From: an uncultured Verrucomicrobiales bacterium
GTDB taxonomy: Bacteria > Verrucomicrobiota > Verrucomicrobiia > Verrucomicrobiales > Akkermansiaceae
DNA: 64,000 nucleotides
Assembly (NCBI GenBank): GCA_937928735.1
Contig: CALFVF010000018.1
Coordinates: forward strand, 1 to 64,000
Reading direction: 5' to 3'
Made by a program: the position numbers and the translations under genes. Positions 1 through 64,000 of this stretch are shown piece by piece. The stretch's first letter is position 1. Every line of letters begins with the position of its first letter. The notes beneath the pieces were generated by a model. The model was given only the letters and a program-made list of their open reading frames with translations, did no database searches and was not told the DNA's origin.

Positions 1-27
1 GAAACCTGCTTTTGGTAAAAAATGCCG

Positions 28-150
28 TCAGATTGTTTCAGATCAAGGCAAACACAATCACTTTTGAATGTATTCATAAGGATTGTGGACAACGCAGAGA
101 TGGAGCAATCTGGTGGTATTTTCAAAAATGAGGTTTTCAGAAGTGCCCTA
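28..150 (+). repeat. Dispersed hairpin repeat, type C copy 1
   Basis: This non-coding stretch can fold into one long hairpin. An outer stem pairs CAGATTG (29-35) with CAATCTG (106-112). One strand of an internal loop reads AGATCAAGGC (40-49) and the opposite strand GGACAACG (87-94). An upper stem pairs CACAATC (53-59) with GATTGTG (81-87), and an inner hairpin is formed by GAATGTATTC (66-75). A diverged second copy lies at 29740-29870. The internal-loop words also occur in the larger repeats at 150-307 and 36789-36952. Its function is unknown. Confidence 0.65.
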
Positions 151-307
151 ATGAGGAAAACTACCCGGTAGAAAGCACGAAGAGATTTGGTGGGAGATCA
201 AGGCGGAACCCATCGGTGATGCGAGCATCTGCGGGTGGATGACAACGATGGTATCTCCTCAAAGATCTAGCGAATTCTACCAGTTAGTTTTTTGAGTTGG
301 TATTAGC
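150..307 (+). repeat. MITE-like hairpin repeat, type A copy 1 (full length)
   Basis: This is a roughly 158-bp element that matches 36789-36952 at about nine positions in ten by eye. Its right end reads toward GAGTTGGTATTAG (294-306); its reverse complement resembles the left end of the other full copy, giving imperfect terminal inverted repeats of about 27 bp. Nested complementary segments (GGTAGAA 167-173 with TTCTACC 275-281; AGATTTGGTGGGAGAT near 183 with ATCTCCTCAAAGATCT near 252) allow the whole element to form one long hairpin. The left terminus of this copy is damaged and abuts the type C repeat. The TTG in its right end is the first possible start of the following mutY gene. Confidence 0.8.
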
Positions 308-1445
308 CTATGAAATTGACTTTCCAAGTTCTAGACCTTGGCACAATCTTGCCACTGTGGATGCTCTGACTCACTCAAAAAACTTTCAGAAAGCCTTACT
401 AGACTGGTTTCGCACCGAAGGGAAAGATTACCCATGGCGCAGAACCATCGACCCATGGCACATTCTCGTGTCTGAGGTCATGCTCCAGCAGACACTCGTG
501 CAGACAGTCCTTGGGTTTTACGACCCCTTTCTGACACGCTTCCCCACACCCAAAGCTCTGGCAGATGCTAGTGAAGCAGAGATTCTCAGCGCCTGGGAGG
601 GACTCGGCTACTACCGCCGTGTGCGAAATCTCCACAAAGCCGCTAGAGCCATCTGCGAACACCACCAAGGGATCTTCCCCCGCGAGCACACAGAGATTCT
701 CGCCCTCCCAGGTATCGGTCAGTACACAGCGGGAGCTGTCTGCTCCTTCGCCTACAATGACTGCCAGCCCATAGTTGATGCCAATGTCGCAAGGATCTTC
801 TCTAGACTCTTTGACTACCACCAGAGAGTCGACACCTCAGCAGGCCAGAAACAACTCTGGAAATGGGCGGACACTCTAGTCTCTGAGGACTCTCCCAGAG
901 AGTATAACTCAGCCCTCATGGAGCTCGGCCAGACCTACTGCACCAATCGCACCCCCGGCTGCGAGAACTGCCCCGTCCAAACATTCTGCCACACAAAAAC
1001 CCCCGAAGATCTCCCCAAGAAAAAGCCCAAGACCACTACCGTACTACTCGATCAACACTGTGTGTTTGCCTACCGCCACAAAGACGCTCAAGTCCTTCTA
1101 CAAAAAGAACAAGTCGGACAGCGGCGAGAAGGCATGTGGAAACTCCCCGAGTACCGCGCAGAGGAACTCGCTAACTTCCCCCTACTCTATCAGGCGAATT
1201 ACGCCATTACGCACCACAAAGTCACTCTGAGAGTCTACCTTATTGAGGACACAAATAACCCTATCCTTCCTACCCTTGCGGCCTCTAAGAACCAAGGGAG
1301 TAGAGAAAAAAGCCATCCAGAAGAGGACAATCAAGAAAGCGCCAATACTGAAGTCACTTGGTTTCACCTCAGCGAACTAGCTGCGACCCCCATGCCTAGC
1401 CCATTCCGAAAGGCACTCAATCAATTACTCGAAGACCTCATCTAG
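297..1445 (+). CDS. mutY: A/G-specific adenine glycosylase MutY
   Basis: This base-excision-repair glycosylase removes adenine mispaired with 8-oxoguanine. The N-terminal HhH-GPD fold carries the catalytic-Glu motif SEVMLQQT (about residue 60), the helix-hairpin-helix LPGIGQYTAG and the catalytic Asp in IVDANVAR. A 4Fe-4S loop follows with C-x6-C-x2-C-x5-C spacing (CTNRTPGCENCPVQTFC). The C-terminal third looks like the MutT-related domain that recognises 8-oxoG. The 382-residue length is typical. The start is uncertain: the first in-frame start is TTG 297, inside the right end of a dispersed repeat, and an in-frame GTG at 357 just before the conserved FQKALLDWF segment may be the ancestral start. 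No ATG precedes the catalytic motif. Confidence 0.95.
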   Translation: MVLAYEIDFPSSRPWHNLATVDALTHSKNFQKALLDWFRTEGKDYPWRRTIDPWHILVSEVMLQQTLVQTVLGFYDPFLTRFPTPKALADASEAEILSAWEGLGYYRRVRNLHKAARAICEHHQGIFPREHTEILALPGIGQYTAGAVCSFAYNDCQPIVDANVARIFSRLFDYHQRVDTSAGQKQLWKWADTLVSEDSPREYNSALMELGQTYCTNRTPGCENCPVQTFCHTKTPEDLPKKKPKTTTVLLDQHCVFAYRHKDAQVLLQKEQVGQRREGMWKLPEYRAEELANFPLLYQANYAITHHKVTLRVYLIEDTNNPILPTLAASKNQGSREKSHPEEDNQESANTEVTWFHLSELAATPMPSPFRKALNQLLEDLI

Positions 1446-1538
1446 AGGAATGATAAAAGCGTCTTTTCACGACAAATCATTTTCTATAATGCGGACAGTG
1501 ATTGTTGTACCACTCTATTCACGTAGTATAAATAGACA

Positions 1539-2327
1539 ATGAGAACATTCACAGTACCCACTCTATGCATTGGCTTACTCGGCCTCAGCTTTGCCTACGC
1601 GAACCCTGCCACCACTCCCACTCTAGCAGAGAGTCAGCAGAGATTTGTGGAAAAATACAAAAAACAAAACCCTCCCAAGCCTGAGGAAATGCTCGTCAAC
1701 ACTGACGCGGAGCCAAACCTAGAAGACGGCTTTACCGCCCTCTACAAAGACGGAGACCTCAGTGACTGGCAACAGCATGGTGGTGCTCATATTTTTGAAG
1801 CAAAAGAAGGCATCATTGAGGGCACTTGTGTCAAAGGAGAACCCTCAGCCTATCTCTGCACAAAGAATAACTACAAAGACTTCATCTTCACCGCAGAGCT
1901 TAACTGGCTAGAGAATATGAATAGTGGGATACTCATCCGCTCTAAGTCACGCCTGATTCAAACAAAAAAGGGGAAAGAACTCTCAGAAGCCTACGGGCCA
2001 CAAATCGAGATGGAAGGCTTCTCCACCCGCAATAGAAACTGGTCTGGCGGGGTCTATCGCCAAGGCTGTGGCGGCTGGACCTACCCACTGTGGCTCGCGC
2101 AACACGCAGAAGCGCGCGCAGCGCTCAAAAAAGACCAGTGGAACCGCATCACCATACAAGCAGAAGGCGATTCTGTAAAAACCTGGATCAATGGCACACC
2201 CGCTGCAAACTGGACCGACCCAGAGTTCTTTGAGGGCTTTATTGGCCTCCAAGTTCACTCTGGTAAATCAGGTAAAATTCAGTTCAGAAACATCCAATTA
2301 AAAGAGCTACCCATGAGTAGCAAGTAG
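1539..2327 (+). CDS. Secreted DUF1080 (3-keto-disaccharide hydrolase-like) protein
   Basis: The protein has an N-terminal signal peptide (residues 1 to about 21, ending SFAYA-NP) and one DUF1080/LamG-like beta-sandwich from about residue 65. Recognisable segments are FTALYKDGDLSDW, FEAKEGIIEG, ELNWLENMNSGILIRS and GFIGLQVHSGKSGKIQFRNI. DUF1080 proteins are abundant in Planctomycetes and Verrucomicrobia and some are 3-keto-glycoside hydrolases; substrate and activity here are inferred from the family only. The predicted location is periplasm or outside the cell. It stands alone between mutY and accB with no sign of co-transcription with a polysaccharide locus. Confidence 0.85.
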   Translation: MRTFTVPTLCIGLLGLSFAYANPATTPTLAESQQRFVEKYKKQNPPKPEEMLVNTDAEPNLEDGFTALYKDGDLSDWQQHGGAHIFEAKEGIIEGTCVKGEPSAYLCTKNNYKDFIFTAELNWLENMNSGILIRSKSRLIQTKKGKELSEAYGPQIEMEGFSTRNRNWSGGVYRQGCGGWTYPLWLAQHAEARAALKKDQWNRITIQAEGDSVKTWINGTPAANWTDPEFFEGFIGLQVHSGKSGKIQFRNIQLKELPMSSK

Positions 2328-2388
2328 CACGCCACGGTAGTCATACCACCAGATCATAAAGTGGATGTTCATCGATGAATTGAAAACT

Positions 2389-2455
2389 CAGCGCACGAAC
2401 TTGTGTTTACAGAGATGGCTGCATTTCTCGAAATCTGGATGCATATTCTGGGCTT
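2389..2455 (+). repeat. Dispersed repeat, type B copy 1
   Basis: This 67-bp segment upstream of accB matches 22751-22817 at most positions. The shared core includes ACAGAGATGGC (2410-2420) and GCATTTCTCGAAATCT (2421-2436). ATTTC and GAAAT inside it can form a small hairpin. Upstream at 2369-2379 lies the palindrome TTCATCGATGAA. The copy sits in the 276-bp gap between the DUF1080 gene and accB and has no coding potential that I can support. Confidence 0.65.
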
Positions 2456-2603
2456 ATATACACACTTGACGGCACTTCCCCCCAGCACCTATGGTGCCAC
2501 TATTACACTGCCTTAGAGCAACTAACCTCAGTGATCTATGCCTGGGGTTAGGCGCTTGGGTTAAGGCAACTCTATTTTTGAACCATACAAACCATACAGC
2601 ACC

Positions 2604-3083
2604 GTGGAATTACAGGATATCCGTAAAATCGTAGAGCTCATGAATGAGCACGACCTCTCTCTCTTTCACCTCGAAAAGGGTGAATTCAATCTCAAGTTGA
2701 AGAAAGGTGCGGATGTAGAAGCCATACAAGCAGCCATGGCAGCTATCCCCCAGTACGCAGCACCTGCGCCCGCTCCAGTAGCAGCACTAGGTGCTGCAGC
2801 CACACCAGCAGCACCTAGTGCTGGCGCTCCAGCAGCCCCTGCTACAGAAGGCACACCACTAGAATCTCCCATGGTCGGTACATTCTACCGCTCCCCTGGC
2901 CCCGATCAGGCCGCCTTCGTGAATGTCGGAGACACCATTTCAGAAGGACAGACCATTTGCATCATCGAGGCCATGAAGGTGATGAATGAAATTAAAGCGG
3001 AGACCTCGGGTACCGTGGCCGCCATTCACGTGGACGACTCCACTCCTGTCCAGTTCGGCGACCTCTTGTTCTCTATCAAGTAA
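2604..3083 (+). CDS. accB: Biotin carboxyl carrier protein of acetyl-CoA carboxylase
   Basis: This 159-residue carrier subunit holds the biotin that AccC carboxylates and the carboxyltransferase then discharges onto acetyl-CoA, the first committed step of fatty-acid synthesis. It starts at GTG 2604 (MELQDIRKIVELMNEHDLS, a typical BCCP N-terminus). Residues 50-85 form an Ala/Pro-rich linker and the C-terminal 75 residues form the biotinyl domain. The biotin attachment site is Lys125 in EAMKVMNEI. accC follows after 50 bp in the same direction, so the two are probably co-transcribed. The linker-coding DNA holds a perfect 16-bp inverted repeat (2782-2823). Confidence 0.96.
   Translation: MELQDIRKIVELMNEHDLSLFHLEKGEFNLKLKKGADVEAIQAAMAAIPQYAAPAPAPVAALGAAATPAAPSAGAPAAPATEGTPLESPMVGTFYRSPGPDQAAFVNVGDTISEGQTICIIEAMKVMNEIKAETSGTVAAIHVDDSTPVQFGDLLFSIK
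2782..2823 (+). repeat. Perfect 16-bp inverted repeat inside accB
   Basis: The arm 2782-2797 (CAGCACTAGGTGCTGC) is the exact reverse complement of 2808-2823, with a 10-bp spacer. It lies in the Ala-rich linker region of accB, so the mRNA could form a strong intragenic hairpin. Each arm is itself nearly palindromic around CTAG. Confidence 0.85.
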
Positions 3084-3133
3084 TTGCCACCTCACCTCTA
3101 GACACCACTCATCTATCTCGAACAGAACCTGCT

Positions 3134-4492
3134 ATGCTTAAGAAAGTTCTCGTTGCCAATCGGGGCGAAATCGCGCTTCGCATCATACGTGCCTGCCGTG
3201 AGCTCGGTGTTGCCTCCGTGGCAGTCTACTCCGAGCCCGATGTTGACTCCATGCATGTCCAGCTCGCGGATGAAGCTGTCTGCATTGGCCCCGGCCCCAG
3301 TAAAGACAGCTATCTAAAGCCGGATCGCATCATCGCGGCCGCAGAAATCACAGATGCTGACGCCATTCACCCTGGCTATGGCTTTCTTTCTGAAAATGCT
3401 CGTTTCGCAGAGATTTGTGCGACCTCTGGGATCAAATTCATCGGCCCCTCTGTGGACACGATTCGCCGCATGGGTGATAAGAACACAGCGCGCGCCACAG
3501 CCCTCGAGTTCGGAGTGCCAGTCACGCCTGGCTCAGACGGGATTCTTAAAGACGCCAAGCACGGCCTCGAAATCGCCAAGGAAGTCGGCTTCCCGGTGAT
3601 GATCAAAGCCACCGCAGGTGGTGGTGGACGCGGCATGCGCCCAGCGATGAATGAGGAAGAGTTCTCAGACATGTATCACCAGGCCTCTAGTGAGGCTGTC
3701 GCCTGCTTTGGCAATGGCGAATGCTATATCGAGAAGCTAGTGCTCAATCCCCACCACGTGGAGATTCAAGTCATCGGTGACACGCACGGGAACTTCCTCC
3801 AACTCGGGGAGCGTGACTGCTCCATGCAGCGCCGAAATCAGAAGATCATTGAAGAATGCCCTTCTCCTCTTCTCACACCAGAACTGCGCAAGCGCATGGG
3901 TGAGGCCTCGAAGAAACTCATCGAATCCATCGGCTATGAAAATGCCGGCACCATTGAATACCTAGTCGATTCTGAGGCCAAGAACTTCTACTTCATGGAG
4001 ATGAACACCCGAATTCAGGTGGAACATCCCGTGACTGAGGAAGTGATGGGCTGTGAGCTGATTAAGGAGCAAATACGAGTCGCCTCTGGAGAGTCTCTCT
4101 CCCACCACGTGCTCAATGCTAGCCCAAGAGGCTGGTCAATCGAGTGCCGCATCAATGCCGAAGATCCCTATAATAACTTCGCTCCAAGTCCTGGTAAAAT
4201 TGAGCTCTGGTATGCACCTGGTGGGAAAGGTGTGCGCGTAGACACGCACGTCTACAGCGGCTACACAGTCCCACCCTACTATGACTCGATGATCGCCAAG
4301 CTCATATGCACAGGGGCAACTAGAGAGATCGCCATTGCTAGAATGAACCGCGCCCTAAAGGAATTCATGGTTCGTGGCATCAAGACCACCATTCCATTCC
4401 AGTTAGAGATCATCAACCACCCTGATTTCATCAACGGAACCTACGACATCGCATGGGTAGGCCGCTTCCTTGAGGAGACTCAGAAAAAGTAA
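3134..4492 (+). CDS. accC: Biotin carboxylase subunit of acetyl-CoA carboxylase
   Basis: This ATP-grasp enzyme carboxylates the biotin on AccB using bicarbonate and ATP. The 452-residue length fits the single-subunit bacterial enzyme. It begins MLKKVLVANRGEIALRIIRA. The ATP-binding glycine-rich loop is KATAGGGGRGMRPA (about residues 159-172) and the metal and active-site segment is MEMNTRIQVEHPVTE (about 290-304). The biotin carboxylase C-terminal domain extends to residue 445. It follows accB closely and is ended by a clear intrinsic terminator at 4582-4616, so accBC forms a two-gene operon. accA lies elsewhere in the window (46148-47101) and accD is not in it. Confidence 0.97.
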   Translation: MLKKVLVANRGEIALRIIRACRELGVASVAVYSEPDVDSMHVQLADEAVCIGPGPSKDSYLKPDRIIAAAEITDADAIHPGYGFLSENARFAEICATSGIKFIGPSVDTIRRMGDKNTARATALEFGVPVTPGSDGILKDAKHGLEIAKEVGFPVMIKATAGGGGRGMRPAMNEEEFSDMYHQASSEAVACFGNGECYIEKLVLNPHHVEIQVIGDTHGNFLQLGERDCSMQRRNQKIIEECPSPLLTPELRKRMGEASKKLIESIGYENAGTIEYLVDSEAKNFYFMEMNTRIQVEHPVTEEVMGCELIKEQIRVASGESLSHHVLNASPRGWSIECRINAEDPYNNFAPSPGKIELWYAPGGKGVRVDTHVYSGYTVPPYYDSMIAKLICTGATREIAIARMNRALKEFMVRGIKTTIPFQLEIINHPDFINGTYDIAWVGRFLEETQKK

Positions 4493-4522
4493 CACCACTT
4501 AGTTTTTCGAGTTGGTATAAGG
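4491..4522 (+). repeat. Degenerate type A repeat end (copy 5)
   Basis: Immediately after the accC stop, the DNA reads CTTAGTTTTTCGAGTTGGTATAA (about 4498-4520). This matches the right terminal segment of the type A hairpin repeat with a few substitutions. There is no internal part, so it is a solo terminus or an eroded internally deleted copy. Confidence 0.5.
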
Positions 4523-4581
4523 TGCACTCCTAGAATCTAGCGCGCAGGTTCCATGACCTGCCTGACATCATATTCTTTTAT

Positions 4582-4616
4582 AATCTCGCTAGAGTGCTCC
4601 TTTAGCGAGATTTTTT
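4582..4616 (+). terminator. Intrinsic terminator of accBC
   Basis: The stem AATCTCGCTA (4582-4591) pairs with TAGCGAGATT (4603-4612), with an 11-nt loop and a following run of T. A smaller hairpin (GCAGGT/ACCTGC, about 4545-4562) lies just before it. Confidence 0.85.
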
Positions 4617-4645
4617 ATGGTTAGACACTACAGCAAAGCTCCCAG

Positions 4646-5656
4646 CTATTCTGCTAGAGAGAGAATCACTTTGCCTGTACGCTTATCCTGCTGGGCATGT
4701 ACTAATGCTTGTTTGATGTCCTCAAGAGGGTAGCGAGAGGCAATGGTTTGTGTGAGCTTTCCTTCCTCCACCCACTGGGCGAGCTGAGCATAACGTCTGT
4801 GGACTTCACTTTGGCTAGTTTCCTCCAGCCACTTTGTCACCCACAGCCCCTCAAAGCGGATTCGCTTAAATATCAAAAACTTGTTAGGGATAGTCACAGG
4901 CCGTCGACTCATCGCACCATAGGTGACATGCACTCCCTGCTCCACTAAGGCACTCATTAGTCGAATCGAGCTCTCTCCTCCTACCGCATTGCAGGCCAGT
5001 TTAACTTCTAATTTCTGACTGATCTCCTTTAGTTGCTGCACACCACCTTCATCTTCCACAAGTACGATATCAGCACCCAGAGGCTCTAACTCCGCTACGA
5101 GCTCCGCGCGCCGCACCAGATTAATCGTGCGCAGACCCAGTAACTTGGCAATCTGGATCACGCACTGCCCTACTCCTGAGTTCGCCGCATTCTGAATCAC
5201 CCAGTCACCAGCTTGTAGGGAAGTATAGTCTTCTAACAAACAGAGTGCCGTCATAGGATTCACCTTCAGCATCGAGGCTTGCTCACGGCAGAGATCCCTG
5301 GAAATAACATAGAGCGCATCCGCATCACAGACCACCCGCTGACTCCAAGTCCCGACACGCTTGAGAAAAATCACTGTATCTCCTACATTCACACCAGAAG
5401 CTCTTGAGTCCTCTACAATACCACAGCCCTCTATCCCAGGGACTGCCGGCAGCACAGGCTTCACTCCATAGGTTCCTTCTATAAAGTTAATATCAGCAGG
5501 GTTAATAGGAGCCACTAGCATGCGCACCTCAACCTGGCCTTCCTCAAGTCCTCCGCCAAGTACCTGAGGTGATACTTCCTGCACAGACACAACTTCTTGC
5601 GCCTTTCCGAACTCTGTGAGTTGTACTTCTTTCATGACTCTTTTTAAAAGGCTCAT
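4646..5656 (-). CDS. MECR/ETR1-like 2-enoyl thioester reductase or quinone reductase (zinc-free MDR family)
   Basis: This is a 336-residue medium-chain dehydrogenase/reductase. An N-terminal GroES-like domain carries INPADINFIEGTYG, whose Tyr corresponds to the catalytic Tyr of mitochondrial enoyl reductases. It is followed by NPMTALCLL and the nucleotide-binding segment NAANSGVGQCVIQIAK. No structural-zinc cysteine cluster is seen. The closest recognisable group is the NADPH-dependent trans-2-enoyl-CoA/ACP reductases, which would fit fatty-acid synthesis beside accBC, but a quinone reductase role cannot be excluded. The 5656 start is preceded by AGAGGGA at good spacing; a second ATG seven codons in (MKEVQLTEFG) is an alternative. 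It is convergent with accC. Confidence 0.85.
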   Translation of the reverse strand: MSLLKRVMKEVQLTEFGKAQEVVSVQEVSPQVLGGGLEEGQVEVRMLVAPINPADINFIEGTYGVKPVLPAVPGIEGCGIVEDSRASGVNVGDTVIFLKRVGTWSQRVVCDADALYVISRDLCREQASMLKVNPMTALCLLEDYTSLQAGDWVIQNAANSGVGQCVIQIAKLLGLRTINLVRRAELVAELEPLGADIVLVEDEGGVQQLKEISQKLEVKLACNAVGGESSIRLMSALVEQGVHVTYGAMSRRPVTIPNKFLIFKRIRFEGLWVTKWLEETSQSEVHRRYAQLAQWVEEGKLTQTIASRYPLEDIKQALVHAQQDKRTGKVILSLAE

Positions 5657-5682
5657 TTCCCTCTACTTCTCTCTGGGTTTAA

Positions 5683-5717
5683 AAAGAGGCAGCCCAACTT
5701 CTTGGTGCTGCCTCTTT
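5683..5717 (-). terminator. Intrinsic terminator after the PhoD-like gene
   Basis: The 11-bp arms 5683-5693 and 5707-5717 (AAAGAGGCAGC and its complement) form a stem that, read on the minus strand, is followed by TTTTTAAA. It separates the PhoD-like gene from the downstream reductase gene. Confidence 0.8.
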
Positions 5718-5761
5718 GCTTCAACTATATCGTGGGCACCTTCGGCACCCATATAAAAATG

Positions 5762-8101
5762 TTAGCTTAATTTATTTTTGCCAGCATTCTCTTCTTGGTG
5801 AATCGTCACAGGGAAGCCCTCGAATTGATTTGATGCTTTCCCATCTGTCGCATCTACAGAGAAGCGGTAGCAGTCCAGCGTGTATGTCTTCTTCTCACTA
5901 TCAATAGTGATCATACCAAAGCCGCTGCCCTTCTTGTGAGCCACTTCGTAGCGTGTGCCTTTGGGTAAATCCTCAGGATAGCCAACAGCGTAGACGTAGG
6001 TTTTATTGCCAAAGCCATCCATAAATTCGCCAGTCTCAGGCAGCCCGTGCTGTGGCTGATTCGCAGCATCCATACCATCAATCTCTGAGGGTCTCCACCA
6101 GCGTGGGTAGCCCGCAGCGATCGCTGGTGTGCAAAACGCCCAGCCAGAATCACGCTGCTTCTCCACGCCGTACTGAGAGAGTGATGTGAGGTGCTGGTCA
6201 CCATTCACATGCAATGCCTTTGCATCGCGCATGAGTTTGATCGCACGATTACGCCCACTCTGTGGCCAGCCGCCAGAGTCGAGATCTCCGCGCAAGTAGC
6301 CATCATACTTGCCGTGGTGTGTCGCGAGACCAGAGAACACTGTCGCACTCAAGAGAACTTTCATGCTGTGGCCTCGCTGGTCTTTCGCCCACTCAGCAAG
6401 GAATTTTTCCTGACGGTCTCCTAAGAAGTGCAGCCCCTCAGTATCGATCTTTGTCATGTCGAAGTTAGGATCAACAATATGATCCGCGCGAATATCTGAT
6501 TCAGAATTCACCCTATGCGGACTACTCTTAAACATACGGTCTGCTATCACCGCAAAGCTCACACCTCCATAGAGCATATCACCATACCAGACAGTGATGC
6601 CCTGCAGCACAGGTGCGGTATCATGGAAGTCTGGGTGGTGACCGCAGTTTGTCTTATGCACGACATTCACCATCTTCGCTGGCTCTCGGTAGCCACCTTG
6701 TGAGATCTTTAGGCCATTTTCCTTATCTTCAATCGCGGCTCCATTCTCTCCCCAGATATTACCGTGAAATACATCGTGATCATCTGGAATACTCAGTGTC
6801 GGCGCATTACGCATTGCTTCGCGGAATGACCAGCCATGCTGCCAGAATTTACGCAAGTAGTTGAGAATAGCGGCATCTGCGGGGTCACGAATAAGGCCAT
6901 AGCCACCATGGTTCTCATAGAGCTGATCCCCTGAGAAATAGATCAAATCAGGATCAAGCTTGGCGACATTATCAGCCACCGGGGCATAGGGGAATCCGTA
7001 GTCCTTTTGGCAGGTCAGTCCCGCTAGCTTTAGTGGGCGCCCCTTAGGGTCAGCCTTCACGCGGCCAGCCCACTCATAGGGTTCACTAGATCCATCTGAG
7101 AATGCTTCGCGATACACGAGCTTGTAGGCGACATCTCGGCTGGCTTCCCAGTTTTCCACGCGAAACATGGCGATACAGGCACTGGGGTCAATTGGCGATG
7201 TGGCGATCTTTTGCCACTGGCCTGCCTTCTGAATGTGTAGCTCAACTTCTTGGCTGTCTTTCTCACCAAATGGCCCTACGAGAGCTCCCATTTTCATCAC
7301 ATAGCCCTGATCATTGCGATTATCACTGAGGGTGTACTGTGACCAGAGAATAGGACCAAACTCTTGATTGGGTTTACTCTCGACGAGTGATCCACCGATC
7401 TGCCAGTTTTGGAAACGATAGCATTTCAAAGTTTGGCCAGTTTTTCCACCACCAAGTGCTTGGCTTGTTAGAGCGACATTACCTATGATCTTGTCCACAG
7501 GGGCGCTGCTTTTTGCCTCGGCAAGTAACTCGTCTCCTTCTTTCACCTGTGCTGTGAAGCGAAATTGCCCCCCCTCGACCTTGCCTTCCATGAGAAGAGT
7601 CACGACACCTGACTGAGCTGCGCGAGAGAACTTCGTGGTCTGAGAACCAATGAAGAGCTTGCCACTTTGCACGCCGATATTGAGTCCATTTCTGGAGAAT
7701 ACATTGGCTCTATGGTCATTGATATCCGCTCTCGATCCTATGCGAAATCCTCCTCCGTGGTCTTTCTTCAGGCCCTTCGGCAAGCCGATATCCACACGCA
7801 TCGCGAAGTCTCCCTCCTTCTGAGTGATCTGGTAATTTAGAGCGTGGATATTGCGATTTCCTCCATCGACCTCACACTGAGCCCAGCCATTCTCCACGAT
7901 CCAGTTCTCCATAGGGTTCGCCCAGACAGCACCTCCTAAGAATCTGCGATCATGTGTCTTCTTCCAGTTATCTATGGTGTGTAACTTGGCCTCAGGTGCA
8001 GACCCTGTCTTGGCTTGTCCAGCTTGTCCATAGAGGAGAGATCCCCCTAATGGTGCGCCCGCTAGTATTCCTATAAATCGTTTACGGCTAATTGATGTCA
8101 T
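5762..8101 (-). CDS. PhoD-like alkaline phosphatase / metallophosphatase, Tat-type signal
   Basis: This large (779-residue) exported phosphoesterase has an N-terminus MTSISRKRFIGILAGAPLGG resembling a twin-arginine signal in which the first arginine pair is split (SRKRF). Residues from about 45 to 350 are beta-rich and probably bind ligand. The metallophosphatase domain follows, with LIYFSGDQLYE, the metal-site segment SIPDDHDVFHGNIWG, LLSATVFSG and HVNGDQHLTS. PhoD enzymes release phosphate from phosphodiesters using Fe/Ca. In marine Verrucomicrobia large relatives are often near sulfatases, but none is seen here. It is transcribed alone and ended by the terminator at 5683-5717. Confidence 0.88.
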   Translation of the reverse strand: MTSISRKRFIGILAGAPLGGSLLYGQAGQAKTGSAPEAKLHTIDNWKKTHDRRFLGGAVWANPMENWIVENGWAQCEVDGGNRNIHALNYQITQKEGDFAMRVDIGLPKGLKKDHGGGFRIGSRADINDHRANVFSRNGLNIGVQSGKLFIGSQTTKFSRAAQSGVVTLLMEGKVEGGQFRFTAQVKEGDELLAEAKSSAPVDKIIGNVALTSQALGGGKTGQTLKCYRFQNWQIGGSLVESKPNQEFGPILWSQYTLSDNRNDQGYVMKMGALVGPFGEKDSQEVELHIQKAGQWQKIATSPIDPSACIAMFRVENWEASRDVAYKLVYREAFSDGSSEPYEWAGRVKADPKGRPLKLAGLTCQKDYGFPYAPVADNVAKLDPDLIYFSGDQLYENHGGYGLIRDPADAAILNYLRKFWQHGWSFREAMRNAPTLSIPDDHDVFHGNIWGENGAAIEDKENGLKISQGGYREPAKMVNVVHKTNCGHHPDFHDTAPVLQGITVWYGDMLYGGVSFAVIADRMFKSSPHRVNSESDIRADHIVDPNFDMTKIDTEGLHFLGDRQEKFLAEWAKDQRGHSMKVLLSATVFSGLATHHGKYDGYLRGDLDSGGWPQSGRNRAIKLMRDAKALHVNGDQHLTSLSQYGVEKQRDSGWAFCTPAIAAGYPRWWRPSEIDGMDAANQPQHGLPETGEFMDGFGNKTYVYAVGYPEDLPKGTRYEVAHKKGSGFGMITIDSEKKTYTLDCYRFSVDATDGKASNQFEGFPVTIHQEENAGKNKLS

Positions 8102-8296
8102 CTTGTCTCTTATGTTGGTGCAATGATAGCTACTGAAGGTGAACTATCACTCAAACAAAATACAGGACTTTGGCAAGAATCCGATCGAAATGATGGAATC
8201 AAACCTCTTTCTGCAAGAAATCGCCAGCAAACTATTCTCAGAGAATAGCCGCTCTCACATGCCCTCTAGCCGCTATGTCGCCTTAGTCTCTCAGGC

Positions 8297-11137
8297 TCAG
8301 GCTAATCTCTGTGCTAGGAGCTCAAGAATAGCTGCTGATTGCTCACGCTCAGGGGCAGCACCGCGTGCCATATCAGGCTTCCCGCCACCTTTCCCACCCG
8401 CCAGTGGGGCAATTTCTGCGATGATCTTGCCAGCCAGTAGTCCCGCAGACTTCGCGCCTTCTCCGCAGTAGGCTCCGAGATGCAGGCGTTCACCATCATC
8501 GACAAGAAACACACCCGCTCCCTGCCACTGCTTTTTCTTGCACCCATTGAGGAGTTCTTGGAGAAGATTCGCAGGGCCTTCGACCTGTGCTGCGAGATGC
8601 CCCCCAGCCGTATGCCAGTCTGAGGATGGATTCTCAAATGCTGCGGCTAGTAACTCATCAGCCATAGCACTCGCCTGTGAGGCTGCCGCCTTTTTCACTG
8701 CTTTCTGTGCTTCGAGTGCAGCTTCTCTGAGCTTGGCGAGTGAGTTTTCTAACTCCTCTAGAGTCAGGTCTTTTCCAGCCTTCTCTATAAAATCTTGCTC
8801 TAAAGAACATGCCACTGGCTCTTGTCCCATCGCTTTGAGCTGATCATTCGCTGCTGTGAGCTTGTCACTCGCTTCTTCTATCTCAGCTGTGAGCTCGCCA
8901 CTATACTTCTCGATGTAGCGCTCTGCTGCACTTCCACAGAATGCTTCAATTCGGCGCACGCCTGAGGCAATGGCTGCTTCTGACTTAATCTTAAAGGTCC
9001 CTATCTCTCCTGTGCGTCGAGTGTGTGTGCCTCCGCAGAGCTCCATCGCATAGCCATCGAGCTTATCTTTTTCACCCCCAATTTGGACGACACGAACGAG
9101 CTCACCATACTTATCCCCGAAGAACTGCATCACATCACTGCGCTCACGCACATCCACGTGTGGCACCTCGACCCACGATACCGGGCTATCAGCCGCGATA
9201 GCCTCTTGGACTTTGTTCTCTATAAGAGCCACCTGAGCGTCTGTTAGAGCAGCTGAGTTAAAATCAAACCTCAGTCGCTGGTCTGTCACCGAAGACCCTT
9301 GCTGGGAGGCATCCGCTGAGACCACCTCGTGCAGTGCCCAGTGTAGTAGATGAGTCGCTGTGTGGTGAGACTCGATATTACGCCTTCTTGGCCCATCAAT
9401 GCAGAGTGACACGCTAGCTCCTACACTCAGAGCATCACGACATGATCCTAGACTCTCTAGTGATAGGCCATGAGCGATAGCTCCACCAATCTGGATGACT
9501 TGAGAAACCTCCCATGTCTCAGCACCTAGGCTGAGCGTTCCACTATCACCAATCTGTCCACCCATTTCTGTGTAGAATGGCGAGGATGCCGTAACTACAT
9601 AGAGTGTGTCCTCATCTTCGTGGAGCTCAAGCACGGTGGTCTCCACATAGTCTGAGTCAAAGCCGACAAACTCAGTGGTCTGCTCTGAGCTCATATCGAG
9701 TGCGCGTACCACTGTGGATTTCTGGGCTGCTCGTGCGCGTTGTTTCTGCTCTAACATCAGACCCTCAAACGTCTCCTTGTCAAGCTTCAGTCCATGCTGC
9801 TCACAGAGGATTTCTGTCAGATCCAGCGGGAAGCCAAAGGTGTCATAGAGCTCAAAGGCGAATGCACCAGAGAGTGTCTGCTGGTTCTTTGCGCGCTCTT
9901 TTTCAAATTTCTGCAGCCCACGAGCCAGAGTGCGATTAAAGCTCTCTTCTTCATTTTGTAGTGTCTGCTTAATAACTTCTGCTCTCGCCACAAGCTCTGG
10001 GAAAATCGATCCAAACTGCTCCACGAGCGTGTCCACGAGTTCTGCGAGAAAACATGTTTCCCCTAAGAACCCGAGAGTTCGCCCATAGTTTACAGCACGT
10101 CTAAGAATACGCCTAAGTACATAGTTTCTGCCTGTATTTCCTGGTAGAATCCCATCGGCGATCGAGAAGCTCAGTGTGCGGATATGGTCGGCAATCACAC
10201 GGAATGCGATAGCTTCTTTCATCTCCTCACTCAGAGTGGACTTATCGACACTCACAGACTCTGGGTAGATATCTTGGTATGACTTCCCAGAGAGCCCCTC
10301 TAACTTCTCAAAGAGAGGTGTAAACACATCCGTGGCGTAGTTTGATGGGCGTTTTGAGAAATCTTTAAATCCATTTGTTCCTTGATAGATCGAGCAAGCA
10401 CGCTCAAATCCCATTCCTGTGTCCACGTGCGTGGAAGGCAGGTCTCTGTAGCTGCCATCGGCCTCGGCATTGTACTGAATAAAGACTAAGTTCCAGATTT
10501 CAATACACTGGTCACTGTCTTTGTTCACCAAGGCACCCTTCGTGTCTCCCTCTGGAGTCAGGTCGACATGAAGCTCAGAGCATGGGCCACAGGGGCCGGT
10601 TTCCCCCATTTTCCAGAAGTTGTCTTTCACGTCACCATCGACAACGTGGATCTTCGGATCCAGACCTTTTGCCTTAAAGAATGCCGCCCAGTAATCATAG
10701 GCTTCTTGGTCAAACTCTGAGGGATCACCCGCTGACTTATCGGGGCGATACACTGTGGCGTAGAGGCGCTCTGGCGGGAATCCCCAGCGCTCCACAATCA
10801 AGTCCCAAGCCCAAGTAATCGCCTCTTCTTTAAAGTAATCTCCAAACGACCAGTTCCCTAACATCTCAAACATCGTGTGATGATAGGTATCATAGCCAAC
10901 ATCATCTAAGTCATTATGCTTCCCGCCTGCACGAATACACTTCTGGGTGTCTGCTGCTCTTGGTGGGCTGTAGGGAGGCTTTTCCGTGCCCAGAAAGAAG
11001 GGCACAAACTGATTCATCCCTGCATTGGTAAACAGCAAGCCCGGAGACTGCGGCAATAAGGAGGCGGAGGGAACAACTGTGTGCTGTTTCTCTTTAAAAA
11101 AATCAAGGAAGCTCTGGCGTATCTCTGAGGCAGTCAT
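8297..11137 (-). CDS. alaS: Alanyl-tRNA synthetase
   Basis: This class II synthetase charges tRNA-Ala and edits mischarged Ser/Gly. At 946 residues it is somewhat longer than the E. coli enzyme (about 875). The N-terminus has MTASEIRQSFLDFFKEKQH and the class II motif 1/2 region around FTNAGMNQFVPFFLG. The editing-domain zinc ligands are visible in SHHTATHLLHWAL and in MELCGGTHTRRTGEIG. The C-terminal coiled-coil and C-Ala domain ends in a DHHA1-type Gly-rich segment (PLAGGKGGGKPDMARGA). The leader between the ATG and about 11200 has a 17-bp tandem duplication and a 9-bp-arm hairpin that could be regulatory. Confidence 0.97.
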   Translation of the reverse strand: MTASEIRQSFLDFFKEKQHTVVPSASLLPQSPGLLFTNAGMNQFVPFFLGTEKPPYSPPRAADTQKCIRAGGKHNDLDDVGYDTYHHTMFEMLGNWSFGDYFKEEAITWAWDLIVERWGFPPERLYATVYRPDKSAGDPSEFDQEAYDYWAAFFKAKGLDPKIHVVDGDVKDNFWKMGETGPCGPCSELHVDLTPEGDTKGALVNKDSDQCIEIWNLVFIQYNAEADGSYRDLPSTHVDTGMGFERACSIYQGTNGFKDFSKRPSNYATDVFTPLFEKLEGLSGKSYQDIYPESVSVDKSTLSEEMKEAIAFRVIADHIRTLSFSIADGILPGNTGRNYVLRRILRRAVNYGRTLGFLGETCFLAELVDTLVEQFGSIFPELVARAEVIKQTLQNEEESFNRTLARGLQKFEKERAKNQQTLSGAFAFELYDTFGFPLDLTEILCEQHGLKLDKETFEGLMLEQKQRARAAQKSTVVRALDMSSEQTTEFVGFDSDYVETTVLELHEDEDTLYVVTASSPFYTEMGGQIGDSGTLSLGAETWEVSQVIQIGGAIAHGLSLESLGSCRDALSVGASVSLCIDGPRRRNIESHHTATHLLHWALHEVVSADASQQGSSVTDQRLRFDFNSAALTDAQVALIENKVQEAIAADSPVSWVEVPHVDVRERSDVMQFFGDKYGELVRVVQIGGEKDKLDGYAMELCGGTHTRRTGEIGTFKIKSEAAIASGVRRIEAFCGSAAERYIEKYSGELTAEIEEASDKLTAANDQLKAMGQEPVACSLEQDFIEKAGKDLTLEELENSLAKLREAALEAQKAVKKAAASQASAMADELLAAAFENPSSDWHTAGGHLAAQVEGPANLLQELLNGCKKKQWQGAGVFLVDDGERLHLGAYCGEGAKSAGLLAGKIIAEIAPLAGGKGGGKPDMARGAAPEREQSAAILELLAQRLA

Positions 11138-11140
11138 ATC

Positions 11141-11174
11141 AAACGTGGTAGGGTCACAAACGTGGTAGGGTCAT
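11141..11174 (-). repeat. 17-bp tandem duplication in the alaS leader
   Basis: The unit AAACGTGGTAGGGTCA plus one base occurs twice in a row (11141-11157 and 11158-11174) directly upstream of the alaS start codon. The second unit runs into the hairpin at 11169-11196. Confidence 0.9.
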
Positions 11175-11196
11175 TCACCGGGCTGCTTGAATGACC
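11169..11196 (-). promoter_or_regulatory. Inverted repeat upstream of alaS (possible operator or leader hairpin)
   Basis: GGTCATTCA (11169-11177) and TGAATGACC (11188-11196) are exact reverse complements separated by 10 bases, about 30-60 bases upstream of the alaS ATG. E. coli AlaRS is known to repress its own gene through a palindrome near the promoter. A similar role here is inference. No T-run follows on either strand, so a terminator is less likely. Confidence 0.5.
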
Positions 11197-11285
11197 TTCG
11201 CGATTTAGGCTAAAAATGAACCATGAGCAAGGCGGGATTGCATTTGACATTCAATCCACACCGATGAACTTGCACAGAAGCATTT

Positions 11286-11319
11286 CCTAGCCCACCTCCT
11301 AGCCCACCTCCTAGCCCAT
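11286..11319 (+). repeat. 12-bp tandem repeat upstream of the M28-like gene
   Basis: CCTAGCCCACCT is repeated at 11286-11297 and 11298-11309, with a third nearly complete unit at 11310-11319. It sits 17 bases ahead of the next ATG, where a ribosome-binding site would be expected. None of canonical form is seen there. Confidence 0.85.
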
Positions 11320-11335
11320 CAGAACCACCGCCACC

Positions 11336-12199
11336 ATGCCTGCAGAATCCACACTTGCCACCACCTCATCTAGTGCGAAGAAATACTGGTTTCTGCTGAT
11401 GATTCTTCCCGTGGGACTGGCCATTGGTGTCGTCACTAGTCTGGTGTCTCACCTCAGACAAGACCAGAAGGCGAATGAAGTCGTCAAATTCTCCCAGAGC
11501 ATCGATCTTGAGTCACTCACTGACTCGGCGAATAAAATGACAACCTACATCGGCGAGCGCCATCTCGAGTCCGAAGAAGGCCAACTCGCGATGCTCCAGA
11601 TGGCGTCCTTCCTCCAAGGAGAACTCAGCCCTCAGAATTCTGGCCTCGTTGTCCACAAGGACAAAGGCTTCCCGCTCGAAGGCCGTCTATGGTATCATTA
11701 CTGGGTGAATATTGAGGGTAAGCAGAGTAACAACATTCACCTCGTCCTCACCAACTACGATGGCCCCAAAGACACTGGCGAATCCGCCAAAATAGCCAGC
11801 CTCATCGCCCTCATCCAGTCGCTGGGAGCTGAGACACCCCCACAGAGTATCCGCTTTGTCTTTGCCCCTAAGAATCAGGCACTCGGTGAACTCATCCAAG
11901 AAGCTAGACTGCGCTGTCTACTCCCCGAAGAGAACTGCATCCGCACCACAGTCATCCAGACATGTGATGATGTGAGTCTAGATGCAGAAAATGACTGGTT
12001 TGAGCTCCCCCAGTCTACAGAGCTCGCGAGTTTGCAAGGTGAGTCCTCAACAGCTCTCATCAGCCACCCTACACTCATGAGTGGTTCACAGAATGACATC
12101 ACCGAGCACCGTGCTAAGGCCTTATTTAGTGCCACAGCAAAGCTGCGAGAAACACTCTATCAGACAGCATCCACAGCCTCCTCCGAAGCTGCCGAGTGA
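11336..12199 (+). CDS. Membrane-anchored protein resembling a degenerate M28 aminopeptidase
   Basis: This 287-residue protein has one N-terminal transmembrane segment (about residues 17-37, FLLMILPVGLAIGVVTSLVS) and a predicted extracytoplasmic domain. Residues 140-185 (HLVLTNYDGPKDTGESAK, then IASLIALIQSLGA and SIRFVFAPKNQALGE) align by eye with the core of M28 zinc aminopeptidases. In that family the His of AHYD, the following Asp and the EE pair bind zinc. Here the His is Asn and the EE pair is absent, so peptidase activity is unlikely. Two cysteine-containing segments (RCLLPEENC) follow. The relationship is inferred from a short pattern and could be fortuitous. No partner gene is evident. 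Confidence 0.6.
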   Translation: MPAESTLATTSSSAKKYWFLLMILPVGLAIGVVTSLVSHLRQDQKANEVVKFSQSIDLESLTDSANKMTTYIGERHLESEEGQLAMLQMASFLQGELSPQNSGLVVHKDKGFPLEGRLWYHYWVNIEGKQSNNIHLVLTNYDGPKDTGESAKIASLIALIQSLGAETPPQSIRFVFAPKNQALGELIQEARLRCLLPEENCIRTTVIQTCDDVSLDAENDWFELPQSTELASLQGESSTALISHPTLMSGSQNDITEHRAKALFSATAKLRETLYQTASTASSEAAE

Positions 12200-12292
12200 T
12201 CCGTATGGACTAGCGAGAGTGAGCGAGAGTGAACTATCTCTAGAATTTCTCTGATTCTTTGTCTTTTTCTCTATCTGTGCTAAATATGACTT

Positions 12293-13093
12293 ATGTATCG
12301 TATCAAGTACCTTTTCTGTCTGCTACTTCTGAGCCTGTCGAGTTGCCAAAAGAACCCTGACCCGGACTCAAGTGCGGATAGATCCAATGATGATCGCGAG
12401 CTACTTCACGCCACGATAGCGGCTCACGGAGGCCTAGAGACATGGTACTCTAATGGCCTATTCCAATTCCGCTGGAAGTACAATATGCTCGATAAAGGCC
12501 TCACGGTAAACACCCTACAAACAGTCGACCCAAGTAGCCTCAATGTCATCCACCAAGTCGCTGATAGTGACACCCAGTTTGGCATTCATGACGGTCAGAG
12601 CTGGATCCACCCCGCTGAGGCTACCTTTAAACCCCATCCTAAATTCTGGGCACTCACACCCACTTACTTTATTGGCATTCCATTTATCTTTAATGACCCT
12701 AATGCTCATTTCCAAACGCTAGATGACACCATGTCTTTTGAGGGCAAGGAGTACACCCAGCTTAAAATCACCTACAATGACAAAGCCGGAGACTCACCAG
12801 ATGATTACTACGTTCTCCTGATCGACCCTGAGACCAAGCTCACCCGTGGCGCCTACTACACGGTGACTAATCCACTCGTGCTCGACGGAAAGCCACCTGG
12901 CCCCCCGAAGTTCATCACCTTAGATGGTCTTGAGGAATTCCACGGTCTCCAGCTAGCCACCAGTCATCGCACCTTCTACATGGAAGAGTCAGGCATTGGT
13001 GGAATCATGCGTAACACAGAGGTCAGTGAGATGAAGTTTCTACCAAAACAGAGCATTGACTTCTCCATTCCTGAGGCGGCCAAAACTCTCTAG
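12293..13093 (+). CDS. Lipoprotein of unknown function (DUF6503-like)
   Basis: This 266-residue protein has a clear lipoprotein signal (MYRIKYLFCLLLLSLSSC, cysteine at residue 18) and is predicted to be lipid-anchored. The segment ATIAAHGGLETWYSNG and the following beta-rich pattern resemble a family of bacterial lipoproteins that begin with an AHGG-x-x-W motif and probably have an LolA/LppX-like half-barrel fold; that assignment is tentative. It is convergent with the SNF2 gene, with only 22 bp between stops. No function can be assigned. Confidence 0.75.
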   Translation: MYRIKYLFCLLLLSLSSCQKNPDPDSSADRSNDDRELLHATIAAHGGLETWYSNGLFQFRWKYNMLDKGLTVNTLQTVDPSSLNVIHQVADSDTQFGIHDGQSWIHPAEATFKPHPKFWALTPTYFIGIPFIFNDPNAHFQTLDDTMSFEGKEYTQLKITYNDKAGDSPDDYYVLLIDPETKLTRGAYYTVTNPLVLDGKPPGPPKFITLDGLEEFHGLQLATSHRTFYMEESGIGGIMRNTEVSEMKFLPKQSIDFSIPEAAKTL

Positions 13094-13115
13094 CATTTGT
13101 AGTATCAGAGAAGAT

Positions 13116-16100
13116 TTAGCCCAGAAGGCTGGCAATTTCATTCGCGTCTAGTCCCTTCATCATTGGCTGCGCTTCATCGGATATAGCCCCCCCGATCAAG
13201 GTGCGTTTCTTCTCCTGTAAGCGCAGAATTTTTTCTTCCACACTCCCCTTCGTGATGAATTTATACACGGTGATAGGGCGTGTCTGGCCGATTCGGTGGG
13301 CACGATCTGTCGCCTGTGCTTCGACCGCTGGGTTCCACCACGGATCGAAGTGCACCACGATATCAGCAGCGGTGAGATTCAGACCATAGCCGCCTGCTTT
13401 GAGACTGATCAGGAACACAGGAGGCCCTGCGGGGTCTTGGAACTTATCCACTTCTACCCCACGAGATCTCGTAGCACCATCGAGATAGCAATACCCTATG
13501 TCTTTGGATTCTAATTGCTGACGGATCTTGGCAAGCATTTTAGTAAATTGACTAAAGATGAGAATTCTGTGTCCCCCGCGAATCCCTTCATCAACAATTT
13601 CTAACAGCCTTAGTAATTTCGTGGAGGCTTCCTCCAATGACTCCTGTGCGAAGTCATCCCCTAGCAGGGCTAAATGACAGCATGCTTGGCGCAGTCTCAG
13701 CAAGACTGTGAGCATCTGCATATGCCCTTTCTGTCCCTGGTCTCTGAGTTCATCTACTTGGGCTACTCCTGCGCGGTGGATTTCTTGATAGACTTCTTGC
13801 TGCCTCTGAGATGGCTCACACCAGACGATTTGCTCCATCTTTGGTGGTAGATCCTTAGCCACTGTGGTCTTTGTCCTTCTCAGCATAAAGGGCTCTGTGC
13901 GCATCCTTAGGCGCTTGAGTGTATTCCAATCAGGAGCACTCCCGCCAGTGGCCGCCTCGTAGCGCTGCTTAAAGTCTTCTCGACTCCCTAAGTAACCGGG
14001 CAATAAGAATGCATAGATCGACCATAAGTCTCGCACCGCGTTCTCTACAGGCGTTCCTGTTAGGGCTAGTTTCGCCTCAGCATCTAGACTGCGCAGAGCC
14101 TTGGCGGCCTGTGTATCTGGATTACGAATCAGACTGGCTTCATCAATAATCACACAGCCAAACGCCACAGCTTGATACACATCCAGATCTCGCGCTACTA
14201 GAGCATAACTCGTCATCACGATATCATAAGACTCTATCTCTGAGAATAGGGATTTGCGCTCTGACCCGTGCAATACAGCGAGCTTGAGCTCAGGGGTGAA
14301 TCGCTGTGCTTCTGCCTTCCAGTTATCTAACAAGGATGTCGGGCACACAATCAAAGAGGGCTTCGGGTTCTTCTTTTTCCACAGTGACAATAGGCATAAA
14401 CTCTGCAAGGTCTTCCCCAGTCCCATGTCATCGGCGAGTAGTGCCGCACCTTCTCCCTCTAGTCGCTGGTAGATCCAGTTCACACCTTCTCGCTGATAAG
14501 GTCTCAAGGTGGAGTTGAGAGAGCTAGAGAGTTCACTCAGTGGTTCTTCTTCACTTCCTAGCTGTTCTTCTGATTGAGAATAATACGACTGCAAGCGCTT
14601 GATATAGGCGCCTTGTGCCTTGCTCACGAAATATTGGCCACTCTCTTGGCGCGGATCACAGTCCTTGAGCGCTGCAGACATAATCTCTGCATCAAAGCTA
14701 GACATCACGATCTTCTTGCCATTCTTGAGCGTCGCACTGGTACGGCCCGCATCTAACATTCTCTTAATCTGATCCTTGGTGACTTTCTTCCCTTCCTCTG
14801 TGCGGAACCCGTAGTCAAAGGCCAGCCAGTCCTCACCACTACCCTGGATCTGAATATCAGGAACTAGACGCACCATATTGGAGCGAGCGGAGTTCAGCTT
14901 CTGCCCACTGCGCACCTCCCAGTCCTGCTGCATCTGCACGAATGGCGCAGAGAGAAATTCTAACACAACATCTGCTCCACTCAGCACCCACTCGCGCTGA
15001 GATTCTTTCTCAAAGCCCGCACGCCTCAGCCGCACTATGGCGGCTTCTTCCGCTTCGAGGTTGCGCACACACCAGCTGCCATCAGGCTGGTGCAGGGGAA
15101 AGGCATCTTGATTCTCTAACTGATCTCCAGCATACACGAGAACATCGGGCTGATACTTGACCTCTAAGCGAGCGCTTAACTCTTCTGTCGTCCCTTCTAG
15201 CGTAAGAATAAATTCAGGTGTCGCTGGATGAAGCTCGAGCTCATCTAAAAACGCCTTATCACTCCAGACCACGAGCTGCTCCCATATCTCTATGTGAGAC
15301 ACAACTCGTGCAATAGGAAGATAGAGAGCCTGCTCACTACAGAGTCTCTTCCACTGCTCAGGCTTCAGCAGTCCGTGCTTATCCCCCAGAGAAGTTAAGG
15401 TTCTCTCTGAGGCATTCCACATCCAGAGTAAATCACGATCAAACCACACCCGTCCTTCTTCAAACAACGCGCTCTCAAGCCGCAGACAGAGTCTATCATC
15501 ATCCACCTCCACCTGCATCGGCACTCGATTTCCAGCCATTCTTAGTACCACAGGCTCTCCTGCTGCCGTGATTCGAGTGTGTCCATCCAGGGCTTGTAAA
15601 AACTCGACACTCTGGGAAGCATTTAATCCCAATACTGGGCTCCACTGCCCATTCATATTGGTCATCACCCAGCGCCAGAGCATAATATCTGCGACCGTGG
15701 TCTCTGTAGTTTCGTGCTCACTGAGTTTTACCGCGAGCCCTTTCTCAAGTTTCTCTGGAAAATGCGGAGGAAACTCTAGACCAAACATCACAGCTCCGAC
15801 TTGCGTGCTCTCTACTTGTTTTTGTTCTGATTTTTTTGGCTGGCGCTTAGGTTCTAGCACCTCCAGCACCACTGCCACTGCGTGCGAACACATCGCTCCG
15901 GTGCGCTTGCTCTCCAGGCATTGGCAGTGGCTGTCGACATCAAAGCGGCCATTCACACGCACAGTGACTCTTTTCGGAGCTCCCGCACCGGGAATCTCCC
16001 CGCGAAAGACATCTTCATGGCGTGAAGCCTGGGCCACTCGGCCAGCAGACCAGAGTGCGCGACCTGCTTTCAATACCTTCCAGCCAGCGGTTTCTCCTAC

Positions 16101-16121
16101 CCATTTTTGATCTATCTTCAC
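13116..16121 (-). CDS. SWIM zinc-finger SNF2-family DNA translocase
   Basis: This 1001-residue ATPase has an N-terminal SWIM zinc finger (CQC...CSH, about residues 61-78) and a long middle region. The C-terminal half is a complete SNF2/RapA-type helicase core: motif I DDMGLGKTLQ, motif II IIDEAS, LTGTPVEN, the second RecA fold with YLDGATRS, and HRIGQTRPITVYKF. It should use ATP to move along DNA or remodel nucleoprotein. SWIM-SNF2 proteins are common in Bacteria with poorly known roles. The 5' end lies 57-96 bp from the oppositely oriented parA-like gene, so the two share a promoter region. Confidence 0.93.
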   Translation of the reverse strand: MKIDQKWVGETAGWKVLKAGRALWSAGRVAQASRHEDVFRGEIPGAGAPKRVTVRVNGRFDVDSHCQCLESKRTGAMCSHAVAVVLEVLEPKRQPKKSEQKQVESTQVGAVMFGLEFPPHFPEKLEKGLAVKLSEHETTETTVADIMLWRWVMTNMNGQWSPVLGLNASQSVEFLQALDGHTRITAAGEPVVLRMAGNRVPMQVEVDDDRLCLRLESALFEEGRVWFDRDLLWMWNASERTLTSLGDKHGLLKPEQWKRLCSEQALYLPIARVVSHIEIWEQLVVWSDKAFLDELELHPATPEFILTLEGTTEELSARLEVKYQPDVLVYAGDQLENQDAFPLHQPDGSWCVRNLEAEEAAIVRLRRAGFEKESQREWVLSGADVVLEFLSAPFVQMQQDWEVRSGQKLNSARSNMVRLVPDIQIQGSGEDWLAFDYGFRTEEGKKVTKDQIKRMLDAGRTSATLKNGKKIVMSSFDAEIMSAALKDCDPRQESGQYFVSKAQGAYIKRLQSYYSQSEEQLGSEEEPLSELSSSLNSTLRPYQREGVNWIYQRLEGEGAALLADDMGLGKTLQSLCLLSLWKKKNPKPSLIVCPTSLLDNWKAEAQRFTPELKLAVLHGSERKSLFSEIESYDIVMTSYALVARDLDVYQAVAFGCVIIDEASLIRNPDTQAAKALRSLDAEAKLALTGTPVENAVRDLWSIYAFLLPGYLGSREDFKQRYEAATGGSAPDWNTLKRLRMRTEPFMLRRTKTTVAKDLPPKMEQIVWCEPSQRQQEVYQEIHRAGVAQVDELRDQGQKGHMQMLTVLLRLRQACCHLALLGDDFAQESLEEASTKLLRLLEIVDEGIRGGHRILIFSQFTKMLAKIRQQLESKDIGYCYLDGATRSRGVEVDKFQDPAGPPVFLISLKAGGYGLNLTAADIVVHFDPWWNPAVEAQATDRAHRIGQTRPITVYKFITKGSVEEKILRLQEKKRTLIGGAISDEAQPMMKGLDANEIASLLG

Positions 16122-16217
16122 GTGCTTTTTTGCTTTAGTGTGCTGGCAATTCTATGCCAGTCTCCTCAGTGCTGCGCAATGATCGATTCTGATCCTTTCG
16201 GCGATTCTACCCAAGAC

Positions 16218-16988
16218 ATGAAAACCATAGCCATCGCGAACCAAAAAGGAGGGGTCGGAAAAACAACCACCGCTATTTCCCTCTCAGCGGCGTTAGCCAG
16301 CCTCGGTAAACGCACCTTGCTTCTCGACCTTGACCCCCAGGCCAATGCCACATCAGGAATCGGTGTCGAGCCAGATGGAGAAGGCAGCATGTACCTGCCA
16401 CTCCTTGGTTCCTCAAAGATCGAGGAAAAAATTCTACCCACTCGATTCAAGAAACTCGACATCATCCCTTCTGGCATGGACTTAGCGGGGGTCGAAATCG
16501 AACTTGCACGGCGAGATGATCACCTCACAAGGCTAAAAAAAATCATCTCCGAGATGCCTGCCAAAGAGAACTACGATTATTGCATTCTAGACACCCCACC
16601 TTCTCTAGGGGTTCTTATGACATCCTCGCTGGCGGCAGCGGATGAAGTCGTCATCCCTCTCCAATGTGAATGGTTTGGCCTCGAAGGACTCGCTAAGATC
16701 GTCCACGTGATCGAGGAAATCCGCCAGTCAGGTGCAGCTCCTGATCTCACTCTCGAAGGTATTGTTATGACCATGTTTGATGGGCGTACGAATCTCAGCC
16801 GCCAGGTGGTGGAAGAGGTGAAAAACTATTTCCCTCAGCAACTCTACAAGAACGTGGTTCCTCGCTCCATCCGCATTGGTGAAGCTCCCAGCCACGGCAA
16901 GACTATCTTTGAGCACGATCCCTCCGGGCTCGGTGCAAAAGCTTATCATAAAGTCACTCGAGAATTTCTTAGACGCCAAACGACATAA
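16218..16988 (+). CDS. ParA/Soj-family ATPase (orphan)
   Basis: This deviant-Walker ATPase of about 256 residues carries the motif KGGVGKTTTAIS at its N-terminus, then LLLDLDPQANATSGIG and ILDTPPSLG. It is the typical chromosomal Soj/ParA type without an N-terminal HTH. I chose ATG 16218 because MKTIAIANQKGG is the usual family N-terminus. An in-frame ATG at 16179 adds 13 residues and a further upstream GTG-type extension would overlap the SNF2 gene. ParA proteins position chromosomes or large complexes together with ParB. No parB follows: the next gene, 100 bp downstream, is a pseudokinase, so its partner is elsewhere or it has another cargo. Confidence 0.9.
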   Translation: MKTIAIANQKGGVGKTTTAISLSAALASLGKRTLLLDLDPQANATSGIGVEPDGEGSMYLPLLGSSKIEEKILPTRFKKLDIIPSGMDLAGVEIELARRDDHLTRLKKIISEMPAKENYDYCILDTPPSLGVLMTSSLAAADEVVIPLQCEWFGLEGLAKIVHVIEEIRQSGAAPDLTLEGIVMTMFDGRTNLSRQVVEEVKNYFPQQLYKNVVPRSIRIGEAPSHGKTIFEHDPSGLGAKAYHKVTREFLRRQTT

Positions 16989-17089
16989 CTCACCCTATTT
17001 CAGCAACTTCTTGCATTAAATCTCGTATTAACTTGCAGATTAGTGCTTCACTGATAAGCACATAGATCACCCAATAACTATCTATAATC

Positions 17090-18982
17090 ATGAGCAAGAA
17101 GCGCTACGAAATCATCCAAGCTCTCGGCGAAGGTCGCACAGGAGCAGTCTATCAAGCGGAAGATATAGTTCTCAAACGTAAAGTCGCTATGCGGCGCTTC
17201 ACCAATGCCCAGCAAAACACCAACCCTGACTCCTATCAGAGCGAATTTGAAGCTATAGCCCACAGCCTTGGAGCCCTCCAGCACCCACACCTCCTCACCC
17301 TCTATGACGCAGGCTCAGACCAAGAGGGCCCCTACATCATCACGGAGTTACTCACAGGACAGACTCTCCAAGAAAAAATGGCAGAATCTTCCTGCCTAGA
17401 GCCTTATGAGGCCTACGATCTTAGCTACCAAATGCTAGATGCTCTCTCAGCAGCTCACGATGCAGGATTCTACCACGGAGCATTACTACCAAATTCTATC
17501 ATCCTCACGCCCAGAGGCCGAGGTGGCTACCGATTTATCATGCTCGACCTAGGACTCAGCGGCTTAGCTGGTCTCCTTCAAGAAAATGGAGCTCCATTCT
17601 CAATGGCCGATCCAGCAACGATGCCACCCGAGCTCTTTATTGGTGAGCCAGTCTCTGCACAAACTGACCTCTACATGCTTGGACACCTCATTTATATGAG
17701 CCTCCTAGGAGGGCACCCATTCGCTGGTCGCTCCAGCCAAGAAGCCAAAGAACTTCACAAAGCTGGCATCTCTCATGTTTCTAGCATTAACCCAGAACTA
17801 CAAGGGCCTTTCTACGACTGGATCGCCACCCTTACACACCCAGACCCCACCCAGAGACCCGCTTCAGCAGTAGAGGCCATGCAGAGTCTGCCAGCTTCAC
17901 CCCAGCGCCCTGCGACTCCAAGTGTCACCACTACCCATGTCGGTACACCCACTACCCATAATCCACTCACCACCCAGCAGAGCGTCATACCCCAAACCAC
18001 CCTCCAAACTACACCCCAAGTTACATCCCCTATCAATGCGACTGCACACACCATCGCAGGCAGTCATCAGCCAGAGATTCCTTTCTGGAAAACCCCAAAA
18101 TACATTCTCATCGGATCTGGAGTGATTATTAGCATCCTCCTAGGTATGCTTCTCTTCTCAAGTGACCAAGAAACCACCCCCCAAAAAAACAAAACTACCC
18201 AATCAACACCTGCGGCCCAATCAGAGTCAAAATCTTCCTCCAAACAACCCACCCCTACACAGCCAGCAGTCTTTGAGAACGTCAACAATTTCTACATCCG
18301 GAAAAGCTTCTATGAGAAAGGCCGCCTCAGCAACTACGGCCACGCCTACTCCAAACCGGCCAAAACATTACAATTTCGTGATGACTTCATCGCACTCAAT
18401 CACGGTCAGCACATAAGAGGCTCAAAGAAAAGATCCCAAGAACTATTCTCCTCAGACAAACTCGCTATCGCAGCTTTCTTCTACCTCGATAATCTAGACG
18501 GACACTCACCCATCATTAGCTTCTATGATGAAACACTAACCACTCCACAAGGATTCTACATCTCTATTGAACAAGACACCTATGTGCTCTTCTTTAGTGT
18601 TGGTGGAGAAAACTACCGCATCGAACACCCCGGGGCCAAAGCACGCACCTGGACTCAAGTCGCCTTCACCTACAGTAATGGAAATCTCTATTTCTACCTC
18701 AATGGTGAACGTGTCCAACAAACCGCCACACTCCTCGCTCCACCTAAGATCCCAAGAGAAAGTGGGCTACTCATAGGAGCCCTCCAAGAAGGCAGCCACA
18801 CAGAAACTATGTCTGGAGTCATCGATATAGTGCAGCTATCATCTCATGCCTCAGATGCTCAAGTTCAAGCATGGTGGCAAACGATCGTTGAAGCGAAAAA
18901 AACAACATTAAGAGTCCCAGCTGTGCCAAAAGCCCTACCTAGTATTCCCACTATTGACATCGGAGATATTATCATCCAATAA
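17090..18982 (+). CDS. Pseudokinase with transmembrane segment and C-terminal LamG-like domain
   Basis: This 630-residue protein has a Ser/Thr-kinase fold at residues 6-265 and a Thr/Pro/Gln-rich linker. One transmembrane helix follows (about 346-364, YILIGSGVIISILLGMLLF), then a LamG/concanavalin-like domain (about 400-610, with LAIAAFFYLDN and WTQVAFTYSNGNLYFYLNG). The glycine loop GEGRTGAVYQAED is intact. The VAIK lysine is Arg (VAMR), and the catalytic loop HRDLKPEN is replaced by HGALLPNS, losing Asp, Lys and Asn. DFG reads DLG. It is therefore predicted not to phosphorylate but may still bind nucleotide. The LamG-like domain would be outside the cytoplasm. A second gene of the same design follows at 19286. 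Confidence 0.88.
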   Translation: MSKKRYEIIQALGEGRTGAVYQAEDIVLKRKVAMRRFTNAQQNTNPDSYQSEFEAIAHSLGALQHPHLLTLYDAGSDQEGPYIITELLTGQTLQEKMAESSCLEPYEAYDLSYQMLDALSAAHDAGFYHGALLPNSIILTPRGRGGYRFIMLDLGLSGLAGLLQENGAPFSMADPATMPPELFIGEPVSAQTDLYMLGHLIYMSLLGGHPFAGRSSQEAKELHKAGISHVSSINPELQGPFYDWIATLTHPDPTQRPASAVEAMQSLPASPQRPATPSVTTTHVGTPTTHNPLTTQQSVIPQTTLQTTPQVTSPINATAHTIAGSHQPEIPFWKTPKYILIGSGVIISILLGMLLFSSDQETTPQKNKTTQSTPAAQSESKSSSKQPTPTQPAVFENVNNFYIRKSFYEKGRLSNYGHAYSKPAKTLQFRDDFIALNHGQHIRGSKKRSQELFSSDKLAIAAFFYLDNLDGHSPIISFYDETLTTPQGFYISIEQDTYVLFFSVGGENYRIEHPGAKARTWTQVAFTYSNGNLYFYLNGERVQQTATLLAPPKIPRESGLLIGALQEGSHTETMSGVIDIVQLSSHASDAQVQAWWQTIVEAKKTTLRVPAVPKALPSIPTIDIGDIIIQ

Positions 18983-19285
18983 GCCGCCCAGAGCCAACCC
19001 CTCTCAAACACCCCTCTCATTTCCTATTGAATCACAGGCATCTAGGAACACCGTCTATACCCTCATAATAAAAAACCACCCACAAGAGAGTGATCGAACA
19101 ATCACCTACTAAAACAAACACCCTCCCAGCTTGCGCACTAACACATATGACATTGTTTTTGTAATATTCTTAGCAAAAGATCGTATAAGATGCTTATAGC
19201 AATAGGCGCGAGACATCTCAATAAAGCCACAAGAGCTTAATGCCACCAACCCCCTCAACATGAAAAACTCCCACCAGGCACAGTA
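18983..19285. other. Intergenic stretch between the two pseudokinase genes
   Basis: This 303-bp stretch is AT-rich toward its 3' end. I see no gene, terminator with T-run or repeat copy. TATAAGATGCTTATA near 19183 is a short palindrome. Its position suggests the second pseudokinase has its own promoter, but no strong -35/-10 pair is evident. Confidence 0.5.
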
Positions 19286-20356
19286 ATGGATAGCTTCGAC
19301 ATCATACACCTTATTGGAAAAGGTAGAACTGGCGGCGTCTATCAAGCCGCAGACATCTCCACTGGCCAAATTGTAGCCATTCGCCGTTTTTATGATGATG
19401 ACGGCAGCACAAAAGGCTTCTGCAGTGATAGCCGCTTTCTCCACGTCATTGAAGAACGCTGTAAAATTGACCACCCTAATCTCGCCAAAATTATACACGG
19501 CGACAGTGATGAAGACGGCCCCTACCTAGTCGCCGAACTCATAGCCGGAGATGATCTCCACGCTTTTCTCGACACCCACTATTACATGGAACCGTGGCAA
19601 GGCATGCAATTAGCCAAGCAGATACTCAGTGTCTTCATGCTCATTCATGAGACCGGCATCATCCATGGCAGCTTAGGGCCTTCCTCTATCATTGTTCAGC
19701 CAAATCAAGAATCAGGTCTTCGCTACGTCATTCTCGATACAGGCCTCAGTGAAATCGTCAGCACCTTGACAGATGACCCAGAAATGCTCGAAAGAAGCGC
19801 CAATATCGTTATGCAGCCTCCTGAGCTTCTGCTTCAGCAGCCAGCCACAGCACAATCCGACCTCTACATGCTCGGCCAGATCCTCTACTACATGCTAGCG
19901 GGCGCCCACCCCTTCGCGGAGCTCTCCAAAAGAAGACTACTCCTAGCACTCGAAGACGGAATGCCCTCCCTCTCCGAGCGCAGACCTGATTTAAACCCTG
20001 AGTTCACTCACTGGGTGGATCAGCTTGTTCAAACAGACCCAAGTAAACGCCCAGAATCTGCTGCCCACGCCAATAGCCTCCTCACCTCTATCGCCACAGA
20101 CCCTAGCTTCACGATTCCCTCTGTCTCCTCAGACGTGGCAGAACATGACTTCAGTGCCGCTCCAGCCAACAAAACGCCTATTCGAGCGATTCGCCCACTA
20201 CCCCCTATCACAAAGCCTGAAGACTCCACAGATGAACCAACAATCGTAGACAATAGAAACACGCAGACGAAGCATTCTCCTAGCTCCCCTACTACCTTGA
20301 TTCTTGGAGGCCTAGTACTGCTAAGCATCGCATCTATCTCGCTGTTTTTTTTCTAA
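19286..20356 (+). CDS. Pseudokinase with C-terminal tail anchor
   Basis: This 356-residue paralogue of the preceding protein has a kinase fold at about residues 4-265 and a Pro-rich linker. It ends in a hydrophobic helix (LILGGLVLLSIASISLFFF), so it is a tail-anchored membrane protein with a cytoplasmic kinase-like domain. The glycine loop GKGRTGGVYQAAD is retained. The VAIK lysine is Arg (VAIRRF), HRDLKPEN is HGSLGPSS, and DFG is DTG. The same catalytic positions are lost as in the 17090 protein, so the loss predates the duplication or was selected twice. Downstream segments typical of the kinase C-lobe (QSDLYMLGQILYYMLAGAHPF) are well kept, arguing against simple decay. Confidence 0.88.
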   Translation: MDSFDIIHLIGKGRTGGVYQAADISTGQIVAIRRFYDDDGSTKGFCSDSRFLHVIEERCKIDHPNLAKIIHGDSDEDGPYLVAELIAGDDLHAFLDTHYYMEPWQGMQLAKQILSVFMLIHETGIIHGSLGPSSIIVQPNQESGLRYVILDTGLSEIVSTLTDDPEMLERSANIVMQPPELLLQQPATAQSDLYMLGQILYYMLAGAHPFAELSKRRLLLALEDGMPSLSERRPDLNPEFTHWVDQLVQTDPSKRPESAAHANSLLTSIATDPSFTIPSVSSDVAEHDFSAAPANKTPIRAIRPLPPITKPEDSTDEPTIVDNRNTQTKHSPSSPTTLILGGLVLLSIASISLFFF

Positions 20357-20419
20357 AAGCAACCATTTCTCAGTGATCTGGCCTTGCAGGGTGAGCAAGT
20401 TCGGCTAAGTGTACACACT

Positions 20420-22519
20420 ATGCCTAATCATCCTTTTCTCGCTGATGACTTTCACATTCGCTGGTCCACGCTCACTGCACAACATATAGAAAGCGACATT
20501 GAACTCGCCCTACAACGTGCAAAAGACAATATTGCCACTATCTGTGAACAGCCAGAGGAAACCCTCAGCTACGAAAGCACATTTGAAGCCTTAGAATCTG
20601 CGAGTAAAGACCTAGAAGCAGGATGGGGCCGATTGAACCATCTCGATGCAGTTGCCGACAACGAGGCACAGCGAAGCGCCCTCAATGCCATGCTGCCTAA
20701 AGTATCTGCCTTCTACGCCTCCATCCCACTCAACTCCGCGCTCTGGGAAAAGCTCAAAGCCTACTCAAAGAAACCAGACTCAAGTCAACTCTCATCCACC
20801 AAGCAGCGCTTTATGGAAGAAACCTGCCTGGATTTTCAACAAGCCGGTGCCGACCTCGATGACACAAAGAAACTCCAGCTCAAAGACATCTCAGCCCAAC
20901 TCGCCACACTCACCCAAAAGTTCGGCGAAAATGTCCTCGACTCCACCAATGACTACGAACTCATCCTCCAAGACGCCCACCGACTAGAGGGGCTACCCGA
21001 AATGGCGGTGGAAGCAGCTCGCCAAGATGCCCTCGCCCAAGGCCACGGTAGTGATGCAGCTCCACAATGGCGCTTCACCTTACAATTCCCCTCCATGATG
21101 CCCATCATGCAGCACGCCAAAGACGAGAGCCTTCGCCGAGAAATCTGGGAAGCCAGCAACACCATTGGACACTCCCCCCAATACGACAACACAGAAATTG
21201 TCTGGGATATTCTCAAACTCAGGCATCAGAAGGCCGAGATCCTCGGCAAAGACAACTTCGCTGACCTCGTCCTTGAGCGCCGAATGGCCAAAGACTCAGC
21301 CACAGCCCTCTCCTTTGTCGAAAATCTCCACGAAAATATCTCCACACAGTATCAACAAGAAGTCTCTGAGCTACTCGACTACAGAAATTCTCAATCTTCT
21401 GAGAAAAAAAACCGCCTCGAACCATGGGAAACCTCCTACTGGGCAGAACAACGTCGAAAAGAAACCTACGATTTTGATGACGAAGAACTCCGCCCCTACT
21501 TCCAAGTCAATCGAGTCATGGCAGGCATGTTCGACTTATTCTCCGAACTGTTTTCTCTACGTATCGAGCAGCGCCAGAGCTATTGCGGAAATAACCCCGC
21601 TCCAGAACAACAAGATGCAGTCCCAACTTGGCACGAAGACACAACATTCTACGACCTCTACGATGCTAGCTCCGACCAACATCTTGGTTCTTTCTATGCC
21701 GACTGGCACCCTCGCCCCAACAAACGCGGTGGAGCCTGGATGAACTCACTTAAAACAGGTCTCCCCCCCCGCCCAGGACATCCACGGCAGCCTCACCTCG
21801 GCCTCATAGTGGGCAACATGACAAAACCCCTCGGAGACCAACCAGCACTACTCACCCACAGAGAAGTCGAAACTATTTTCCATGAATTTGGCCACCTCTT
21901 ACACCATCTACTCAGTGAAGTAGAAATAGAATCACTCGCAGGGACAAATGTCCCCTGGGACTTCGTCGAACTACCCTCCCAAATACTGGAAAACTTTTGC
22001 TGGGATCGCTCAAGTTTAGACCTCTTTGCGACACATCACCAAACTGGTGAGCCCATACCAGAAGCACTGTTTCAGAAAATGATCGCCTCACGCAACTACA
22101 TGAGTGCCACAGCCTTCATGCGCCAGCTCGCATTTAGTAAACTCGATCTCGAACTACACAGTCACCTCAACAAATACCTGCATCGTGATCTCGATGAGGC
22201 CGACACAGAAATTCTTCGCCACTATCGAGCAGAGCACACAACACCCACCCCCAGTATGAGCAGACGCTTCAGCCACCTCTTCTCCAGCCCCACAGGCTAT
22301 GCCGCAGGCTACTACTCCTACAAGTGGGCCGAAGTCCTCGATGCAGACGCCTACACACGATTCAAGCAATCAGGAATACTCCATCAAGAGACAGGCATCG
22401 CATTCCGTAGAGAAATTCTCTCCAAAGGAAACTCCAGACCTGTCCAAGAAAGCTATAGAGCCTTCATGGGAAGAGATCCCGAACTCAGCCCCCTACTAGA
22501 GCGCAGCGGCCTCACCTAA
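20420..22519 (+). CDS. M3-family oligopeptidase (oligopeptidase A/thimet type)
   Basis: This cytoplasmic zinc peptidase of about 699 residues degrades short peptides. The zinc site HEFGHLLHHLLSEVE (HExxH) lies about two-thirds along, with the third ligand Glu in the downstream helix (PSQILENFCW). LAFSKLDLELH and FSHLFSSPTGYAAGYYSYKW are characteristic C-terminal M3 segments. I place the start at ATG 20420 (MPNHPFLADDFHIRW); a TTG 12 codons earlier is in frame but lacks family support. The stop codon TAA (22517-22519) is the first triplet of an internally deleted type A repeat, so the last residues may have been changed by that insertion. Confidence 0.94.
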   Translation: MPNHPFLADDFHIRWSTLTAQHIESDIELALQRAKDNIATICEQPEETLSYESTFEALESASKDLEAGWGRLNHLDAVADNEAQRSALNAMLPKVSAFYASIPLNSALWEKLKAYSKKPDSSQLSSTKQRFMEETCLDFQQAGADLDDTKKLQLKDISAQLATLTQKFGENVLDSTNDYELILQDAHRLEGLPEMAVEAARQDALAQGHGSDAAPQWRFTLQFPSMMPIMQHAKDESLRREIWEASNTIGHSPQYDNTEIVWDILKLRHQKAEILGKDNFADLVLERRMAKDSATALSFVENLHENISTQYQQEVSELLDYRNSQSSEKKNRLEPWETSYWAEQRRKETYDFDDEELRPYFQVNRVMAGMFDLFSELFSLRIEQRQSYCGNNPAPEQQDAVPTWHEDTTFYDLYDASSDQHLGSFYADWHPRPNKRGGAWMNSLKTGLPPRPGHPRQPHLGLIVGNMTKPLGDQPALLTHREVETIFHEFGHLLHHLLSEVEIESLAGTNVPWDFVELPSQILENFCWDRSSLDLFATHHQTGEPIPEALFQKMIASRNYMSATAFMRQLAFSKLDLELHSHLNKYLHRDLDEADTEILRHYRAEHTTPTPSMSRRFSHLFSSPTGYAAGYYSYKWAEVLDADAYTRFKQSGILHQETGIAFRREILSKGNSRPVQESYRAFMGRDPELSPLLERSGLT

Positions 22520-22564
22520 TACCAACTCAAAAAACTAACTGGTCGAATTCCTCATTGGTATAAG
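22517..22564 (-). repeat. Internally deleted type A repeat (copy 3)
   Basis: Read on the minus strand, this 48-bp segment joins the left end TTATACCAATGAG of the full element (as at 36789) directly to its right part GAATTCGACCAGTTAG and the terminus GAGTTGGTATTA. The whole interior is missing. Both termini are preserved, as in MITE deletion derivatives. The plus-strand edge provides the stop codon of the M3 peptidase gene. Confidence 0.8.
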
Positions 22565-22750
22565 CCACCGGCGTCTTGAGACAACTGACAACGATAACAC
22601 CTCCCCAAATACCCCACAAATTCAACCAAACCGTTTTAATCCAGAATATACATTGGATTTTGAAAGAAATAGTATCAGCTCAAAAAACACAAAGTCTCAA
22701 CGTTTATTTTTCGATGAAAGTGAAGTCACTCCACCGCAGAATGGAACAAT

Positions 22751-22817
22751 CAGCGGACGGACTTGTGTCTACAGAGATGGCAGCATTTCTCGAAATCTAA
22801 ATGCATAACCTGGGTTT
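22751..22817 (+). repeat. Dispersed repeat, type B copy 2
   Basis: This segment matches 2389-2455 through its 67 bases with scattered substitutions, including ACAGAGATGGC and GCATTTCTCGAAATCT. It lies in the 349-bp gap between the M3 peptidase and the CAP lipoprotein. Apart from this and the type A remnant, nothing else is recognisable in the gap. Confidence 0.65.
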
Positions 22818-22868
22818 TAAGATCATATAAATTCTTGTCTCAAAATCGGCATTTGTTAGTATCTTTTA

Positions 22869-23438
22869 ATGTTCATATATCTACAGCGCAGCATTGTCAT
22901 CCTAACAGCACTTCTAGGTCTTATTTCCTGCACCTCCTCGTCCCTTGTCCAAAGTAACCTCCTCGCTGAAGGGAACTCACACGAAAAAAGCCTAGAGCGC
23001 CACACCCTCCAACTAGTGAATAACTACCGCAAACAAAACGGCCTCCCCCCCCTCCAACACCATGCTGGCCTCACGCAAATCGCCCGAGGACACAGCAACT
23101 TCATGGCGAGTAATAACAACAACTTTAAACTCGAAGGGAAAAAAATCAGCCACTACGGCTTCCAATCACGATCACGCTACGCCCAAGAACGCCATGGCCT
23201 AGGCTCCGTTGCCGAGAACGTCGCAGCCGGTTGGGGCACAGGTCAAAAAGGAGTTCGAGGCGCCCTCAAAGGCTGGAAAAACTCACCAGGCCACAATCGC
23301 ACAATGCTTGGCAAGCAATGGGAAGTCAGTGGCGTAGGCATCCGCGCAGATGAAAATGGAGAACTCTGGTTCACTCAACTATTTGCAGTGAAACAGCCAC
23401 ACTTACCCAGAGGCGTAGGGCCACTACGCACATTCTAA
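22869..23438 (+). CDS. CAP-domain (SCP/PR-1-like) lipoprotein
   Basis: This 189-residue protein has a lipoprotein signal (LTALLGLISC, cysteine about residue 21) followed by a compact bacterial CAP domain. Recognisable motifs are LQLVNNYRKQNGLPPLQHH, IARGHSNFMAS, SVAENVAAGWG and WKNSPGHNRTMLGKQWEVSGVGI. The His and Glu of the CAP cavity (SHYG and AENV) and the HNRTML segment are present. Bacterial CAP proteins are envelope or secreted proteins of mostly unknown function, some binding lipids or acting on peptides. It is a single-gene unit in an accessory-looking region. Confidence 0.88.
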   Translation: MFIYLQRSIVILTALLGLISCTSSSLVQSNLLAEGNSHEKSLERHTLQLVNNYRKQNGLPPLQHHAGLTQIARGHSNFMASNNNNFKLEGKKISHYGFQSRSRYAQERHGLGSVAENVAAGWGTGQKGVRGALKGWKNSPGHNRTMLGKQWEVSGVGIRADENGELWFTQLFAVKQPHLPRGVGPLRTF

Positions 23439-23576
23439 ATCACCCATATTTACACCAAATTCAGCAAAAAACCCGCGCACCTACCAAATATCGATTCATC
23501 TTACAAATAAATTATAACAATTGTTTGGTCTTTTCTCTTGCATATCTGCCAACTTAGGCTTTTTCTTCAGTCAACT

Positions 23577-23912
23577 ATGGCTAGAAAGACAACCAAAAAC
23601 ACTTCCTCCACAAGAGGCAAGCGATACACAACGAAGCAGAAAGCAGATATCCTCAGCTTTGTGGACAAACACAACGCCTTAAATGGTCGTGGTGGCGCCG
23701 CAGAAGCATCAAGAAAATTTGACGTTTCTCAACTCACCATCGGCAACTGGCAAAAAGAAGCAGGATCCCCATCTCCTAAACGCAAGAAAAACACCGGAGA
23801 CATCAACAAAGCAATCAAACGCCTCGGCGAACTCCACAAAGAAATGGCAGCAAAAGAAACTGAACTCGACAAGCTCAGAAAAGAATATGCCAAACTAAAA
23901 TCCTCCATTTAA
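23577..23912 (+). CDS. Small HTH DNA-binding protein with C-terminal coiled coil (transposase OrfA-like)
   Basis: This 111-residue basic protein has a KR-rich N-terminus and a helix-turn-helix resembling IS3-type OrfA or other transposase HTH regions (YTTKQKADILSFVDKHN, AAEASRKFDVSQLTIGNW). Its C-terminal helix is charged and heptad-like (INKAIKRLGELHKEMAAKE). I use ATG 23577 (MARKTTKN); an upstream in-frame start at 23538 adds 13 unlikely residues. No transposase catalytic ORF or insertion-sequence ends follow, and a good terminator comes right after the gene. It may therefore be a domesticated regulator rather than part of an active element. Confidence 0.7.
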   Translation: MARKTTKNTSSTRGKRYTTKQKADILSFVDKHNALNGRGGAAEASRKFDVSQLTIGNWQKEAGSPSPKRKKNTGDINKAIKRLGELHKEMAAKETELDKLRKEYAKLKSSI

Positions 23913-23936
23913 CCTTAACCCACTCCCGATTGTTTG

Positions 23937-23974
23937 AAAACCACTGATGCTAGTTATAGCGTCAGTGGTTTTTT
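23937..23974 (+). terminator. Intrinsic terminator after the HTH gene
   Basis: AACCACTGATGC (23939-23950) pairs with GCGTCAGTGGTT (23959-23970) with one mismatch and an 8-nt loop, followed by a run of T. Confidence 0.88.
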
Positions 23975-24247
23975 ACATTTACCCCCCTCCAGAGCGCACT
24001 AGTACGCCAAGCAAGCAGAATAGCCTCAACCACGAAGCTCACGCAGAGCATGTAGGTTAGAGAGCGCTGGACAGTCTCTGCACTGCCTCAATCTTCGCCG
24101 CCCCCGTTTTCTATTTTCACCAAACCAAGGCCGGCAATTCTCAAATACATCTTCCACGTAGCTGCCTGAGCCTATCACCACTCCCTCACTAAAGTGCCGA
24201 ATACGGCATCTTAGCTTTGTAGCGACAGAAAGCTGACCAACTGCCTC
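23975..24247. other. Gene-free stretch before the RHS remnant
   Basis: I find no supportable gene, RNA or repeat copy in these 273 bases. With the adjacent RHS fragment it looks like decayed accessory DNA. Confidence 0.5.
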
Positions 24248-24640
24248 TTATTCACGCTCCACTTCATTCTGCCCTGCTAGATTCTGGGCGTTATTGCTGC
24301 TGATGCCTCTGAGTCGACTAAAGGGGTCAAAGGTGTAGCTGGTGGCTTGTTCGGTGGTGGTGGCATCACTGAGTGCGTAGCCTGTCTTTCGTAGGAGGCT
24401 GTCATAGCTACAGTGGAGTTCGCGCTGGAACTGCTGGGGGCTGGCGAGGCTGTAGATGATGGTTTCACTGGTTTTTGCCAGTGAGAGGAGGCCTGTGCTG
24501 CCGTCTACTCTGGTGCCTGTGTGCTGGTACTGTGGTTGCTGAGGATGAGTTCTCCTTTGGGATTGTAAACGCCCCCGCAGCGGAGGCGCGACTCCTGCCA
24601 CAGCGAGCTTGCGAGCCAGCAGGAGGCGTGACGGAGCGGT
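24248..24640 (-). pseudogene. Fragment of an RHS/YD-repeat protein
   Basis: Minus-strand frames here encode stretches typical of RHS repeats: ELHCSYDSLLRKTGYAL and ATSYTFDPFSRLRGISSNN in one frame, then VYNPKGELILSNHSTSTQ in another frame just upstream. A frameshift lies around 24500-24540, and neither a start nor the large body of an RHS protein is present. The 5' side (about 24570-24640) is interrupted by a GC-rich segment with the inverted repeat CTCCTGC/GCAGGAG. It is interpreted as a decayed remnant of a toxin-like RHS gene, with no cognate immunity gene recognised. Confidence 0.7.
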
Positions 24641-24840
24641 CGATTGCTCACCAGATTTTGGGTTTTACACTCTACTTCGGCGACAGCCCTGCAGCTGAAA
24701 ACCTCCATCACATGCACTGCTCCCTCAAAACCTATCCCTTACAGATCAATATTTCTTTATAAAGTGCCTGTCCCCTACGAACGTTGTTACAAGATAAGCT
24801 CCTCAAAATATATTACTACCACGTTTGCCCAACCTCCCTC

Positions 24841-26178
24841 TTAGCCTCCCACACTAGAGACAGAGTCCAGGATCGCATTAATCATAATGTAGACCATGCC
24901 ACCTACCAGTACGGACATGCAGATGAGTATCACTGGCATAATCAGTGCCATGATCGCTTGTAGACTCTTGTTGAGCTCTTTATCATAGCGGTCTGCTGCT
25001 CGGCGCAGTGCACTGTCAATCTGACCTGTTTGTTCTCCCACAGCGACCATATCTACGAGTAGAGAGGGGAATATTCCCACACGAATCAGCGAGCGAGAGA
25101 GTGAGCGCCCATCTCCTACGAGATCGATCACCTTGTTCATATTCTCTCGGAAGTATTCATTGAGCGTCGCATCACGGCAGAGCTCTAGTGAACGAAGTAG
25201 TGGCATTCCATTCGCCACTAGGTTTGCCATCGTTTCTAACAACTGAACATAAAATCGGCTCGATTGCACATCTCCGTAGAGAGGTATATCTAACTTGGCT
25301 TTATCCCAAGTGGGCCGATTTCGTTCATCGTTTTTCCAGACTTTAAAGAAAAGCCCGGCAGCTACGAGCACGAGAATAATGACGAGCCACCATTCTTTCA
25401 TGAAGTCAGATATTCCAACAATGAGTGCTAGCCCGCCCTCGAGCTCCCCCCCTGAGGTACTCTGCATCAGTGCTGTGAGCTGAGGCACTAACACTGTCAC
25501 TACCACAACTGCTACGAGAACTCCTGTCGCTACAAGAAATGCTGGGTAAATCATCGCGAGAATAATCTTTGAGCGTAGCTCTGCGACCGTTTTCAAGTAC
25601 TGGGTCTGGCGCTTCAAAATCGTATCAAGCGCGCCACTGGCCTCACCAGCTGCTGCTAGACTGCAGTAGAGCTGGTCAAAACTCGGGCTCACCTTTTGCA
25701 GGGCTGAAGAGAATGGACTTCCGTCTCGGACAATCTGGCGAATACTCTGAGACACTTCCTTGAGACTCCCTAGTTCCTGCCGACTCTCCATAGAGCGCAG
25801 TGCAGGCTCTAACTGGAGACCGGCACCTAACATTTCACTGAGCTCTTCTGTAAATAGGATCACTTCTTGGCGCTTCAGCTTAACGCCCCCAGCGGGGATC
25901 TCTTGCTTACCGGTTTGGGATTTTGTGGCGGCCTTCGTGCTAGTTTTTGTGCTCGCTTTCGTTTCACCTTTAGCCCCACTTTTGGCCCCACTTTTGGCCT
26001 GTTTTTGCTTTTTGAGTTTATTGTCCTTGTGAGTCGCTGCGGATTTCTCCTTTAGCGAGACTGGTTGGAGCCCACGTTTATCGAGAACGCGTATTGCCTC
26101 AGAGCGATCTTGAGCCGTCAGCTCACCAGATGTCACAGCACCGTCACCTGCAAGTGCCTTGTATAAGAAAAGTGCCAT
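24841..26178 (-). CDS. GspF/PilC-family inner-membrane platform protein
   Basis: This 445-residue polytopic protein anchors the pilus or pseudopilus assembly machine and couples to the ATPase encoded just upstream. It has two repeats of the T2SSF domain: first about 105-225 (LFTEELSEMLGAGLQLEPALRSM...SFDQLYCSLAAAGEASGALD), second about 305-430 (RFYVQLLETMANLVANGMPLLRSLE...LLVDMVAVGEQTGQID). Hydrophobic segments follow each repeat. Residues about 45-92 are an unusual Lys/Thr/Ala-Ser-rich tract (TKASTKTSTKAATKSQTG) between the N-terminal segment and the first domain. The stop-to-start gap from the ATPase gene is 9 bp, so the two genes form one unit. Confidence 0.93.
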   Translation of the reverse strand: MALFLYKALAGDGAVTSGELTAQDRSEAIRVLDKRGLQPVSLKEKSAATHKDNKLKKQKQAKSGAKSGAKGETKASTKTSTKAATKSQTGKQEIPAGGVKLKRQEVILFTEELSEMLGAGLQLEPALRSMESRQELGSLKEVSQSIRQIVRDGSPFSSALQKVSPSFDQLYCSLAAAGEASGALDTILKRQTQYLKTVAELRSKIILAMIYPAFLVATGVLVAVVVVTVLVPQLTALMQSTSGGELEGGLALIVGISDFMKEWWLVIILVLVAAGLFFKVWKNDERNRPTWDKAKLDIPLYGDVQSSRFYVQLLETMANLVANGMPLLRSLELCRDATLNEYFRENMNKVIDLVGDGRSLSRSLIRVGIFPSLLVDMVAVGEQTGQIDSALRRAADRYDKELNKSLQAIMALIMPVILICMSVLVGGMVYIMINAILDSVSSVGG

Positions 26179-26187
26179 AGCCTTGCC

Positions 26188-27900
26188 CTACTCCATGCCT
26201 CCTAGATCAGAGCTGGTCACTGAAATCACTTCCTCGATTGTGGTTTGGCCTTGCAGCACTTTGCTCCATCCATACTCTCGCATGACCTTATAGCCATCTT
26301 TCTGAGCCTGCACTAGGAGCTCGTTCTTCGGTAAACCTTGGGCCACCATTTCCTGCATCGCCTCAGTGAGGATGACGATTTCATAAATCGCCAATCGCCC
26401 ACTGTAACCCGTATTTCGACAGCGATCACAACCCTTCGCATCGTACGCTTGCCCCTCAAACTCGCTTGGAATGCCTAATTCATGCCACTCCACTAGATCG
26501 ATATCACGTGGTGTGCGGCAGTGCGCACATAGCTTACGCACAAGTCGCTGCGCTAAAAATGCACGTACAGCTGCTGAAATCAGAAAGGGATCCACTCCCA
26601 TATCAGCGAGACGAGAAATACCGCCCAGTGAGTCATTCGTGTGTAAGGTGCTAAACACTAAGTGACCAGTCAATGAGGCGCGAATCGCAATCTCAGCAGT
26701 CTCTAGATCTCGAATCTCCCCGATCATTACGACATTGGGGTCGGCACGCAGAATACTCCTCAGCCCTGTCGCAAAGCTCAGCCCAATTTCATTCTTCACC
26801 GCAATCTGCATCACCCCCTCTAGTTTATTCTCTACGGGATCCTCAATGGTGACGATTCTAGTTTCTGGTTTATTCAGTTCACTAAGAAATGTGTAAAGAC
26901 TCGTGGACTTACCCGATCCCGTGGGTCCTGTGATTAGGATAATACCATTGGGCAGAGCCAGTAGCATTCGGATCTTACGAAGGACATATTCTTCCATCCC
27001 TAGTCTCGCGATGTTGAATTTCTCCTGGTTTAGAAGACGCAGAGACACACTCTCGCCCTCTACAGTGGGAACAGTCGCCACACGAACATCAATAGTCGCC
27101 CCCTCAAACTCCAAGTTAATACGACCGTCCTGAGGCACTCGCTTCTCCGCAATATCAAGGCGCGACATGATCTTAAGACGTGCAATCACAGCACTCTGTA
27201 GTGCCTTAATATTATCAGGGACAGTCACATCCACCAGCATACCATCAATGCGGTAGCGGATTCTTAAATTACTCGCCAAGGGCTCCACGTGAATATCAGT
27301 CGCGCGCTGCTCTAGAGCCTCACGAATAATTTGATTCACAAATTTCACAACACTAGCCTCTTCATCATCATCAGCGTCAATGACATTGGCCTCATCACTA
27401 TTCTCAAGATTCTCGTAGTCCATATCACGACCCTCAAGAATTTGCTCAAATGTATCTGCCCCCAGACCATACAGTCCCCTGAGCGCATCATAGACTCGGC
27501 GCCGAGATGTCATTTTCCAGCGTATCGGAATATCAAGCTCTCGAGCCACAGCCTGTTTCGCCACAATATTCAGTGGATCATAGGTCGCAAGTACAAGGGA
27601 CTGTGCCCCCTCTTCACCCTCAAGAGCCACCGGCAAAAGCCTATGCGGCAAAGCCACCTGTGGGCCACAGACCTCCCGAAGCTCCGCAATATTCTCAGGC
27701 CTCACCACTTCATCAAGCCACTCAAAGCCAAGCTGCTTTGCTAGAGCCTGAAGAAAATCCTCATCCCCCACCTCTCCAGAATCCAGAATATCCTCAACGG
27801 GAGAGCGCTGCATTCTCGCTGCGGAGGAAATTACCTCAGCCATTGCCTCCATATCCTGGCAACCACTCTCGCGCGCCGGTACCATCAGTAAATCCATCAT
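26188..27900 (-). CDS. GspE/PilB-family assembly ATPase
   Basis: This 570-residue cytoplasmic hexameric ATPase powers type IV pilus extension or type II secretion. The N-terminal MshEN/GSPII_E domain occupies about residues 25-150. The ATPase domain has Walker A GPTGSGKSTSLY (about 325), the Asp box IEDPVE, Walker B-like NVVMIGEIRDLETAEIA and the His box SLTGHLVFSTLHTND. A zinc-binding tetracysteine follows (CAHC...CDRC, about residues 453 to 488), as in PilB/GspE. With the downstream PilC/GspF gene this forms a minimal motor-platform pair. No prepilin, secretin or PilT gene is in the window, so pilus and T2SS roles cannot be separated. Confidence 0.95.
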   Translation of the reverse strand: MMDLLMVPARESGCQDMEAMAEVISSAARMQRSPVEDILDSGEVGDEDFLQALAKQLGFEWLDEVVRPENIAELREVCGPQVALPHRLLPVALEGEEGAQSLVLATYDPLNIVAKQAVARELDIPIRWKMTSRRRVYDALRGLYGLGADTFEQILEGRDMDYENLENSDEANVIDADDDEEASVVKFVNQIIREALEQRATDIHVEPLASNLRIRYRIDGMLVDVTVPDNIKALQSAVIARLKIMSRLDIAEKRVPQDGRINLEFEGATIDVRVATVPTVEGESVSLRLLNQEKFNIARLGMEEYVLRKIRMLLALPNGIILITGPTGSGKSTSLYTFLSELNKPETRIVTIEDPVENKLEGVMQIAVKNEIGLSFATGLRSILRADPNVVMIGEIRDLETAEIAIRASLTGHLVFSTLHTNDSLGGISRLADMGVDPFLISAAVRAFLAQRLVRKLCAHCRTPRDIDLVEWHELGIPSEFEGQAYDAKGCDRCRNTGYSGRLAIYEIVILTEAMQEMVAQGLPKNELLVQAQKDGYKVMREYGWSKVLQGQTTIEEVISVTSSDLGGME

Positions 27901-28041
27901 TTTGCTTTATTAGTGCTATAAATTAAATGCTCTCATGGCAACACGATGTCTCTAAAATTTCCATTTTCTTCCTCACACAACACAAACACTCCCTCACACG
28001 TCACACTGACCACTCTATGAAAATCTTTTCGCAGAAAGAAG

Positions 28042-28070
28042 TTGCTCACACCTCATCCACAATTTAGTCT
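28042..28070 (+). promoter_or_regulatory. Likely promoter of the 6S RNA
   Basis: TTGCTC (28042-28047) and TAGTCT (28065-28070) are separated by 17 bases and lie about 10 bases upstream of the first base of the RNA closing stem. This fits a sigma-70 type promoter with a reduced -10 match. Confidence 0.5.
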
Positions 28071-28079
28071 CACCAGTAA

Positions 28080-28245
28080 CTTCTGTGCTCGACCACTATT
28101 GGCGTTCGCCCTGTCCGATGTATATAACAAGGGAGCTTCCCCAGTGCGTTCTATGTCATGCCTTCTTAGGAAGACAGAGAACACATGGGCGCTCCCACCT
28201 ACTGAGTTTTCGGTAAGAGGCTCTACGCCATGGACGGCACAGAGG
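28080..28245 (+). ncRNA. ssrS: Probable 6S RNA
   Basis: This 166-nt segment folds into one long, bulged rod with an open centre, the architecture of 6S RNA, which mimics an open promoter and sequesters sigma-70 RNA polymerase. The closing stem pairs CTTCTGTGC (28080-28088) with GCACAGAGG (28237-28245), continuing through CGACCA/TGGACG with one mismatch and TGGCGT/ACGCCA. A large central bubble follows, with a small hairpin (CTGA/TCGG) in its 3' strand. The terminal arm is made of GGGAGC/GCTCCC, CCCAGTG opposite CACATGGG, GTTCT/AGAAC, GTC/GAC and CCT/AGG. A run of seven T follows immediately. No ORF explains the region. The call rests on structure read by eye; primary-sequence matches to known 6S are limited. 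Confidence 0.72.
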
Positions 28246-28365
28246 TTTTTTTATCACTAGATGTATTTACATTATACCTCTAGAAAAAGCTATTACTCTG
28301 AGTTTTTTTATTGACGACATATTTCTTCTAGCCATTGTCAGATGTAACTTTTTTATTACATAAAC
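28246..28365. other. AT-rich leader region of the surface lipoprotein gene
   Basis: These 120 AT-rich bases lie between the 6S RNA and the next start codon and probably hold that gene's promoter. TTGACG near 28312 is a possible -35 without a convincing -10. Confidence 0.35.
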
Positions 28366-29628
28366 ATGCAGCTAAAACTTTTATTCAAAGCAGCCTCGTC
28401 GCTTCTCGTTGGCCTCTCTCTAGCTTCTCTTACAAGCTGTGGTGGTGGTGGTGGTGGCAATGACGATGATTTCACCGTACGTCCTAGTTCCTTAGAGGGA
28501 GTCACTCTAACGATGGTGGGCACCGCACCAGGAGGAGGTGCCGTTTCCTTTACTTTTAATGCTTCAGATTCGACAGCTGATATTAGTGACACCAATCCTA
28601 TTGAAACAGGTGGTGTTGTCTACAATGGCGGAACTACAATCTCTAACTTAGAGCCTATTTCCGGCGTAGCAGACATCAATGCCTTCTGGCCAACATCTGT
28701 CACTAACCTCAGCTACACATACGAAGCTGTGACAGACACGATTGGCTCCATAAGTATTACGAGTAATGCACAGCCTCAGTACCAAACAGGAGTCAATATC
28801 GCGGCCTCTGGTACGCCACATGCCTTCTTAAACAACGGCTTGAGTCTCAACCTCATCGTGACATTCCAGGCCACTGGCAATGTGATTGGCACTTCCTCAA
28901 TCAATATCACAAGCACTAACGGTGGTCCAGCTGGAATAGAAGCCACAAATAACCTAACCTTCTTTAGTACAGTTGTTGGTACAGCCACAACTAACGTTGC
29001 CTTTCCTCAGTCTATTAACACACCACCTGGACTAGGCACACTCCCTCCTGGAGGGATCACTGTAGCGGCTACAGCTCAAGGTAATTTCAGTGTAGATGGC
29101 GGCACAGCACCTAACTTACCAGTGAACTACTCCTCTGCACAAAGTAACTTAAACTTCACTGGCAATGCTCCTGTTTCTCTAACTGGCGCTACCATTATCG
29201 GCACTAATTTTGCAGATCCAGCAGCACCAGGAACTGGGGCCGACCCCAGCCTCAATTTTGAATGGCAATTTAGCCCCACTCCAACGGCTCTCTCAGCAGA
29301 CCCACTAGTTGAGACTGGCACGCTCAACATCACAGGAACATCGGCAATTCCTCCCAGACTCGCACCATTTGCAGCCGATTACGTCTACACCAGAGATAGT
29401 GTAGATGGAGACGGCGCTACTCTAGAGATCACACCCCAAGCTGGTGTACTTCCAGCAGGCGCAATGTTTATTCAAGGTGGGGTCGTCACCCTCAACTTCA
29501 CAGCCTCGCAGACCCCCACACAAAGTGCTGCAGGCAACTACACCACACCTGGAAACGCAAGCACACCATCAAACCAAGGGAACTTTACCACACTAAACTT
29601 GCCTAACGTACCACCATTTACCTTGTAG
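28366..29628 (+). CDS. Large surface or periplasmic lipoprotein, beta-rich, unknown function
   Basis: This 420-residue protein has a clear lipoprotein signal (SLLVGLSLASLTSC, cysteine at residue 25) followed by a Gly run and acidic residues (GGGGGGNDDD). The rest is rich in Thr, Asn, Gly and Ser with many short beta-like segments and almost no charged residues, typical of surface-exposed or beta-sandwich lipoproteins. No catalytic motif is seen. A two-fold internal similarity is suggested by repeated segments around TLTMVGTAPGGGAVSFTFN and the later TLEITPQAGVLPAGAMFIQ, but this is weak. The gene is monocistronic with its own terminator. Confidence 0.8.
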   Translation: MQLKLLFKAASSLLVGLSLASLTSCGGGGGGNDDDFTVRPSSLEGVTLTMVGTAPGGGAVSFTFNASDSTADISDTNPIETGGVVYNGGTTISNLEPISGVADINAFWPTSVTNLSYTYEAVTDTIGSISITSNAQPQYQTGVNIAASGTPHAFLNNGLSLNLIVTFQATGNVIGTSSINITSTNGGPAGIEATNNLTFFSTVVGTATTNVAFPQSINTPPGLGTLPPGGITVAATAQGNFSVDGGTAPNLPVNYSSAQSNLNFTGNAPVSLTGATIIGTNFADPAAPGTGADPSLNFEWQFSPTPTALSADPLVETGTLNITGTSAIPPRLAPFAADYVYTRDSVDGDGATLEITPQAGVLPAGAMFIQGGVVTLNFTASQTPTQSAAGNYTTPGNASTPSNQGNFTTLNLPNVPPFTL

Positions 29629-29648
29629 AAGATTACTAGTATTTTAGA

Positions 29649-29682
29649 AAAACAGGCTACCTGAGTGTAGCCTGTTTTTTTA
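29649..29682 (+). terminator. Intrinsic terminator of the surface lipoprotein gene
   Basis: AAACAGGCTAC (29650-29660) and GTAGCCTGTTT (29667-29677) form an 11-bp stem with a 6-nt loop followed by a T-run. Confidence 0.9.
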
Positions 29683-29739
29683 TTTCATCTATATCGCTCC
29701 GCAAAGCACATCTTCATCAACTAACTTCCAATGAAAAGT

Positions 29740-29870
29740 ACCTTCAGATTGTTTCCAGTCAAAGGTTCATACAATCGCATTTGAATCAACTCGTAGGAAT
29801 CGTGGGCAGTGCAGAAATGGTGAAATCTAATCCTATTTTCAGAAACACATTTGCCAAGGACGCCCTGCAG
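29740..29870 (+). repeat. Dispersed hairpin repeat, type C copy 2 (diverged)
   Basis: This segment aligns with 22-147 at roughly two of three positions. It shares TTCAGATTGTTTC (29744-29756), the CAATC...GAATCG stem positions, TGCAGAAATGG and CGCCCT at the right edge. Pairing of the outer stem is weaker than in copy 1, so the copy looks decayed. The longest reading frame of the next gene begins inside it, which argues for the later start at 29881. Confidence 0.55.
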
Positions 29871-29880
29871 AGTGAAACTA

Positions 29881-31250
29881 TGTTTCAAAGCGTTAGGGTA
29901 AATCAAGTGATTGTATTTCTTTCTTCCCCAGCAGTGACTTTCTATACAAGACACAAAAACCGCTGTCTGATTCCAATCTTAGCACTCATACTACTCTCTC
30001 TCACGAGCTGTATTCAAGCAAGATTAGAAAAACGCCTACAGAGACACCAAGCGTCACTCATTCAAGACCAAATTGCGATTGAAACCGCTCTCAAGCAAAA
30101 TGATGTCAAATCCATTACATGGGAAAAGGCTATAGAATTGATCCACGAGAGGAATTCAACATACAAACAATCACTGAATTCCATAGAATTAGCAAAAAGA
30201 AACCAAAGAAGGCAGTGGTGGAGCCTAGCTCCAAGAATAGGTACTTTTATCAATGTGAGCTCTAGCTTATCAGAACTCAGTAACATAAATTCTGACAGCA
30301 TCAGTGCCTCCATCTTCTCTAACCTCAATGTTCCTAATCCATACGCCTTTCATGCACAGCTCTATGCCAATAAGCTGCAGATATTAGGCTCAGAGCTCCG
30401 GCATGAGAACAATAAGAGAACAGTCTATATTAGCCTCTATTCCCTCTATCGAGACCAAGAGATCCACTCTCTCGAGAAACAAAGATTTAACCAACTCCTA
30501 GAGAACCTAGATAAACTCAATTTAGAAGAATGGGAGGTTCAGTTCAGGAACGTAACTCGCCTTAAAAAGACAATCAAGCGCCGCGAACATGCCATCCGAC
30601 AACGCTTTAACACGATCTTTAACACACCTGGTGAAGGCCCCTGGAAAATCGTAGGACCAGTTCCCAGTATTGACTACAGCCAACAGTTTGAGACCCTCAA
30701 ACTCAACCACAACGACTACGGCAAATTAGGCTTCATGCAGCACATTCTCGAAATCGAGCTCAATGCCCTCACCCTCGCTAGAGCTAAGGTTCAGAGAGCC
30801 CCTGCTTTGAATTTCAACTTAGACACTCCCCCTTTATTTAATAACAATTCAAATCAGAGCTTTGACTCCGATACGATTAACTTATTTACTGGTGCTTCTA
30901 AAACACTCGATCTCAGAGACCCTCTTGATCTCGAGAAACTTCGCGACACAAAAGAGCGCGTCACTCGCTCTAGACAAGCTCTAAAAATACAAATCAGTAA
31001 TGAACTCATTCGCTTTGACCAATTAAAGGAAAATTACTCAGAAAACCTTCAGAATATAGCTCGTATTGAGAAAACCCTCTCTCAAATGACTCATGAGCAA
31101 CTTGAAGGCTTCAGTAATAAACAATTTATAGAGTTCTCGCAATCATTCCATGATCTCAACAAGGAACTCACAGAGAGTAGACACCGTAAAAAAGCCTTAG
31201 AATTAGAATTTTGGAAATGGGACGAAAGTTATTGGAAATACTTCAAATGA
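29881..31250 (+). CDS. TolC-like outer-membrane efflux lipoprotein
   Basis: This protein of about 456 residues has a lipoprotein-type signal (PILALILLSLTSC) and two long helical halves typical of the outer-membrane efflux family. The characteristic AL-x-x-AR segment is LNALTLARAKVQRAPALNFNLD, and long amphipathic coiled-coil regions flank it. ATG 29881 is chosen; frames starting at 29781 would translate part of a dispersed repeat. The stop overlaps the next start (ATGA at 31247-31250), linking it to the adaptor gene. It is inferred to form the exit duct of a tripartite ABC exporter. The four-gene block is visibly more AT-rich than its surroundings. Confidence 0.8.
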
Positions 31251-32368
31251 AAGTAGCGCTATTTACTCTGCTACTACTTTCATTGAATCAAGCTCAAAGC
31301 CAGATTCCTTCTGAATCTAGCACTCTAGATACACCTCCTATCTCTTCTTACACTCTTTCCGATAAAGTCTGGATAGGTACTGAGGTGTTTCAAATCACTT
31401 ATTTAAATCAAACCCACTTCATCCAACCTACAGCTTTGAAAATGACATTACTTGTCGCTGATGGGGAATGGGTCTCTCAAGACACTCCCTTAGCAACAAG
31501 TAACTCGGAAAAACTACATCTTGAAAAACGAAGTTACCTCCTAGAGAAGTCCCAATTAAGTATCGATCTCAAAGAACTAAAAAAAGAACAGCGGAAATTT
31601 ATTCAATCTATTCGCGCGGAAATAGCTACTCTCAAAGAAGAATTAAAAAAAATTCAAATTCTTCATGATAACCCTAGCTTACCGGAAAACTTAAAACAAA
31701 AGTCTCTCTCCGTAAAACAAGAACTGTTAGAATCTATCCAAGAACTTGAAGAAGAGCTAAAACCCGAACAATTAGCTCTCACCTTGGACAATCAAAAAGA
31801 AGAGTTAGAAATACGCTTCCTAAAAGCCGAACAATCTTATCGGGAACTTGAGGATAATTCCACTATACTAGCACCCTTCGAGGGCCGCTTAGAGTACCTA
31901 ATCAAAGATATGGAGCTGAACCAACCAGTGCGAATCGACTCAGGGGAAGAATACATCTCTTTAACCAATGACGAGGAGGTTCAGTTTGTTTGTTCTCCAT
32001 CCTCAGAGTATCTTAAGCTTGCCCAGCCTCTGCAAGTCACGATTGAAATCGACATGTTAGACAAGAAAATTTCTGCCCATTTCCACAACCAGCTCATTAC
32101 GACTAAATCAAACCGCCGCCTCAAACAATTAGCCTTCAGAACGGAAGAAAAACGCGAGGACTTAATTAAGCACATCAACACAAGCAGAATGGGTCAAGTC
32201 TACTATAACTTTGAAAAACCATGCTATCTAGTACCGAAAAAAAACATCCTCTCCCTTTATCCTGAAATACTTGAGAAAGAAGGCTGGAGAGGCCTTGCTA
32301 AGAAACTCTGGCCAGAACAAGAACTGGTCTATATCGCACCGAAGCACCTAGCCATTGGAAAACCCTAA
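31247..32368 (+). CDS. Periplasmic adaptor (HlyD/MacA-like) of an ABC exporter
   Basis: This protein of about 373 residues has a cleavable signal (MKVALFTLLLLSLNQAQSQ). A split lipoyl-like domain is seen in two halves (LLVADGEWVSQDTPLATSN and STILAPFEGRLEYLIKDME) flanking a long coiled-coil hairpin (about residues 90-215, rich in Lys/Glu/Leu). This is the layout of membrane-fusion proteins that bridge an inner-membrane transporter to a TolC duct. ATG 31247 overlaps the upstream stop codon by ATGA, indicating translational coupling. The ABC ATPase gene begins 8 bp after its stop. Confidence 0.82.
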   Translation: MKVALFTLLLLSLNQAQSQIPSESSTLDTPPISSYTLSDKVWIGTEVFQITYLNQTHFIQPTALKMTLLVADGEWVSQDTPLATSNSEKLHLEKRSYLLEKSQLSIDLKELKKEQRKFIQSIRAEIATLKEELKKIQILHDNPSLPENLKQKSLSVKQELLESIQELEEELKPEQLALTLDNQKEELEIRFLKAEQSYRELEDNSTILAPFEGRLEYLIKDMELNQPVRIDSGEEYISLTNDEEVQFVCSPSSEYLKLAQPLQVTIEIDMLDKKISAHFHNQLITTKSNRRLKQLAFRTEEKREDLIKHINTSRMGQVYYNFEKPCYLVPKKNILSLYPEILEKEGWRGLAKKLWPEQELVYIAPKHLAIGKP

Positions 32369-32376
32369 TTTCATCT

Positions 32377-33051
32377 ATGTCCATTGAGTGCAGCAATATA
32401 AGTTTTGCTTATTCAAAAAAGCAAAAACCTATTTTTAAGGATTTTAATTTTTCTATACACCCTGGCTTAACGCTCATAAAAGGGTTTTCAGGTTGTGGTA
32501 AGAGCACTCTATTGAGACTCTTGGCTTCTCTTCTTAAGCCCAGTAGCGGAACAATTAAAGTGAGCAGCACACACTCTTACGGTAGTTCTAATTACCTCCG
32601 AAAGGATATTGGTTTTGTCTTCCAGCAGCTCAATCTACTCCCTCTCGCCACTATTCGCCGAAATATTCAAATAGCCACCCAACTAGCAGGCCATCCAGCT
32701 AAAGCCGCTGAGATATGGCTCTCCACCTTGGGCTTAGAAGAATTCGCTAGTAAAAAACCAACTCAGCTCTCTGGAGGCCAAATCCAGCGTGCCTCCATTG
32801 CTCGTGCTTTGGCCAAGGCCCCTCAGATTGTCTTACTCGATGAACCTACCTCTGGACTGGATGACTTGAATACAGAACTCATTTGTAAAGTCCTAAAAAA
32901 CTACGCCGTCGATGATAAATTATGCATTATTGCAACACATGATCAACGCCTACACTCTATAGCAGATGACATCCACGATTTTAATACCTACCTACCTGTG
33001 GAAAAACACCTTCAAAAGATGGCAGGAAAACCCGATCTCCCCTCTCAGTAA
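32377..33051 (+). CDS. ABC transporter ATPase (MacB/LolD type)
   Basis: This 224-residue stand-alone nucleotide-binding subunit has every motif present: Walker A GFSGCGKST, Q-loop FVFQQLNLLP, signature LSGGQIQRA, Walker B IVLLDEPTSGLDD and the H-loop ATHDQR. This subfamily serves lipoprotein release (LolD) or mechanotransmission exporters (MacB). Its 3' end overlaps the permease gene by about 85 bp in another frame. Together with the TolC-like, adaptor and permease genes it forms one operon. Confidence 0.93.
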   Translation: MSIECSNISFAYSKKQKPIFKDFNFSIHPGLTLIKGFSGCGKSTLLRLLASLLKPSSGTIKVSSTHSYGSSNYLRKDIGFVFQQLNLLPLATIRRNIQIATQLAGHPAKAAEIWLSTLGLEEFASKKPTQLSGGQIQRASIARALAKAPQIVLLDEPTSGLDDLNTELICKVLKNYAVDDKLCIIATHDQRLHSIADDIHDFNTYLPVEKHLQKMAGKPDLPSQ

Positions 33052-34105
33052 AATCATCATTACCTACCTCCTCTGTCTATTTGCCATACTCATTCTAGTA
33101 TCCTTTCAACAAGTTAAAAAAACTTGGCTCAAACAACTCCAAGAAAACAACTCGCTTCACATCGAGTTAAACGAATTTGTCGAAGGTAATGATGCTTCTT
33201 CTTACCTTCCTACTTTTGTAGAAGAATCCAAGATTTGGCCGTATTATTTCACTGACTCTAAAATAGACTTTTACTTTCAACCTAACATACGTGCTCAAAC
33301 CAGCCGTGGCAAGTATGTCCGTACACTCGTCGCCCTCAATCACCACGACATCCTTAGCCCAAATCCTAGTGAAGGCCCACAAGCAGTGCTACTCAAAGAA
33401 GATATACAGCCTGAAAACACGTTTGAGGAAGTCACTCTCAATAATCATTCCATCACGGTGCGCTGTGTTCCAATGCCTGAGATCTTAAGCTCTCTCTCTT
33501 ATGGCACAGAGCTTCTGCTACTTGATTATGATATGACTCAGTCTTTTACAAACGTCAGCTTTACTTCACACATTTTTGCCCAGTTGAATTCTATCGAAGA
33601 TGTAGAGAAATTTGCCGCGCTCTCGAGTGCATACTATAAGGCAGAGAGACGCACACTAAAAACAAACTCTTCTTTACCAATTCTGCGTCAAATTAAAAAC
33701 TTAAATTCCATTCAAGATTATATTCGGAGTGGCTTGGTCTTAGGCTGTGGTTTTATTCTTAGTATCATTATCGCTTCTATTGCATGCCTAGAGGTCTACC
33801 AAGAACGTTATTTATTTGCTCTTTTAAAAAGCTTCGGGATCCCTAATTTTGTTCTCTTTTTCCATATTATCTTTGAAAACTTTTTAGCTATTCTCATTGG
33901 ACTCATGCTCAGCTATGTATCTTGGAAAGAAATCTATGATAAATTGCTCTCTATTCCCAACATACCTATTCCATTAGCTCGTGATGCGACACTCTCATTC
34001 TCTGATTTTTCAACAGTCATCCTATTCTGCTTGGTATCAGTGATTTTGGCTTCAAGCCCAGCTATTTCTACATTAAGAAAACCAGCAGGCCTAACACTCC
34101 AGTAG
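32966..34105 (+). CDS. ABC transporter permease (FtsX/MacB-like)
   Basis: This membrane subunit of about 370 residues has the four-helix MacB layout. The first helix is near the N-terminus (IIITYLLCLFAILILVSF). A periplasmic domain of about 190 residues follows, then three helices in the C-terminal FtsX-type block (LVLGCGFILSIIIASIACLEV, ILFCLVSVILASSPAIS). The ATG at 32966 overlaps the ATPase gene by 86 bp. Family members often begin directly at a segment like LWKNTFKRWQENPLSPLSK, so initiation at a non-ATG codon near 32996 is possible. Substrate is unknown. Confidence 0.82.
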   Translation: MTSTILIPTYLWKNTFKRWQENPISPLSKIIITYLLCLFAILILVSFQQVKKTWLKQLQENNSLHIELNEFVEGNDASSYLPTFVEESKIWPYYFTDSKIDFYFQPNIRAQTSRGKYVRTLVALNHHDILSPNPSEGPQAVLLKEDIQPENTFEEVTLNNHSITVRCVPMPEILSSLSYGTELLLLDYDMTQSFTNVSFTSHIFAQLNSIEDVEKFAALSSAYYKAERRTLKTNSSLPILRQIKNLNSIQDYIRSGLVLGCGFILSIIIASIACLEVYQERYLFALLKSFGIPNFVLFFHIIFENFLAILIGLMLSYVSWKEIYDKLLSIPNIPIPLARDATLSFSDFSTVILFCLVSVILASSPAISTLRKPAGLTLQ

Positions 34106-34176
34106 TACTCTATTCCGACCCAAAGGCCACCCCACCTTCATCACAAGAAACCTACAAATTGAGAGTCGAGGCAATT

Positions 34177-34725
34177 TTATTCAGGGGTAATACTAACAAT
34201 ACACTCTAGCACCAGTATCGAGGCTACTGCATCATAGAGGGCATCGTGCCAGGTTTTTTGGGGGACAACTTCATTAATTTTTCCTACAAGTTGGAGTTCT
34301 TTACAAACAGTGCCTAGAGAATGGTTTTCTAAATCAGGTAGCGTGGCTCGTGCGAGTTGTAGAGTATCTACCCATGGGCCAAAGTTATGCCCAGGGAAAG
34401 CACCTAGATAGCGCTTTTCTGTCCCGTGTCCGTGAGCGACTAATGTGCGCCCTCCAAGCATGGCTTTGAATCGTGGCCAGAGTAATGCCATTTTAGGAGC
34501 ATCGATGAGATCTGAGGTCTTAATGCCGTGCACTTTCTGTGCGGCCCAGGTGATATCTTGATCCGTGTAAATATAGGAACTCCACTGCTCAATAATTCCT
34601 TTCTCTAAACTCCAGCTCACCATACCCACTTGTATCGGAGCATCTGTTTTCCCCGTAGCAGTCCCTGCTGATTCAAAATCTATCGCGCAGAACTCGAGGG
34701 TTTCTAATGTCTGAGGGTCTATCAT
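34177..34725 (-). CDS. DnaQ-like 3'-5' exonuclease (DEDDh fold)
   Basis: This 182-residue exonuclease-fold protein has the ExoI motif CAIDFESAG, an ExoII region LVAHGHGTEKRYL and the ExoIII motif WHDALYDAVAS (HxAxxDA). The first and last acidic residues and the general-base His are present. At the ExoII position the usual FD of VAHNAxFD reads TE, so Glu replaces the metal-binding Asp, which could lower or alter activity. Its start overlaps the tsaB stop by ATGA (34722-34725), so it is translationally coupled to tsaB. The partner choice suggests nucleic-acid housekeeping, but the substrate is unknown. Confidence 0.82.
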   Translation of the reverse strand: MIDPQTLETLEFCAIDFESAGTATGKTDAPIQVGMVSWSLEKGIIEQWSSYIYTDQDITWAAQKVHGIKTSDLIDAPKMALLWPRFKAMLGGRTLVAHGHGTEKRYLGAFPGHNFGPWVDTLQLARATLPDLENHSLGTVCKELQLVGKINEVVPQKTWHDALYDAVASILVLECIVSITPE

Positions 34726-35441
34726 GCCTTTTTGCCACGCAATAATGGGTGACCCTCTTTCGCCTTAGTAATGAATGGCGCTCGCAGATACGCAGGGGCG
34801 ACAGGTTCTTTCTTAAGGTTATCTTGAATATCACTCTCAAAGTTCAACCAAGCTCGAATCAAGCAGGAGGCTTTAGGATGAACACGGCAGATTTCATAGT
34901 TCCCCGGAAGATCCTCAGATAAGTCCCGCTGACTCTCCATGGTCACCAGACTACCAGTGCTCTTCTCAAGCTTCATGAGAAGGGCTTCCTGAGAGAGAAG
35001 CTCTGGTTTTTCAATAAGATGATGAGCCCTGATCTCAGTCGCGAAATAGGAGCCTCTGCGAGCATCCCCTACAACGGTGACCTGCTCTCTAGTAGCCAAG
35101 GCCTCGAGCCCATAAAAAGACGATAAGCCAACAACTTGTGTTCCATAGACAATCCCTAATCCCTGAGCTAGTGCTATGGCAATTCTCGCACCACTGTAGC
35201 TGCCAGGTCCAGTTCCCACCAAAATGTAGTCGATACCCTGCACCTCTTCTTCTTTTTGAATCTCCTCAAGAAGGTCTTTGAGTGGTTCAAAGATCTTCTG
35301 ATTCTGCTGGCGATGGCTTTCAAATTCTCTCTCCACGGTTGTTCCATTCTCTTTTAGAAGAGCTACTGAAGCACGTGGGTGGGTGGTTTCTATGGCAAGA
35401 ATTTGTGGCACATTTCTGTGATAATCGACAACCTGTGTCAT
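34722..35441 (-). CDS. tsaB: tRNA threonylcarbamoyladenosine biosynthesis protein TsaB
   Basis: TsaB is the non-catalytic ASKHA-fold partner of TsaD in making t6A37 of ANN-decoding tRNAs. Visible motifs are ILAIETTHPRASVAL at the N-terminus and the nucleotide-like loop VGTGPGSYSGARIAIALAQG with GLSSFYGLEAL. I place the start at 35441 (MTQVVDYHRNVPQ) because the family normally begins within about 20 residues of ILAIET. In-frame ATGs at 35477 and 35510 would add up to 23 residues; a GGGAGGAG stretch lies between these. It overlaps the exonuclease gene and is divergent from citrate synthase. Confidence 0.9.
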   Translation of the reverse strand: MTQVVDYHRNVPQILAIETTHPRASVALLKENGTTVEREFESHRQQNQKIFEPLKDLLEEIQKEEEVQGIDYILVGTGPGSYSGARIAIALAQGLGIVYGTQVVGLSSFYGLEALATREQVTVVGDARRGSYFATEIRAHHLIEKPELLSQEALLMKLEKSTGSLVTMESQRDLSEDLPGNYEICRVHPKASCLIRAWLNFESDIQDNLKKEPVAPAYLRAPFITKAKEGHPLLRGKKA

Positions 35442-35562
35442 GAGCAACCCCGAATCGCCATCTTTCTCTTGAAACATGACAAAAACCGCGCTTATCTCCT
35501 CCCAGTGCATGGTTCAATTCTAGAACCCTGCTAAAACTTTCATCGTACAAATATACCGAACC

Positions 35563-36693
35563 ATGAGTGATTACGCAAAAGGCCTTGAAGGGGTCACCGC
35601 CAACGAGTCAGCATTAAGTCGAGTCCAAGGTCTGGAAGGTAAGTTATCTTATCTCGGCTACAACATCGACGACCTCGTAGAACATTGCTCATTTGAAGAA
35701 GTGACTTACCTCCTCCACAATGGGAAATTACCCAATAGCTCAGAACGAGAAATATTTGAGAAAAGCATTCGCAATGACCGTGAACTCCCTCAGCAGCTAA
35801 TTACGTTTCTAGAAACCCTACCCAAAGACGCGACCCCCATGGATGTGCTGCGTACATCAGTTTCTATGCTGGGCATATTTGACCCTAGAGCAGCCATTGG
35901 TGAGCCAAATCAGACTCTCAATAAAGAAGTCGCACTCTCACTCGTGGCAAAGACTCCTGTCATAGTCGCCTACTACCACCGCATTCGCCAGGGACTTAGC
36001 CTCCCTCCTGTACGCAATGACCTCTCTGAGGCCGCTCACTTCCTCTACCTAATCACAGGAGAAGAGCCCTCTGAGGCCGCGACTCGCACACTCGACATCG
36101 CCTACACTCTCCACGCTGACCACGGCATGAATGCCTCTACCTTCTCTAGTCGTGTCACAGTCGCCACACTTTCTGACCTCTACTCCGCGATGACCTCAGC
36201 CATCGGCACCCTCAAAGGCCCTCTCCACGGTGGTGCCAATGAAGGTGTCATTAAAATGCTTAAGGAAATCGGCAGTGAAGAGAACGTAGACGCCTACGTA
36301 GAAGACTGCTTAGTCAATAAGAAGAAGATCATGGGTATCGGACACCGAGTCTACAAAGTACTCGACCCACGCGCCCCTCATCTCCAGAAAATGGCTGTCC
36401 AGCTCACAGAAGAACTCGGAGAGGCGAAGTGGATCAATATGAGTGAGCGCATCGCCACTATCATGCGCGAGCGCAAGGGGCTCAACGCTAACGTCGACTT
36501 CTACTCTGCCACAGTCTACTACTCTCTAGGCATCCCTACGGATCTCTTCACACCTATCTTTGCCATTGCTCGCATGGCAGGCTGGACAGCTCAAGTACTC
36601 GAGCAGTTAGAAGACAATCGCCTCTACCGCCCACTGACCAAGTACGTTGGCCCTGAGAGCACCGTCCCTGTGCCTCCGGTTAGTGAGCGCTAG
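35563..36693 (+). CDS. gltA: Citrate synthase
   Basis: This TCA-cycle enzyme condenses acetyl-CoA and oxaloacetate. At 376 residues it is the short (type I-like, CitZ-type) form without the long E. coli N-terminal extension. Catalytic residues are visible in LHADHGMNASTF (His about 187), GIGHRVYKVLDPRAP (His about 264) and DFYSATVYYSLGIP (Asp about 314). The acetyl-CoA segment LKGPLHGGANEGV is intact. It is a single gene; the downstream 250-bp gap contains a full-length type A repeat. Confidence 0.96.
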   Translation: MSDYAKGLEGVTANESALSRVQGLEGKLSYLGYNIDDLVEHCSFEEVTYLLHNGKLPNSSEREIFEKSIRNDRELPQQLITFLETLPKDATPMDVLRTSVSMLGIFDPRAAIGEPNQTLNKEVALSLVAKTPVIVAYYHRIRQGLSLPPVRNDLSEAAHFLYLITGEEPSEAATRTLDIAYTLHADHGMNASTFSSRVTVATLSDLYSAMTSAIGTLKGPLHGGANEGVIKMLKEIGSEENVDAYVEDCLVNKKKIMGIGHRVYKVLDPRAPHLQKMAVQLTEELGEAKWINMSERIATIMRERKGLNANVDFYSATVYYSLGIPTDLFTPIFAIARMAGWTAQVLEQLEDNRLYRPLTKYVGPESTVPVPPVSER

Positions 36694-36788
36694 ACTGAAA
36701 TAAGCAAGTTACCGTACAGATATAGTCTTCTAACCTCAATTCACCAGACCAGTTACTAGTGATTTCAAAATGAAGACTATTTTCGCAA

Positions 36789-36952
36789 GCTTATACCAAT
36801 GAGGAAAACTACCTGCTAGAAAGCGCGAAGAAATTTGGTGGGAGATCAAGGCGGAACCCATCGGTGATGCGAGCATCTCCGATGAGTGACAACGATGACA
36901 TCTCGTCAAAGATCTAGCGAATTCGACCAGTTAGTTTTTTGAGTTGGTATTA
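36789..36952 (+). repeat. MITE-like hairpin repeat, type A copy 2 (full length)
   Basis: This is the best preserved copy. The left end TTATACCAATGAGGAAAACT (36790-36809) and the reverse complement of the right end (CTAATACCAACTCAAAAAAC) form imperfect terminal inverted repeats of about 27 bp. The centre has AGATCAAGGC (36842-36851) and TGACAACG (36886-36893) flanking an upper stem CATCGG (36858-36863)/CCGATG (36878-36883) and an inner hairpin GATGC/GCATC (36865-36876). Relative to copy 1 at 150-307, the right arm of the upper stem differs and pairs better here. Its right end supplies the TTG start and first codons of the next gene. Confidence 0.85.
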
Positions 36953-37432
36953 GCCCTAGTATGGGCATCAACCTTTGCCGCATTGGCACAAAGTGCTTCT
37001 GACGTTGCAAGATCATATTTTGACGTCTTTCAAACTAAGAATTACCAGGAAACTGCTACATTCTTCGCACCTGACGAGCTCAAAGATTTTCGAGAAATGC
37101 TCGATTTTGGAGATGCCCTCCCTAAAGAAGAAGCAAAACAGTTCTACTTAACTTTCTTTGGCGAACACGCCTCTGAGGAGACAGTCTCTGAGATGTCCGA
37201 CCTTGATTTCTTTAGTCAATTTTTATCATTCACAACGAAGCAAGTTGAAGCAGCTGGTGAAATCAGCTTCCATAAACTAGAAATCCTTGGAGAAATTCCC
37301 GAAGGCGACACTATTATGCACGTTCTCACAAGAAGCAACATTTCCGTAGGAGACATAGAAGTAGAATCCATGGAAGTCATTTCATTTAGAAAAATAGAGG
37401 GAGAGTGGAAAGCTTTACTATCTGGCAAATGA
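36944..37432 (+). CDS. Small secreted protein, 5' end rebuilt by a repeat insertion
   Basis: This 162-residue protein has a recognisable signal-peptide core and cleavage region (LALVWASTFAALAQSA), then a helical domain with SYFDVFQTKNYQETATFF and a C-terminal beta segment (VESMEVISFRKIEGEWKALLSG). It resembles small NTF2/DUF3887-like periplasmic proteins, but I do not recognise the family. The only start in frame is TTG 36944 inside the right terminus of the type A repeat, giving MVLALVWAS. The positively charged n-region expected of a signal peptide is missing. Either the insertion replaced the original start or the gene is a recent pseudogene. Confidence 0.6.
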   Translation: MVLALVWASTFAALAQSASDVARSYFDVFQTKNYQETATFFAPDELKDFREMLDFGDALPKEEAKQFYLTFFGEHASEETVSEMSDLDFFSQFLSFTTKQVEAAGEISFHKLEILGEIPEGDTIMHVLTRSNISVGDIEVESMEVISFRKIEGEWKALLSGK

Positions 37433-37487
37433 AAGGTATAGCTACGCAACTACAGCAAGCCTTCGGTCACTAATCAACTCTCATAAC

Positions 37488-37937
37488 ATGCCCACAATTG
37501 AACTCATATCTGTAGACTGTGTCTGCGTTCCAGAGCTCCCAACTTATGAGAGCTTTGCACATATCGCAGAAACAGAGTTGATAGGTCATAGAGGGCTCTT
37601 TCAATCCGTATTTGACTCAATCACAGGCATTATCCTCCATCTGGCGAACAAAGATCTAGAAGGCAAGGATGGTGGTTACTGGTTTGCTGGACAGATCGTG
37701 GATTGGCCTGATAGCGATGCGCTAAAGTTCCTCCCCGAAACTAGTCGCGATATTTTTGATTTAATGAAACGACTCATTGCCGCATCTCCAAAGCAGCAAA
37801 TTATTTTTTCTACGGATTACCAATTTGGCGGTGACAGGCAAGAATGCGGCCACGTTACATTAGGAGAGTTTTTTAAGCTACATGATCAAGATAAGCTACA
37901 ATATAACCAACTCTGGTATATTGACGAAGCGGGCTAA
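37488..37937 (+). CDS. Hypothetical protein
   Basis: This 149-residue soluble acidic protein has no signal peptide or membrane segment. Segments such as PELPTYESFAHIAETELIG and DGGYWFAGQIVDWPDSDAL are not matched by any family I can name. The coding frame is continuous from ATG 37488, 55 bp after the preceding gene and in the same direction, so the pair may be co-transcribed. It could be an immunity-type or regulatory protein, but there is no direct evidence. Neighbours give no functional hint. Confidence 0.6.
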   Translation: MPTIELISVDCVCVPELPTYESFAHIAETELIGHRGLFQSVFDSITGIILHLANKDLEGKDGGYWFAGQIVDWPDSDALKFLPETSRDIFDLMKRLIAASPKQQIIFSTDYQFGGDRQECGHVTLGEFFKLHDQDKLQYNQLWYIDEAG

Positions 37938-38033
37938 CAAGGCAGTGCATCTCACTTAAAATCGCCTTGAAGATTACTCATTCGTAATTTGAGAATCTTG
38001 AATCACACCTTCTCACCTCATTGTTTGCAGACA

Positions 38034-38069
38034 GTTAGAAAGAATCAGCCTTTTGACTCTTTCTAACTA
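38034..38069. terminator. Hairpin between the hypothetical gene and carB
   Basis: AGTTAGAAAGA and TCTTTCTAACT form an 11-bp stem around a 14-base loop between convergent genes. T-runs are short on both strands, so it may be a weak bidirectional terminator or mRNA-end hairpin. Confidence 0.6.
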
Positions 38070-38108
38070 TTCTAAGTACTGCATCAACTGTGGCTTTCTC
38101 CTCTTCAC

Positions 38109-41100
38109 TTAGCGCACGCGCTCCTGGAGAGGAGTGACTGTGAACTCTTGCTCTTTGAGTGAGCGGATGGCTTTTACTGAGGCTTCTGCTGCTGCGAGGT
38201 TTGTGCAGTGAGAGATCTTATTGGCGACGGCTCCTGAGCGAATTTTAACCTCATCGGTACGTGCCTCATGGCCACTCGGGGTATTGATGACAAACTGGAT
38301 ATCTCCGTTTTTCATCATATCGAGCACGTTAGGGCGTTTTTGCTCCGCGAGTTTGTAAAGGCGCTCGACCTCAATACCTTCATCCTTAAAGAACTTATAA
38401 GTTCCCCCGGTTGAGCAAACTGTAAAGCCGAGTTCGACGAGCTCGCGAGCAATCGCTACGGACTTGGGCTTATCACGATCATTCACTGAGAAGAAGACCT
38501 TACCTTCTGTCGGCAGTGGATTAAAGGCGGAGATCTGCGCTTTAGCGTAGGCCATGCCGAGATCATCGTCGATCCCCATGACTTCACCAGTAGACTTCAT
38601 TTCTGGGCCAAGGACGATGTCGATACCAGGGAACTTCGGCCATGGGAAAACGGCTTCTTTCACACAGTAGTGCGCTGGAAGAACTTCCTTGGTGAAGCCT
38701 AAGTCTTTGAGCTTCTTGCCAGCCATGACCTTAGCAGCTAATTTCGCAAGTGGAACTCCAATAGACTTGGATACAAAGGGAACGGTTCGTGACGCACGAG
38801 GATTCACCTCGATCACGTAGAGTTCTTCATCCTTCACGGCAAACTGGATATTCATCAGGCCGATCACCTCTAGCTCACGAGCGAGGTCTTTTGCCCCCTT
38901 CATGATTTGCTCCGTAATATTCTCAGAAAGCGAAGGTGCTGGAATCACACAGGCAGAGTCTCCGGAGTGGATACCAGCAGCCTCAATGTGCTGCATAATC
39001 GCTCCTACCACAGAAATCTCACCATCCGAGATACAGTCGACATCCACTTCAACAGCTCCCTCTAGGAAACGATCCACGAGGATAGGACGGTTCGGTGTGA
39101 CATCAGCGGCTTCGCGAATATAGCGGCGAAGTTCTTCGTCATTATAAACAATCATCATCCCTCTGCCCCCAAGGACAAAGGAAGGACGCACTAATACTGG
39201 AAATCCAATGCGCGCAGCAATTTCACTGGCCTCGTCTTCAGACACAGCAGTTCCTGCTTCTGCTTGCTTGAGCTCTAACTTATCAAGAAGGGCTGAGAAG
39301 TATTTTCTATCTTCCGCGAGCTCGATGGACTCTGGAGATGTTCCGATGACTGGCACTCCGTGGCGCTTCAGATCAGCGGCTAAGTTCAGAGGTGTCTGTC
39401 CACCAAACTGGACGATCACGCCATCTGGCTTCTCCTGATCACAGATGTGAAGCACGTCCTCGAGAGTGAGTGGCTCAAAGTAGAGCTTATCGGAGGTGTC
39501 GTAGTCTGTCGACACGGTCTCAGGATTTGAGTTCACCATCACGGTTTCATAACCGAGCTCCTTGAGTGCGAAGGAGGCGTGCACACAGCAGTAGTCAAAC
39601 TCGATACCTTGGCCAATGCGGTTTGGCCCACCACCAAGGATGACGATTTTCTTCTGATCCGTTTCTCTCGCCTCATTCTCTGTCCCGTAGGTCGAGTAAT
39701 AATACGGTGTGTATGCCTCGAACTCAGCAGCACAAGTATCGACTAAGCGATACGTCGGGATGATGCCTTCCTTCAAGCGCTCAGCGCGGATATCGTCCTG
39801 AGTGGTGGCTTCTCCAGCACGGGTGCGCTGCTTGGCAATCTGGAAATCAGAAAAGCCTAGTTTCTTCGCTTTGCGCAGCGGCATGGTGGCGAGATTTCTA
39901 CCCTCATCGACAATGATCTTTAGGTGTTCTAGGAACCAGCGATCAATCGCTGTCGCCTCAAAAACATCTTCGACACTCCAGTCATTATCAAAGGCTGTTT
40001 TTAGCCAGAAGATTCTCTCAGCATTTGGCACGTGGAGCTTTCTCTCGATTTCCTCGTAAGTCGGCTCGTGAGCGCCCTTACCATCAAAGCCGAAGCCTAA
40101 TCTCCCAGTCTCTAGGGAGCGCAGAGCCTTCTGCATGGATTCTTTAAAGGTTCTCCCGATTGCCATGGCTTCCCCTACGGCCTTCATCTGAGTGGTGAGA
40201 ACAGAATCCGCTGTTGGGAATTTCTCAAAGGTAAAGCGAGGGAGCTTCGTCACAACGTAGTCAATGGTCGGCTCAAAGGACGCCGGAGTCTCACGAGTGA
40301 TGTCATTATTGAGCTCATCCAGCGTGTAGCCAACAGCTAGCTTTGCCGCGATCTTTGCAATCGGGAAACCAGTTGCTTTAGACGCTAGGGCAGAGGAGCG
40401 AGACACTCGTGGATTCATCTCAATCACGATGCAGCGGCCAGTATTTGGCTCCACAGAAAACTGAATGTTAGACCCCCCTGTCTCCACGCCAATTTCACGG
40501 ATACAGGCGAAAGAAGCATCCCGCATGATCTGATACTCACGGTCTGTAAGGGTCTGTGCTGGTGCCACTGTAATCGAGTCACCAGTGTGCACGCCCATCG
40601 GATCGAGATTCTCAATGGAGCAAATCACCACGCAGTTATCCGCGCAGTCTCGCATGACTTCCATCTCGTACTCTTTCCAGCCAAGGAGAGACTCCTCGAC
40701 AAGGATTTCGCTCACTGGTGAGAGGTCGATACCACGAGCACAGATCTCTTCAAATTCTTCAATATTATAAGCAATACCTCCACCCGTACCTCCTAGGGTA
40801 AATGCTGGGCGGATAATTAATGGGAGCGTGCCGATCTCATCTCTGATGACTCTGGCCTCTTCCATATTGTGAGCCACGCCGGACTTCGGTAGGTCGAGTC
40901 CGATTTTAAGCATCGCTTCTTTAAAGCGTAGACGGTCTTCGCCTTTATCGATCGCATCTGCATTCGCACCGATCATGCGCACATTGTGCTTATCGAGGGT
41001 GCCAGACTTAAACAAATCCATCGAAGTGTTCAGTGCAGTCTGACCACCTAAAGTGGGCAAGAGTGCATCGGGTCGCTCCTTAATAATGATTTTTTCGACC

Positions 41101-41318
41101 ACATCGGCAGTAATGGGCTCAATATAGGTCTTATGAGCAAACTCAGGGTCTGTCATAATCGTGGCAGGATTCGAGTTAACGAGAACGACCTCATAGCCCT
41201 CTTCTTTGAGAGCTTTACAGGCTTGGACACCCGAATAGTCAAATTCGCAACCTTGCCCAATCACTATCGGGCCTGAACCTATAACAAGAATTTTTTTAAT
41301 CGTGGTATTCTTTGGCAT
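38109..41318 (-). CDS. carB: Carbamoyl-phosphate synthase large subunit
   Basis: This 1069-residue enzyme makes carbamoyl phosphate from bicarbonate, ATP and ammonia delivered by CarA, for arginine and pyrimidine synthesis. Two homologous ATP-grasp halves are seen: the first with [39 protein letters not shown] and [20 protein letters not shown]; the second with [36 protein letters not shown] and [20 protein letters not shown]. The C-terminal MGS-like allosteric domain begins at about residue 935. carA is not adjacent. The gene is monocistronic, with a 230-bp divergent region to yaaA. Confidence 0.97.
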
Positions 41319-41548
41319 GACTTTGGCAGAACGTACGGCTTAAATCTGAGGTTGTATGCCTTGCCCTCTGCTCGATGTAAAGGATAGTTGTCAACTAATT
41401 CGCCTTAGCAAAAAAGTAATTATTTAAGGCCTCTTAACTACCCGCCTCAGTTAGCTAGAAAGGCACCACTCCCCCATGTAACGCACCCCCTATCTGTACT
41501 GGTAATCATCAGAAAATAAGCCATACTTGAGAACACACACCGACACCT

Positions 41549-42322
41549 ATGCTCTTTCTTTTATCACCTGCAAAAACACTCGATTACGACTCGCCACTTC
41601 CTGCAGTCACCGCCACAAAACCTCGCTTCCTAAACCATTCTGCTGAACTTATTGAGCAACTTCAGGATTTCTCAGAAGCAGACATTGAGAAACTCATGAA
41701 GATCTCACCCAAGCTCAGTGCTCTCAATGCACAGAGATTCCAGCAATGGGGGCAGCGCCACAACACGAGCACAGGTGCTAGACCTTGTTTATTCGCATTT
41801 AAAGGAGACGTCTACCAAGGACTAGACGCCTACTCACTGAGTAGCGCCGATATTCAAAAAGCCCAACAATCTCTGCGTATACTCTCTGGCCTCTACGGGA
41901 TTCTAAAGCCCCTCGACTTCATGCACCCCTATCGCCTAGAAATGGGCACTCGCCTAGAAAACGCACGCGGCAAGAACCTCTACGAATTCTGGGGAGAAAT
42001 TCCCACAGAATCACTGAATCAGGAACTAGAGAAAGAATCCAATCCCGCCGTAATTAACCTTGCATCCAACGAGTACTTCTCTGTCATCGATGAACAGGCG
42101 CTCAAGGCCCCCGTCATCACACCTGTCTTTAAGGACTGGAAAAATGACAAATACAAAATCATCTCCTTCCACGCAAAAAAGGCACGAGGACTCATGGCTG
42201 CCTGGGCGATACAAAATGATATCCAAACCCCCGAGGGCTTCCAGGACTTCTCAGAAGCTGGTTATCGCTACAGCCCAAAAGATAGCACAGAAACGACTCT
42301 CACATTTTTACGCAAGCAATAA
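41549..42322 (+). CDS. yaaA: Peroxide-stress protein YaaA (DUF328 family)
   Basis: This 257-residue YaaA-family protein starts with the hallmark MLFLLSPAKTLDYDSP and keeps FKGDVYQGLDA, ILSGLYGILKPLDFMHPYRLEMG, INLASNEYF and SFHAKKARGLMA. E. coli YaaA lowers intracellular iron during peroxide stress and has a DNA-binding fold; the same role is inferred. It is divergent from carB and followed by the strong bidirectional hairpin at 42369-42416 shared with the tRNA gene. Confidence 0.95.
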   Translation: MLFLLSPAKTLDYDSPLPAVTATKPRFLNHSAELIEQLQDFSEADIEKLMKISPKLSALNAQRFQQWGQRHNTSTGARPCLFAFKGDVYQGLDAYSLSSADIQKAQQSLRILSGLYGILKPLDFMHPYRLEMGTRLENARGKNLYEFWGEIPTESLNQELEKESNPAVINLASNEYFSVIDEQALKAPVITPVFKDWKNDKYKIISFHAKKARGLMAAWAIQNDIQTPEGFQDFSEAGYRYSPKDSTETTLTFLRKQ

Positions 42323-42368
42323 GCAATAAGCGAAAGCTAGTGACAAAGTCCGTAAAACTCTCAAGAGA

Positions 42369-42416
42369 AAAGCCTTGTATCCAGCGCCAGTGAGTAGGCT
42401 GCGAATACAAGGCTTT
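42369..42416. terminator. Shared bidirectional terminator hairpin of yaaA and tRNA-Arg
   Basis: AAAGCCTTGTAT (42369-42380) and ATACAAGGCTTT (42405-42416) are perfect 12-bp complements around a 24-base loop. Each strand has T residues at the 3' arm. It lies between the convergent yaaA (+) and tRNA-Arg (-). Confidence 0.75.
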
Positions 42417-42422
42417 AGAAAG

Positions 42423-42499
42423 TGGCACTTCCAATAGGATTCGAACCTATGACCTACGGATTAGAAATCCGTTGCTCTATCCAGCTGAGCTATGGAAGC
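42423..42499 (-). tRNA. tRNA-Arg (anticodon UCU)
   Basis: The minus strand gives a complete cloverleaf: acceptor GCTTCCA/TGGAAGT (with a G-T first pair), D arm TAGCTCAGCTGGATAGAGCA, anticodon stem ACGGA/TCCGT with loop TTTCTAA (anticodon TCT), variable AGGTC and T arm ATAGGTTCGAATCCTAT. The discriminator base is G, followed by an encoded CCA (42423-42425). The anticodon decodes AGA/AGG. Confidence 0.96.
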
Positions 42500-42604
42500 A
42501 TATATCACGTGCATTTGTGATGCGTGGATTTACCGTGGACTCCCACCGAGAAGCAAGCTTTATTTCATTTTCTCCCAGTATCCAGACCTCTCGACTTTAT
42601 TCCT

Positions 42605-43252
42605 CTAGAGCTTCCAGCCTATGATGCCTTTGAGCACACCGGGGATCAGATGCGCATAGCTCCAGGCCCGGGTCGCGGCGACAACGGCCTCTTCTTCCGC
42701 TAAGCTCTTATAGATTCGCTGTTTCTCTATCAGGTGTATCGCACGCTTAGCGGCTTCCAGCTCAATAGCGAGGCTAAGCCAGAGCATCACGGTACAAAAG
42801 CTAACACAGGCAATTAAAGAAACAATACCTGGGAATATCGGAATACGTGCCACAAGGACTCCCATGCCGACTATCATCATTGCAAATGGAGGCAGTAAGT
42901 AGCCTGTTTTCACCATCTTATTGCGCCAATCAATGTTACCTTGGTGCTCCTTTGCGAGTAGTGCTAGGCCTAGTTGGTGCCATAAGTAGGCGTGATCCGC
43001 GGCCTCATGACTATGCGCTCGCTCGACCTTGAGTTTGATTTGTTCTTTGCCAACACTAGGAAACCAGAGCTGACTTTTGACGAGTGTGAGCTTAGGCACT
43101 GCGTCTGATAAGCTGCTAAATTTCTCATACGAATTTGCCGCGTCTAGCTTAAGTGTCCTGCGTTTCGCCAACACACGTAGTCCTGCATACTGGCTAAGTA
43201 AGCAAGCTAAGATCAGGGGCAGCAAGGAGATGATAAAAAGTAATTTCCACAC
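42605..43252 (-). CDS. YugP-like membrane protein lacking the zinc-protease motif
   Basis: This 215-residue membrane protein has an N-terminal transmembrane helix (LLFIISLLPLILACLLSQY) and two central helices (about residues 123-163). The N-terminal YAGLRVLAKRRTLKLDAANS and C-terminal EAAKRAIHLIEKQRIYKSL segments resemble the YugP family of neutral zinc membrane metallopeptidases. At the expected HExxH site the sequence reads AYLWHQLGLALL, so the zinc ligands and catalytic Glu are missing. The family assignment is by eye and moderate. The gene is followed on the same strand after 15 bp by the end of the large repeat protein gene, whose upstream position suggests co-transcription. Confidence 0.6.
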   Translation of the reverse strand: MWKLLFIISLLPLILACLLSQYAGLRVLAKRRTLKLDAANSYEKFSSLSDAVPKLTLVKSQLWFPSVGKEQIKLKVERAHSHEAADHAYLWHQLGLALLAKEHQGNIDWRNKMVKTGYLLPPFAMMIVGMGVLVARIPIFPGIVSLIACVSFCTVMLWLSLAIELEAAKRAIHLIEKQRIYKSLAEEEAVVAATRAWSYAHLIPGVLKGIIGWKL

Positions 43253-43267
43253 GGTGCCTGATGACTT

Positions 43268-46018
43268 TTATGGCTGGGGTAAGGCTTCACTCTCAAATCG
43301 TTTTAATTGGCCTTGTAGCATCCTGTACTCTGTAATCGCGTAGAGGTAGCCCCTGTCACTACCTGGGCGAGAAATGCGACTTCTGAGCGTGGGAGATAAG
43401 GATCCATCCTGTGTGCTCTGGACAGCTTTCTTTGACCAGACTAAGGCGTCTTGGCGATTATTTTTAGCAAATAATAACTCTGCTTTTGTGTCCAAGTAGG
43501 CGCCTTGGCGAGGCCTTAATTGAAGCGCTCGATCGATATACTCACTAGATTCTTCGAGCTTTCTCACTGCGCGCGCGCCTAGCCATGCTGCTGTATTTAA
43601 TGTATTATGCGACTCAGGGTAGCGCTCAATCACTCTCTCTAGTGCTCCGAAAGATTCAAAAAACCATGCATCATGCAGTGCTCTGTAGCCTGCTTTTTTA
43701 AGTTCAGGGAAAAAGTGATCCGCAAGGATTCCTTCTGATTTGGCGATATTGTGTGCTCGGCCTAACAATTCTTTGGCTTTTGATTCATCACCCCTTTGGT
43801 GAGCTGCCATGCCTTGTTGAAATATATTCTCAAATGAATGGATAATGCAGGCGTTAAATTTTTCTATTGTTAGCAATCTGTTGGCAACTAGCATGAGTGT
43901 CCAACATTCTCTGTAAGCACTACGCTCTATCCAATCATCCTTCTGACTCGATGTCCCCTGAGAGTCTACTATATAGGAGAGACAGACATAGGCCTCATTG
44001 GTGTCTGTAGAGCTCAATCTGAGCTGCTTCTTTAGCACAGCTAGAGCTACATCTTCCATCTGGGAGCGACTAAGAATATTGACTATTCTCTCTATGTTTT
44101 CAACTTGATCTAGGGCTAGATCAAATGCTCTTGTTAACTTCTCTACAGACTCTTCCTTTTTACCTGCAAAATGAAGCGCTACGGCCCAGCGCGTTAGTAA
44201 CTCTGGTGAGACACCGGCTCTTTGTGCATGAAGTTGGAAGTTTTCGAGGTTTTTTTCGTGCTCTCCTTCTAGTTCATACATCTGAATCTGGAGTTCACTA
44301 TATCTCTGCGCTACTCCATTCTGCCGTTGAGAGAGGCGGTTTTCATAGGACAAGATCGACTCTATATCACTGCGTAAACGTGCCACGTAGTATAGGGCTT
44401 CGATCAATTTACCTTCCTCTTCGTGCCCTTTCATGTGACCAAGTAGCACTGACTCCTGCCTGCGCATCTCTTCTGGTGTCTGATATTTCGCGCCGACTAG
44501 GGTAGCTAACATATCAAAGTATTCTGCGGCACTCTTTCCTGGTTTGATTTCCTCTATGAGTTCTCTCACATAGCGCACTTGCCATTCTGAACTAAAGCAT
44601 TCTTCAGTAATATATTGAAAATCGTCTTCTTCTTTAAAGAGCTCTAGTGCGAGTTGAATGCCGACTTCAGGCATCACAGCGAAACACTCCCCAACATAGT
44701 CATGTGCTGCGTATTCTTTCTGCTCTTCGATTGCCCTAGCGATTGGGAGGACGAATTCCAGGGCTTTTTGGGCACCATAGCGTTCATAGTAAAACTGTGC
44801 CATGTGACTTAGGACTCTTTCCCCATATCCGCGCTCTTCTCCATCGCCGTTTATGACTTTCTCTAGATGCTCGTCACGCCATTCTGGTATCTTGGTTTCC
44901 ATCACAGGCACTTGGAGAACACGCAGGGCTTCGTGTGGCTGCTCTGATGCGGTGTAGTACTCGTATGCTTTTAGAGGTTCTAGCTCTTCGAGCATTTCCA
45001 GAGCCCATTGACTGTATCCATTCACAGCTAGAGAGACGATCACACTGGCCCTTTCGTGTTCTAGCATTTTACCTGCTTGTCTCACGAGTTCGAGGGCTTG
45101 TTGATAAGCAGCTTGGTCATCACCCTCTAATCGTAATTGCTGGATCTTGCTGCCTTTGTGTAATGTCGATAACCCTTCTTCTATTAGTTTTTCTTGAATG
45201 AGTTTGATAGAGGGTATGGGATTGGCCTGTTCTAGACTTAATACGGCTTGTAACCACTGGAATTGGTGAGCTTGTGCGAATGCTTGAATTTCCTTTTTGT
45301 CACCTTTGCCCACCAACAGCGCTAGTTCATAGTTTTTATTCGCCTTTTGGGGATTCTCTCGTAAACGCTTTATTTCCTCATCCGCGATACCTAGGCGGTG
45401 CGCTAAGTAGGCTCTGGCTTTTGTTACATTTCGACTCTGGGGTGAGATCTTAAGTGTCTTGTAGGCATCTGTGAGATCTCCTTGATAAATAGACTGCCTA
45501 GCGGCATAGATAGGGATATCTCCTAGTTCTTTTGCGAGAGCTTCCTGATTTCCGCCAGCAGGTTCCCAGGAGTATAGGTACACCATTTGCTTGTAGGATC
45601 TGGCTTTTCTTAGCTCTCTATACGCTTCTAGCTTGGCGACTAAATTGCCTTTTTGAAATTTCTCAATCCAGCCTGCAATTTCGGGCTCCATATCATAATA
45701 AATACCCGCTTCTATGTTTCTAAGGATTTTAGAGGCTCTTAGTGTCACTTCGGGATTACTCGAGCCTAAAGCTTCTTTGAGCGCTGGAATCGCGCGCGCT
45801 CCATAAGCCCAGACATCATCGTGGGCTTGTTGGCGCTGCTCATAGTCCTCAACACCTAGCTGCGTGATTAGCTCCTGCAAGCTAGCCTTAGATTCTGGTC
45901 TTTCCGCCGCTTTTCCTAAGCTTAGTAATATCAATGAGAAAGCCACAGGTAAGACACTACCTGTGCAAGCAGTTTTCCAGCTAAGCTTCCACCATTTCAT
46001 CACTCTCACACTCAACAA
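43268..46018 (-). CDS. Large periplasmic HEAT/TPR-like repeat protein
   Basis: This 916-residue protein has an N-terminal signal or anchor (about residues 12-37, ending LGKAAER). A short HEAT-like segment (about 45-100: QQAHDDVWAYGARAIPALKEAL, PEVTLRASKILRNI) is followed by a long alpha-helical TPR-like array running to the C-terminus, for example ARAVRKLEESSEYIDRALQL and DTKAELLFAKNNRQDALVW. Such solenoids act as protein-binding scaffolds; no enzyme domain is seen. ATG 46018 is used; ATG 46000 (MKWWKLSW) is equally good. It may form an operon with the YugP-like gene 15 bp downstream. Confidence 0.78.
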   Translation of the reverse strand: MLSVRVMKWWKLSWKTACTGSVLPVAFSLILLSLGKAAERPESKASLQELITQLGVEDYEQRQQAHDDVWAYGARAIPALKEALGSSNPEVTLRASKILRNIEAGIYYDMEPEIAGWIEKFQKGNLVAKLEAYRELRKARSYKQMVYLYSWEPAGGNQEALAKELGDIPIYAARQSIYQGDLTDAYKTLKISPQSRNVTKARAYLAHRLGIADEEIKRLRENPQKANKNYELALLVGKGDKKEIQAFAQAHQFQWLQAVLSLEQANPIPSIKLIQEKLIEEGLSTLHKGSKIQQLRLEGDDQAAYQQALELVRQAGKMLEHERASVIVSLAVNGYSQWALEMLEELEPLKAYEYYTASEQPHEALRVLQVPVMETKIPEWRDEHLEKVINGDGEERGYGERVLSHMAQFYYERYGAQKALEFVLPIARAIEEQKEYAAHDYVGECFAVMPEVGIQLALELFKEEDDFQYITEECFSSEWQVRYVRELIEEIKPGKSAAEYFDMLATLVGAKYQTPEEMRRQESVLLGHMKGHEEEGKLIEALYYVARLRSDIESILSYENRLSQRQNGVAQRYSELQIQMYELEGEHEKNLENFQLHAQRAGVSPELLTRWAVALHFAGKKEESVEKLTRAFDLALDQVENIERIVNILSRSQMEDVALAVLKKQLRLSSTDTNEAYVCLSYIVDSQGTSSQKDDWIERSAYRECWTLMLVANRLLTIEKFNACIIHSFENIFQQGMAAHQRGDESKAKELLGRAHNIAKSEGILADHFFPELKKAGYRALHDAWFFESFGALERVIERYPESHNTLNTAAWLGARAVRKLEESSEYIDRALQLRPRQGAYLDTKAELLFAKNNRQDALVWSKKAVQSTQDGSLSPTLRSRISRPGSDRGYLYAITEYRMLQGQLKRFESEALPQP

Positions 46019-46147
46019 TTTCGCCAGAAAATCAACCTCGTTTCCACGAAATAGTGAAGAATTTCACCATTCGGTGAATCATAGGGCCATAATAGCCCAA
46101 TGACCTCGTCTCTTGTTGGTGTCTACAGTGTCTAGAAATCTCAGTAA

Positions 46148-47101
46148 CTACTCCCCTTGCCACTCTCCAAGCGCTCTGTACTTCTGATAGCGCTCATCGA
46201 GGCGCTGATCCAGTGGAAGTGCTTTGAGTTCATTGATCTGGGTGAGTAGGGCTTGTTTCAAATTCTCAGCAGCTTCTTGATGACTGTGATGGGCTCCACC
46301 ACGAGGCTCTTTCACCACACCATCGATGAGTTTCAGCTCAGCAAGATCTGGAGCGGCAATTTTCATCGCTTCTGCGGCCTCTGGGGCATGTTTGCGGTGC
46401 TTCCAGAGAATAGCGGCACAGCCCTCGGGGCTGATCACTGAGTAATAGGCATTCTCCATCATGAGCACACGATCTGCTACTCCAATCCCGAGTGCTCCAC
46501 CTGACCCTCCTTCACCGAGTACGACTGCTATGATTGGCACTTTCAGCAGCATCATTTCACGCAGATTCAGAGCAATGGCTTCGGCAATATTTCTCTCCTC
46601 AGCCCCAATGCCCGGGAAGGCCCCGGGAGTGTCAATTAGCGCCACAACGGGGAGCTGGAATCTCTCCGCTAGCTTCATAAGGCGAAGTGACTTACGATAC
46701 CCTTCAGGGTGGGCGCTGCCGAAGTTTCGTTTTAAATTTTCTTTCGTATCACGGCCTTTTTGATGACCGATCACCACCACTCTCTGGCCGCCAATTGTGG
46801 CTAATCCTCCCGGCATCGCATGATCATCCCCTACGTGACGATCGCCGTGGAGTTCACAAAAATCATCAAAGGCGTGGGAGATGTAGTCCAGCATGAATGG
46901 TCTCTGAACATGTCGGGCAATTTGCACGCGCTGCCACGGTGACAGACTGTCATAGATCTCATGCTTTGTTTGTGCCAACTTCTCTTCCATTGCAGAGACT
47001 TCCTGAGTCATATCGATCTTCTGGGAAATCGCCTTTGCCTTCAGATTGGCAATTTCTTTTTCTAGTTCTACGATGGGCTGTTCAAATTCGAGTGGCTTCA
47101 T
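46148..47101 (-). CDS. accA: Acetyl-CoA carboxylase carboxyltransferase subunit alpha
   Basis: AccA forms, with AccD, the carboxyltransferase that moves CO2 from biotin to acetyl-CoA. The 317-residue length is standard. Typical segments are LEFEQPIVELEKEIANLK at the N-terminus, HGDRHVGDDHAMPGGLA, RNFGSAHPEGYRKSLRLMKL, LIDTPGAFPGIGAEERNIAEAIA and GEGGSGGALGIGVADRVLM. It works with accB/accC at 2604-4492. The next gene upstream on the same strand ends 56 bp away. Confidence 0.97.
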   Translation of the reverse strand: MKPLEFEQPIVELEKEIANLKAKAISQKIDMTQEVSAMEEKLAQTKHEIYDSLSPWQRVQIARHVQRPFMLDYISHAFDDFCELHGDRHVGDDHAMPGGLATIGGQRVVVIGHQKGRDTKENLKRNFGSAHPEGYRKSLRLMKLAERFQLPVVALIDTPGAFPGIGAEERNIAEAIALNLREMMLLKVPIIAVVLGEGGSGGALGIGVADRVLMMENAYYSVISPEGCAAILWKHRKHAPEAAEAMKIAAPDLAELKLIDGVVKEPRGGAHHSHQEAAENLKQALLTQINELKALPLDQRLDERYQKYRALGEWQGE

Positions 47102-47157
47102 AGTGCTTGGGCAGACAATGGAGGAATTCAGAAATGAAAGAAAGTTTTAATATCGGA

Positions 47158-48069
47158 TTAATATCGGATTTCCACCGTATTTCCAGGGCGAATCAGCAGG
47201 GCTAATTCTTCCATATCAGCGGCACTAATCACACAACCCTCAAACCCGTCTCTTGGAAATTCTCCTACGGCTCTTACCTCTAATCTGGGCTTTTTGAGCA
47301 ATAGTAATTTATCCGCTGTTCTATAAGAAGAGGACGCCACATTCACAGCACGATCATTCTGACGTACTTCTCGCCGCTCTACCACCGTGGCTGTGATACC
47401 TCTTGAGGGGGCTATATAATCCTCTAATATAGGGAAATCCTTCACAAATGATCCCCGATCCCAGAGGCTCAGCACAGCATTTCGCTTATCCAACACGAGG
47501 CGGAAGTTCAGCGGCATCACCAAGAGCTTGTCTCCGGGGTGAAGCCTATCGCTACGCTGCAGTGAATTAAGATGCACGACTAAGTCAAAATGCGTCTGTT
47601 CGCGCGCCACGATACGTGAGAAAGAATCCCCTGACTTCACTTCATAGATTTTTTTGGACCCATTCTCAATAGGCGCTAGGAGACGATCCATATTCATCTC
47701 TCCGAGTATTCGACGCGCCTCAGGTGCGGAAGGTGCGGTGGGATAATACGTAAGAATGTACTTCAGCTTCTCCTCGGCCTCTGGGAACTTAGCCTCCACG
47801 AGTAGCTCTCTGGCTGCCTCGAAGGCTTTTTCCCCTGGCTCTACATCAGCAATCCTCGAAGCGTCAAGTTTCTTTGCCAGGAGCTGCACCTCACTGTAGG
47901 GCACATCAAAGAGTGGCAATTCTGGCTTAGGTTTTTTTTGTGAAGACACCTCACCATTTACTGAAGTATCGACGGGGAGAAGAAATTTTTGTGCATAGAT
48001 AAGAGTCGCTGCGAGAACACCCATAACAGCAAAGGCACAGATCATTCTTACCGCTGTCCAGACTCTCAT
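47158..48069 (-). CDS. LysM protein with degenerate L,D-transpeptidase (YkuD-like) domain
   Basis: This protein of about 303 residues has a signal anchor (MRVWTAVRMICAFAVMGVL). A TPR-like helical stretch follows, then one LysM domain (YEVKSGDSFSRIVAREQTHF...HPGDKLLVM, about 140-185) and a C-terminal beta domain resembling YkuD (LVLDKRNAVLSLWDRGSFVKDFPI). In active L,D-transpeptidases the motif is HxxxGx-SHGC-R; here the end reads FEGCVISAADMEELALL. The Cys is kept but the preceding His and following Arg are lost, and no upstream IHG is seen. It may bind peptidoglycan without cross-linking. Start 48069 falls 7 bp after the preceding gene's stop. Confidence 0.75.
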   Translation of the reverse strand: MRVWTAVRMICAFAVMGVLAATLIYAQKFLLPVDTSVNGEVSSQKKPKPELPLFDVPYSEVQLLAKKLDASRIADVEPGEKAFEAARELLVEAKFPEAEEKLKYILTYYPTAPSAPEARRILGEMNMDRLLAPIENGSKKIYEVKSGDSFSRIVAREQTHFDLVVHLNSLQRSDRLHPGDKLLVMPLNFRLVLDKRNAVLSLWDRGSFVKDFPILEDYIAPSRGITATVVERREVRQNDRAVNVASSSYRTADKLLLLKKPRLEVRAVGEFPRDGFEGCVISAADMEELALLIRPGNTVEIRY

Positions 48070-48076
48070 AGCCGAC

Positions 48077-48610
48077 TTAGAGCAGGCCTCTACGCTTGAA
48101 GTCAAATTGATTAATTTCGTGAGATTTCTCAATCATATCAATCGCGAATTTTAATAAACCTACCTCCCAAGCGTCATCCACACCCTCAATCACTGCCTGC
48201 ATGGGGTCATCTTGGCGAAGCACCTCCTTTAAGACGCGCTCTTTCACGGCCTCAAGACTATCTGTGATCACTTCCTCCGAAGCCTCTGTACGGCGAAAAA
48301 TAAACCCGTATTGGAAAAACACTGGCTCTAACCCCTTATCCTTCAGCCATGCTAGAAATTTACCCGCTTCTTCATCAAAGCCTTCTAATTGCACCTGCTT
48401 ATAGGCATCTGGCGTGATAATTTGAGGTTTTTCAGCTACAACCTCTCCAGAGCGAACTCGAATCTTCCCGACTGAGTCCATCAGCTCTGAAATTAGAATA
48501 AACTTAAACCCTGTATTCCCAAAGGTATCAATACGCCGATCTGGCTCACGCAGTACTTGCGTGTTTTCCATGGCGTATTGGATAGCATCTTTGTTTGGAG
48601 GTTGAGTCAT
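48077..48610 (-). CDS. Conserved hypothetical cytoplasmic protein
   Basis: This 177-residue soluble protein has no signal peptide or membrane helix. Segments such as REPDRRIDTFGNTGFKFILI and WLKDKGLEPVFFQYGFIFRR do not match a family I can name with confidence. Its stop lies 7 bp before the start of the LysM/YkuD-like gene, indicating a two-gene operon and a possible envelope-related role by association. A gap of 286 bp, without a clear gene, separates it from acpP. Confidence 0.7.
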   Translation of the reverse strand: MTQPPNKDAIQYAMENTQVLREPDRRIDTFGNTGFKFILISELMDSVGKIRVRSGEVVAEKPQIITPDAYKQVQLEGFDEEAGKFLAWLKDKGLEPVFFQYGFIFRRTEASEEVITDSLEAVKERVLKEVLRQDDPMQAVIEGVDDAWEVGLLKFAIDMIEKSHEINQFDFKRRGLL

Positions 48611-48896
48611 AGATGTATTATGAACCAGAATGAGAAAAAGAAAAGAGCAGCTCTTGTAGGAACTACTCTTTAGAGAATCTCCAGTGACTGACTTTAAGCA
48701 AGTTCCATCATCTCACCTTTTTCATATTTTGCACTAACAATTCTTTGAATCTATTCATTGGATTGTTACTGGCAATGGTGAGAAAAATAATGACAGCTTA
48801 GAAATATAGCTACTGGAATTGACTTAGAGATCTCTTCCCAACATTTTTGGAAGACCTCCCAAGGCATAACCCAACTAGGGCAACTAGGGCAGCCAA

Positions 48897-49130
48897 CTAG
48901 GAAGTGGCTTCTCCGATGTACTCGATCACAGCTGCAACAGAAGTCAGCTTCTCAGCGTCTTCATCTGGTACGTCAATGTCGAATTCCTCTTCCAGAGCCA
49001 TTACTAGCTCTACAGTGTCTAGAGAATCAGCACCAAGATCATCAATGAACTTAGCTTCTGGCTTCACTTGTTCTGCTGTAACGCTGAGTTTGTCAGCAAT
49101 GATTTCTTTTACTTTGTCTTCTGTGCTCAT
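48897..49130 (-). CDS. acpP: Acyl carrier protein
   Basis: This 77-residue acidic four-helix protein carries growing acyl chains on a 4'-phosphopantetheine attached to Ser36 in [18 protein letters not shown]. Sequence and length are typical of the fatty-acid-synthesis ACP. No fab gene is adjacent, but acc genes are in the same window. The 3' end overlaps a short run of CAACTAGG-like direct repeats (48871-48900), and a small hairpin (TCTTCC/GGAAGA, about 48831-48852) follows downstream. Confidence 0.97.
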
Positions 49131-49231
49131 GTGAATATTTCCTTCCTGTTAAGGTAAGTGGTTTACGTTTCCAATGTGTAGCGAGTGCTGCCAGCTTGGC
49201 AACTAGAATTTATTTCAATTTTTAGAGTAGC

Positions 49232-50107
49232 TTATTCATCCACTTTTGCTTCCGCGCCTTCTTGCTCGCCTGACACTTCCAGCTCTTCCTCTTCTTGCTC
49301 ATACTCAAGAATCTCTCCCTCAAAGTGACTCAAGATTTTCTGATAGAGCTTCTCGGCAGGCTCCCCCTCTTCTTTCTTAAAATCACCATACACGAGACCA
49401 TCCACCTTCACCTTCTGCTCACCACCAGCTGAGTCCTTATAGGAAATGCTTGCCACTCCCTTGGTCTTCCATTTTCTCGCATCGATTCGGTGCATTGCCG
49501 CGTATTTCACCACTTGCCCGCCAGGTGCATAGTAGGCCTCATTATCGGCGCGCATACTTCTTCTGAGAGTTCTCAAAAAAATAAATAATACACCAATACT
49601 CAAGACCCCACACAGACCACTAAAAATAAATTGCTCCCGAATCTGGCGTGCCGAATGCGGCTCTTCCTCGACATCAGAGTCTAGCCCCACTCGGCGAGTG
49701 TAGGCCTCCCACATAACATCGAGATCATCATTCCCATAAGCGCCAATAGCTTCTTGTGGCCATTTCTGTGGCAGTTTGGTTCCTTCTGGTAGGATTTTTG
49801 CAGCATCTTCTGGGAAAAGGACATTTTGAGTGGATGCGTAATCCACCCAGTCTTGCTGACTCGCGTAGTTCTCCGCTGTCGCCTGATTCACCACTTGATT
49901 AGCAAAGAGCTGATGCATGTAGTACACCAGATTTTCCTTCTTGTAGGTCCAGTACCCGTCCTTAAAAAACCACAGAGCAAAAAATAAAAACATGCAGAAC
50001 ATCGCCAGCGCTCGGCGAATAAACCACTGAGTTGGGCGGCATATGTATTCCGATTCTAGTGCCTCAGGCTCTGAGACTGCGGGGGCGGTCATTGGGTTTT
50101 CACTCAT
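49232..50107 (-). CDS. Membrane protein of unknown function
   Basis: This 291-residue protein has a cytoplasmic N-terminus and two transmembrane helices (about residues 31-48 MFCMFLFFALWFF and about 168-188 FIFSGLCGVLSIGVLFIFL). They enclose an acidic extracytoplasmic region of about 115 residues. A C-terminal cytoplasmic domain follows (VVKYAAMHRIDARKWKTKG, VDGLVYGDFKKEE) and ends in a strongly acidic tail. I do not recognise the family. It stands between acpP and the divergent selD with no obvious operon. Confidence 0.75.
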   Translation of the reverse strand: MSENPMTAPAVSEPEALESEYICRPTQWFIRRALAMFCMFLFFALWFFKDGYWTYKKENLVYYMHQLFANQVVNQATAENYASQQDWVDYASTQNVLFPEDAAKILPEGTKLPQKWPQEAIGAYGNDDLDVMWEAYTRRVGLDSDVEEEPHSARQIREQFIFSGLCGVLSIGVLFIFLRTLRRSMRADNEAYYAPGGQVVKYAAMHRIDARKWKTKGVASISYKDSAGGEQKVKVDGLVYGDFKKEEGEPAEKLYQKILSHFEGEILEYEQEEEELEVSGEQEGAEAKVDE

Positions 50108-50226
50108 ACTTAGGATGCGTTGGTACGATTAACGCCCGCCTCCAGATACCTGTCTACTAAAAAAACCCTAAAGCTCTCACTGGATCCTTGAAATTCCTAG
50201 CATCCAGCTCTAAGTATAGACTGAGA

Positions 50227-51273
50227 ATGACACGACAAGAGACAACCAGACTTACCACCCTCGCCGCCTGTGGTGGATGAGCCTCAAAACTAGACCCAGA
50301 GGCACTCAGCCAAGTTTTGGCGGATCTTCCTCACTTTAAGGACAGCAATCTCCTAGTCGGATCGGCCAATGCCGATGATGCTGGCGTCTATCAGATCGAT
50401 GAGGAGCGAGCTCTTGTCCAAACTCTCGATTTCTTCACCCCCATCGTCGATGACCCCTATCTCTATGGGCAGATCGCTGCCGCTAACTCTCTCTCTGATG
50501 TCTACGCTATGGGAGGCAGACCTATCACCGCCATGGCCATTGCCGGCATGCCTGAGGACAAATTAACCCAAAGCGAAATCTCAGACATCTTCCGTGGAGG
50601 TGCCGACCTCTGCCTACAGGCGAGCTGCAGCCTCGTGGGAGGTCACACAATTAAAAACCCTGAACCCATCTATGGTCTCTCAGTCACAGGTATCGTCCAC
50701 CCCAAAAAGTTCCTCTCTAACGATGGCGCAAAAGTCGGCGACCAGCTCATCCTCACAAAACCACTAGGCACCGGCATTATCTCAAGTGCCGCGAAACAAG
50801 GAGCTGTGAGTCAAGCGAGTCTCGATGCGGCGACCGAGGTGATGATCACACTAAACTCCGTGGGCGCTCTTCTTGGCGAGAGTGGACTCGCCAATAGCTG
50901 CACAGATATCACAGGCTTTGGCCTGCTGGGACACTTGCGTGAAATCTGTGAAGCCAGCCAACTCGGCGCCACCCTACTGAGTGAGAAAATTCCCGCCATT
51001 TCAGAGGAAGTGCACGAGCTCATTGAGAAAGACATCATCCCTGGTGGTAGTCGTAAGAACTACCAGAATGTGAGCCACTTACTGCATATTGCAAGTGATG
51101 TAAAGCCGAGCACTCCTATGCTCCTGGCTGACGCGCAGACCAGTGGAGGCCTCCTCATCACCTGCCCGCAGAGCAACTTCCAAGCTGTGATGGACCTACT
51201 AAGTCAGCACAATCACTACGAGGCTCACCACATTGGCGCGCTCCAAGAAACACTCGGCCTCAATATTCACTAA
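50227..51273 (+). CDS. selD: Selenide, water dikinase SelD, itself a selenoprotein (in-frame UGA)
   Basis: SelD makes selenophosphate from selenide and ATP for Sec-tRNA and selenouridine. The ORF usually visible begins at TTG 50317 but lacks the catalytic N-terminus. Reading in the same frame from ATG 50227 gives TRLTTLAACGG, then TGA (50278-50280), then ASKLDPEALSQVLADLPHF. This is exactly the SelD active-site motif CGG-(C/U)-xSK with Sec at the catalytic position (residue 18 of about 348). The ATP-binding glycine loop, the metal Asp region SANADDAGVYQ, GGHTIKNPEP and TDITGFGLLGHL are intact. A stem-loop starts at the UGA (50278-50308), consistent with a bacterial SECIS. The genome is inferred to have SelA/SelB/SelC. 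Confidence 0.92.
50278..50308 (+). promoter_or_regulatory. Candidate SECIS hairpin at the selD UGA codon
   Basis: TGAGCCTC (50278-50285) can pair with GAGGC plus CTCA (50299-50308) with a small bulge, giving an 8-9 bp stem and a 13-base loop immediately at the UGA. Bacterial SECIS elements lie directly 3' of the codon. The apical GU dinucleotide of the E. coli fdhF element is not evident, so the exact element is uncertain. Confidence 0.45.
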
Positions 51274-51319
51274 TATCGAGATATACCCCTAACGATCATT
51301 CTTGCATCCTCACTGCGAG

Positions 51320-52285
51320 TTATGGCTGCGCGGTATTCTCTTCATTTTCTAACAGCGCCTCTTGTGCGCGAACTGGCGCTATCTGTTGCTCTAATCGATC
51401 TCTGTAAGCACTTTGCTGCTCTTCTGTGAATATTCCAGAAAACCGCTCAGTCTTTGCATCTAGAAACTGTTCATAAAGATCTCCTCCAGCATCTCCCTCA
51501 TTCTGTATTGGGTGTGACTCCGCAAACTTCATGAGCTCGCCCATTCCTGAAGTATCAAAGAAATCTCGAATCCCCATACCACTTAATATCTCTCCTGTGA
51601 CTGTGGTCGAATCGACATTGAGCTCTGCCTCATCATAGAGAACTTCATATACAGCATCCTTCTGCTCCTTGCTTAAACCAAGCCCTGTCTGTATACCAGC
51701 GAGCTGCCTAAGGGCACTGGCCTCCACTCTCCCTTGTTTCTCCTCTCCCTCTAGTTTCTCATAAGCCTCTAATTGCTCTGGCGTGAGAATCTCTTCAAAC
51801 ACCTCTGAGAGACCATTGAGACTACTTAAGTCTTTCAGAGCCTCCAGATCATCTGCCTCCTCAACTTCTCCCTTAAAGAGTTTTTTAGACACCTCCGCGT
51901 AAGCTAACACCTCTTGTTGTAGAAATTTCTCAATCTCCGCAAGCTGCGCTTCACTGAGATTTAACTGCAATAAAAACTGATCTAACCGAGATCTAAGCTT
52001 CTTCTCAAAACCCTCAATAACAGTATCTGCATACTGCTCTAACTCGGCCCCTGCATAGAGCTCCTTGTCACTTTGTTTGTCCACAATCACTGTTTTAGTC
52101 CTTCTAGGTTGGGTGGCATCAGACCCTCCATGCCTTGCACCTGCCGAACTCCCCCCCACTAGCGCTCTGCCCTCTTGCTGTGACTCTCCCCCCACCTGCT
52201 TCGTTCCGCTATCTAGTGCTGGTCTCAAAAACCAACCCGCAAAAAAAACAGCCATTATCCCAACACTTATTCCAATAACCTTCAT
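51320..52285 (-). CDS. Membrane-anchored periplasmic protein with LTxxQ-like segments
   Basis: This 321-residue protein has an N-terminal signal anchor (VIGISVGIMAVFFAGWFL) and a disordered Gly/Ser linker, followed by an acidic, mainly helical extracytoplasmic region. Four short related segments occur: LNLSEAQLAEIEKFL, ILTPEQLEAYEKLE, GLSKEQKDAVYEVL and IFTEEQQSAYRDRLE. This spaced L-S/T-x-x-Q pattern recalls Spy/CpxP-type periplasmic chaperones, but the similarity is only in the motif and the fold is inferred. It is convergent with selD and downstream of pnp on the same strand, separated by the pnp terminator. Confidence 0.7.
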   Translation of the reverse strand: MKVIGISVGIMAVFFAGWFLRPALDSGTKQVGGESQQEGRALVGGSSAGARHGGSDATQPRRTKTVIVDKQSDKELYAGAELEQYADTVIEGFEKKLRSRLDQFLLQLNLSEAQLAEIEKFLQQEVLAYAEVSKKLFKGEVEEADDLEALKDLSSLNGLSEVFEEILTPEQLEAYEKLEGEEKQGRVEASALRQLAGIQTGLGLSKEQKDAVYEVLYDEAELNVDSTTVTGEILSGMGIRDFFDTSGMGELMKFAESHPIQNEGDAGGDLYEQFLDAKTERFSGIFTEEQQSAYRDRLEQQIAPVRAQEALLENEENTAQP

Positions 52286-52315
52286 AACTCCATAGATTAT
52301 AACAAGTCACAACGA

Positions 52316-52358
52316 GAAAAAATAAAAAAAATGCGTGCCAAGCTGTTGGCACGCATTT
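52316..52358 (-). terminator. Intrinsic terminator on the minus strand after pnp
   Basis: AATGCGTGCC (52330-52339) and GGCACGCATT (52348-52357) form a 10-bp stem. Read on the minus strand it is followed by a long T-rich run (52316-52330). It ends the rpsO-pnp unit before the LTxxQ protein gene. Confidence 0.88.
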
Positions 52359-52395
52359 TGATTGAAATCGTCAGTTATCGTTCGAGAGACTCTAC

Positions 52396-52429
52396 TTATA
52401 CCAGTCAGTTTTTTGAGTTGGTATTAGCC
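52396..52429 (+). repeat. Minimal type A repeat (copy 4)
   Basis: CTTATACCA is joined directly to GTCAGTTTTTTGAGTTGGTATTAG. Both termini of the type A element are present with only about 35 bp in total. It is the shortest deletion derivative in the window and lies just downstream of pnp. Confidence 0.75.
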
Positions 52430-52450
52430 AGAAGTCTCTTAGGTAGAAAT

Positions 52451-54595
52451 CTATTCAGAATCAGCACCTTCTGCAGATGCTTCTGCCTGCTTCGCGTCAC
52501 GCAAAGCCGCACGCATAGACATCTTCACGCGGCCTTTGTCATCGATACCGATGCACTTCACAGTGACCATATCGCCGACTTTCACCACGTCTTCTGTCTT
52601 CTCCACACGGCCTTCTGCAAGCTCAGAGATATGGATGAGACCATCCTTACCTGGAAGCACCTCGACAAAAGCACCGAACTTGGTCGTAGAAACAATCTTG
52701 CCTTCGTAGATCTTATTGACCTCGACTTCCGCAAACATCATCTCAATCGCATTCTTAGCAGCTTCGAGACTCTCTGCCTTAGAAGCATAGATGTGAACTG
52801 TACCGTCATCTTCGATGTTCAGCTCAGCACCAGACTCAGCCTGGATACCCTTGATGTTCTTGCCACCAGGGCCAATGAGCATACCGATCTTATCTGGGTC
52901 AATCTTCACTGACTCGATACGAGGCGCGTGCTCAGAAATCGCAGCAGTCTCAGCAATCACAGACATCATCTTATCAAGGACAAGACCACGGCCGTCTTTA
53001 GCCTGATAAACCGCAGCTTCTAGGATCGCAAGAGGGATACCTGGGAGCTTAAGGTCAAGCTGGTAGCTTGTCACACCATTGGGTGTACCACAGAGTTTGA
53101 AGTCCATGTCACCATAGAAATCCTCAGATCCGATGATATCTAGCAGGCGCTCATGGCGAACCATGTTCCCCGCATCATCAAAGTCTGTCACCAGCCCCAC
53201 TGAAATACCTGAGACAGGAGCCTTGAGCGGCACACCGGCTCCAAGAAGAGACATAGTACCCGCACAGACTGTCGCCATAGAAGAGGAACCATTGGACTCA
53301 AGAACCTCTGAGACTGTACGCACCGCATACGGGAAGACGTCTTCTTCTGGAATCACTGGCGCAATCGAGCGCTCAGCGAGATTACCGTGACCAATTTCGC
53401 GGCGATTTAGGCCACCAAAACGACCTGCTTCACCCACTGAGAATGGAGGGAAGCTGTAGTGAAGAATAAAGCGCTTGCTGTCTTCTCCACCTGCGTAGTT
53501 ATCAAAGTACTGGCGCTCATCCGCTGGCGCGAGTGTGGATACAGCAAGTGCCTGAGTCTCACCACGGGCGAAGAGTGCTGAACCGTGCACGCGAGGCAGA
53601 AGACCTTCCTCAGCGAAGAGCGGACGAAGATCCGCTGGAGTACGACCATCCGCACGCACACCCTTATCAAGGATGGAAATACGGAATGCCTTCTTCTGAA
53701 GGAACTCAAATGCTTGCTCGATCTCGAAGTCAGACGTTTCTGGGAAACGCTCAAGAATCGTAGCTTCCACCTCATCTCTGAGAGCACCCACCTTCTGAGC
53801 GCGCTCCACCTTAGAAGCCGCGTAGATCGCGCCTTCGATACGGTCACCTGCGATCTCATAAGCGATATCGAGTAGATCTTGCTTCGCCACAGAGACTTCG
53901 TACTGGCGAGTCTCCTTACCAGCGAGAGCTTTGAGCTCTTCCTGAGCGACAACGAGCTTCTGCACGTTCTCTTGAGCGAAGTAGAGAGCCTTCACAAACT
54001 CCTCTTCAGGAATCTGGTCTGCCCCACCCTCAATCATGATGACATTTTCTTTGTCCCCTACGTAAACAAGATCGAGGTCAGATTCTTCACGCTGCTCAAA
54101 GGTAGGGTTCACCACGAACTCACCATTGACACGACCCACGCGCACAGCACCGATCGGGCGTGCAAATGGAATGTCAGAAACAACTAGTGCTGCAGAAGCA
54201 CCATTCATAGAGAGAATGTCAGCGTCATTGATGCCATCCGCAGAAAGCATGAGTGCCACGATCTGAGTCTCATAGAGATAACCCTTCGGGAAAAGTGGGC
54301 GAAGCGGGCGGTCTGTCATACGACAAGTGAGAATCTCCTTCTCAGTCGGGCGACCCTCGCGCTTGAAATAACCACCGGGGAAAACACCAGCGGCGAATGC
54401 TCTCTCTTTATATTCTACAGAGAGCGGGAACCAGGACTGCCCTGGCTTAATCTTTGTCAATGAACAAGCAGTGACGAGCACTGTTGTCTCTCCAGAGGTG
54501 ACGACAACCGCCCCGTCTGCAAGTTTTGCCATTTTACCTGTTTCAAAGGTAATGGGATTCGAGCCTACTTCGCTCGTAATTGTATGTATATTCAT
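52451..54595 (-). CDS. pnp: Polyribonucleotide nucleotidyltransferase
   Basis: This 714-residue phosphorolytic 3'-5' exoribonuclease acts in RNA degradation. Two RNase PH-like domains (about 1-220 and 310-540; catalytic region [19 protein letters not shown] and [14 protein letters not shown]) are joined by a helical linker. A KH domain ([16 protein letters not shown]) and an S1 domain ([24 protein letters not shown]) follow. It is downstream of rpsO on the same strand, the conserved rpsO-pnp pairing. There is a hairpin between them at 54801-54832. Confidence 0.98.
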
Positions 54596-54800
54596 TTTCT
54601 TTTCTTAGTTACGTCTCCGAGAGCTCATTTTACCCAATAGGTCGTGAATGCTCTCTGCATAATTCCAAGATCCTCTTCTTCTCCGTTCTTTCCCACTCAC
54701 CTACTCTAGGTGAAATCATCGAGAAATCTAGGAGCCATTGAAGGATCTTGTGGAAACCGCATCCTCACGTCTGAATGTGGTACCCATGAAAACAAGAAAG

Positions 54801-54832
54801 CGGCCACCGAGTACCGGTGGCCGCTTTAGTAA
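54801..54832 (-). terminator. Hairpin between rpsO and pnp
   Basis: AAAGCGGCCACC (54801-54812) and GGTGGCCGCTTT (54820-54831) form a 12-bp stem with a short loop. On the minus strand it directly follows the rpsO stop and is followed by CTTGTTTTC. In E. coli the same junction has an attenuator and RNase III/E processing site. Confidence 0.85.
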
Positions 54833-54837
54833 AGCTG

Positions 54838-55095
54838 TTACTTACGAAGACCAAGTCCCTTAATCACGCTTTGGTACTCTTCCTCAGATCCCTTTCTCAT
54901 GTAATCGAGAAGCTTTCTGCGGCGAGAAACAAGGCGAAGCAAGCCACGGCGGCTAGACACGTCTTTTTTATTGTCTGCCAAGTGCTCGGTGATTTGGATG
55001 ATGCGCTGTGTGAGTAGAGCAATCTGGTACTTAGCACTTCCTGTGTCCTTATCATGCAGCTTGTAATCAGCAGCATTAATATTATCTGTCTTCAT
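54838..55095 (-). CDS. rpsO: 30S ribosomal protein S15
   Basis: This 85-residue S15 binds 16S rRNA in the central domain. Visible signature: DTGSAKYQIALLTQRIIQIT, HLADNKKDVSSRRGLLRLVS and RRRKLLDYMRK. I use ATG 55095 (MKTDNINAADYK); the longer frame reaching 55176 adds 27 residues with no family support. It is the first gene of the rpsO-pnp unit. Confidence 0.97.
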   Translation of the reverse strand: MKTDNINAADYKLHDKDTGSAKYQIALLTQRIIQITEHLADNKKDVSSRRGLLRLVSRRRKLLDYMRKGSEEEYQSVIKGLGLRK

Positions 55096-55257
55096 AGTTG
55101 TTTTCTTCTTTTTGACTGAATTCAGCTCAGGGCCAGCCTCACTGTGAAACCAGACCTTCCTTGAGTGGATGCGCACAAGTACGCCATAAGAAACCCAAAC
55201 GCAAGCTCTTTTACACCATGCAAGTCAGCAGGAAGCTCACCCCTCTTATCAATCAGC

Positions 55258-55587
55258 TTAAGCTTTCACCACCTTTTTCACAAACTGTGGCTTCAGACCA
55301 ATGGAGAGACCATCCATCTTACAAGAAATCGGATGATCGCTATCAGGATGGAGACGTATCCCCTTCGACTTCATCCCACTCTTCAGCACCTTCGAGGTGC
55401 CGGTGAGCTTCTTATCCTTAATCATCTGCACAATATCACCATCCTCCAGCACATTCCCGTAGGCGTCTTTCACCTCCGTGGCCTCCAGCTCACGCTCCCA
55501 CTCATGCCCACAGACCATGCACTCCAAGAGTGTCTCATGCTCCGCAATATCATCCATCTCACACAGAGGGCAGCTTAGTTTTGTCAT
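55258..55587 (-). CDS. phnA: PhnA/YjdM-family zinc-ribbon protein
   Basis: This 109-residue PhnA-family protein has an N-terminal zinc ribbon (CPLC...CMVC, about residues 6-26). The conserved PhnA core follows: VKDAYGNVLEDGDIVQMIKD, KGIRLHPDSDHPISCKMDG and LKPQFVKK. Despite the historic name, E. coli YjdM is not the phosphonoacetate hydrolase and its role is unclear. It is a single gene located 82 bp upstream of the rpsO leader. Confidence 0.93.
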   Translation of the reverse strand: MTKLSCPLCEMDDIAEHETLLECMVCGHEWERELEATEVKDAYGNVLEDGDIVQMIKDKKLTGTSKVLKSGMKSKGIRLHPDSDHPISCKMDGLSIGLKPQFVKKVVKA

Positions 55588-55845
55588 ACGCCCAATCTAG
55601 TTCTTTAAAGAAAAAGATTGCAAGCTTCATAGCACCCTTACTAACAAAGCCCCTTCTATACTTAATCCCGAGTGCATAGAAACAAACTTACACCAAGCTC
55701 TCGACCTACCAATCCGAGACATAGCTATCATTTCACCACTAGAGAGAAACTCAGAACAGCTCCACAATGGCAAAACCCTTCTACTCTAGCTATCTTACCC
55801 CTCTATCTGTAACTTCTTCACCACCTCCCCTTACCAACAAGGTAC
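55588..55845. other. Divergent intergenic region between phnA and the archaemetzincin gene
   Basis: This 258-bp region must hold promoters for both directions. I see no gene, repeat copy or hairpin with a T-run. Confidence 0.4.
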
Positions 55846-56862
55846 GTGCAACGACTCTCAATAAACACCACTATTTCATCTCCACTCAGACAGCTAGTTC
55901 ACAAGGCTCTCAAAACATTGCACTATGTGTGGTTTTTAAAACTCCTTGCGGCTGCATCTGTCTCTATGGCGGAGCCTGTCGAGAATAAACCCATCACAGC
56001 ACAAGACAGAAAAAATGCCGTCGGTGACATCCGCTCACTCCCTGCTCAGCTCAAGTACAGCTTTAGCAATCAAGGGAGCTTTGAGCCCAAGCATGCACCT
56101 GAGTCTGGTGAGTGGCTCGCTGAGCACAAGGAGAAAGGTCAAACCTTTCAGCAGTATCTACGCCACCGTGCTAACCTCATCAATCGACACCAAAACACGC
56201 TCTACCTCTTACCCCTCGGTGAAATACCCGCGGAGAGGGCGCACCTCATCCCTTTCTTACAAAAAGGCCTCAGTGCCTATTTCTACCCTCTCCAAGTCCG
56301 AGTTCTCAAACCTGCCTCATTACTCAACCTCCCAGTTCCCACGAGATTCCGCTATGGCAGAACTCAACTCCATAGTGCTGAAGTCCTTCAGTGGATGCGC
56401 AAGCGACTCCCCAGAAATGCGTATGCTATGCTGGCTATCACACCCCAAGACCTCTATCCAGAGGAGAAGCAGAACTATGTCTTTGGCCAGGCATCTTACA
56501 GGCACAGGGTGGGAGTTGTTAGCCTAGCGCGCTTCTGGCCACGGCAAGCTGACTCGCCACTTCATCCAAAAACTCTTGAGCGATTCTTTAAAATCGTCAC
56601 CCACGAGACAGGTCATATGTTTGGCCTGCACCACTGCACCTACTATCAGTGTAATATGAGTGGGATTAACCACATGCAAGAGCTCGACAAGACCCCTTCT
56701 CACCTCTGCCCAGTCTGCCTGCGCAAGCTCCATCACGCCGCTCAATTTAACCCCTCCACCCGCTATCTAAAGCTACTGCATTTCTACCGAACTCATACAT
56801 TGAACGATCAATCCCACTGGACAGAGCAGCGCCTTCAGCACATTCACACCTCCGCTGAGTGA
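55846..56862 (+). CDS. Archaemetzincin-family (M54) zinc metalloprotease
   Basis: This protein of about 338 residues has a possible signal or membrane segment near the N-terminus (LKTLHYVWFLKLLAAASVSMAE). The C-terminal half carries the full archaemetzincin signature: HETGHMFGLHH followed by a CxxxxCxMx17CxxC zinc cluster (CTYYQCNM...CPVC, about residues 265-292). All zinc ligands and the Met are present, so activity is expected. Archaemetzincins are best known from Archaea and vertebrates, with unknown substrates. The start is uncertain because several upstream ATGs exist; an overlapping frame at 55767 is not supported. It is followed by a mini-kinase and PP2C genes. Confidence 0.88.
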   Translation: MQRLSINTTISSPLRQLVHKALKTLHYVWFLKLLAAASVSMAEPVENKPITAQDRKNAVGDIRSLPAQLKYSFSNQGSFEPKHAPESGEWLAEHKEKGQTFQQYLRHRANLINRHQNTLYLLPLGEIPAERAHLIPFLQKGLSAYFYPLQVRVLKPASLLNLPVPTRFRYGRTQLHSAEVLQWMRKRLPRNAYAMLAITPQDLYPEEKQNYVFGQASYRHRVGVVSLARFWPRQADSPLHPKTLERFFKIVTHETGHMFGLHHCTYYQCNMSGINHMQELDKTPSHLCPVCLRKLHHAAQFNPSTRYLKLLHFYRTHTLNDQSHWTEQRLQHIHTSAE

Positions 56863-56925
56863 GGATTTGAGAGCAGCAAGCTAGCAGGCTTTACCTTTAG
56901 ATTCACTGTGGTATAGTTCCATCAA

Positions 56926-57363
56926 ATGAAACCTTTAAAGGATGGTATTCGCTCCCTGGTTCGCATTGATTTCCAAGGCCATGTCCACAAGTACTTTCGT
57001 GGCACAGATGCGGATAAGCGCTGCCAAAAAGAAGTCCTTGTCCTGCAGACTCTCGCTCAGAGAGGCTGTGACTTCGTTCCCATTCTTATCGAGTATGATT
57101 ATGAGAAAAATTATCTATGCACCACAAACTGCGGCAGCCCTGCCCCTCATGTCAGCCGCAAAAAAGCGGACAGCCTATTTGAGATTCTCGAAGCCAAGTA
57201 CGGCATTCGGCACGATGACGCAGAGCCTAGAAATATCACCTATGATGATAAAGCTGGTAAATTCTGTGTCATTGATTTTGAACTCGCCACCATTCTCGAA
57301 GCCCCCACTAAGGTTCAGAATGAGATTCAGAATGAGCCCCCTGATGACCCACACTCAGACTAA
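56926..57363 (+). CDS. Minimal RIO/Bud32-like protein kinase
   Basis: This protein of only 145 residues has the core of a small eukaryotic-like kinase. A Lys (HKYFRG) could be the ATP-binding lysine, and the catalytic loop HDDAEPRN keeps the Asp and Asn (the HGD-x4-N form of RIO/Bud32/APH). The metal-binding segment is VIDFELA, a DFE variant of DFG. Unlike the two pseudokinases at 17-20 kb, its catalytic residues are present. It ends in an acidic tail. A PP2C phosphatase gene follows within about 30-100 bp, suggesting a kinase-phosphatase pair. Confidence 0.8.
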   Translation: MKPLKDGIRSLVRIDFQGHVHKYFRGTDADKRCQKEVLVLQTLAQRGCDFVPILIEYDYEKNYLCTTNCGSPAPHVSRKKADSLFEILEAKYGIRHDDAEPRNITYDDKAGKFCVIDFELATILEAPTKVQNEIQNEPPDDPHSD

Positions 57364-57467
57364 ATTCACCCTCTCCACCTCTTCGCACTCTGAGTGATTC
57401 ACCCACCATTCGATGGTCAGCCCGTAGTCAAGCTGGCACTAAGAAACCAGGCAACGATGATGCCTGG

Positions 57468-58202
57468 TTGATCTTTAGTGCCTCCGACACAGGGCGCCAG
57501 CGCTTAACCGAAGATGACTCGACAGCTCTTGACTCCCAGGACCTCGTTCTCGCCATTTCCGATGGCATGGGCGGCGGCCTAGCAGGAGATCTCGCCTCAC
57601 GGATGATTCTCAGCCAACTCAGCGTCCTTATTCCCAAATTCCACCTCGCTCAACAACAAGGCCTCTCCCCTGACTATAAAAAATACCTAAAGGATGCAAT
57701 CGAGCAGGTTCACGCATCCATTAATTACCACGGAGAACAAGATCCAGAGCTCGCTGGTATGGGGGCCACTCTCACACTAGTCTGGCTCACAGAGCAGAGC
57801 CTCCACTACGTCCACGTCGGCGACTCCAGACTCTACCGAAACCGTGAGGAAAACACAGAGCAAATCACTGCTGACCACACATTCGCGTGGCAGAAACACA
57901 AGCGTGGTGAACTCAGTGAATACGCCTTTCGCCAGCACCCACGCCGCTCCATTCTCTGCCAAGTTATTGGCGCGGGACATCGCTGCCTACGAGCCGACTA
58001 CGGCTCTTTCACCCTCCAAAAAGGAGATAGATTCTTACTCTGCTCCGACGGTCTCATCGATGGACTATGGCAAAAAAATATTCACGCCATACTAAATGAA
58101 AAGACGTGCTCGACAAGTCAGCTCGCAGAGTCTCTATTACTACGCGCCATCGCTAACGATGGCAGAGATGATACCACTCTCATTCTGCTTCAGGTGGAAT
58201 AG
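57468..58202 (+). CDS. PP2C-type Ser/Thr protein phosphatase
   Basis: This metal-dependent phosphatase has the motifs LAISDGMGGGLAGDLAS, GMGATLTLVWL, HVGDSRLYRNRE, ADHTFAWQ, LLCSDGLIDGLW and NDGRDDTTLILLQVE, a complete PP2C core. The first standard in-frame start is TTG 57468, but homology seems to extend upstream. The same frame reads RWSARSQAGTKKPGNDDAWL from about 57411, resembling the usual PP2C N-terminal metal-site segment. No ATG, GTG or TTG exists there: the frame is open only from 57348, so CTG 57390 or ATT 57408 may initiate. It follows the mini-kinase gene on the same strand. Confidence 0.9.
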   Translation: MIFSASDTGRQRLTEDDSTALDSQDLVLAISDGMGGGLAGDLASRMILSQLSVLIPKFHLAQQQGLSPDYKKYLKDAIEQVHASINYHGEQDPELAGMGATLTLVWLTEQSLHYVHVGDSRLYRNREENTEQITADHTFAWQKHKRGELSEYAFRQHPRRSILCQVIGAGHRCLRADYGSFTLQKGDRFLLCSDGLIDGLWQKNIHAILNEKTCSTSQLAESLLLRAIANDGRDDTTLILLQVE

Positions 58203-58306
58203 CTCACTCACTAGGGAGAAATTCACTAAACTGGCATATAGATTGCTTCATCTTGACGAAATCGGCGTTCCGCCTATCGAAGAACTTACGTAAAACACTA
58301 AGAATT

Positions 58307-59320
58307 ATGGCTAAATACAGACTAGATTACATCTGGCTTGATGGTTACACACCAGTCCAGAACCTCCGCACGAAATGCTGCATTAAGGAATTTGAAGAAT
58401 TCCCAACTCTTGAGCAACTTCCTGAATGGGGATTTGACGGTTCCTCAACACTCCAGGCTGAAGGCGGTGACTCAGATTGTGTTCTAAAGCCAGTCGCACT
58501 TTATCCAGATCCTACACGCATCAATGGCGTACTCGTCATGTGCGAAGTCATGCTTCCTGATGGCACACCACACCCATCCAATGCACGCGCCACTATCGAA
58601 GACGAGCCCGGCACATGGTTCGGCTTTGAGCAGGAGTACTTCCTCATCAAAGACGGTCGCCCACTCGGCTTCCCAGAAAATGGCTACCCAGAACCACAGG
58701 GTGAGTACTACTGTGGTGTTGGCTACAAGAACGTAGGTGACATTGGACGTGAAATTTCTGACATCCACCTCGACCTCTGCCTCGAAGCAGGCATCAACCA
58801 CGAAGGCATCAACGCTGAAGTAGCCTCTGGCCAGTGGGAATTCCAGATCTTTGGAAAAGGCTCGAAGCGCGCTGCTGATGAAATCTGGATGGCTCGTTTC
58901 CTCCTGCTTCGTCTCACAGAAGAATATGGTGTCGACGTTGACTGGCGCTGCAAGCCCATCAAAGGTGACTGGAATGGCTCCGGCATGCACTGTAACTTCT
59001 CTACAGAACACATGCGCGAAGTAGGTGGTAAGGACTACTTCCTTAAGCTCATGGATGCGTTTGAAGCTAACTGCGAAGAGCACATTGCCGTCTACGGCCC
59101 AGACAATGACCAGCGCCTCACAGGTCTCCACGAGACACAGTCCATTGACATGTTCTCATGGGGTGTCGCTGACCGTGGAGCATCTATCCGCGTGCCACAC
59201 AGCTTCGTGAAAGATGATGCTTATAAAGGCTACCTTGAAGATCGCCGCCCGAACTCACAGGGTGACCCATACAAGATTGCTTCACGCGTAATCCAGACAA
59301 TCAACTCTGTCGCTAAGTAA
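58307..59320 (+). CDS. glnA: Glutamine synthetase, eukaryote-like type II
   Basis: This 337-residue enzyme makes glutamine from glutamate, ammonia and ATP. It has the short GSII layout. The beta-Grasp N-terminal domain begins MAKYRLDYIWLDGYTPVQNLRTK with GFDGSSTLQAEGGDSDCVL. The catalytic part has GTWFGFEQEYFLIKDGRPLG, INHEGINAEVASGQWEFQI, GDWNGSGMHCNFSTE and DRRPNSQGDPYKIASRVIQT. ATG 58307 is preferred over the longer frame starting 58253. GSII lacks the adenylylation Tyr loop of GSI. It is monocistronic with its own terminator. Confidence 0.97.
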   Translation: MAKYRLDYIWLDGYTPVQNLRTKCCIKEFEEFPTLEQLPEWGFDGSSTLQAEGGDSDCVLKPVALYPDPTRINGVLVMCEVMLPDGTPHPSNARATIEDEPGTWFGFEQEYFLIKDGRPLGFPENGYPEPQGEYYCGVGYKNVGDIGREISDIHLDLCLEAGINHEGINAEVASGQWEFQIFGKGSKRAADEIWMARFLLLRLTEEYGVDVDWRCKPIKGDWNGSGMHCNFSTEHMREVGGKDYFLKLMDAFEANCEEHIAVYGPDNDQRLTGLHETQSIDMFSWGVADRGASIRVPHSFVKDDAYKGYLEDRRPNSQGDPYKIASRVIQTINSVAK

Positions 59321-59343
59321 AATCACTTAGTGAAAATGATTTA

Positions 59344-59382
59344 AAAAAACCGCTATCAGCACTGCTGGTAGTGGTTTTTTTT
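59344..59382 (+). terminator. Intrinsic terminator of glnA
   Basis: AACCGCTA and CAG on the left (59348-59359) pair with CTG and TAGTGGTT on the right (59365-59376), with one mismatch. An 8-T run follows. Confidence 0.9.
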
Positions 59383-59461
59383 GCTCTTATGAAATATTTA
59401 GATAGATTTTCCAAAATCTATCGTTTTCATCTGTAGCAATAAATGCTAAATTTACAGCAAT

Positions 59462-59905
59462 ATGAAATTCATACTTCCAACACTCTCTCTCATTAGTCTA
59501 GGCCTACTCGCATCCTGCCAGCAGACAGCTACTCCTACCAACAATAACCCCTATGGAGTCCCCGGTCTACAACCACAAACAAACCCCTACGCAGCACCAC
59601 TCGCAAACGGAGAAACAGGCGCCTACAATCCAAACGTAGCCCCCCCGCAGCCCATCCCTGGAGTGAATCAAAACGCCTACCAACCAGCCCCCATCCCACA
59701 AGCTGCCCAAAATTATGGCCAACAAGACTACAGTCAGCAGATACCTAGTGGCCCAACATCAAGCCACACAGTTGTAGCAGGAGACAGTCTCTGGGGACTC
59801 GCCAAGCGCTACAATACCACTGTAGAGCAGATACAAGTGGCCAATAGCTTAACTTCCACACTCATCCGCACTGGCCAGACATTACAAATTCCCTCTGCTC
59901 AATAG
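59462..59905 (+). CDS. LysM-domain lipoprotein
   Basis: This 147-residue protein has a lipoprotein signal (LISLGLLASC, cysteine about residue 19). A long Pro/Gln/Asn-rich flexible region (about 22-98) follows, then a single C-terminal LysM domain (HTVVAGDSLWGLAKRYNTT...RTGQTLQIPS). It is predicted to tether the outer membrane or the lipoprotein itself to peptidoglycan. It has its own downstream terminator. Confidence 0.93.
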   Translation: MKFILPTLSLISLGLLASCQQTATPTNNNPYGVPGLQPQTNPYAAPLANGETGAYNPNVAPPQPIPGVNQNAYQPAPIPQAAQNYGQQDYSQQIPSGPTSSHTVVAGDSLWGLAKRYNTTVEQIQVANSLTSTLIRTGQTLQIPSAQ

Positions 59906-59935
59906 AAATAGCCCCTAACTCATTCTATTTTTCTA

Positions 59936-59971
59936 AAATGGCAAGCTCCCTCATGGGCTTGCCATTTTTTT
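59936..59971 (+). terminator. Intrinsic terminator of the LysM lipoprotein gene
   Basis: AAATGGCAAGC (59936-59946) and GCTTGCCATTT (59957-59967) form an 11-bp stem with a T-run. The next gene's start codon lies about 20 bases downstream. Confidence 0.9.
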
Positions 59972-59992
59972 ATCGTGATAACACTTACTATT

Positions 59993-60973
59993 ATGACCAC
60001 AAATCTACTTTCAAAAATCCATCGTCCCTATCGAAATATCACCCATACTGCGATCATCTTGATTGCGCATCTCAGTATTTTCTCCATTCACCATGCACAG
60101 GCACAAGAACCCGAGAAAGCCAATGTCCTTGAGAAAATCTTCACTCTCCGAGACCCTAACATGTTTACGAAAGCCATGGAAGAAGCCAAGCAATCCGGCG
60201 TCCACCCACAAGCCCTGTTAGAAGCTAAATTTCTCTTCCTTGTCGACACTGGCACGAATGCGCAAATTGCCGCTCTTACCGAAGAGATGAAACAACTCAA
60301 AGAAACATTTTCACTCAAACACTCTCAAATCTTTAGTGTGAAAGAAGACTGGCTCGCCGTTGTCCACTACACCCAAGCACTTGCCGCCCTAGAGCAAAAT
60401 GACCGTACGGCATTCCGAGCCCATATCACGGAAGCTTTCTGGTTAAGCCCCAGGCAGGCCAGTGCCTATGCCCCCCATATCGAACAGCTTCATCTCGATG
60501 ACGCGATGACAAAGATTCAGCTTAAGCCCGAACACTCATTTCTCTATCACACCAAAGAGGGTTCCACGACTCTCCAAGAAATCCTCACAGACAAGAAAGC
60601 AGCCCTCCTCTACTTCTGGTCACCATGGAGTCGTGAGGTTGAGACTACATTTAGTGATTTCAAAGCTCTCGCAAAACTCTGTGAGCAGCACAACATCACA
60701 ACACTCGCCATTCACTCCGACACGAACCCCGAATCTATGCTAGATGCAAAATCATTCATTGAGTCACAACAAACCACCATAGCCTTTGAATGGATCATCG
60801 ATCAACAGGAACAACCTCTCGCACAAATGATGCGCGTACAGCGCCACCCCACTATTGTTCTTCTTTCAACAGAAGGTTATGTTCTCTACAACGGAACACT
60901 GGATAATAAACAACTCTGGATTGAGCTTAAAGAAATCTCTCCAGAGCTCATCAAACCAGAATCATTGGAGTAA
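59993..60973 (+). CDS. Thioredoxin-like periplasmic protein without active-site cysteines
   Basis: This protein of about 326 residues has an N-terminal hydrophobic signal (about 20-40, AIILIAHLSIFSIHHAQAQ). A helical TPR-like region spans about 50-180, and a C-terminal thioredoxin/TlpA fold about 190-325. In the fold the usual FW-x-x-WCxxC site reads FWSPWSREVE, so both redox cysteines are Ser or Arg/Glu. The cis-Pro loop (RHPTIVLLS) and the beta-strand around ALLYFW are intact. It cannot act as a dithiol oxidoreductase and may be a binding or chaperone module. ATG 59993 is chosen over GTG 59975, which lies within the terminator area. Confidence 0.82.
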   Translation: MTTNLLSKIHRPYRNITHTAIILIAHLSIFSIHHAQAQEPEKANVLEKIFTLRDPNMFTKAMEEAKQSGVHPQALLEAKFLFLVDTGTNAQIAALTEEMKQLKETFSLKHSQIFSVKEDWLAVVHYTQALAALEQNDRTAFRAHITEAFWLSPRQASAYAPHIEQLHLDDAMTKIQLKPEHSFLYHTKEGSTTLQEILTDKKAALLYFWSPWSREVETTFSDFKALAKLCEQHNITTLAIHSDTNPESMLDAKSFIESQQTTIAFEWIIDQQEQPLAQMMRVQRHPTIVLLSTEGYVLYNGTLDNKQLWIELKEISPELIKPESLE

Positions 60974-61307
60974 AACCTCATCTAACTGATTTTCACGACG
61001 TACAGATCAAGCATCTCTCTGATATTTTTCATCTAACATAGATAATTGTGATGTATTTACTGCAATTCACACACAATTATTATGTTTTCCTTAACTTTCA
61101 TCTTGACTCAAGTAGTGTTTTTCAGCTCTTTGTAATGTAACAATATTTTATGAATCACTAATCATCTTTAGCGCTCACTCATAAAATCTAACAAATAGAA
61201 CTCCCTCGCTACCTCAGCCTTATCCAACTCAACTTTGAGCTCTGGCTTAAGTAACGAGATATCTCACTCAATGAACCCACCGAGTGATTAACCGAAACAA
61301 AGACACC
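60974..61307. other. AT-rich region upstream of the histone-like gene
   Basis: These 334 bases hold no supportable gene. They are markedly AT-rich, with TTGACT near 61102 as a possible -35 element but no well-spaced -10. It probably contains the promoter of the histone H1-like gene. Confidence 0.5.
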
Positions 61308-61760
61308 ATGGCAGCAAAAAAGAAGGCCCCGAAAAAAAAGGTAACGAAGAAAAAAATAGCTCTTAAGAAAGCAAAAAAAGCCGTTAAAAGAGCCGTTAAA
61401 AAAGTAGCGAAGAAACCTACCAAAAAGGTCGCCCAAAAGAAAACCGCAAAAAAGACGACTAAACGCGCTGCTAAAAAAACCACTAAGAAAAAGGTCGCCA
61501 AAAAAGCAGTGAAAAAGAAAGTCGCCAAGAAGGCTGTCAAAACTGCGAAAAAGAAAACCGCGAAAAAGGCCACGAAGAAGACAGCCAAGCGCGCCGCGAA
61601 AAAAGCCACCAAAAAAAAGATAGCCAAAAAGGCATCAAAGAAAAAAGTCACCAAGAAGGCTAAAAAAACAGCCAAAAAGAAAACCGCGAAAAAAGCGGCG
61701 AAGAAGACAACCAAGCGCGTCGCGAAAAAAGCCACCAAGAAAAAGGCGAAGAAAAAATAA
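61308..61760 (+). CDS. Lysine-rich histone H1-like protein
   Basis: This 150-residue protein is composed almost wholly of Lys, Ala, Thr and Val/Arg in repeating KKxxKKA and AKKTTKR units from start to end, like the C-terminal domain of histone H1 and chlamydial Hc2. It is disordered, very basic and predicted to bind and condense DNA. ATG 61308 (MAAKKKAPKKK) is chosen over GTG 61284. The sense strand has long A-rich runs, so its reverse complement gives a spurious Phe-rich ORF. It is followed by a terminator that overlaps the start region of the next gene. Confidence 0.9.
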   Translation: MAAKKKAPKKKVTKKKIALKKAKKAVKRAVKKVAKKPTKKVAQKKTAKKTTKRAAKKTTKKKVAKKAVKKKVAKKAVKTAKKKTAKKATKKTAKRAAKKATKKKIAKKASKKKVTKKAKKTAKKKTAKKAAKKTTKRVAKKATKKKAKKK

Positions 61761-61790
61761 TTTCTCATCCAGAGACATTTAGGACATCTC

Positions 61791-61825
61791 TAAGGAGCAC
61801 TCATGACAGGGTGCTCTTTTTTTGT
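61791..61825 (+). terminator. Intrinsic terminator of the histone-like gene
   Basis: GAGCAC (61795-61800) and GTGCTC (61811-61816), extendable by neighbouring bases, form the stem, with a 7-T run after it. The next gene starts 11 bases downstream at 61836. Confidence 0.8.
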
Positions 61826-61835
61826 ATTCTCTCAC

Positions 61836-62318
61836 ATGATCAAGCCCACTCTCTCACTCCTTGCTACACTCTGGTATTGCTGCACTCTATCCACAGCTTT
61901 TGCCTCACCCCTAGAAACCCCTGGCATTCTTCAGCAGATTCAGCAGCTAGGTCACACCCATGCCGATATTCGCTTTAGGGCACACAGAGCACTCTACCAG
62001 ACTCTTGTCCTAGACACAGATCATCCTGATTACTTTAATAGAGTCACACTGTTTTATAAACAAGCGCCACACATCTGTAGAAAAGAAAATAATAAACTCC
62101 AGACTCTGCATGTCCTACACCTCTTTGCTGCACAAGAAGACATCTCAAACGTCTTTCTCGAACAATGTCTAAAGTCTCGCTACATCTCAGTTCAAAAAAC
62201 CGCACTGCAATTTTCTATCCACTCTGATAATTCTCTCACTAAGGCACTACAGAGCTACACGCCAAGTCCAGAAACACTCAGAGACTACAAACTCGCACTT
62301 CGCGCACATTCTCAATAA
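61836..62318 (+). CDS. Secreted or periplasmic protein of unknown function
   Basis: This protein of about 160 residues has a signal peptide (MIKPTLSLLATLWYCCTLSTAFA). The mature part is mainly helical and includes DIRFRAHRALYQTLVL and LLHVLHLFAA-like segments that could be HEAT-type helices. I do not recognise a family. The ATG at 61836 is used; an earlier start at 61803 lies within the terminator of the preceding gene. It is upstream of argH by 146 bp. Confidence 0.65.
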   Translation: MIKPTLSLLATLWYCCTLSTAFASPLETPGILQQIQQLGHTHADIRFRAHRALYQTLVLDTDHPDYFNRVTLFYKQAPHICRKENNKLQTLHVLHLFAAQEDISNVFLEQCLKSRYISVQKTALQFSIHSDNSLTKALQSYTPSPETLRDYKLALRAHSQ

Positions 62319-62464
62319 CCACCAAGTCTCCCATCATCTGATGATTCAGCTTCGCAGACCAATGAAACAAGTGCCTCATGCCACTTTTCTCCACAAAAAC
62401 AGCCCGCTCTAAACTTTAAAAAAAGCGCTCGCAAATCCCCACTACAGCCTCTACATCTCAACGT

Positions 62465-63820
62465 ATGTGGAAAGGCAGATTTGCAAAAGCGACAGCAGAC
62501 CTCGTTCAGGAATTCGGAGAATCTATTTCTTATGATTGGAGACTCTATAAACACGACATCTCAGGATCCATCGCCCATGCCAGAGCTCAGCTCAAAGAAG
62601 GTATTCTTACAGAGAAGGAATTCGCAGAGATTGAAGACGGCCTCCGCGCTATCGAGAAAGATATCGATGCTGGTGACTTCCAGTTCTCCACTGAGCTTGA
62701 AGACATCCACATGAATATCGAGTCTGAGCTGACTCGTCGCATAGGCCCCGCAGGAGCGAAGCTCCACACAGCTCGCTCACGCAATGATCAAGTCGCCACA
62801 GACACACGCCTCTACTGCCGTGAGGAGATAGAGACAATCACAGGCCTTGTGCGCCAGCTTCAAATCTCTCTACTCACTCAGGCAGAAACCTACGCTGACG
62901 CTATTATTCCTGGATACACACATCTCCAGCGCGGCCAGCCAGTGACTGTAGGACATCACCTCCTCGCTTATGTGGAGATGCTCAGCCGTGACACAGAGCG
63001 CCTGCTGGATGCAAAAAAAAGGGTCAATGTCTGCCCACTAGGCTCTGGTGCCCTAGCAGGCTCAACCATTAATCTCGACCGCCACCAAATCGCTAAAGAG
63101 CTAGGCTTTGAGCGAGTCACCACGAACTCTATGGATGCGATTTCTGATAGAGACTACATTCTTGAGCTTCTCTTTGACTTTGCCCTTATTGGCACCCATC
63201 TCTCGCGCCTCAGTGAAGACCTCATTCTCTGGTGCTCCAGTGAATTTGGCTTTGCCACTCTCAGCGACTCTCACACGACGGGCTCCTCTCTTATGCCACA
63301 GAAGAAGAATCCCGATGTCTGTGAAATCACTCGCGGTAAAACCGGCAGACTCTACGGTAATCTAGTCTCACTGCTCACAGCCGCCAAGGGGCTCCCACTC
63401 ACCTACAATCGAGATCTCCAAGAAGACAAAGAGCCATTATTTGACTCCATTGATACCCTAAAGCTCGCGCTCAAAGTCAACGCTGAGATGATTGCTGAGA
63501 TGACAGTGAATACTGAGACCTGTCTCAAGGCAGCGAGTGATCCTATGCTACTCGCCACAGACTTAGCGGACTACCTCGTAAAAAACTCCGTCCCCTTCCG
63601 CCAAGCTCATGACCTAGTGGGGCAGGCTGTCGCGCTCAGTATTCAGGAGAAGACACCTCTCGATCAACTCGACCTTTCTAAAATCTCAGAACACTACGGT
63701 GCAGACGCCAAAGATGTCTTCTCGCTACAGACAGCCCTCGCGGCACGCACAAACCCTGGTGCTCCTAATATTGAGAATATCAAAAGTGAAATCCAGCGCT
63801 GGAAAGATCAGCTCCTCTAG
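62465..63820 (+). CDS. argH: Argininosuccinate lyase
   Basis: This final enzyme of arginine synthesis splits argininosuccinate into arginine and fumarate. The 451-residue length is typical. Signatures include MWKGRFAKATADLVQEFGES at the N-terminus, HTARSRNDQVATDTRL, the fumarase/lyase motif SSLMPQKKNPDVCEI and YNRDLQEDKEPLFDS. The catalytic residues of the SSxMPxKxN loop are present. It is convergent with pheS across the hairpin at 63852-63878. Confidence 0.97.
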   Translation: MWKGRFAKATADLVQEFGESISYDWRLYKHDISGSIAHARAQLKEGILTEKEFAEIEDGLRAIEKDIDAGDFQFSTELEDIHMNIESELTRRIGPAGAKLHTARSRNDQVATDTRLYCREEIETITGLVRQLQISLLTQAETYADAIIPGYTHLQRGQPVTVGHHLLAYVEMLSRDTERLLDAKKRVNVCPLGSGALAGSTINLDRHQIAKELGFERVTTNSMDAISDRDYILELLFDFALIGTHLSRLSEDLILWCSSEFGFATLSDSHTTGSSLMPQKKNPDVCEITRGKTGRLYGNLVSLLTAAKGLPLTYNRDLQEDKEPLFDSIDTLKLALKVNAEMIAEMTVNTETCLKAASDPMLLATDLADYLVKNSVPFRQAHDLVGQAVALSIQEKTPLDQLDLSKISEHYGADAKDVFSLQTALAARTNPGAPNIENIKSEIQRWKDQLL

Positions 63821-63851
63821 TCTCACCGATTACCATTCCTGTATTCTAGAA

Positions 63852-63878
63852 AGAAGAGACACTCCTCGTGTCTCTTCT
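63852..63878. terminator. Bidirectional hairpin between argH and pheS
   Basis: AGAAGAGACAC (63852-63862) and GTGTCTCTTCT (63868-63878) form an 11-bp stem with a 5-nt loop between the convergent genes. T-rich sequence follows on the plus strand. Confidence 0.75.
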
Positions 63879-63890
63879 CTAAACAAGTTT

Positions 63891-64000
<110 letters not shown>

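What the first reader, a model, noticed from the sequence alone, without database searches (positions are those of the whole stretch)
17090..20356. Tandem membrane pseudokinases that lost the same catalytic residues
Both proteins keep an intact glycine loop and C-lobe but replace the VAIK Lys with Arg and the HRD-x4-N loop with HGALLPNS or HGSLGPSS. One has an external LamG-like domain, the other is tail-anchored. Parallel loss with retained fold argues for a conserved pseudokinase signalling module rather than decay. An active mini-kinase and a PP2C enzyme occur elsewhere in the window (56.9-58.2 kb).
Basis: partly seen in the sequence, partly recalled or inferred. Interest (0 to 1): 0.8.

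Follow-up and report, generated by a model that had tools for sequence, protein, structure and literature searches.

The report
Rubritalea family of membrane receptor-like pseudokinases
Two neighbouring bacterial genes encode membrane proteins shaped like protein kinases but without most catalytic residues; they belong to a conserved family, seen so far in three related Verrucomicrobiota genera, that appears to have lost catalysis once and been kept since, which suggests a signalling job that does not need phosphorylation.

Summary
Both ORFs encode full kinase-fold domains (Pkinase 1.7e-25, 1.7e-28) with VAIK Lys->Arg, HRD-x4-N -> HGALLPNS / HGSLGPSS and the DFG Asp kept; PK1 has an external LamG domain, PK2 a tail anchor. 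The genome belongs to a genus whose named members are mostly Rubritalea. 'Parallel loss' is not supported: with catalytic columns removed, 49 pseudokinases form one clade (100/99) apart from 43 kinases, so the loss looks single. All 12 genus genomes examined carry members; a strict class search found the family in 3 of 171 genera. Over the 49: HRD Asp 0, alpha-C Glu 0, beta3 Arg 42, Ser for Asn 48, DFG Asp 49. dN/dS is finite in 7 of 28 pairs, 0.04-0.22, all near saturation. Fourteen proteins in three genera share one external beta-sandwich, so the ancestor was probably a membrane receptor. Most likely: receptor-like scaffolds or allosteric partners whose pocket still binds something; ligand, partner and mechanism are inferred. 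The window's locus is not syntenic elsewhere, but tandem pairs recur. The 'active mini-kinase' is not supported.

The parts
17090..18982 (+). PK1: pseudokinase domain - Thr/Pro-rich linker - TM - LamG ectodomain, 630 aa
17105..17884 (+). PK1 kinase-fold domain (aa 6-265)
   Evidence: Pfam PF00069 E 1.7e-25; AF2 of aa 1-269 pLDDT 91.2
17192..17194 (+). PK1 beta3 Arg35 in place of VAIK Lys
17474..17497 (+). PK1 HGALLPNS in place of HRDLKxxN (aa 129-136)
17546..17554 (+). PK1 DLG (DFG motif, Asp153 kept)
18104..18160 (+). PK1 transmembrane helix (aa 339-357)
   Evidence: hydropathy window 2.46
18440..18853 (+). PK1 external LamG-like domain (aa 451-588)
   Evidence: PF13385 E 1.1e-15
19286..20356 (+). 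PK2: pseudokinase domain - linker - C-terminal TM anchor, 356 aa
19301..20059 (+). PK2 kinase-fold domain (aa 6-258)
   Evidence: PF00069 E 1.7e-28
19382..19384 (+). PK2 beta3 Arg33 in place of VAIK Lys
19664..19687 (+). PK2 HGSLGPSS in place of HRDLKxxN (aa 127-134)
19736..19744 (+). PK2 DTG (DFG motif, Asp kept)
20297..20353 (+). PK2 C-terminal transmembrane anchor (aa 338-356)
   Evidence: hydropathy window 2.5

Best explanation
PK1 and PK2 are two of at least five paralogues in this genome of a lineage-restricted family of receptor-like pseudokinases. SUPPORTED BY SEQUENCE AND TREES: the family is one clade beside PknB-type kinases; its members lack the alpha-C Glu, the HRD Asp and the catalytic-loop Lys, nearly all have Arg for the beta3 Lys and Ser for the Asn, and all keep the DFG Asp and APE Glu; they have duplicated and carry different ectodomains. 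INFERRED: canonical phosphotransfer was lost once and is absent. The external beta-sandwich (LamG in PK1, weakly CBM-like in many relatives) senses an envelope or environmental ligand. The cytoplasmic domain, whose pocket is kept under a new residue set, acts as a ligand-gated scaffold or allosteric partner of a genuine PknB-type kinase or another effector. PK1 keeps the positions of the PknB back-to-back dimer hot spots and so could pair with an active kinase. PK2, which has lost those positions and has no ectodomain, would be a membrane-tethered docking subunit.
For: Kinase fold: Pfam, AF2 pLDDT 91.2, Foldseek PknA/PknB. One clade: 41 pseudokinases at 100/98, 49 at 100/99 and in 100% of 200 bootstrap trees, catalytic columns left out. 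Tallies over 49: DFG Asp 49, Ser for Asn 48, beta3 Arg 42, HRD Asp 0, alpha-C Glu 0, catalytic-loop Lys 0. Purifying selection: finite w in 7 of 28 pairs, 0.041 (G004-G001) to 0.224. Architecture: 29 of the 41 members scanned have a predicted TM after the domain, 26 of them with an ectodomain over 80 aa; one ectodomain type links 14 proteins of three genera (single-linkage BLAST) and models at pLDDT 91.7 as a beta-sandwich. Dimer hot-spot positions (PknB L33, D76 = PK1 L28, D73) are L in 30 and D in 42 of 49 pseudokinases, and in 33 and 34 of 35 kinases; PK2 has T and H.
Against: No partner, ligand or phenotype is known. No recurrent neighbour encodes a kinase or obvious effector (argS, cvfB-like, Ham1, YdjM). 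The dimer positions may be conserved simply because they are common to bacterial kinases. All finite w values have dS 1.42-2.53, near saturation, and none is for PK1 or PK2 (50% and 34% identical to their nearest relatives). Pseudokinase pN is 2.3-3.3 times that of active orthologues in six matched genome pairs. 12 of the 41 scanned members lack a confident TM, so membrane reception is not the only mode. L013 keeps the beta3 Lys.
Confidence: 0.55

Rival explanations
1. The remodelled pocket (Arg, Ser, Asp, and hinge Gln in about half of the members) binds a nucleotide or other small molecule and works as a ligand-gated switch without catalysis, as reported for K->R pseudokinases such as KSR1 and EphB6.
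For: Ser136 (48 of 49) and Asp153 (49 of 49) are among the 19 of 272 columns conserved in at least 90% of 49 pseudokinases; Arg35 is at 86% and hinge Glu is replaced by Gln in 25 of 49. A drifting empty pocket would not be expected to fix one new residue. [quoted passage not shown]
Against: G-loop Gly1 and Gly2 are kept in only 28 and 30 of 49; the Lys-Glu salt bridge and the second metal ligand are gone. PK1 and PK2 keep the hinge Glu (one search lists Glu at this position in PK1; for PK2).
Confidence: 0.2
2. A non-canonical transferase (AMPylation or glutamylation, as in SelO and SidJ) that uses the conserved Arg/Ser/Asp set.
For: DFG Asp invariant and Ser nearly invariant without the HRD base; SelO and SidJ show that kinase folds without the HRD base can be enzymes (PMC12599244 section 4).
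Against: SelO and SidJ keep the pocket Lys, and SelO the Asn (Table 1); this family keeps neither as a rule. The family-specific columns outside the pocket (Phe53, Gly208, His209) have no known catalytic role, but this was not tested.
Confidence: 0.07
3. Ongoing decay: the window's two genes, PK2 in particular, are relics under relaxed selection.
For: PK2 has the fifth longest end branch (2.04), no close orthologue, and has lost the dimer-interface positions. Pseudokinase pN is 2.3-3.3 times that of active orthologues in six matched genome pairs.
Against: Open frames of 630 and 356 codons with codon-position GC like that of neighbouring genes; PK2 still matches Pkinase at 1.7e-28 and keeps all 19 columns that are at least 90% conserved in the family (PK1 and PK2 are themselves among the 49); the family is present in 12 of 12 genus genomes examined.
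Confidence: 0.1
4. Still a protein kinase with a displaced catalytic apparatus (WNK-like).
For: Fold, DFG Asp and APE region intact; WNK shows that the beta3 Lys can be replaced (review section 7).
Against: WNK keeps the HRD Asp and the Asn (recalled); here the HRD Asp and the Asn are absent in 49 of 49.
Confidence: 0.04

Closest known systems
PknB/StkP-type transmembrane Ser/Thr kinases (active)
   Same: Kinase domain - linker - TM - ectodomain; best sequence and fold matches
   Different: Of the canonical catalytic residues only the DFG Asp is kept; LamG or other beta-sandwich ectodomains instead of PASTA; NCBIfam PknB_PASTA scores 135 and 112.3 against a cut-off of 450
MviN (ActPs3) pseudokinase of M. 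tuberculosis
   Same: Membrane pseudokinase working as a recruiting scaffold (review section 8); a possible functional analogue
   Different: The review describes complete degradation of the motifs, an activation-loop deletion and bulky aromatics in the pocket; this family keeps the DFG Asp and activation segment
ActPs2 pseudokinases
   Same: Conserved beta3 Lys->Arg; TM C-terminal to the domain (section 7)
   Different: ActPs2: HRD Asp->Asn, DFG mostly deleted, large insertions, Actinobacteria. Here Asp->Ala/Ser in most, Asn->Ser, DFG Asp kept, no such insertions in PK1 or PK2
DYD kinases and pseudokinases
   Same: beta3 Arg, no alpha-C Glu, membrane-bound (section 12)
   Different: DYD members use a catalytic-loop Asn and a second Asp in the DYD motif; here the Asn is Ser and the third DFG residue is Gly (48 of 49)
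CP1 pseudokinases
   Same: A Leptospira CP1 loop listed as Hnqigpss resembles PK2's HGSLGPSS (Table 1)
   Different: CP1 proteins lack TM and are linked to a COG3899 ATPase (section 10); neither is true here

Membership tests
Hanks-type protein kinase fold (PF00069) | Profile match over the curated cut-off and two-lobed kinase fold | tested here: met
   90.3 and 100.2 bits against 31.7; AF2/Foldseek for PK1
Catalytically competent Hanks kinase | VAIK Lys, alpha-C Glu, HRD Asp, Asn, DFG Asp | tested here: not met
   Only the DFG Asp is kept in PK1 and PK2
Pseudokinase | At least one of beta3 Lys, HRD Asp, DFG Asp missing (definition in the introduction of PMC12599244, passage) | tested here: met
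   Two of three missing in both
Pseudokinase | No phosphotransfer activity in vitro | not testable with these tools
   needs purified protein
CP1 pseudokinases | COG3899 ATPase domain, no TM | tested here: not met
   Pfam finds only kinase profiles and, in PK1, LamG; TM predicted
ActPs2 | HRD Asp->Asn and DFG deletion | tested here: not met
   Asp->Ala/Ser; DLG/DTG present
DYD | DYD motif and catalytic-loop Asn | tested here: not met
   DLG/DTG; Asn->Ser
ActPs3 (MviN) | DFG motif lost, activation-loop deletion | tested here: not met
   DFG Asp and APE region kept
One of the 42 bacterial STK families of the atlas cited in PMC12599244 | Family constraint pattern | not tested
   The atlas paper was not found in the held library
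The Rubritalea pseudokinase clade described here | Ser at Asn, DFG Asp kept, HRD Asp and alpha-C Glu lost, Arg at beta3 Lys in most; falls in the clade without those columns | tested here: met

The most novel reading that the evidence does not exclude
An entire receptor family in which the kinase pocket was re-tooled once into an Arg/Ser/Asp site, with the Ser and Asp among the most conserved columns of the whole fold (19 of 272): a pocket that binds a nucleotide or another ligand to gate signalling by non-phosphorylating receptors, or even catalyses a different transfer, in an expanded set (at least 5 in this genome, at least 8 in a 2.0 Mb, 82% complete relative).
Probability: 0.25. Interest if true: 0.75.

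Novelty: new variant of a known kind. Interest (0 to 1): 0.5.

Why it matters
Bacterial pseudokinases are little studied: the 2025 review read here treats seven families, and a find over its main text gives 0 occurrences of 'verrucomicrob'. This clade is largely receptor-like, seen only in three genera in the searches made, expanded, and conserved at precise pocket positions, with a named strain (Rubritalea profundi SAORIC-165, L051/L061) that carries members. That makes a testable system for how a receptor kinase family keeps signalling after losing phosphotransfer. In this genome 7 of 16 kinase-like ORFs lack one or more catalytic residues.

Tried and rejected
Parallel loss: not supported by the trees. 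Conserved operon with ParA or the M3 peptidase: tblastn of 15 window ORFs (hits of PK1 and PK2 set aside, so 13 neighbours) against 23 related loci gave no neighbour hit at E<=1e-10; some of these loci end at a contig edge. Neighbours as partners: argS lies upstream in four loci (Pfam checked in two), a cvfB-like gene near six soluble members, YdjM near three, Ham1 near two; pheT and a DAHP synthase once each. A TPR-like protein (below Pfam's cut-offs) lies upstream in three soluble-group loci; not followed. PK1+PK2 as sisters: neither shown nor rejected (AU p 0.283; own-genome four 0.165); PK2 joins L013 at 82/87 but is placed apart. Promoter/terminator scan of 16900-20500: 5 promoter-like (shuffles 3.4) and 5 terminator-like (2.7), so co-transcription is undecided. 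TGP[LMVI] in linkers: 11 in 9 of 29, shuffle mean 0.36, maximum 4 of 2000; the motif was chosen after looking, rows are related, and PK1 and PK2 lack it, so it is only a lead. CP1 membership: considered for a look-alike loop, rejected on TM and fused domain. Ectodomain type c as a CBM: 18 PDB matches at E<=0.001, 10 of them CBMs by title, the others glycosidases, an astacin zymogen and toxin components; TM-scores (query) 0.22-0.40, so the likeness is weak. Literature on Rubritalea, Verrucomicrobiota or Planctomycetes pseudokinases: nothing relevant in the titles and abstract starts listed.

Limits: searches scored at most 17, 8 and 6 candidates per genome; the class search used a strict cut-off (1e-72), so divergent members elsewhere could be missed. 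Many genomes are incomplete. The 49 rows are those I fetched and checked; the partial domain L072 5971-7722 and L016 were left out of trees and tallies. The 43 kinases are 32 chosen by hand from the 123 domains plus 11. PK1 itself is missing from the table (removed as a duplicate of a fragment) and was added by hand to the trees. L087, L091 and L013 score below the gap and were labelled pseudokinase by residues; L008 (HRD kept, NFS) was labelled kinase. L139_m4098 was dropped before as a copy of L102. One search warns of long branches (L155 with L156 joined) and odd composition of L013.
Full report
CHECK. The two ORFs are where the finding says and are intact. Pfam gives Pkinase at 1.7e-25 and 1.7e-28 and, for PK1, Laminin_G_3 at 1.1e-15. 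Catalytic positions read off an alignment with the genome's own active kinases show Lys->Arg, alpha-C Glu lost, HRD Asp->Ala/Ser, Asn->Ser, with the DFG Asp, the PE of APE and GxGxxG kept. Each protein has a hydrophobic helix after the domain, terminal in PK2. AlphaFold2 on PK1's domain with 28 family sequences gives pLDDT 91.2 and pTM 0.89; nine of Foldseek's first ten PDB hits are PknA/PknB and one is S. aureus Stk1, TM-score (query) 0.77-0.84, 24-25% identity.

WHERE. The genome search gives 17 Pkinase-profile places in the 2.65 Mb genome, 15 over the cut-off. L017 looks APH-like by eye; of the other 16, 7 lack one or more catalytic residues (PK1, PK2, L011, L013, L015, L008 in the motif tables; L016 by eye). 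L011 is a third close paralogue (44% to PK1). Of 7 named loci in genome contigs, 4 are titled uncultured Rubritalea, one Rubritalea profundi, one Verrucomicrobiales and one Akkermansiaceae; contig lengths tie all seven to genomes of the window's genus group g1, so I take the genus to be Rubritalea.

FAMILY. Matches were fetched from the genus and beyond and aligned. In one search (123 domains) every protein scoring 243 bits or more with the family model lacks the catalytic residues; the next score is 233 and below it the rows are canonical except L013, L087, L091, the partial L072_p5970 and the partly degenerate L008. The checked family has 49 members: 36 in the 12 genus genomes (each has at least one), 11 in genus g12 and 2 in genus g14. 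Tallies over 49: DFG Asp 49; Asn->Ser 48; beta3 Arg 42 (Lys in one, L013); HRD His 47, Gly after it 35; HRD Asp 0; alpha-C Glu 0; G-loop Gly1 28, Gly2 30, Gly3 45; APE Glu 49. Of the 43 kinases in the same call: Lys 43, Glu 43, HRD Asp 43, Asn 42, DFG Asp 42.

DISTRIBUTION. Order search: 146 of 288 genomes match at E<=1e-55, but this cut-off also admits canonical kinases; the loci I fetched outside g1, g12 and g14 all show canonical residues. Class search at E<=1e-72: 8 of 384 genomes, 3 of 171 genera, namely g1, g12 and g14, all in one family group (f1).

ONE LOSS, NOT TWO. Trees were built with the VAIK, alpha-C, HRD loop and DFG columns left out. With 73 rows, 41 pseudokinases form one side of a branch at 100/98; with 92 rows, 49 do so at 100/99, in 100% of 200 bootstrap trees. 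Both used a site-heterogeneous model, but several rows are long and long branches may attract. Columns outside those dropped agree with one origin: Phe53 in alpha-C (86%, 0 of 35 kinases), His209 (98% vs 14%), and ADP in the P+1 loop (A 23, D 37, P 36 of 49) where kinases have GSI. L013's Lys is either retained or regained. Whether PK1 and PK2 are each other's closest relatives is open.

SELECTION. Eight pseudokinase domains were compared pairwise (28 pairs): w is finite in 7, from 0.041 (G004-G001, dS 1.58) to 0.224, the tandem paralogues of G009 giving 0.211; all have dS 1.42-2.53, the other 21 are saturated. Six active orthologues (15 pairs) give w 0.028, 0.028 and 0.060 in the three usable pairs. 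pN of the pseudokinases is 2.3-3.3 times that of the active orthologues in the six pairs among G002, G004, G006 and G011. So the domain is constrained, less tightly than in the active kinase. For PK1 and PK2 only saturated comparisons exist (pN/pS 0.38-0.63); both keep all 19 columns that are at least 90% conserved in the family.

ARCHITECTURE. Of 41 members scanned, 29 have a predicted TM after a 46-200 residue linker; 26 of these have an ectodomain of 207-290 residues; PK2, L063_m8064 and L062 have 0, 32 and 51 residues outside; 12 have no confident TM, mostly ~300-aa soluble forms. Six of the soluble forms have a cvfB-like gene nearby, directly downstream in five and one gene away in L069 (Pfam checked in two). 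Ectodomains fall into six BLAST clusters: PK1, L011 and L013 alone, L087+L091, an argS-linked type (7) and a type linking 14 proteins of g1, g12 and g14. Pfam calls LamG in PK1, L013 and L091. The 14-protein type has no Pfam match over cut-off in the five members tried and models as a beta-sandwich, pLDDT 91.7; of 18 PDB matches at E<=0.001, 10 are carbohydrate-binding modules by title, TM-score at most 0.40. Because it spans three genera, the ancestral pseudokinase was probably already a membrane receptor.

TANDEM. Co-directional tandem pairs: window (PK1 then PK2), L063 (argS - 650 aa receptor - 416 aa tail-anchored; sisters at 100/99), L139 (two receptors), L072 (soluble, then a TM protein with a partial domain and an ectodomain). 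The two receptor-plus-anchor pairs share no neighbours within the stretch held. This may be recurrent duplication only.

MECHANISM. Loss of the HRD base, Asn and Lys makes canonical phosphotransfer very unlikely (established kinase chemistry). The fixed Ser and Asp, with Arg in 86%, argue that the pocket still matters. Positions of PknB's L33 and D76, which the mutant structures and the review mark as dimer contacts (mapping), are kept in PK1 and most members but are Thr and His in PK2. I therefore favour a ligand-gated scaffold or allosteric partner, with MviN/FhaA (scaffold; review section 8) as the nearest studied analogue. The active partner is inferred.

LITERATURE. PMC12599244: outline and abstract, a find over the main text, sections 4 (part 1 of 2), 7, 8, 10, 12 and 14. 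Its families that I compared differ from this clade on tested features (membership table); I did not read the ActPs1, GLW (beyond its short paragraph) and DLHK sections in full. The atlas it cites was not in the library. All other papers were seen only as search listings.

Noticed in passing
window 56917-57363: Short ORF with HDDAEPRN..DFE; only a sub-threshold APH-like match, so probably not a Hanks-type mini-kinase; the PP2C frame (57348-58202) overlaps its end.
   Followed up: partly
L008 (G000:C29), L016 (G000:C1): Two more degenerate kinase-fold proteins in this genome: L008 has HRDIEPAH and NFS and sits among the active kinases in the trees; L016 joins a degenerate, sub-cut-off kinase match to an FGE-sulfatase domain.
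   Followed up: partly
L062, L070, L073, L079, L155, L156, L157, L158 (G003): One 2.0 Mb, 82% complete relative carries at least eight pseudokinases, several very divergent: a lineage-specific expansion.
   Followed up: partly
L066, L068, L069, L074, L076, L077: Soluble ~300-aa pseudokinases have a cvfB-like (S1/winged-helix) gene directly downstream in five genomes and one gene away in a sixth; three also have a TPR-like protein upstream.
   Followed up: no
L009 (G000:C10): By eye, a PP2C-like phosphatase fused to an active-looking kinase domain and a C-terminal hydrophobic stretch; only the kinase part was matched by a profile.
   Followed up: no
linkers of L055, L056, L057, L058, L060, L064, L071, L091, L105: Recurrent TGP[LMVI] motif in the linker before the TM helix (11 in 9 of 29; post hoc), a possible docking or phosphothreonine site.
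   Followed up: partly
window 55846-56862: Archaemetzincin-like metalloprotease (PF07998 E 3e-15).
   Followed up: no
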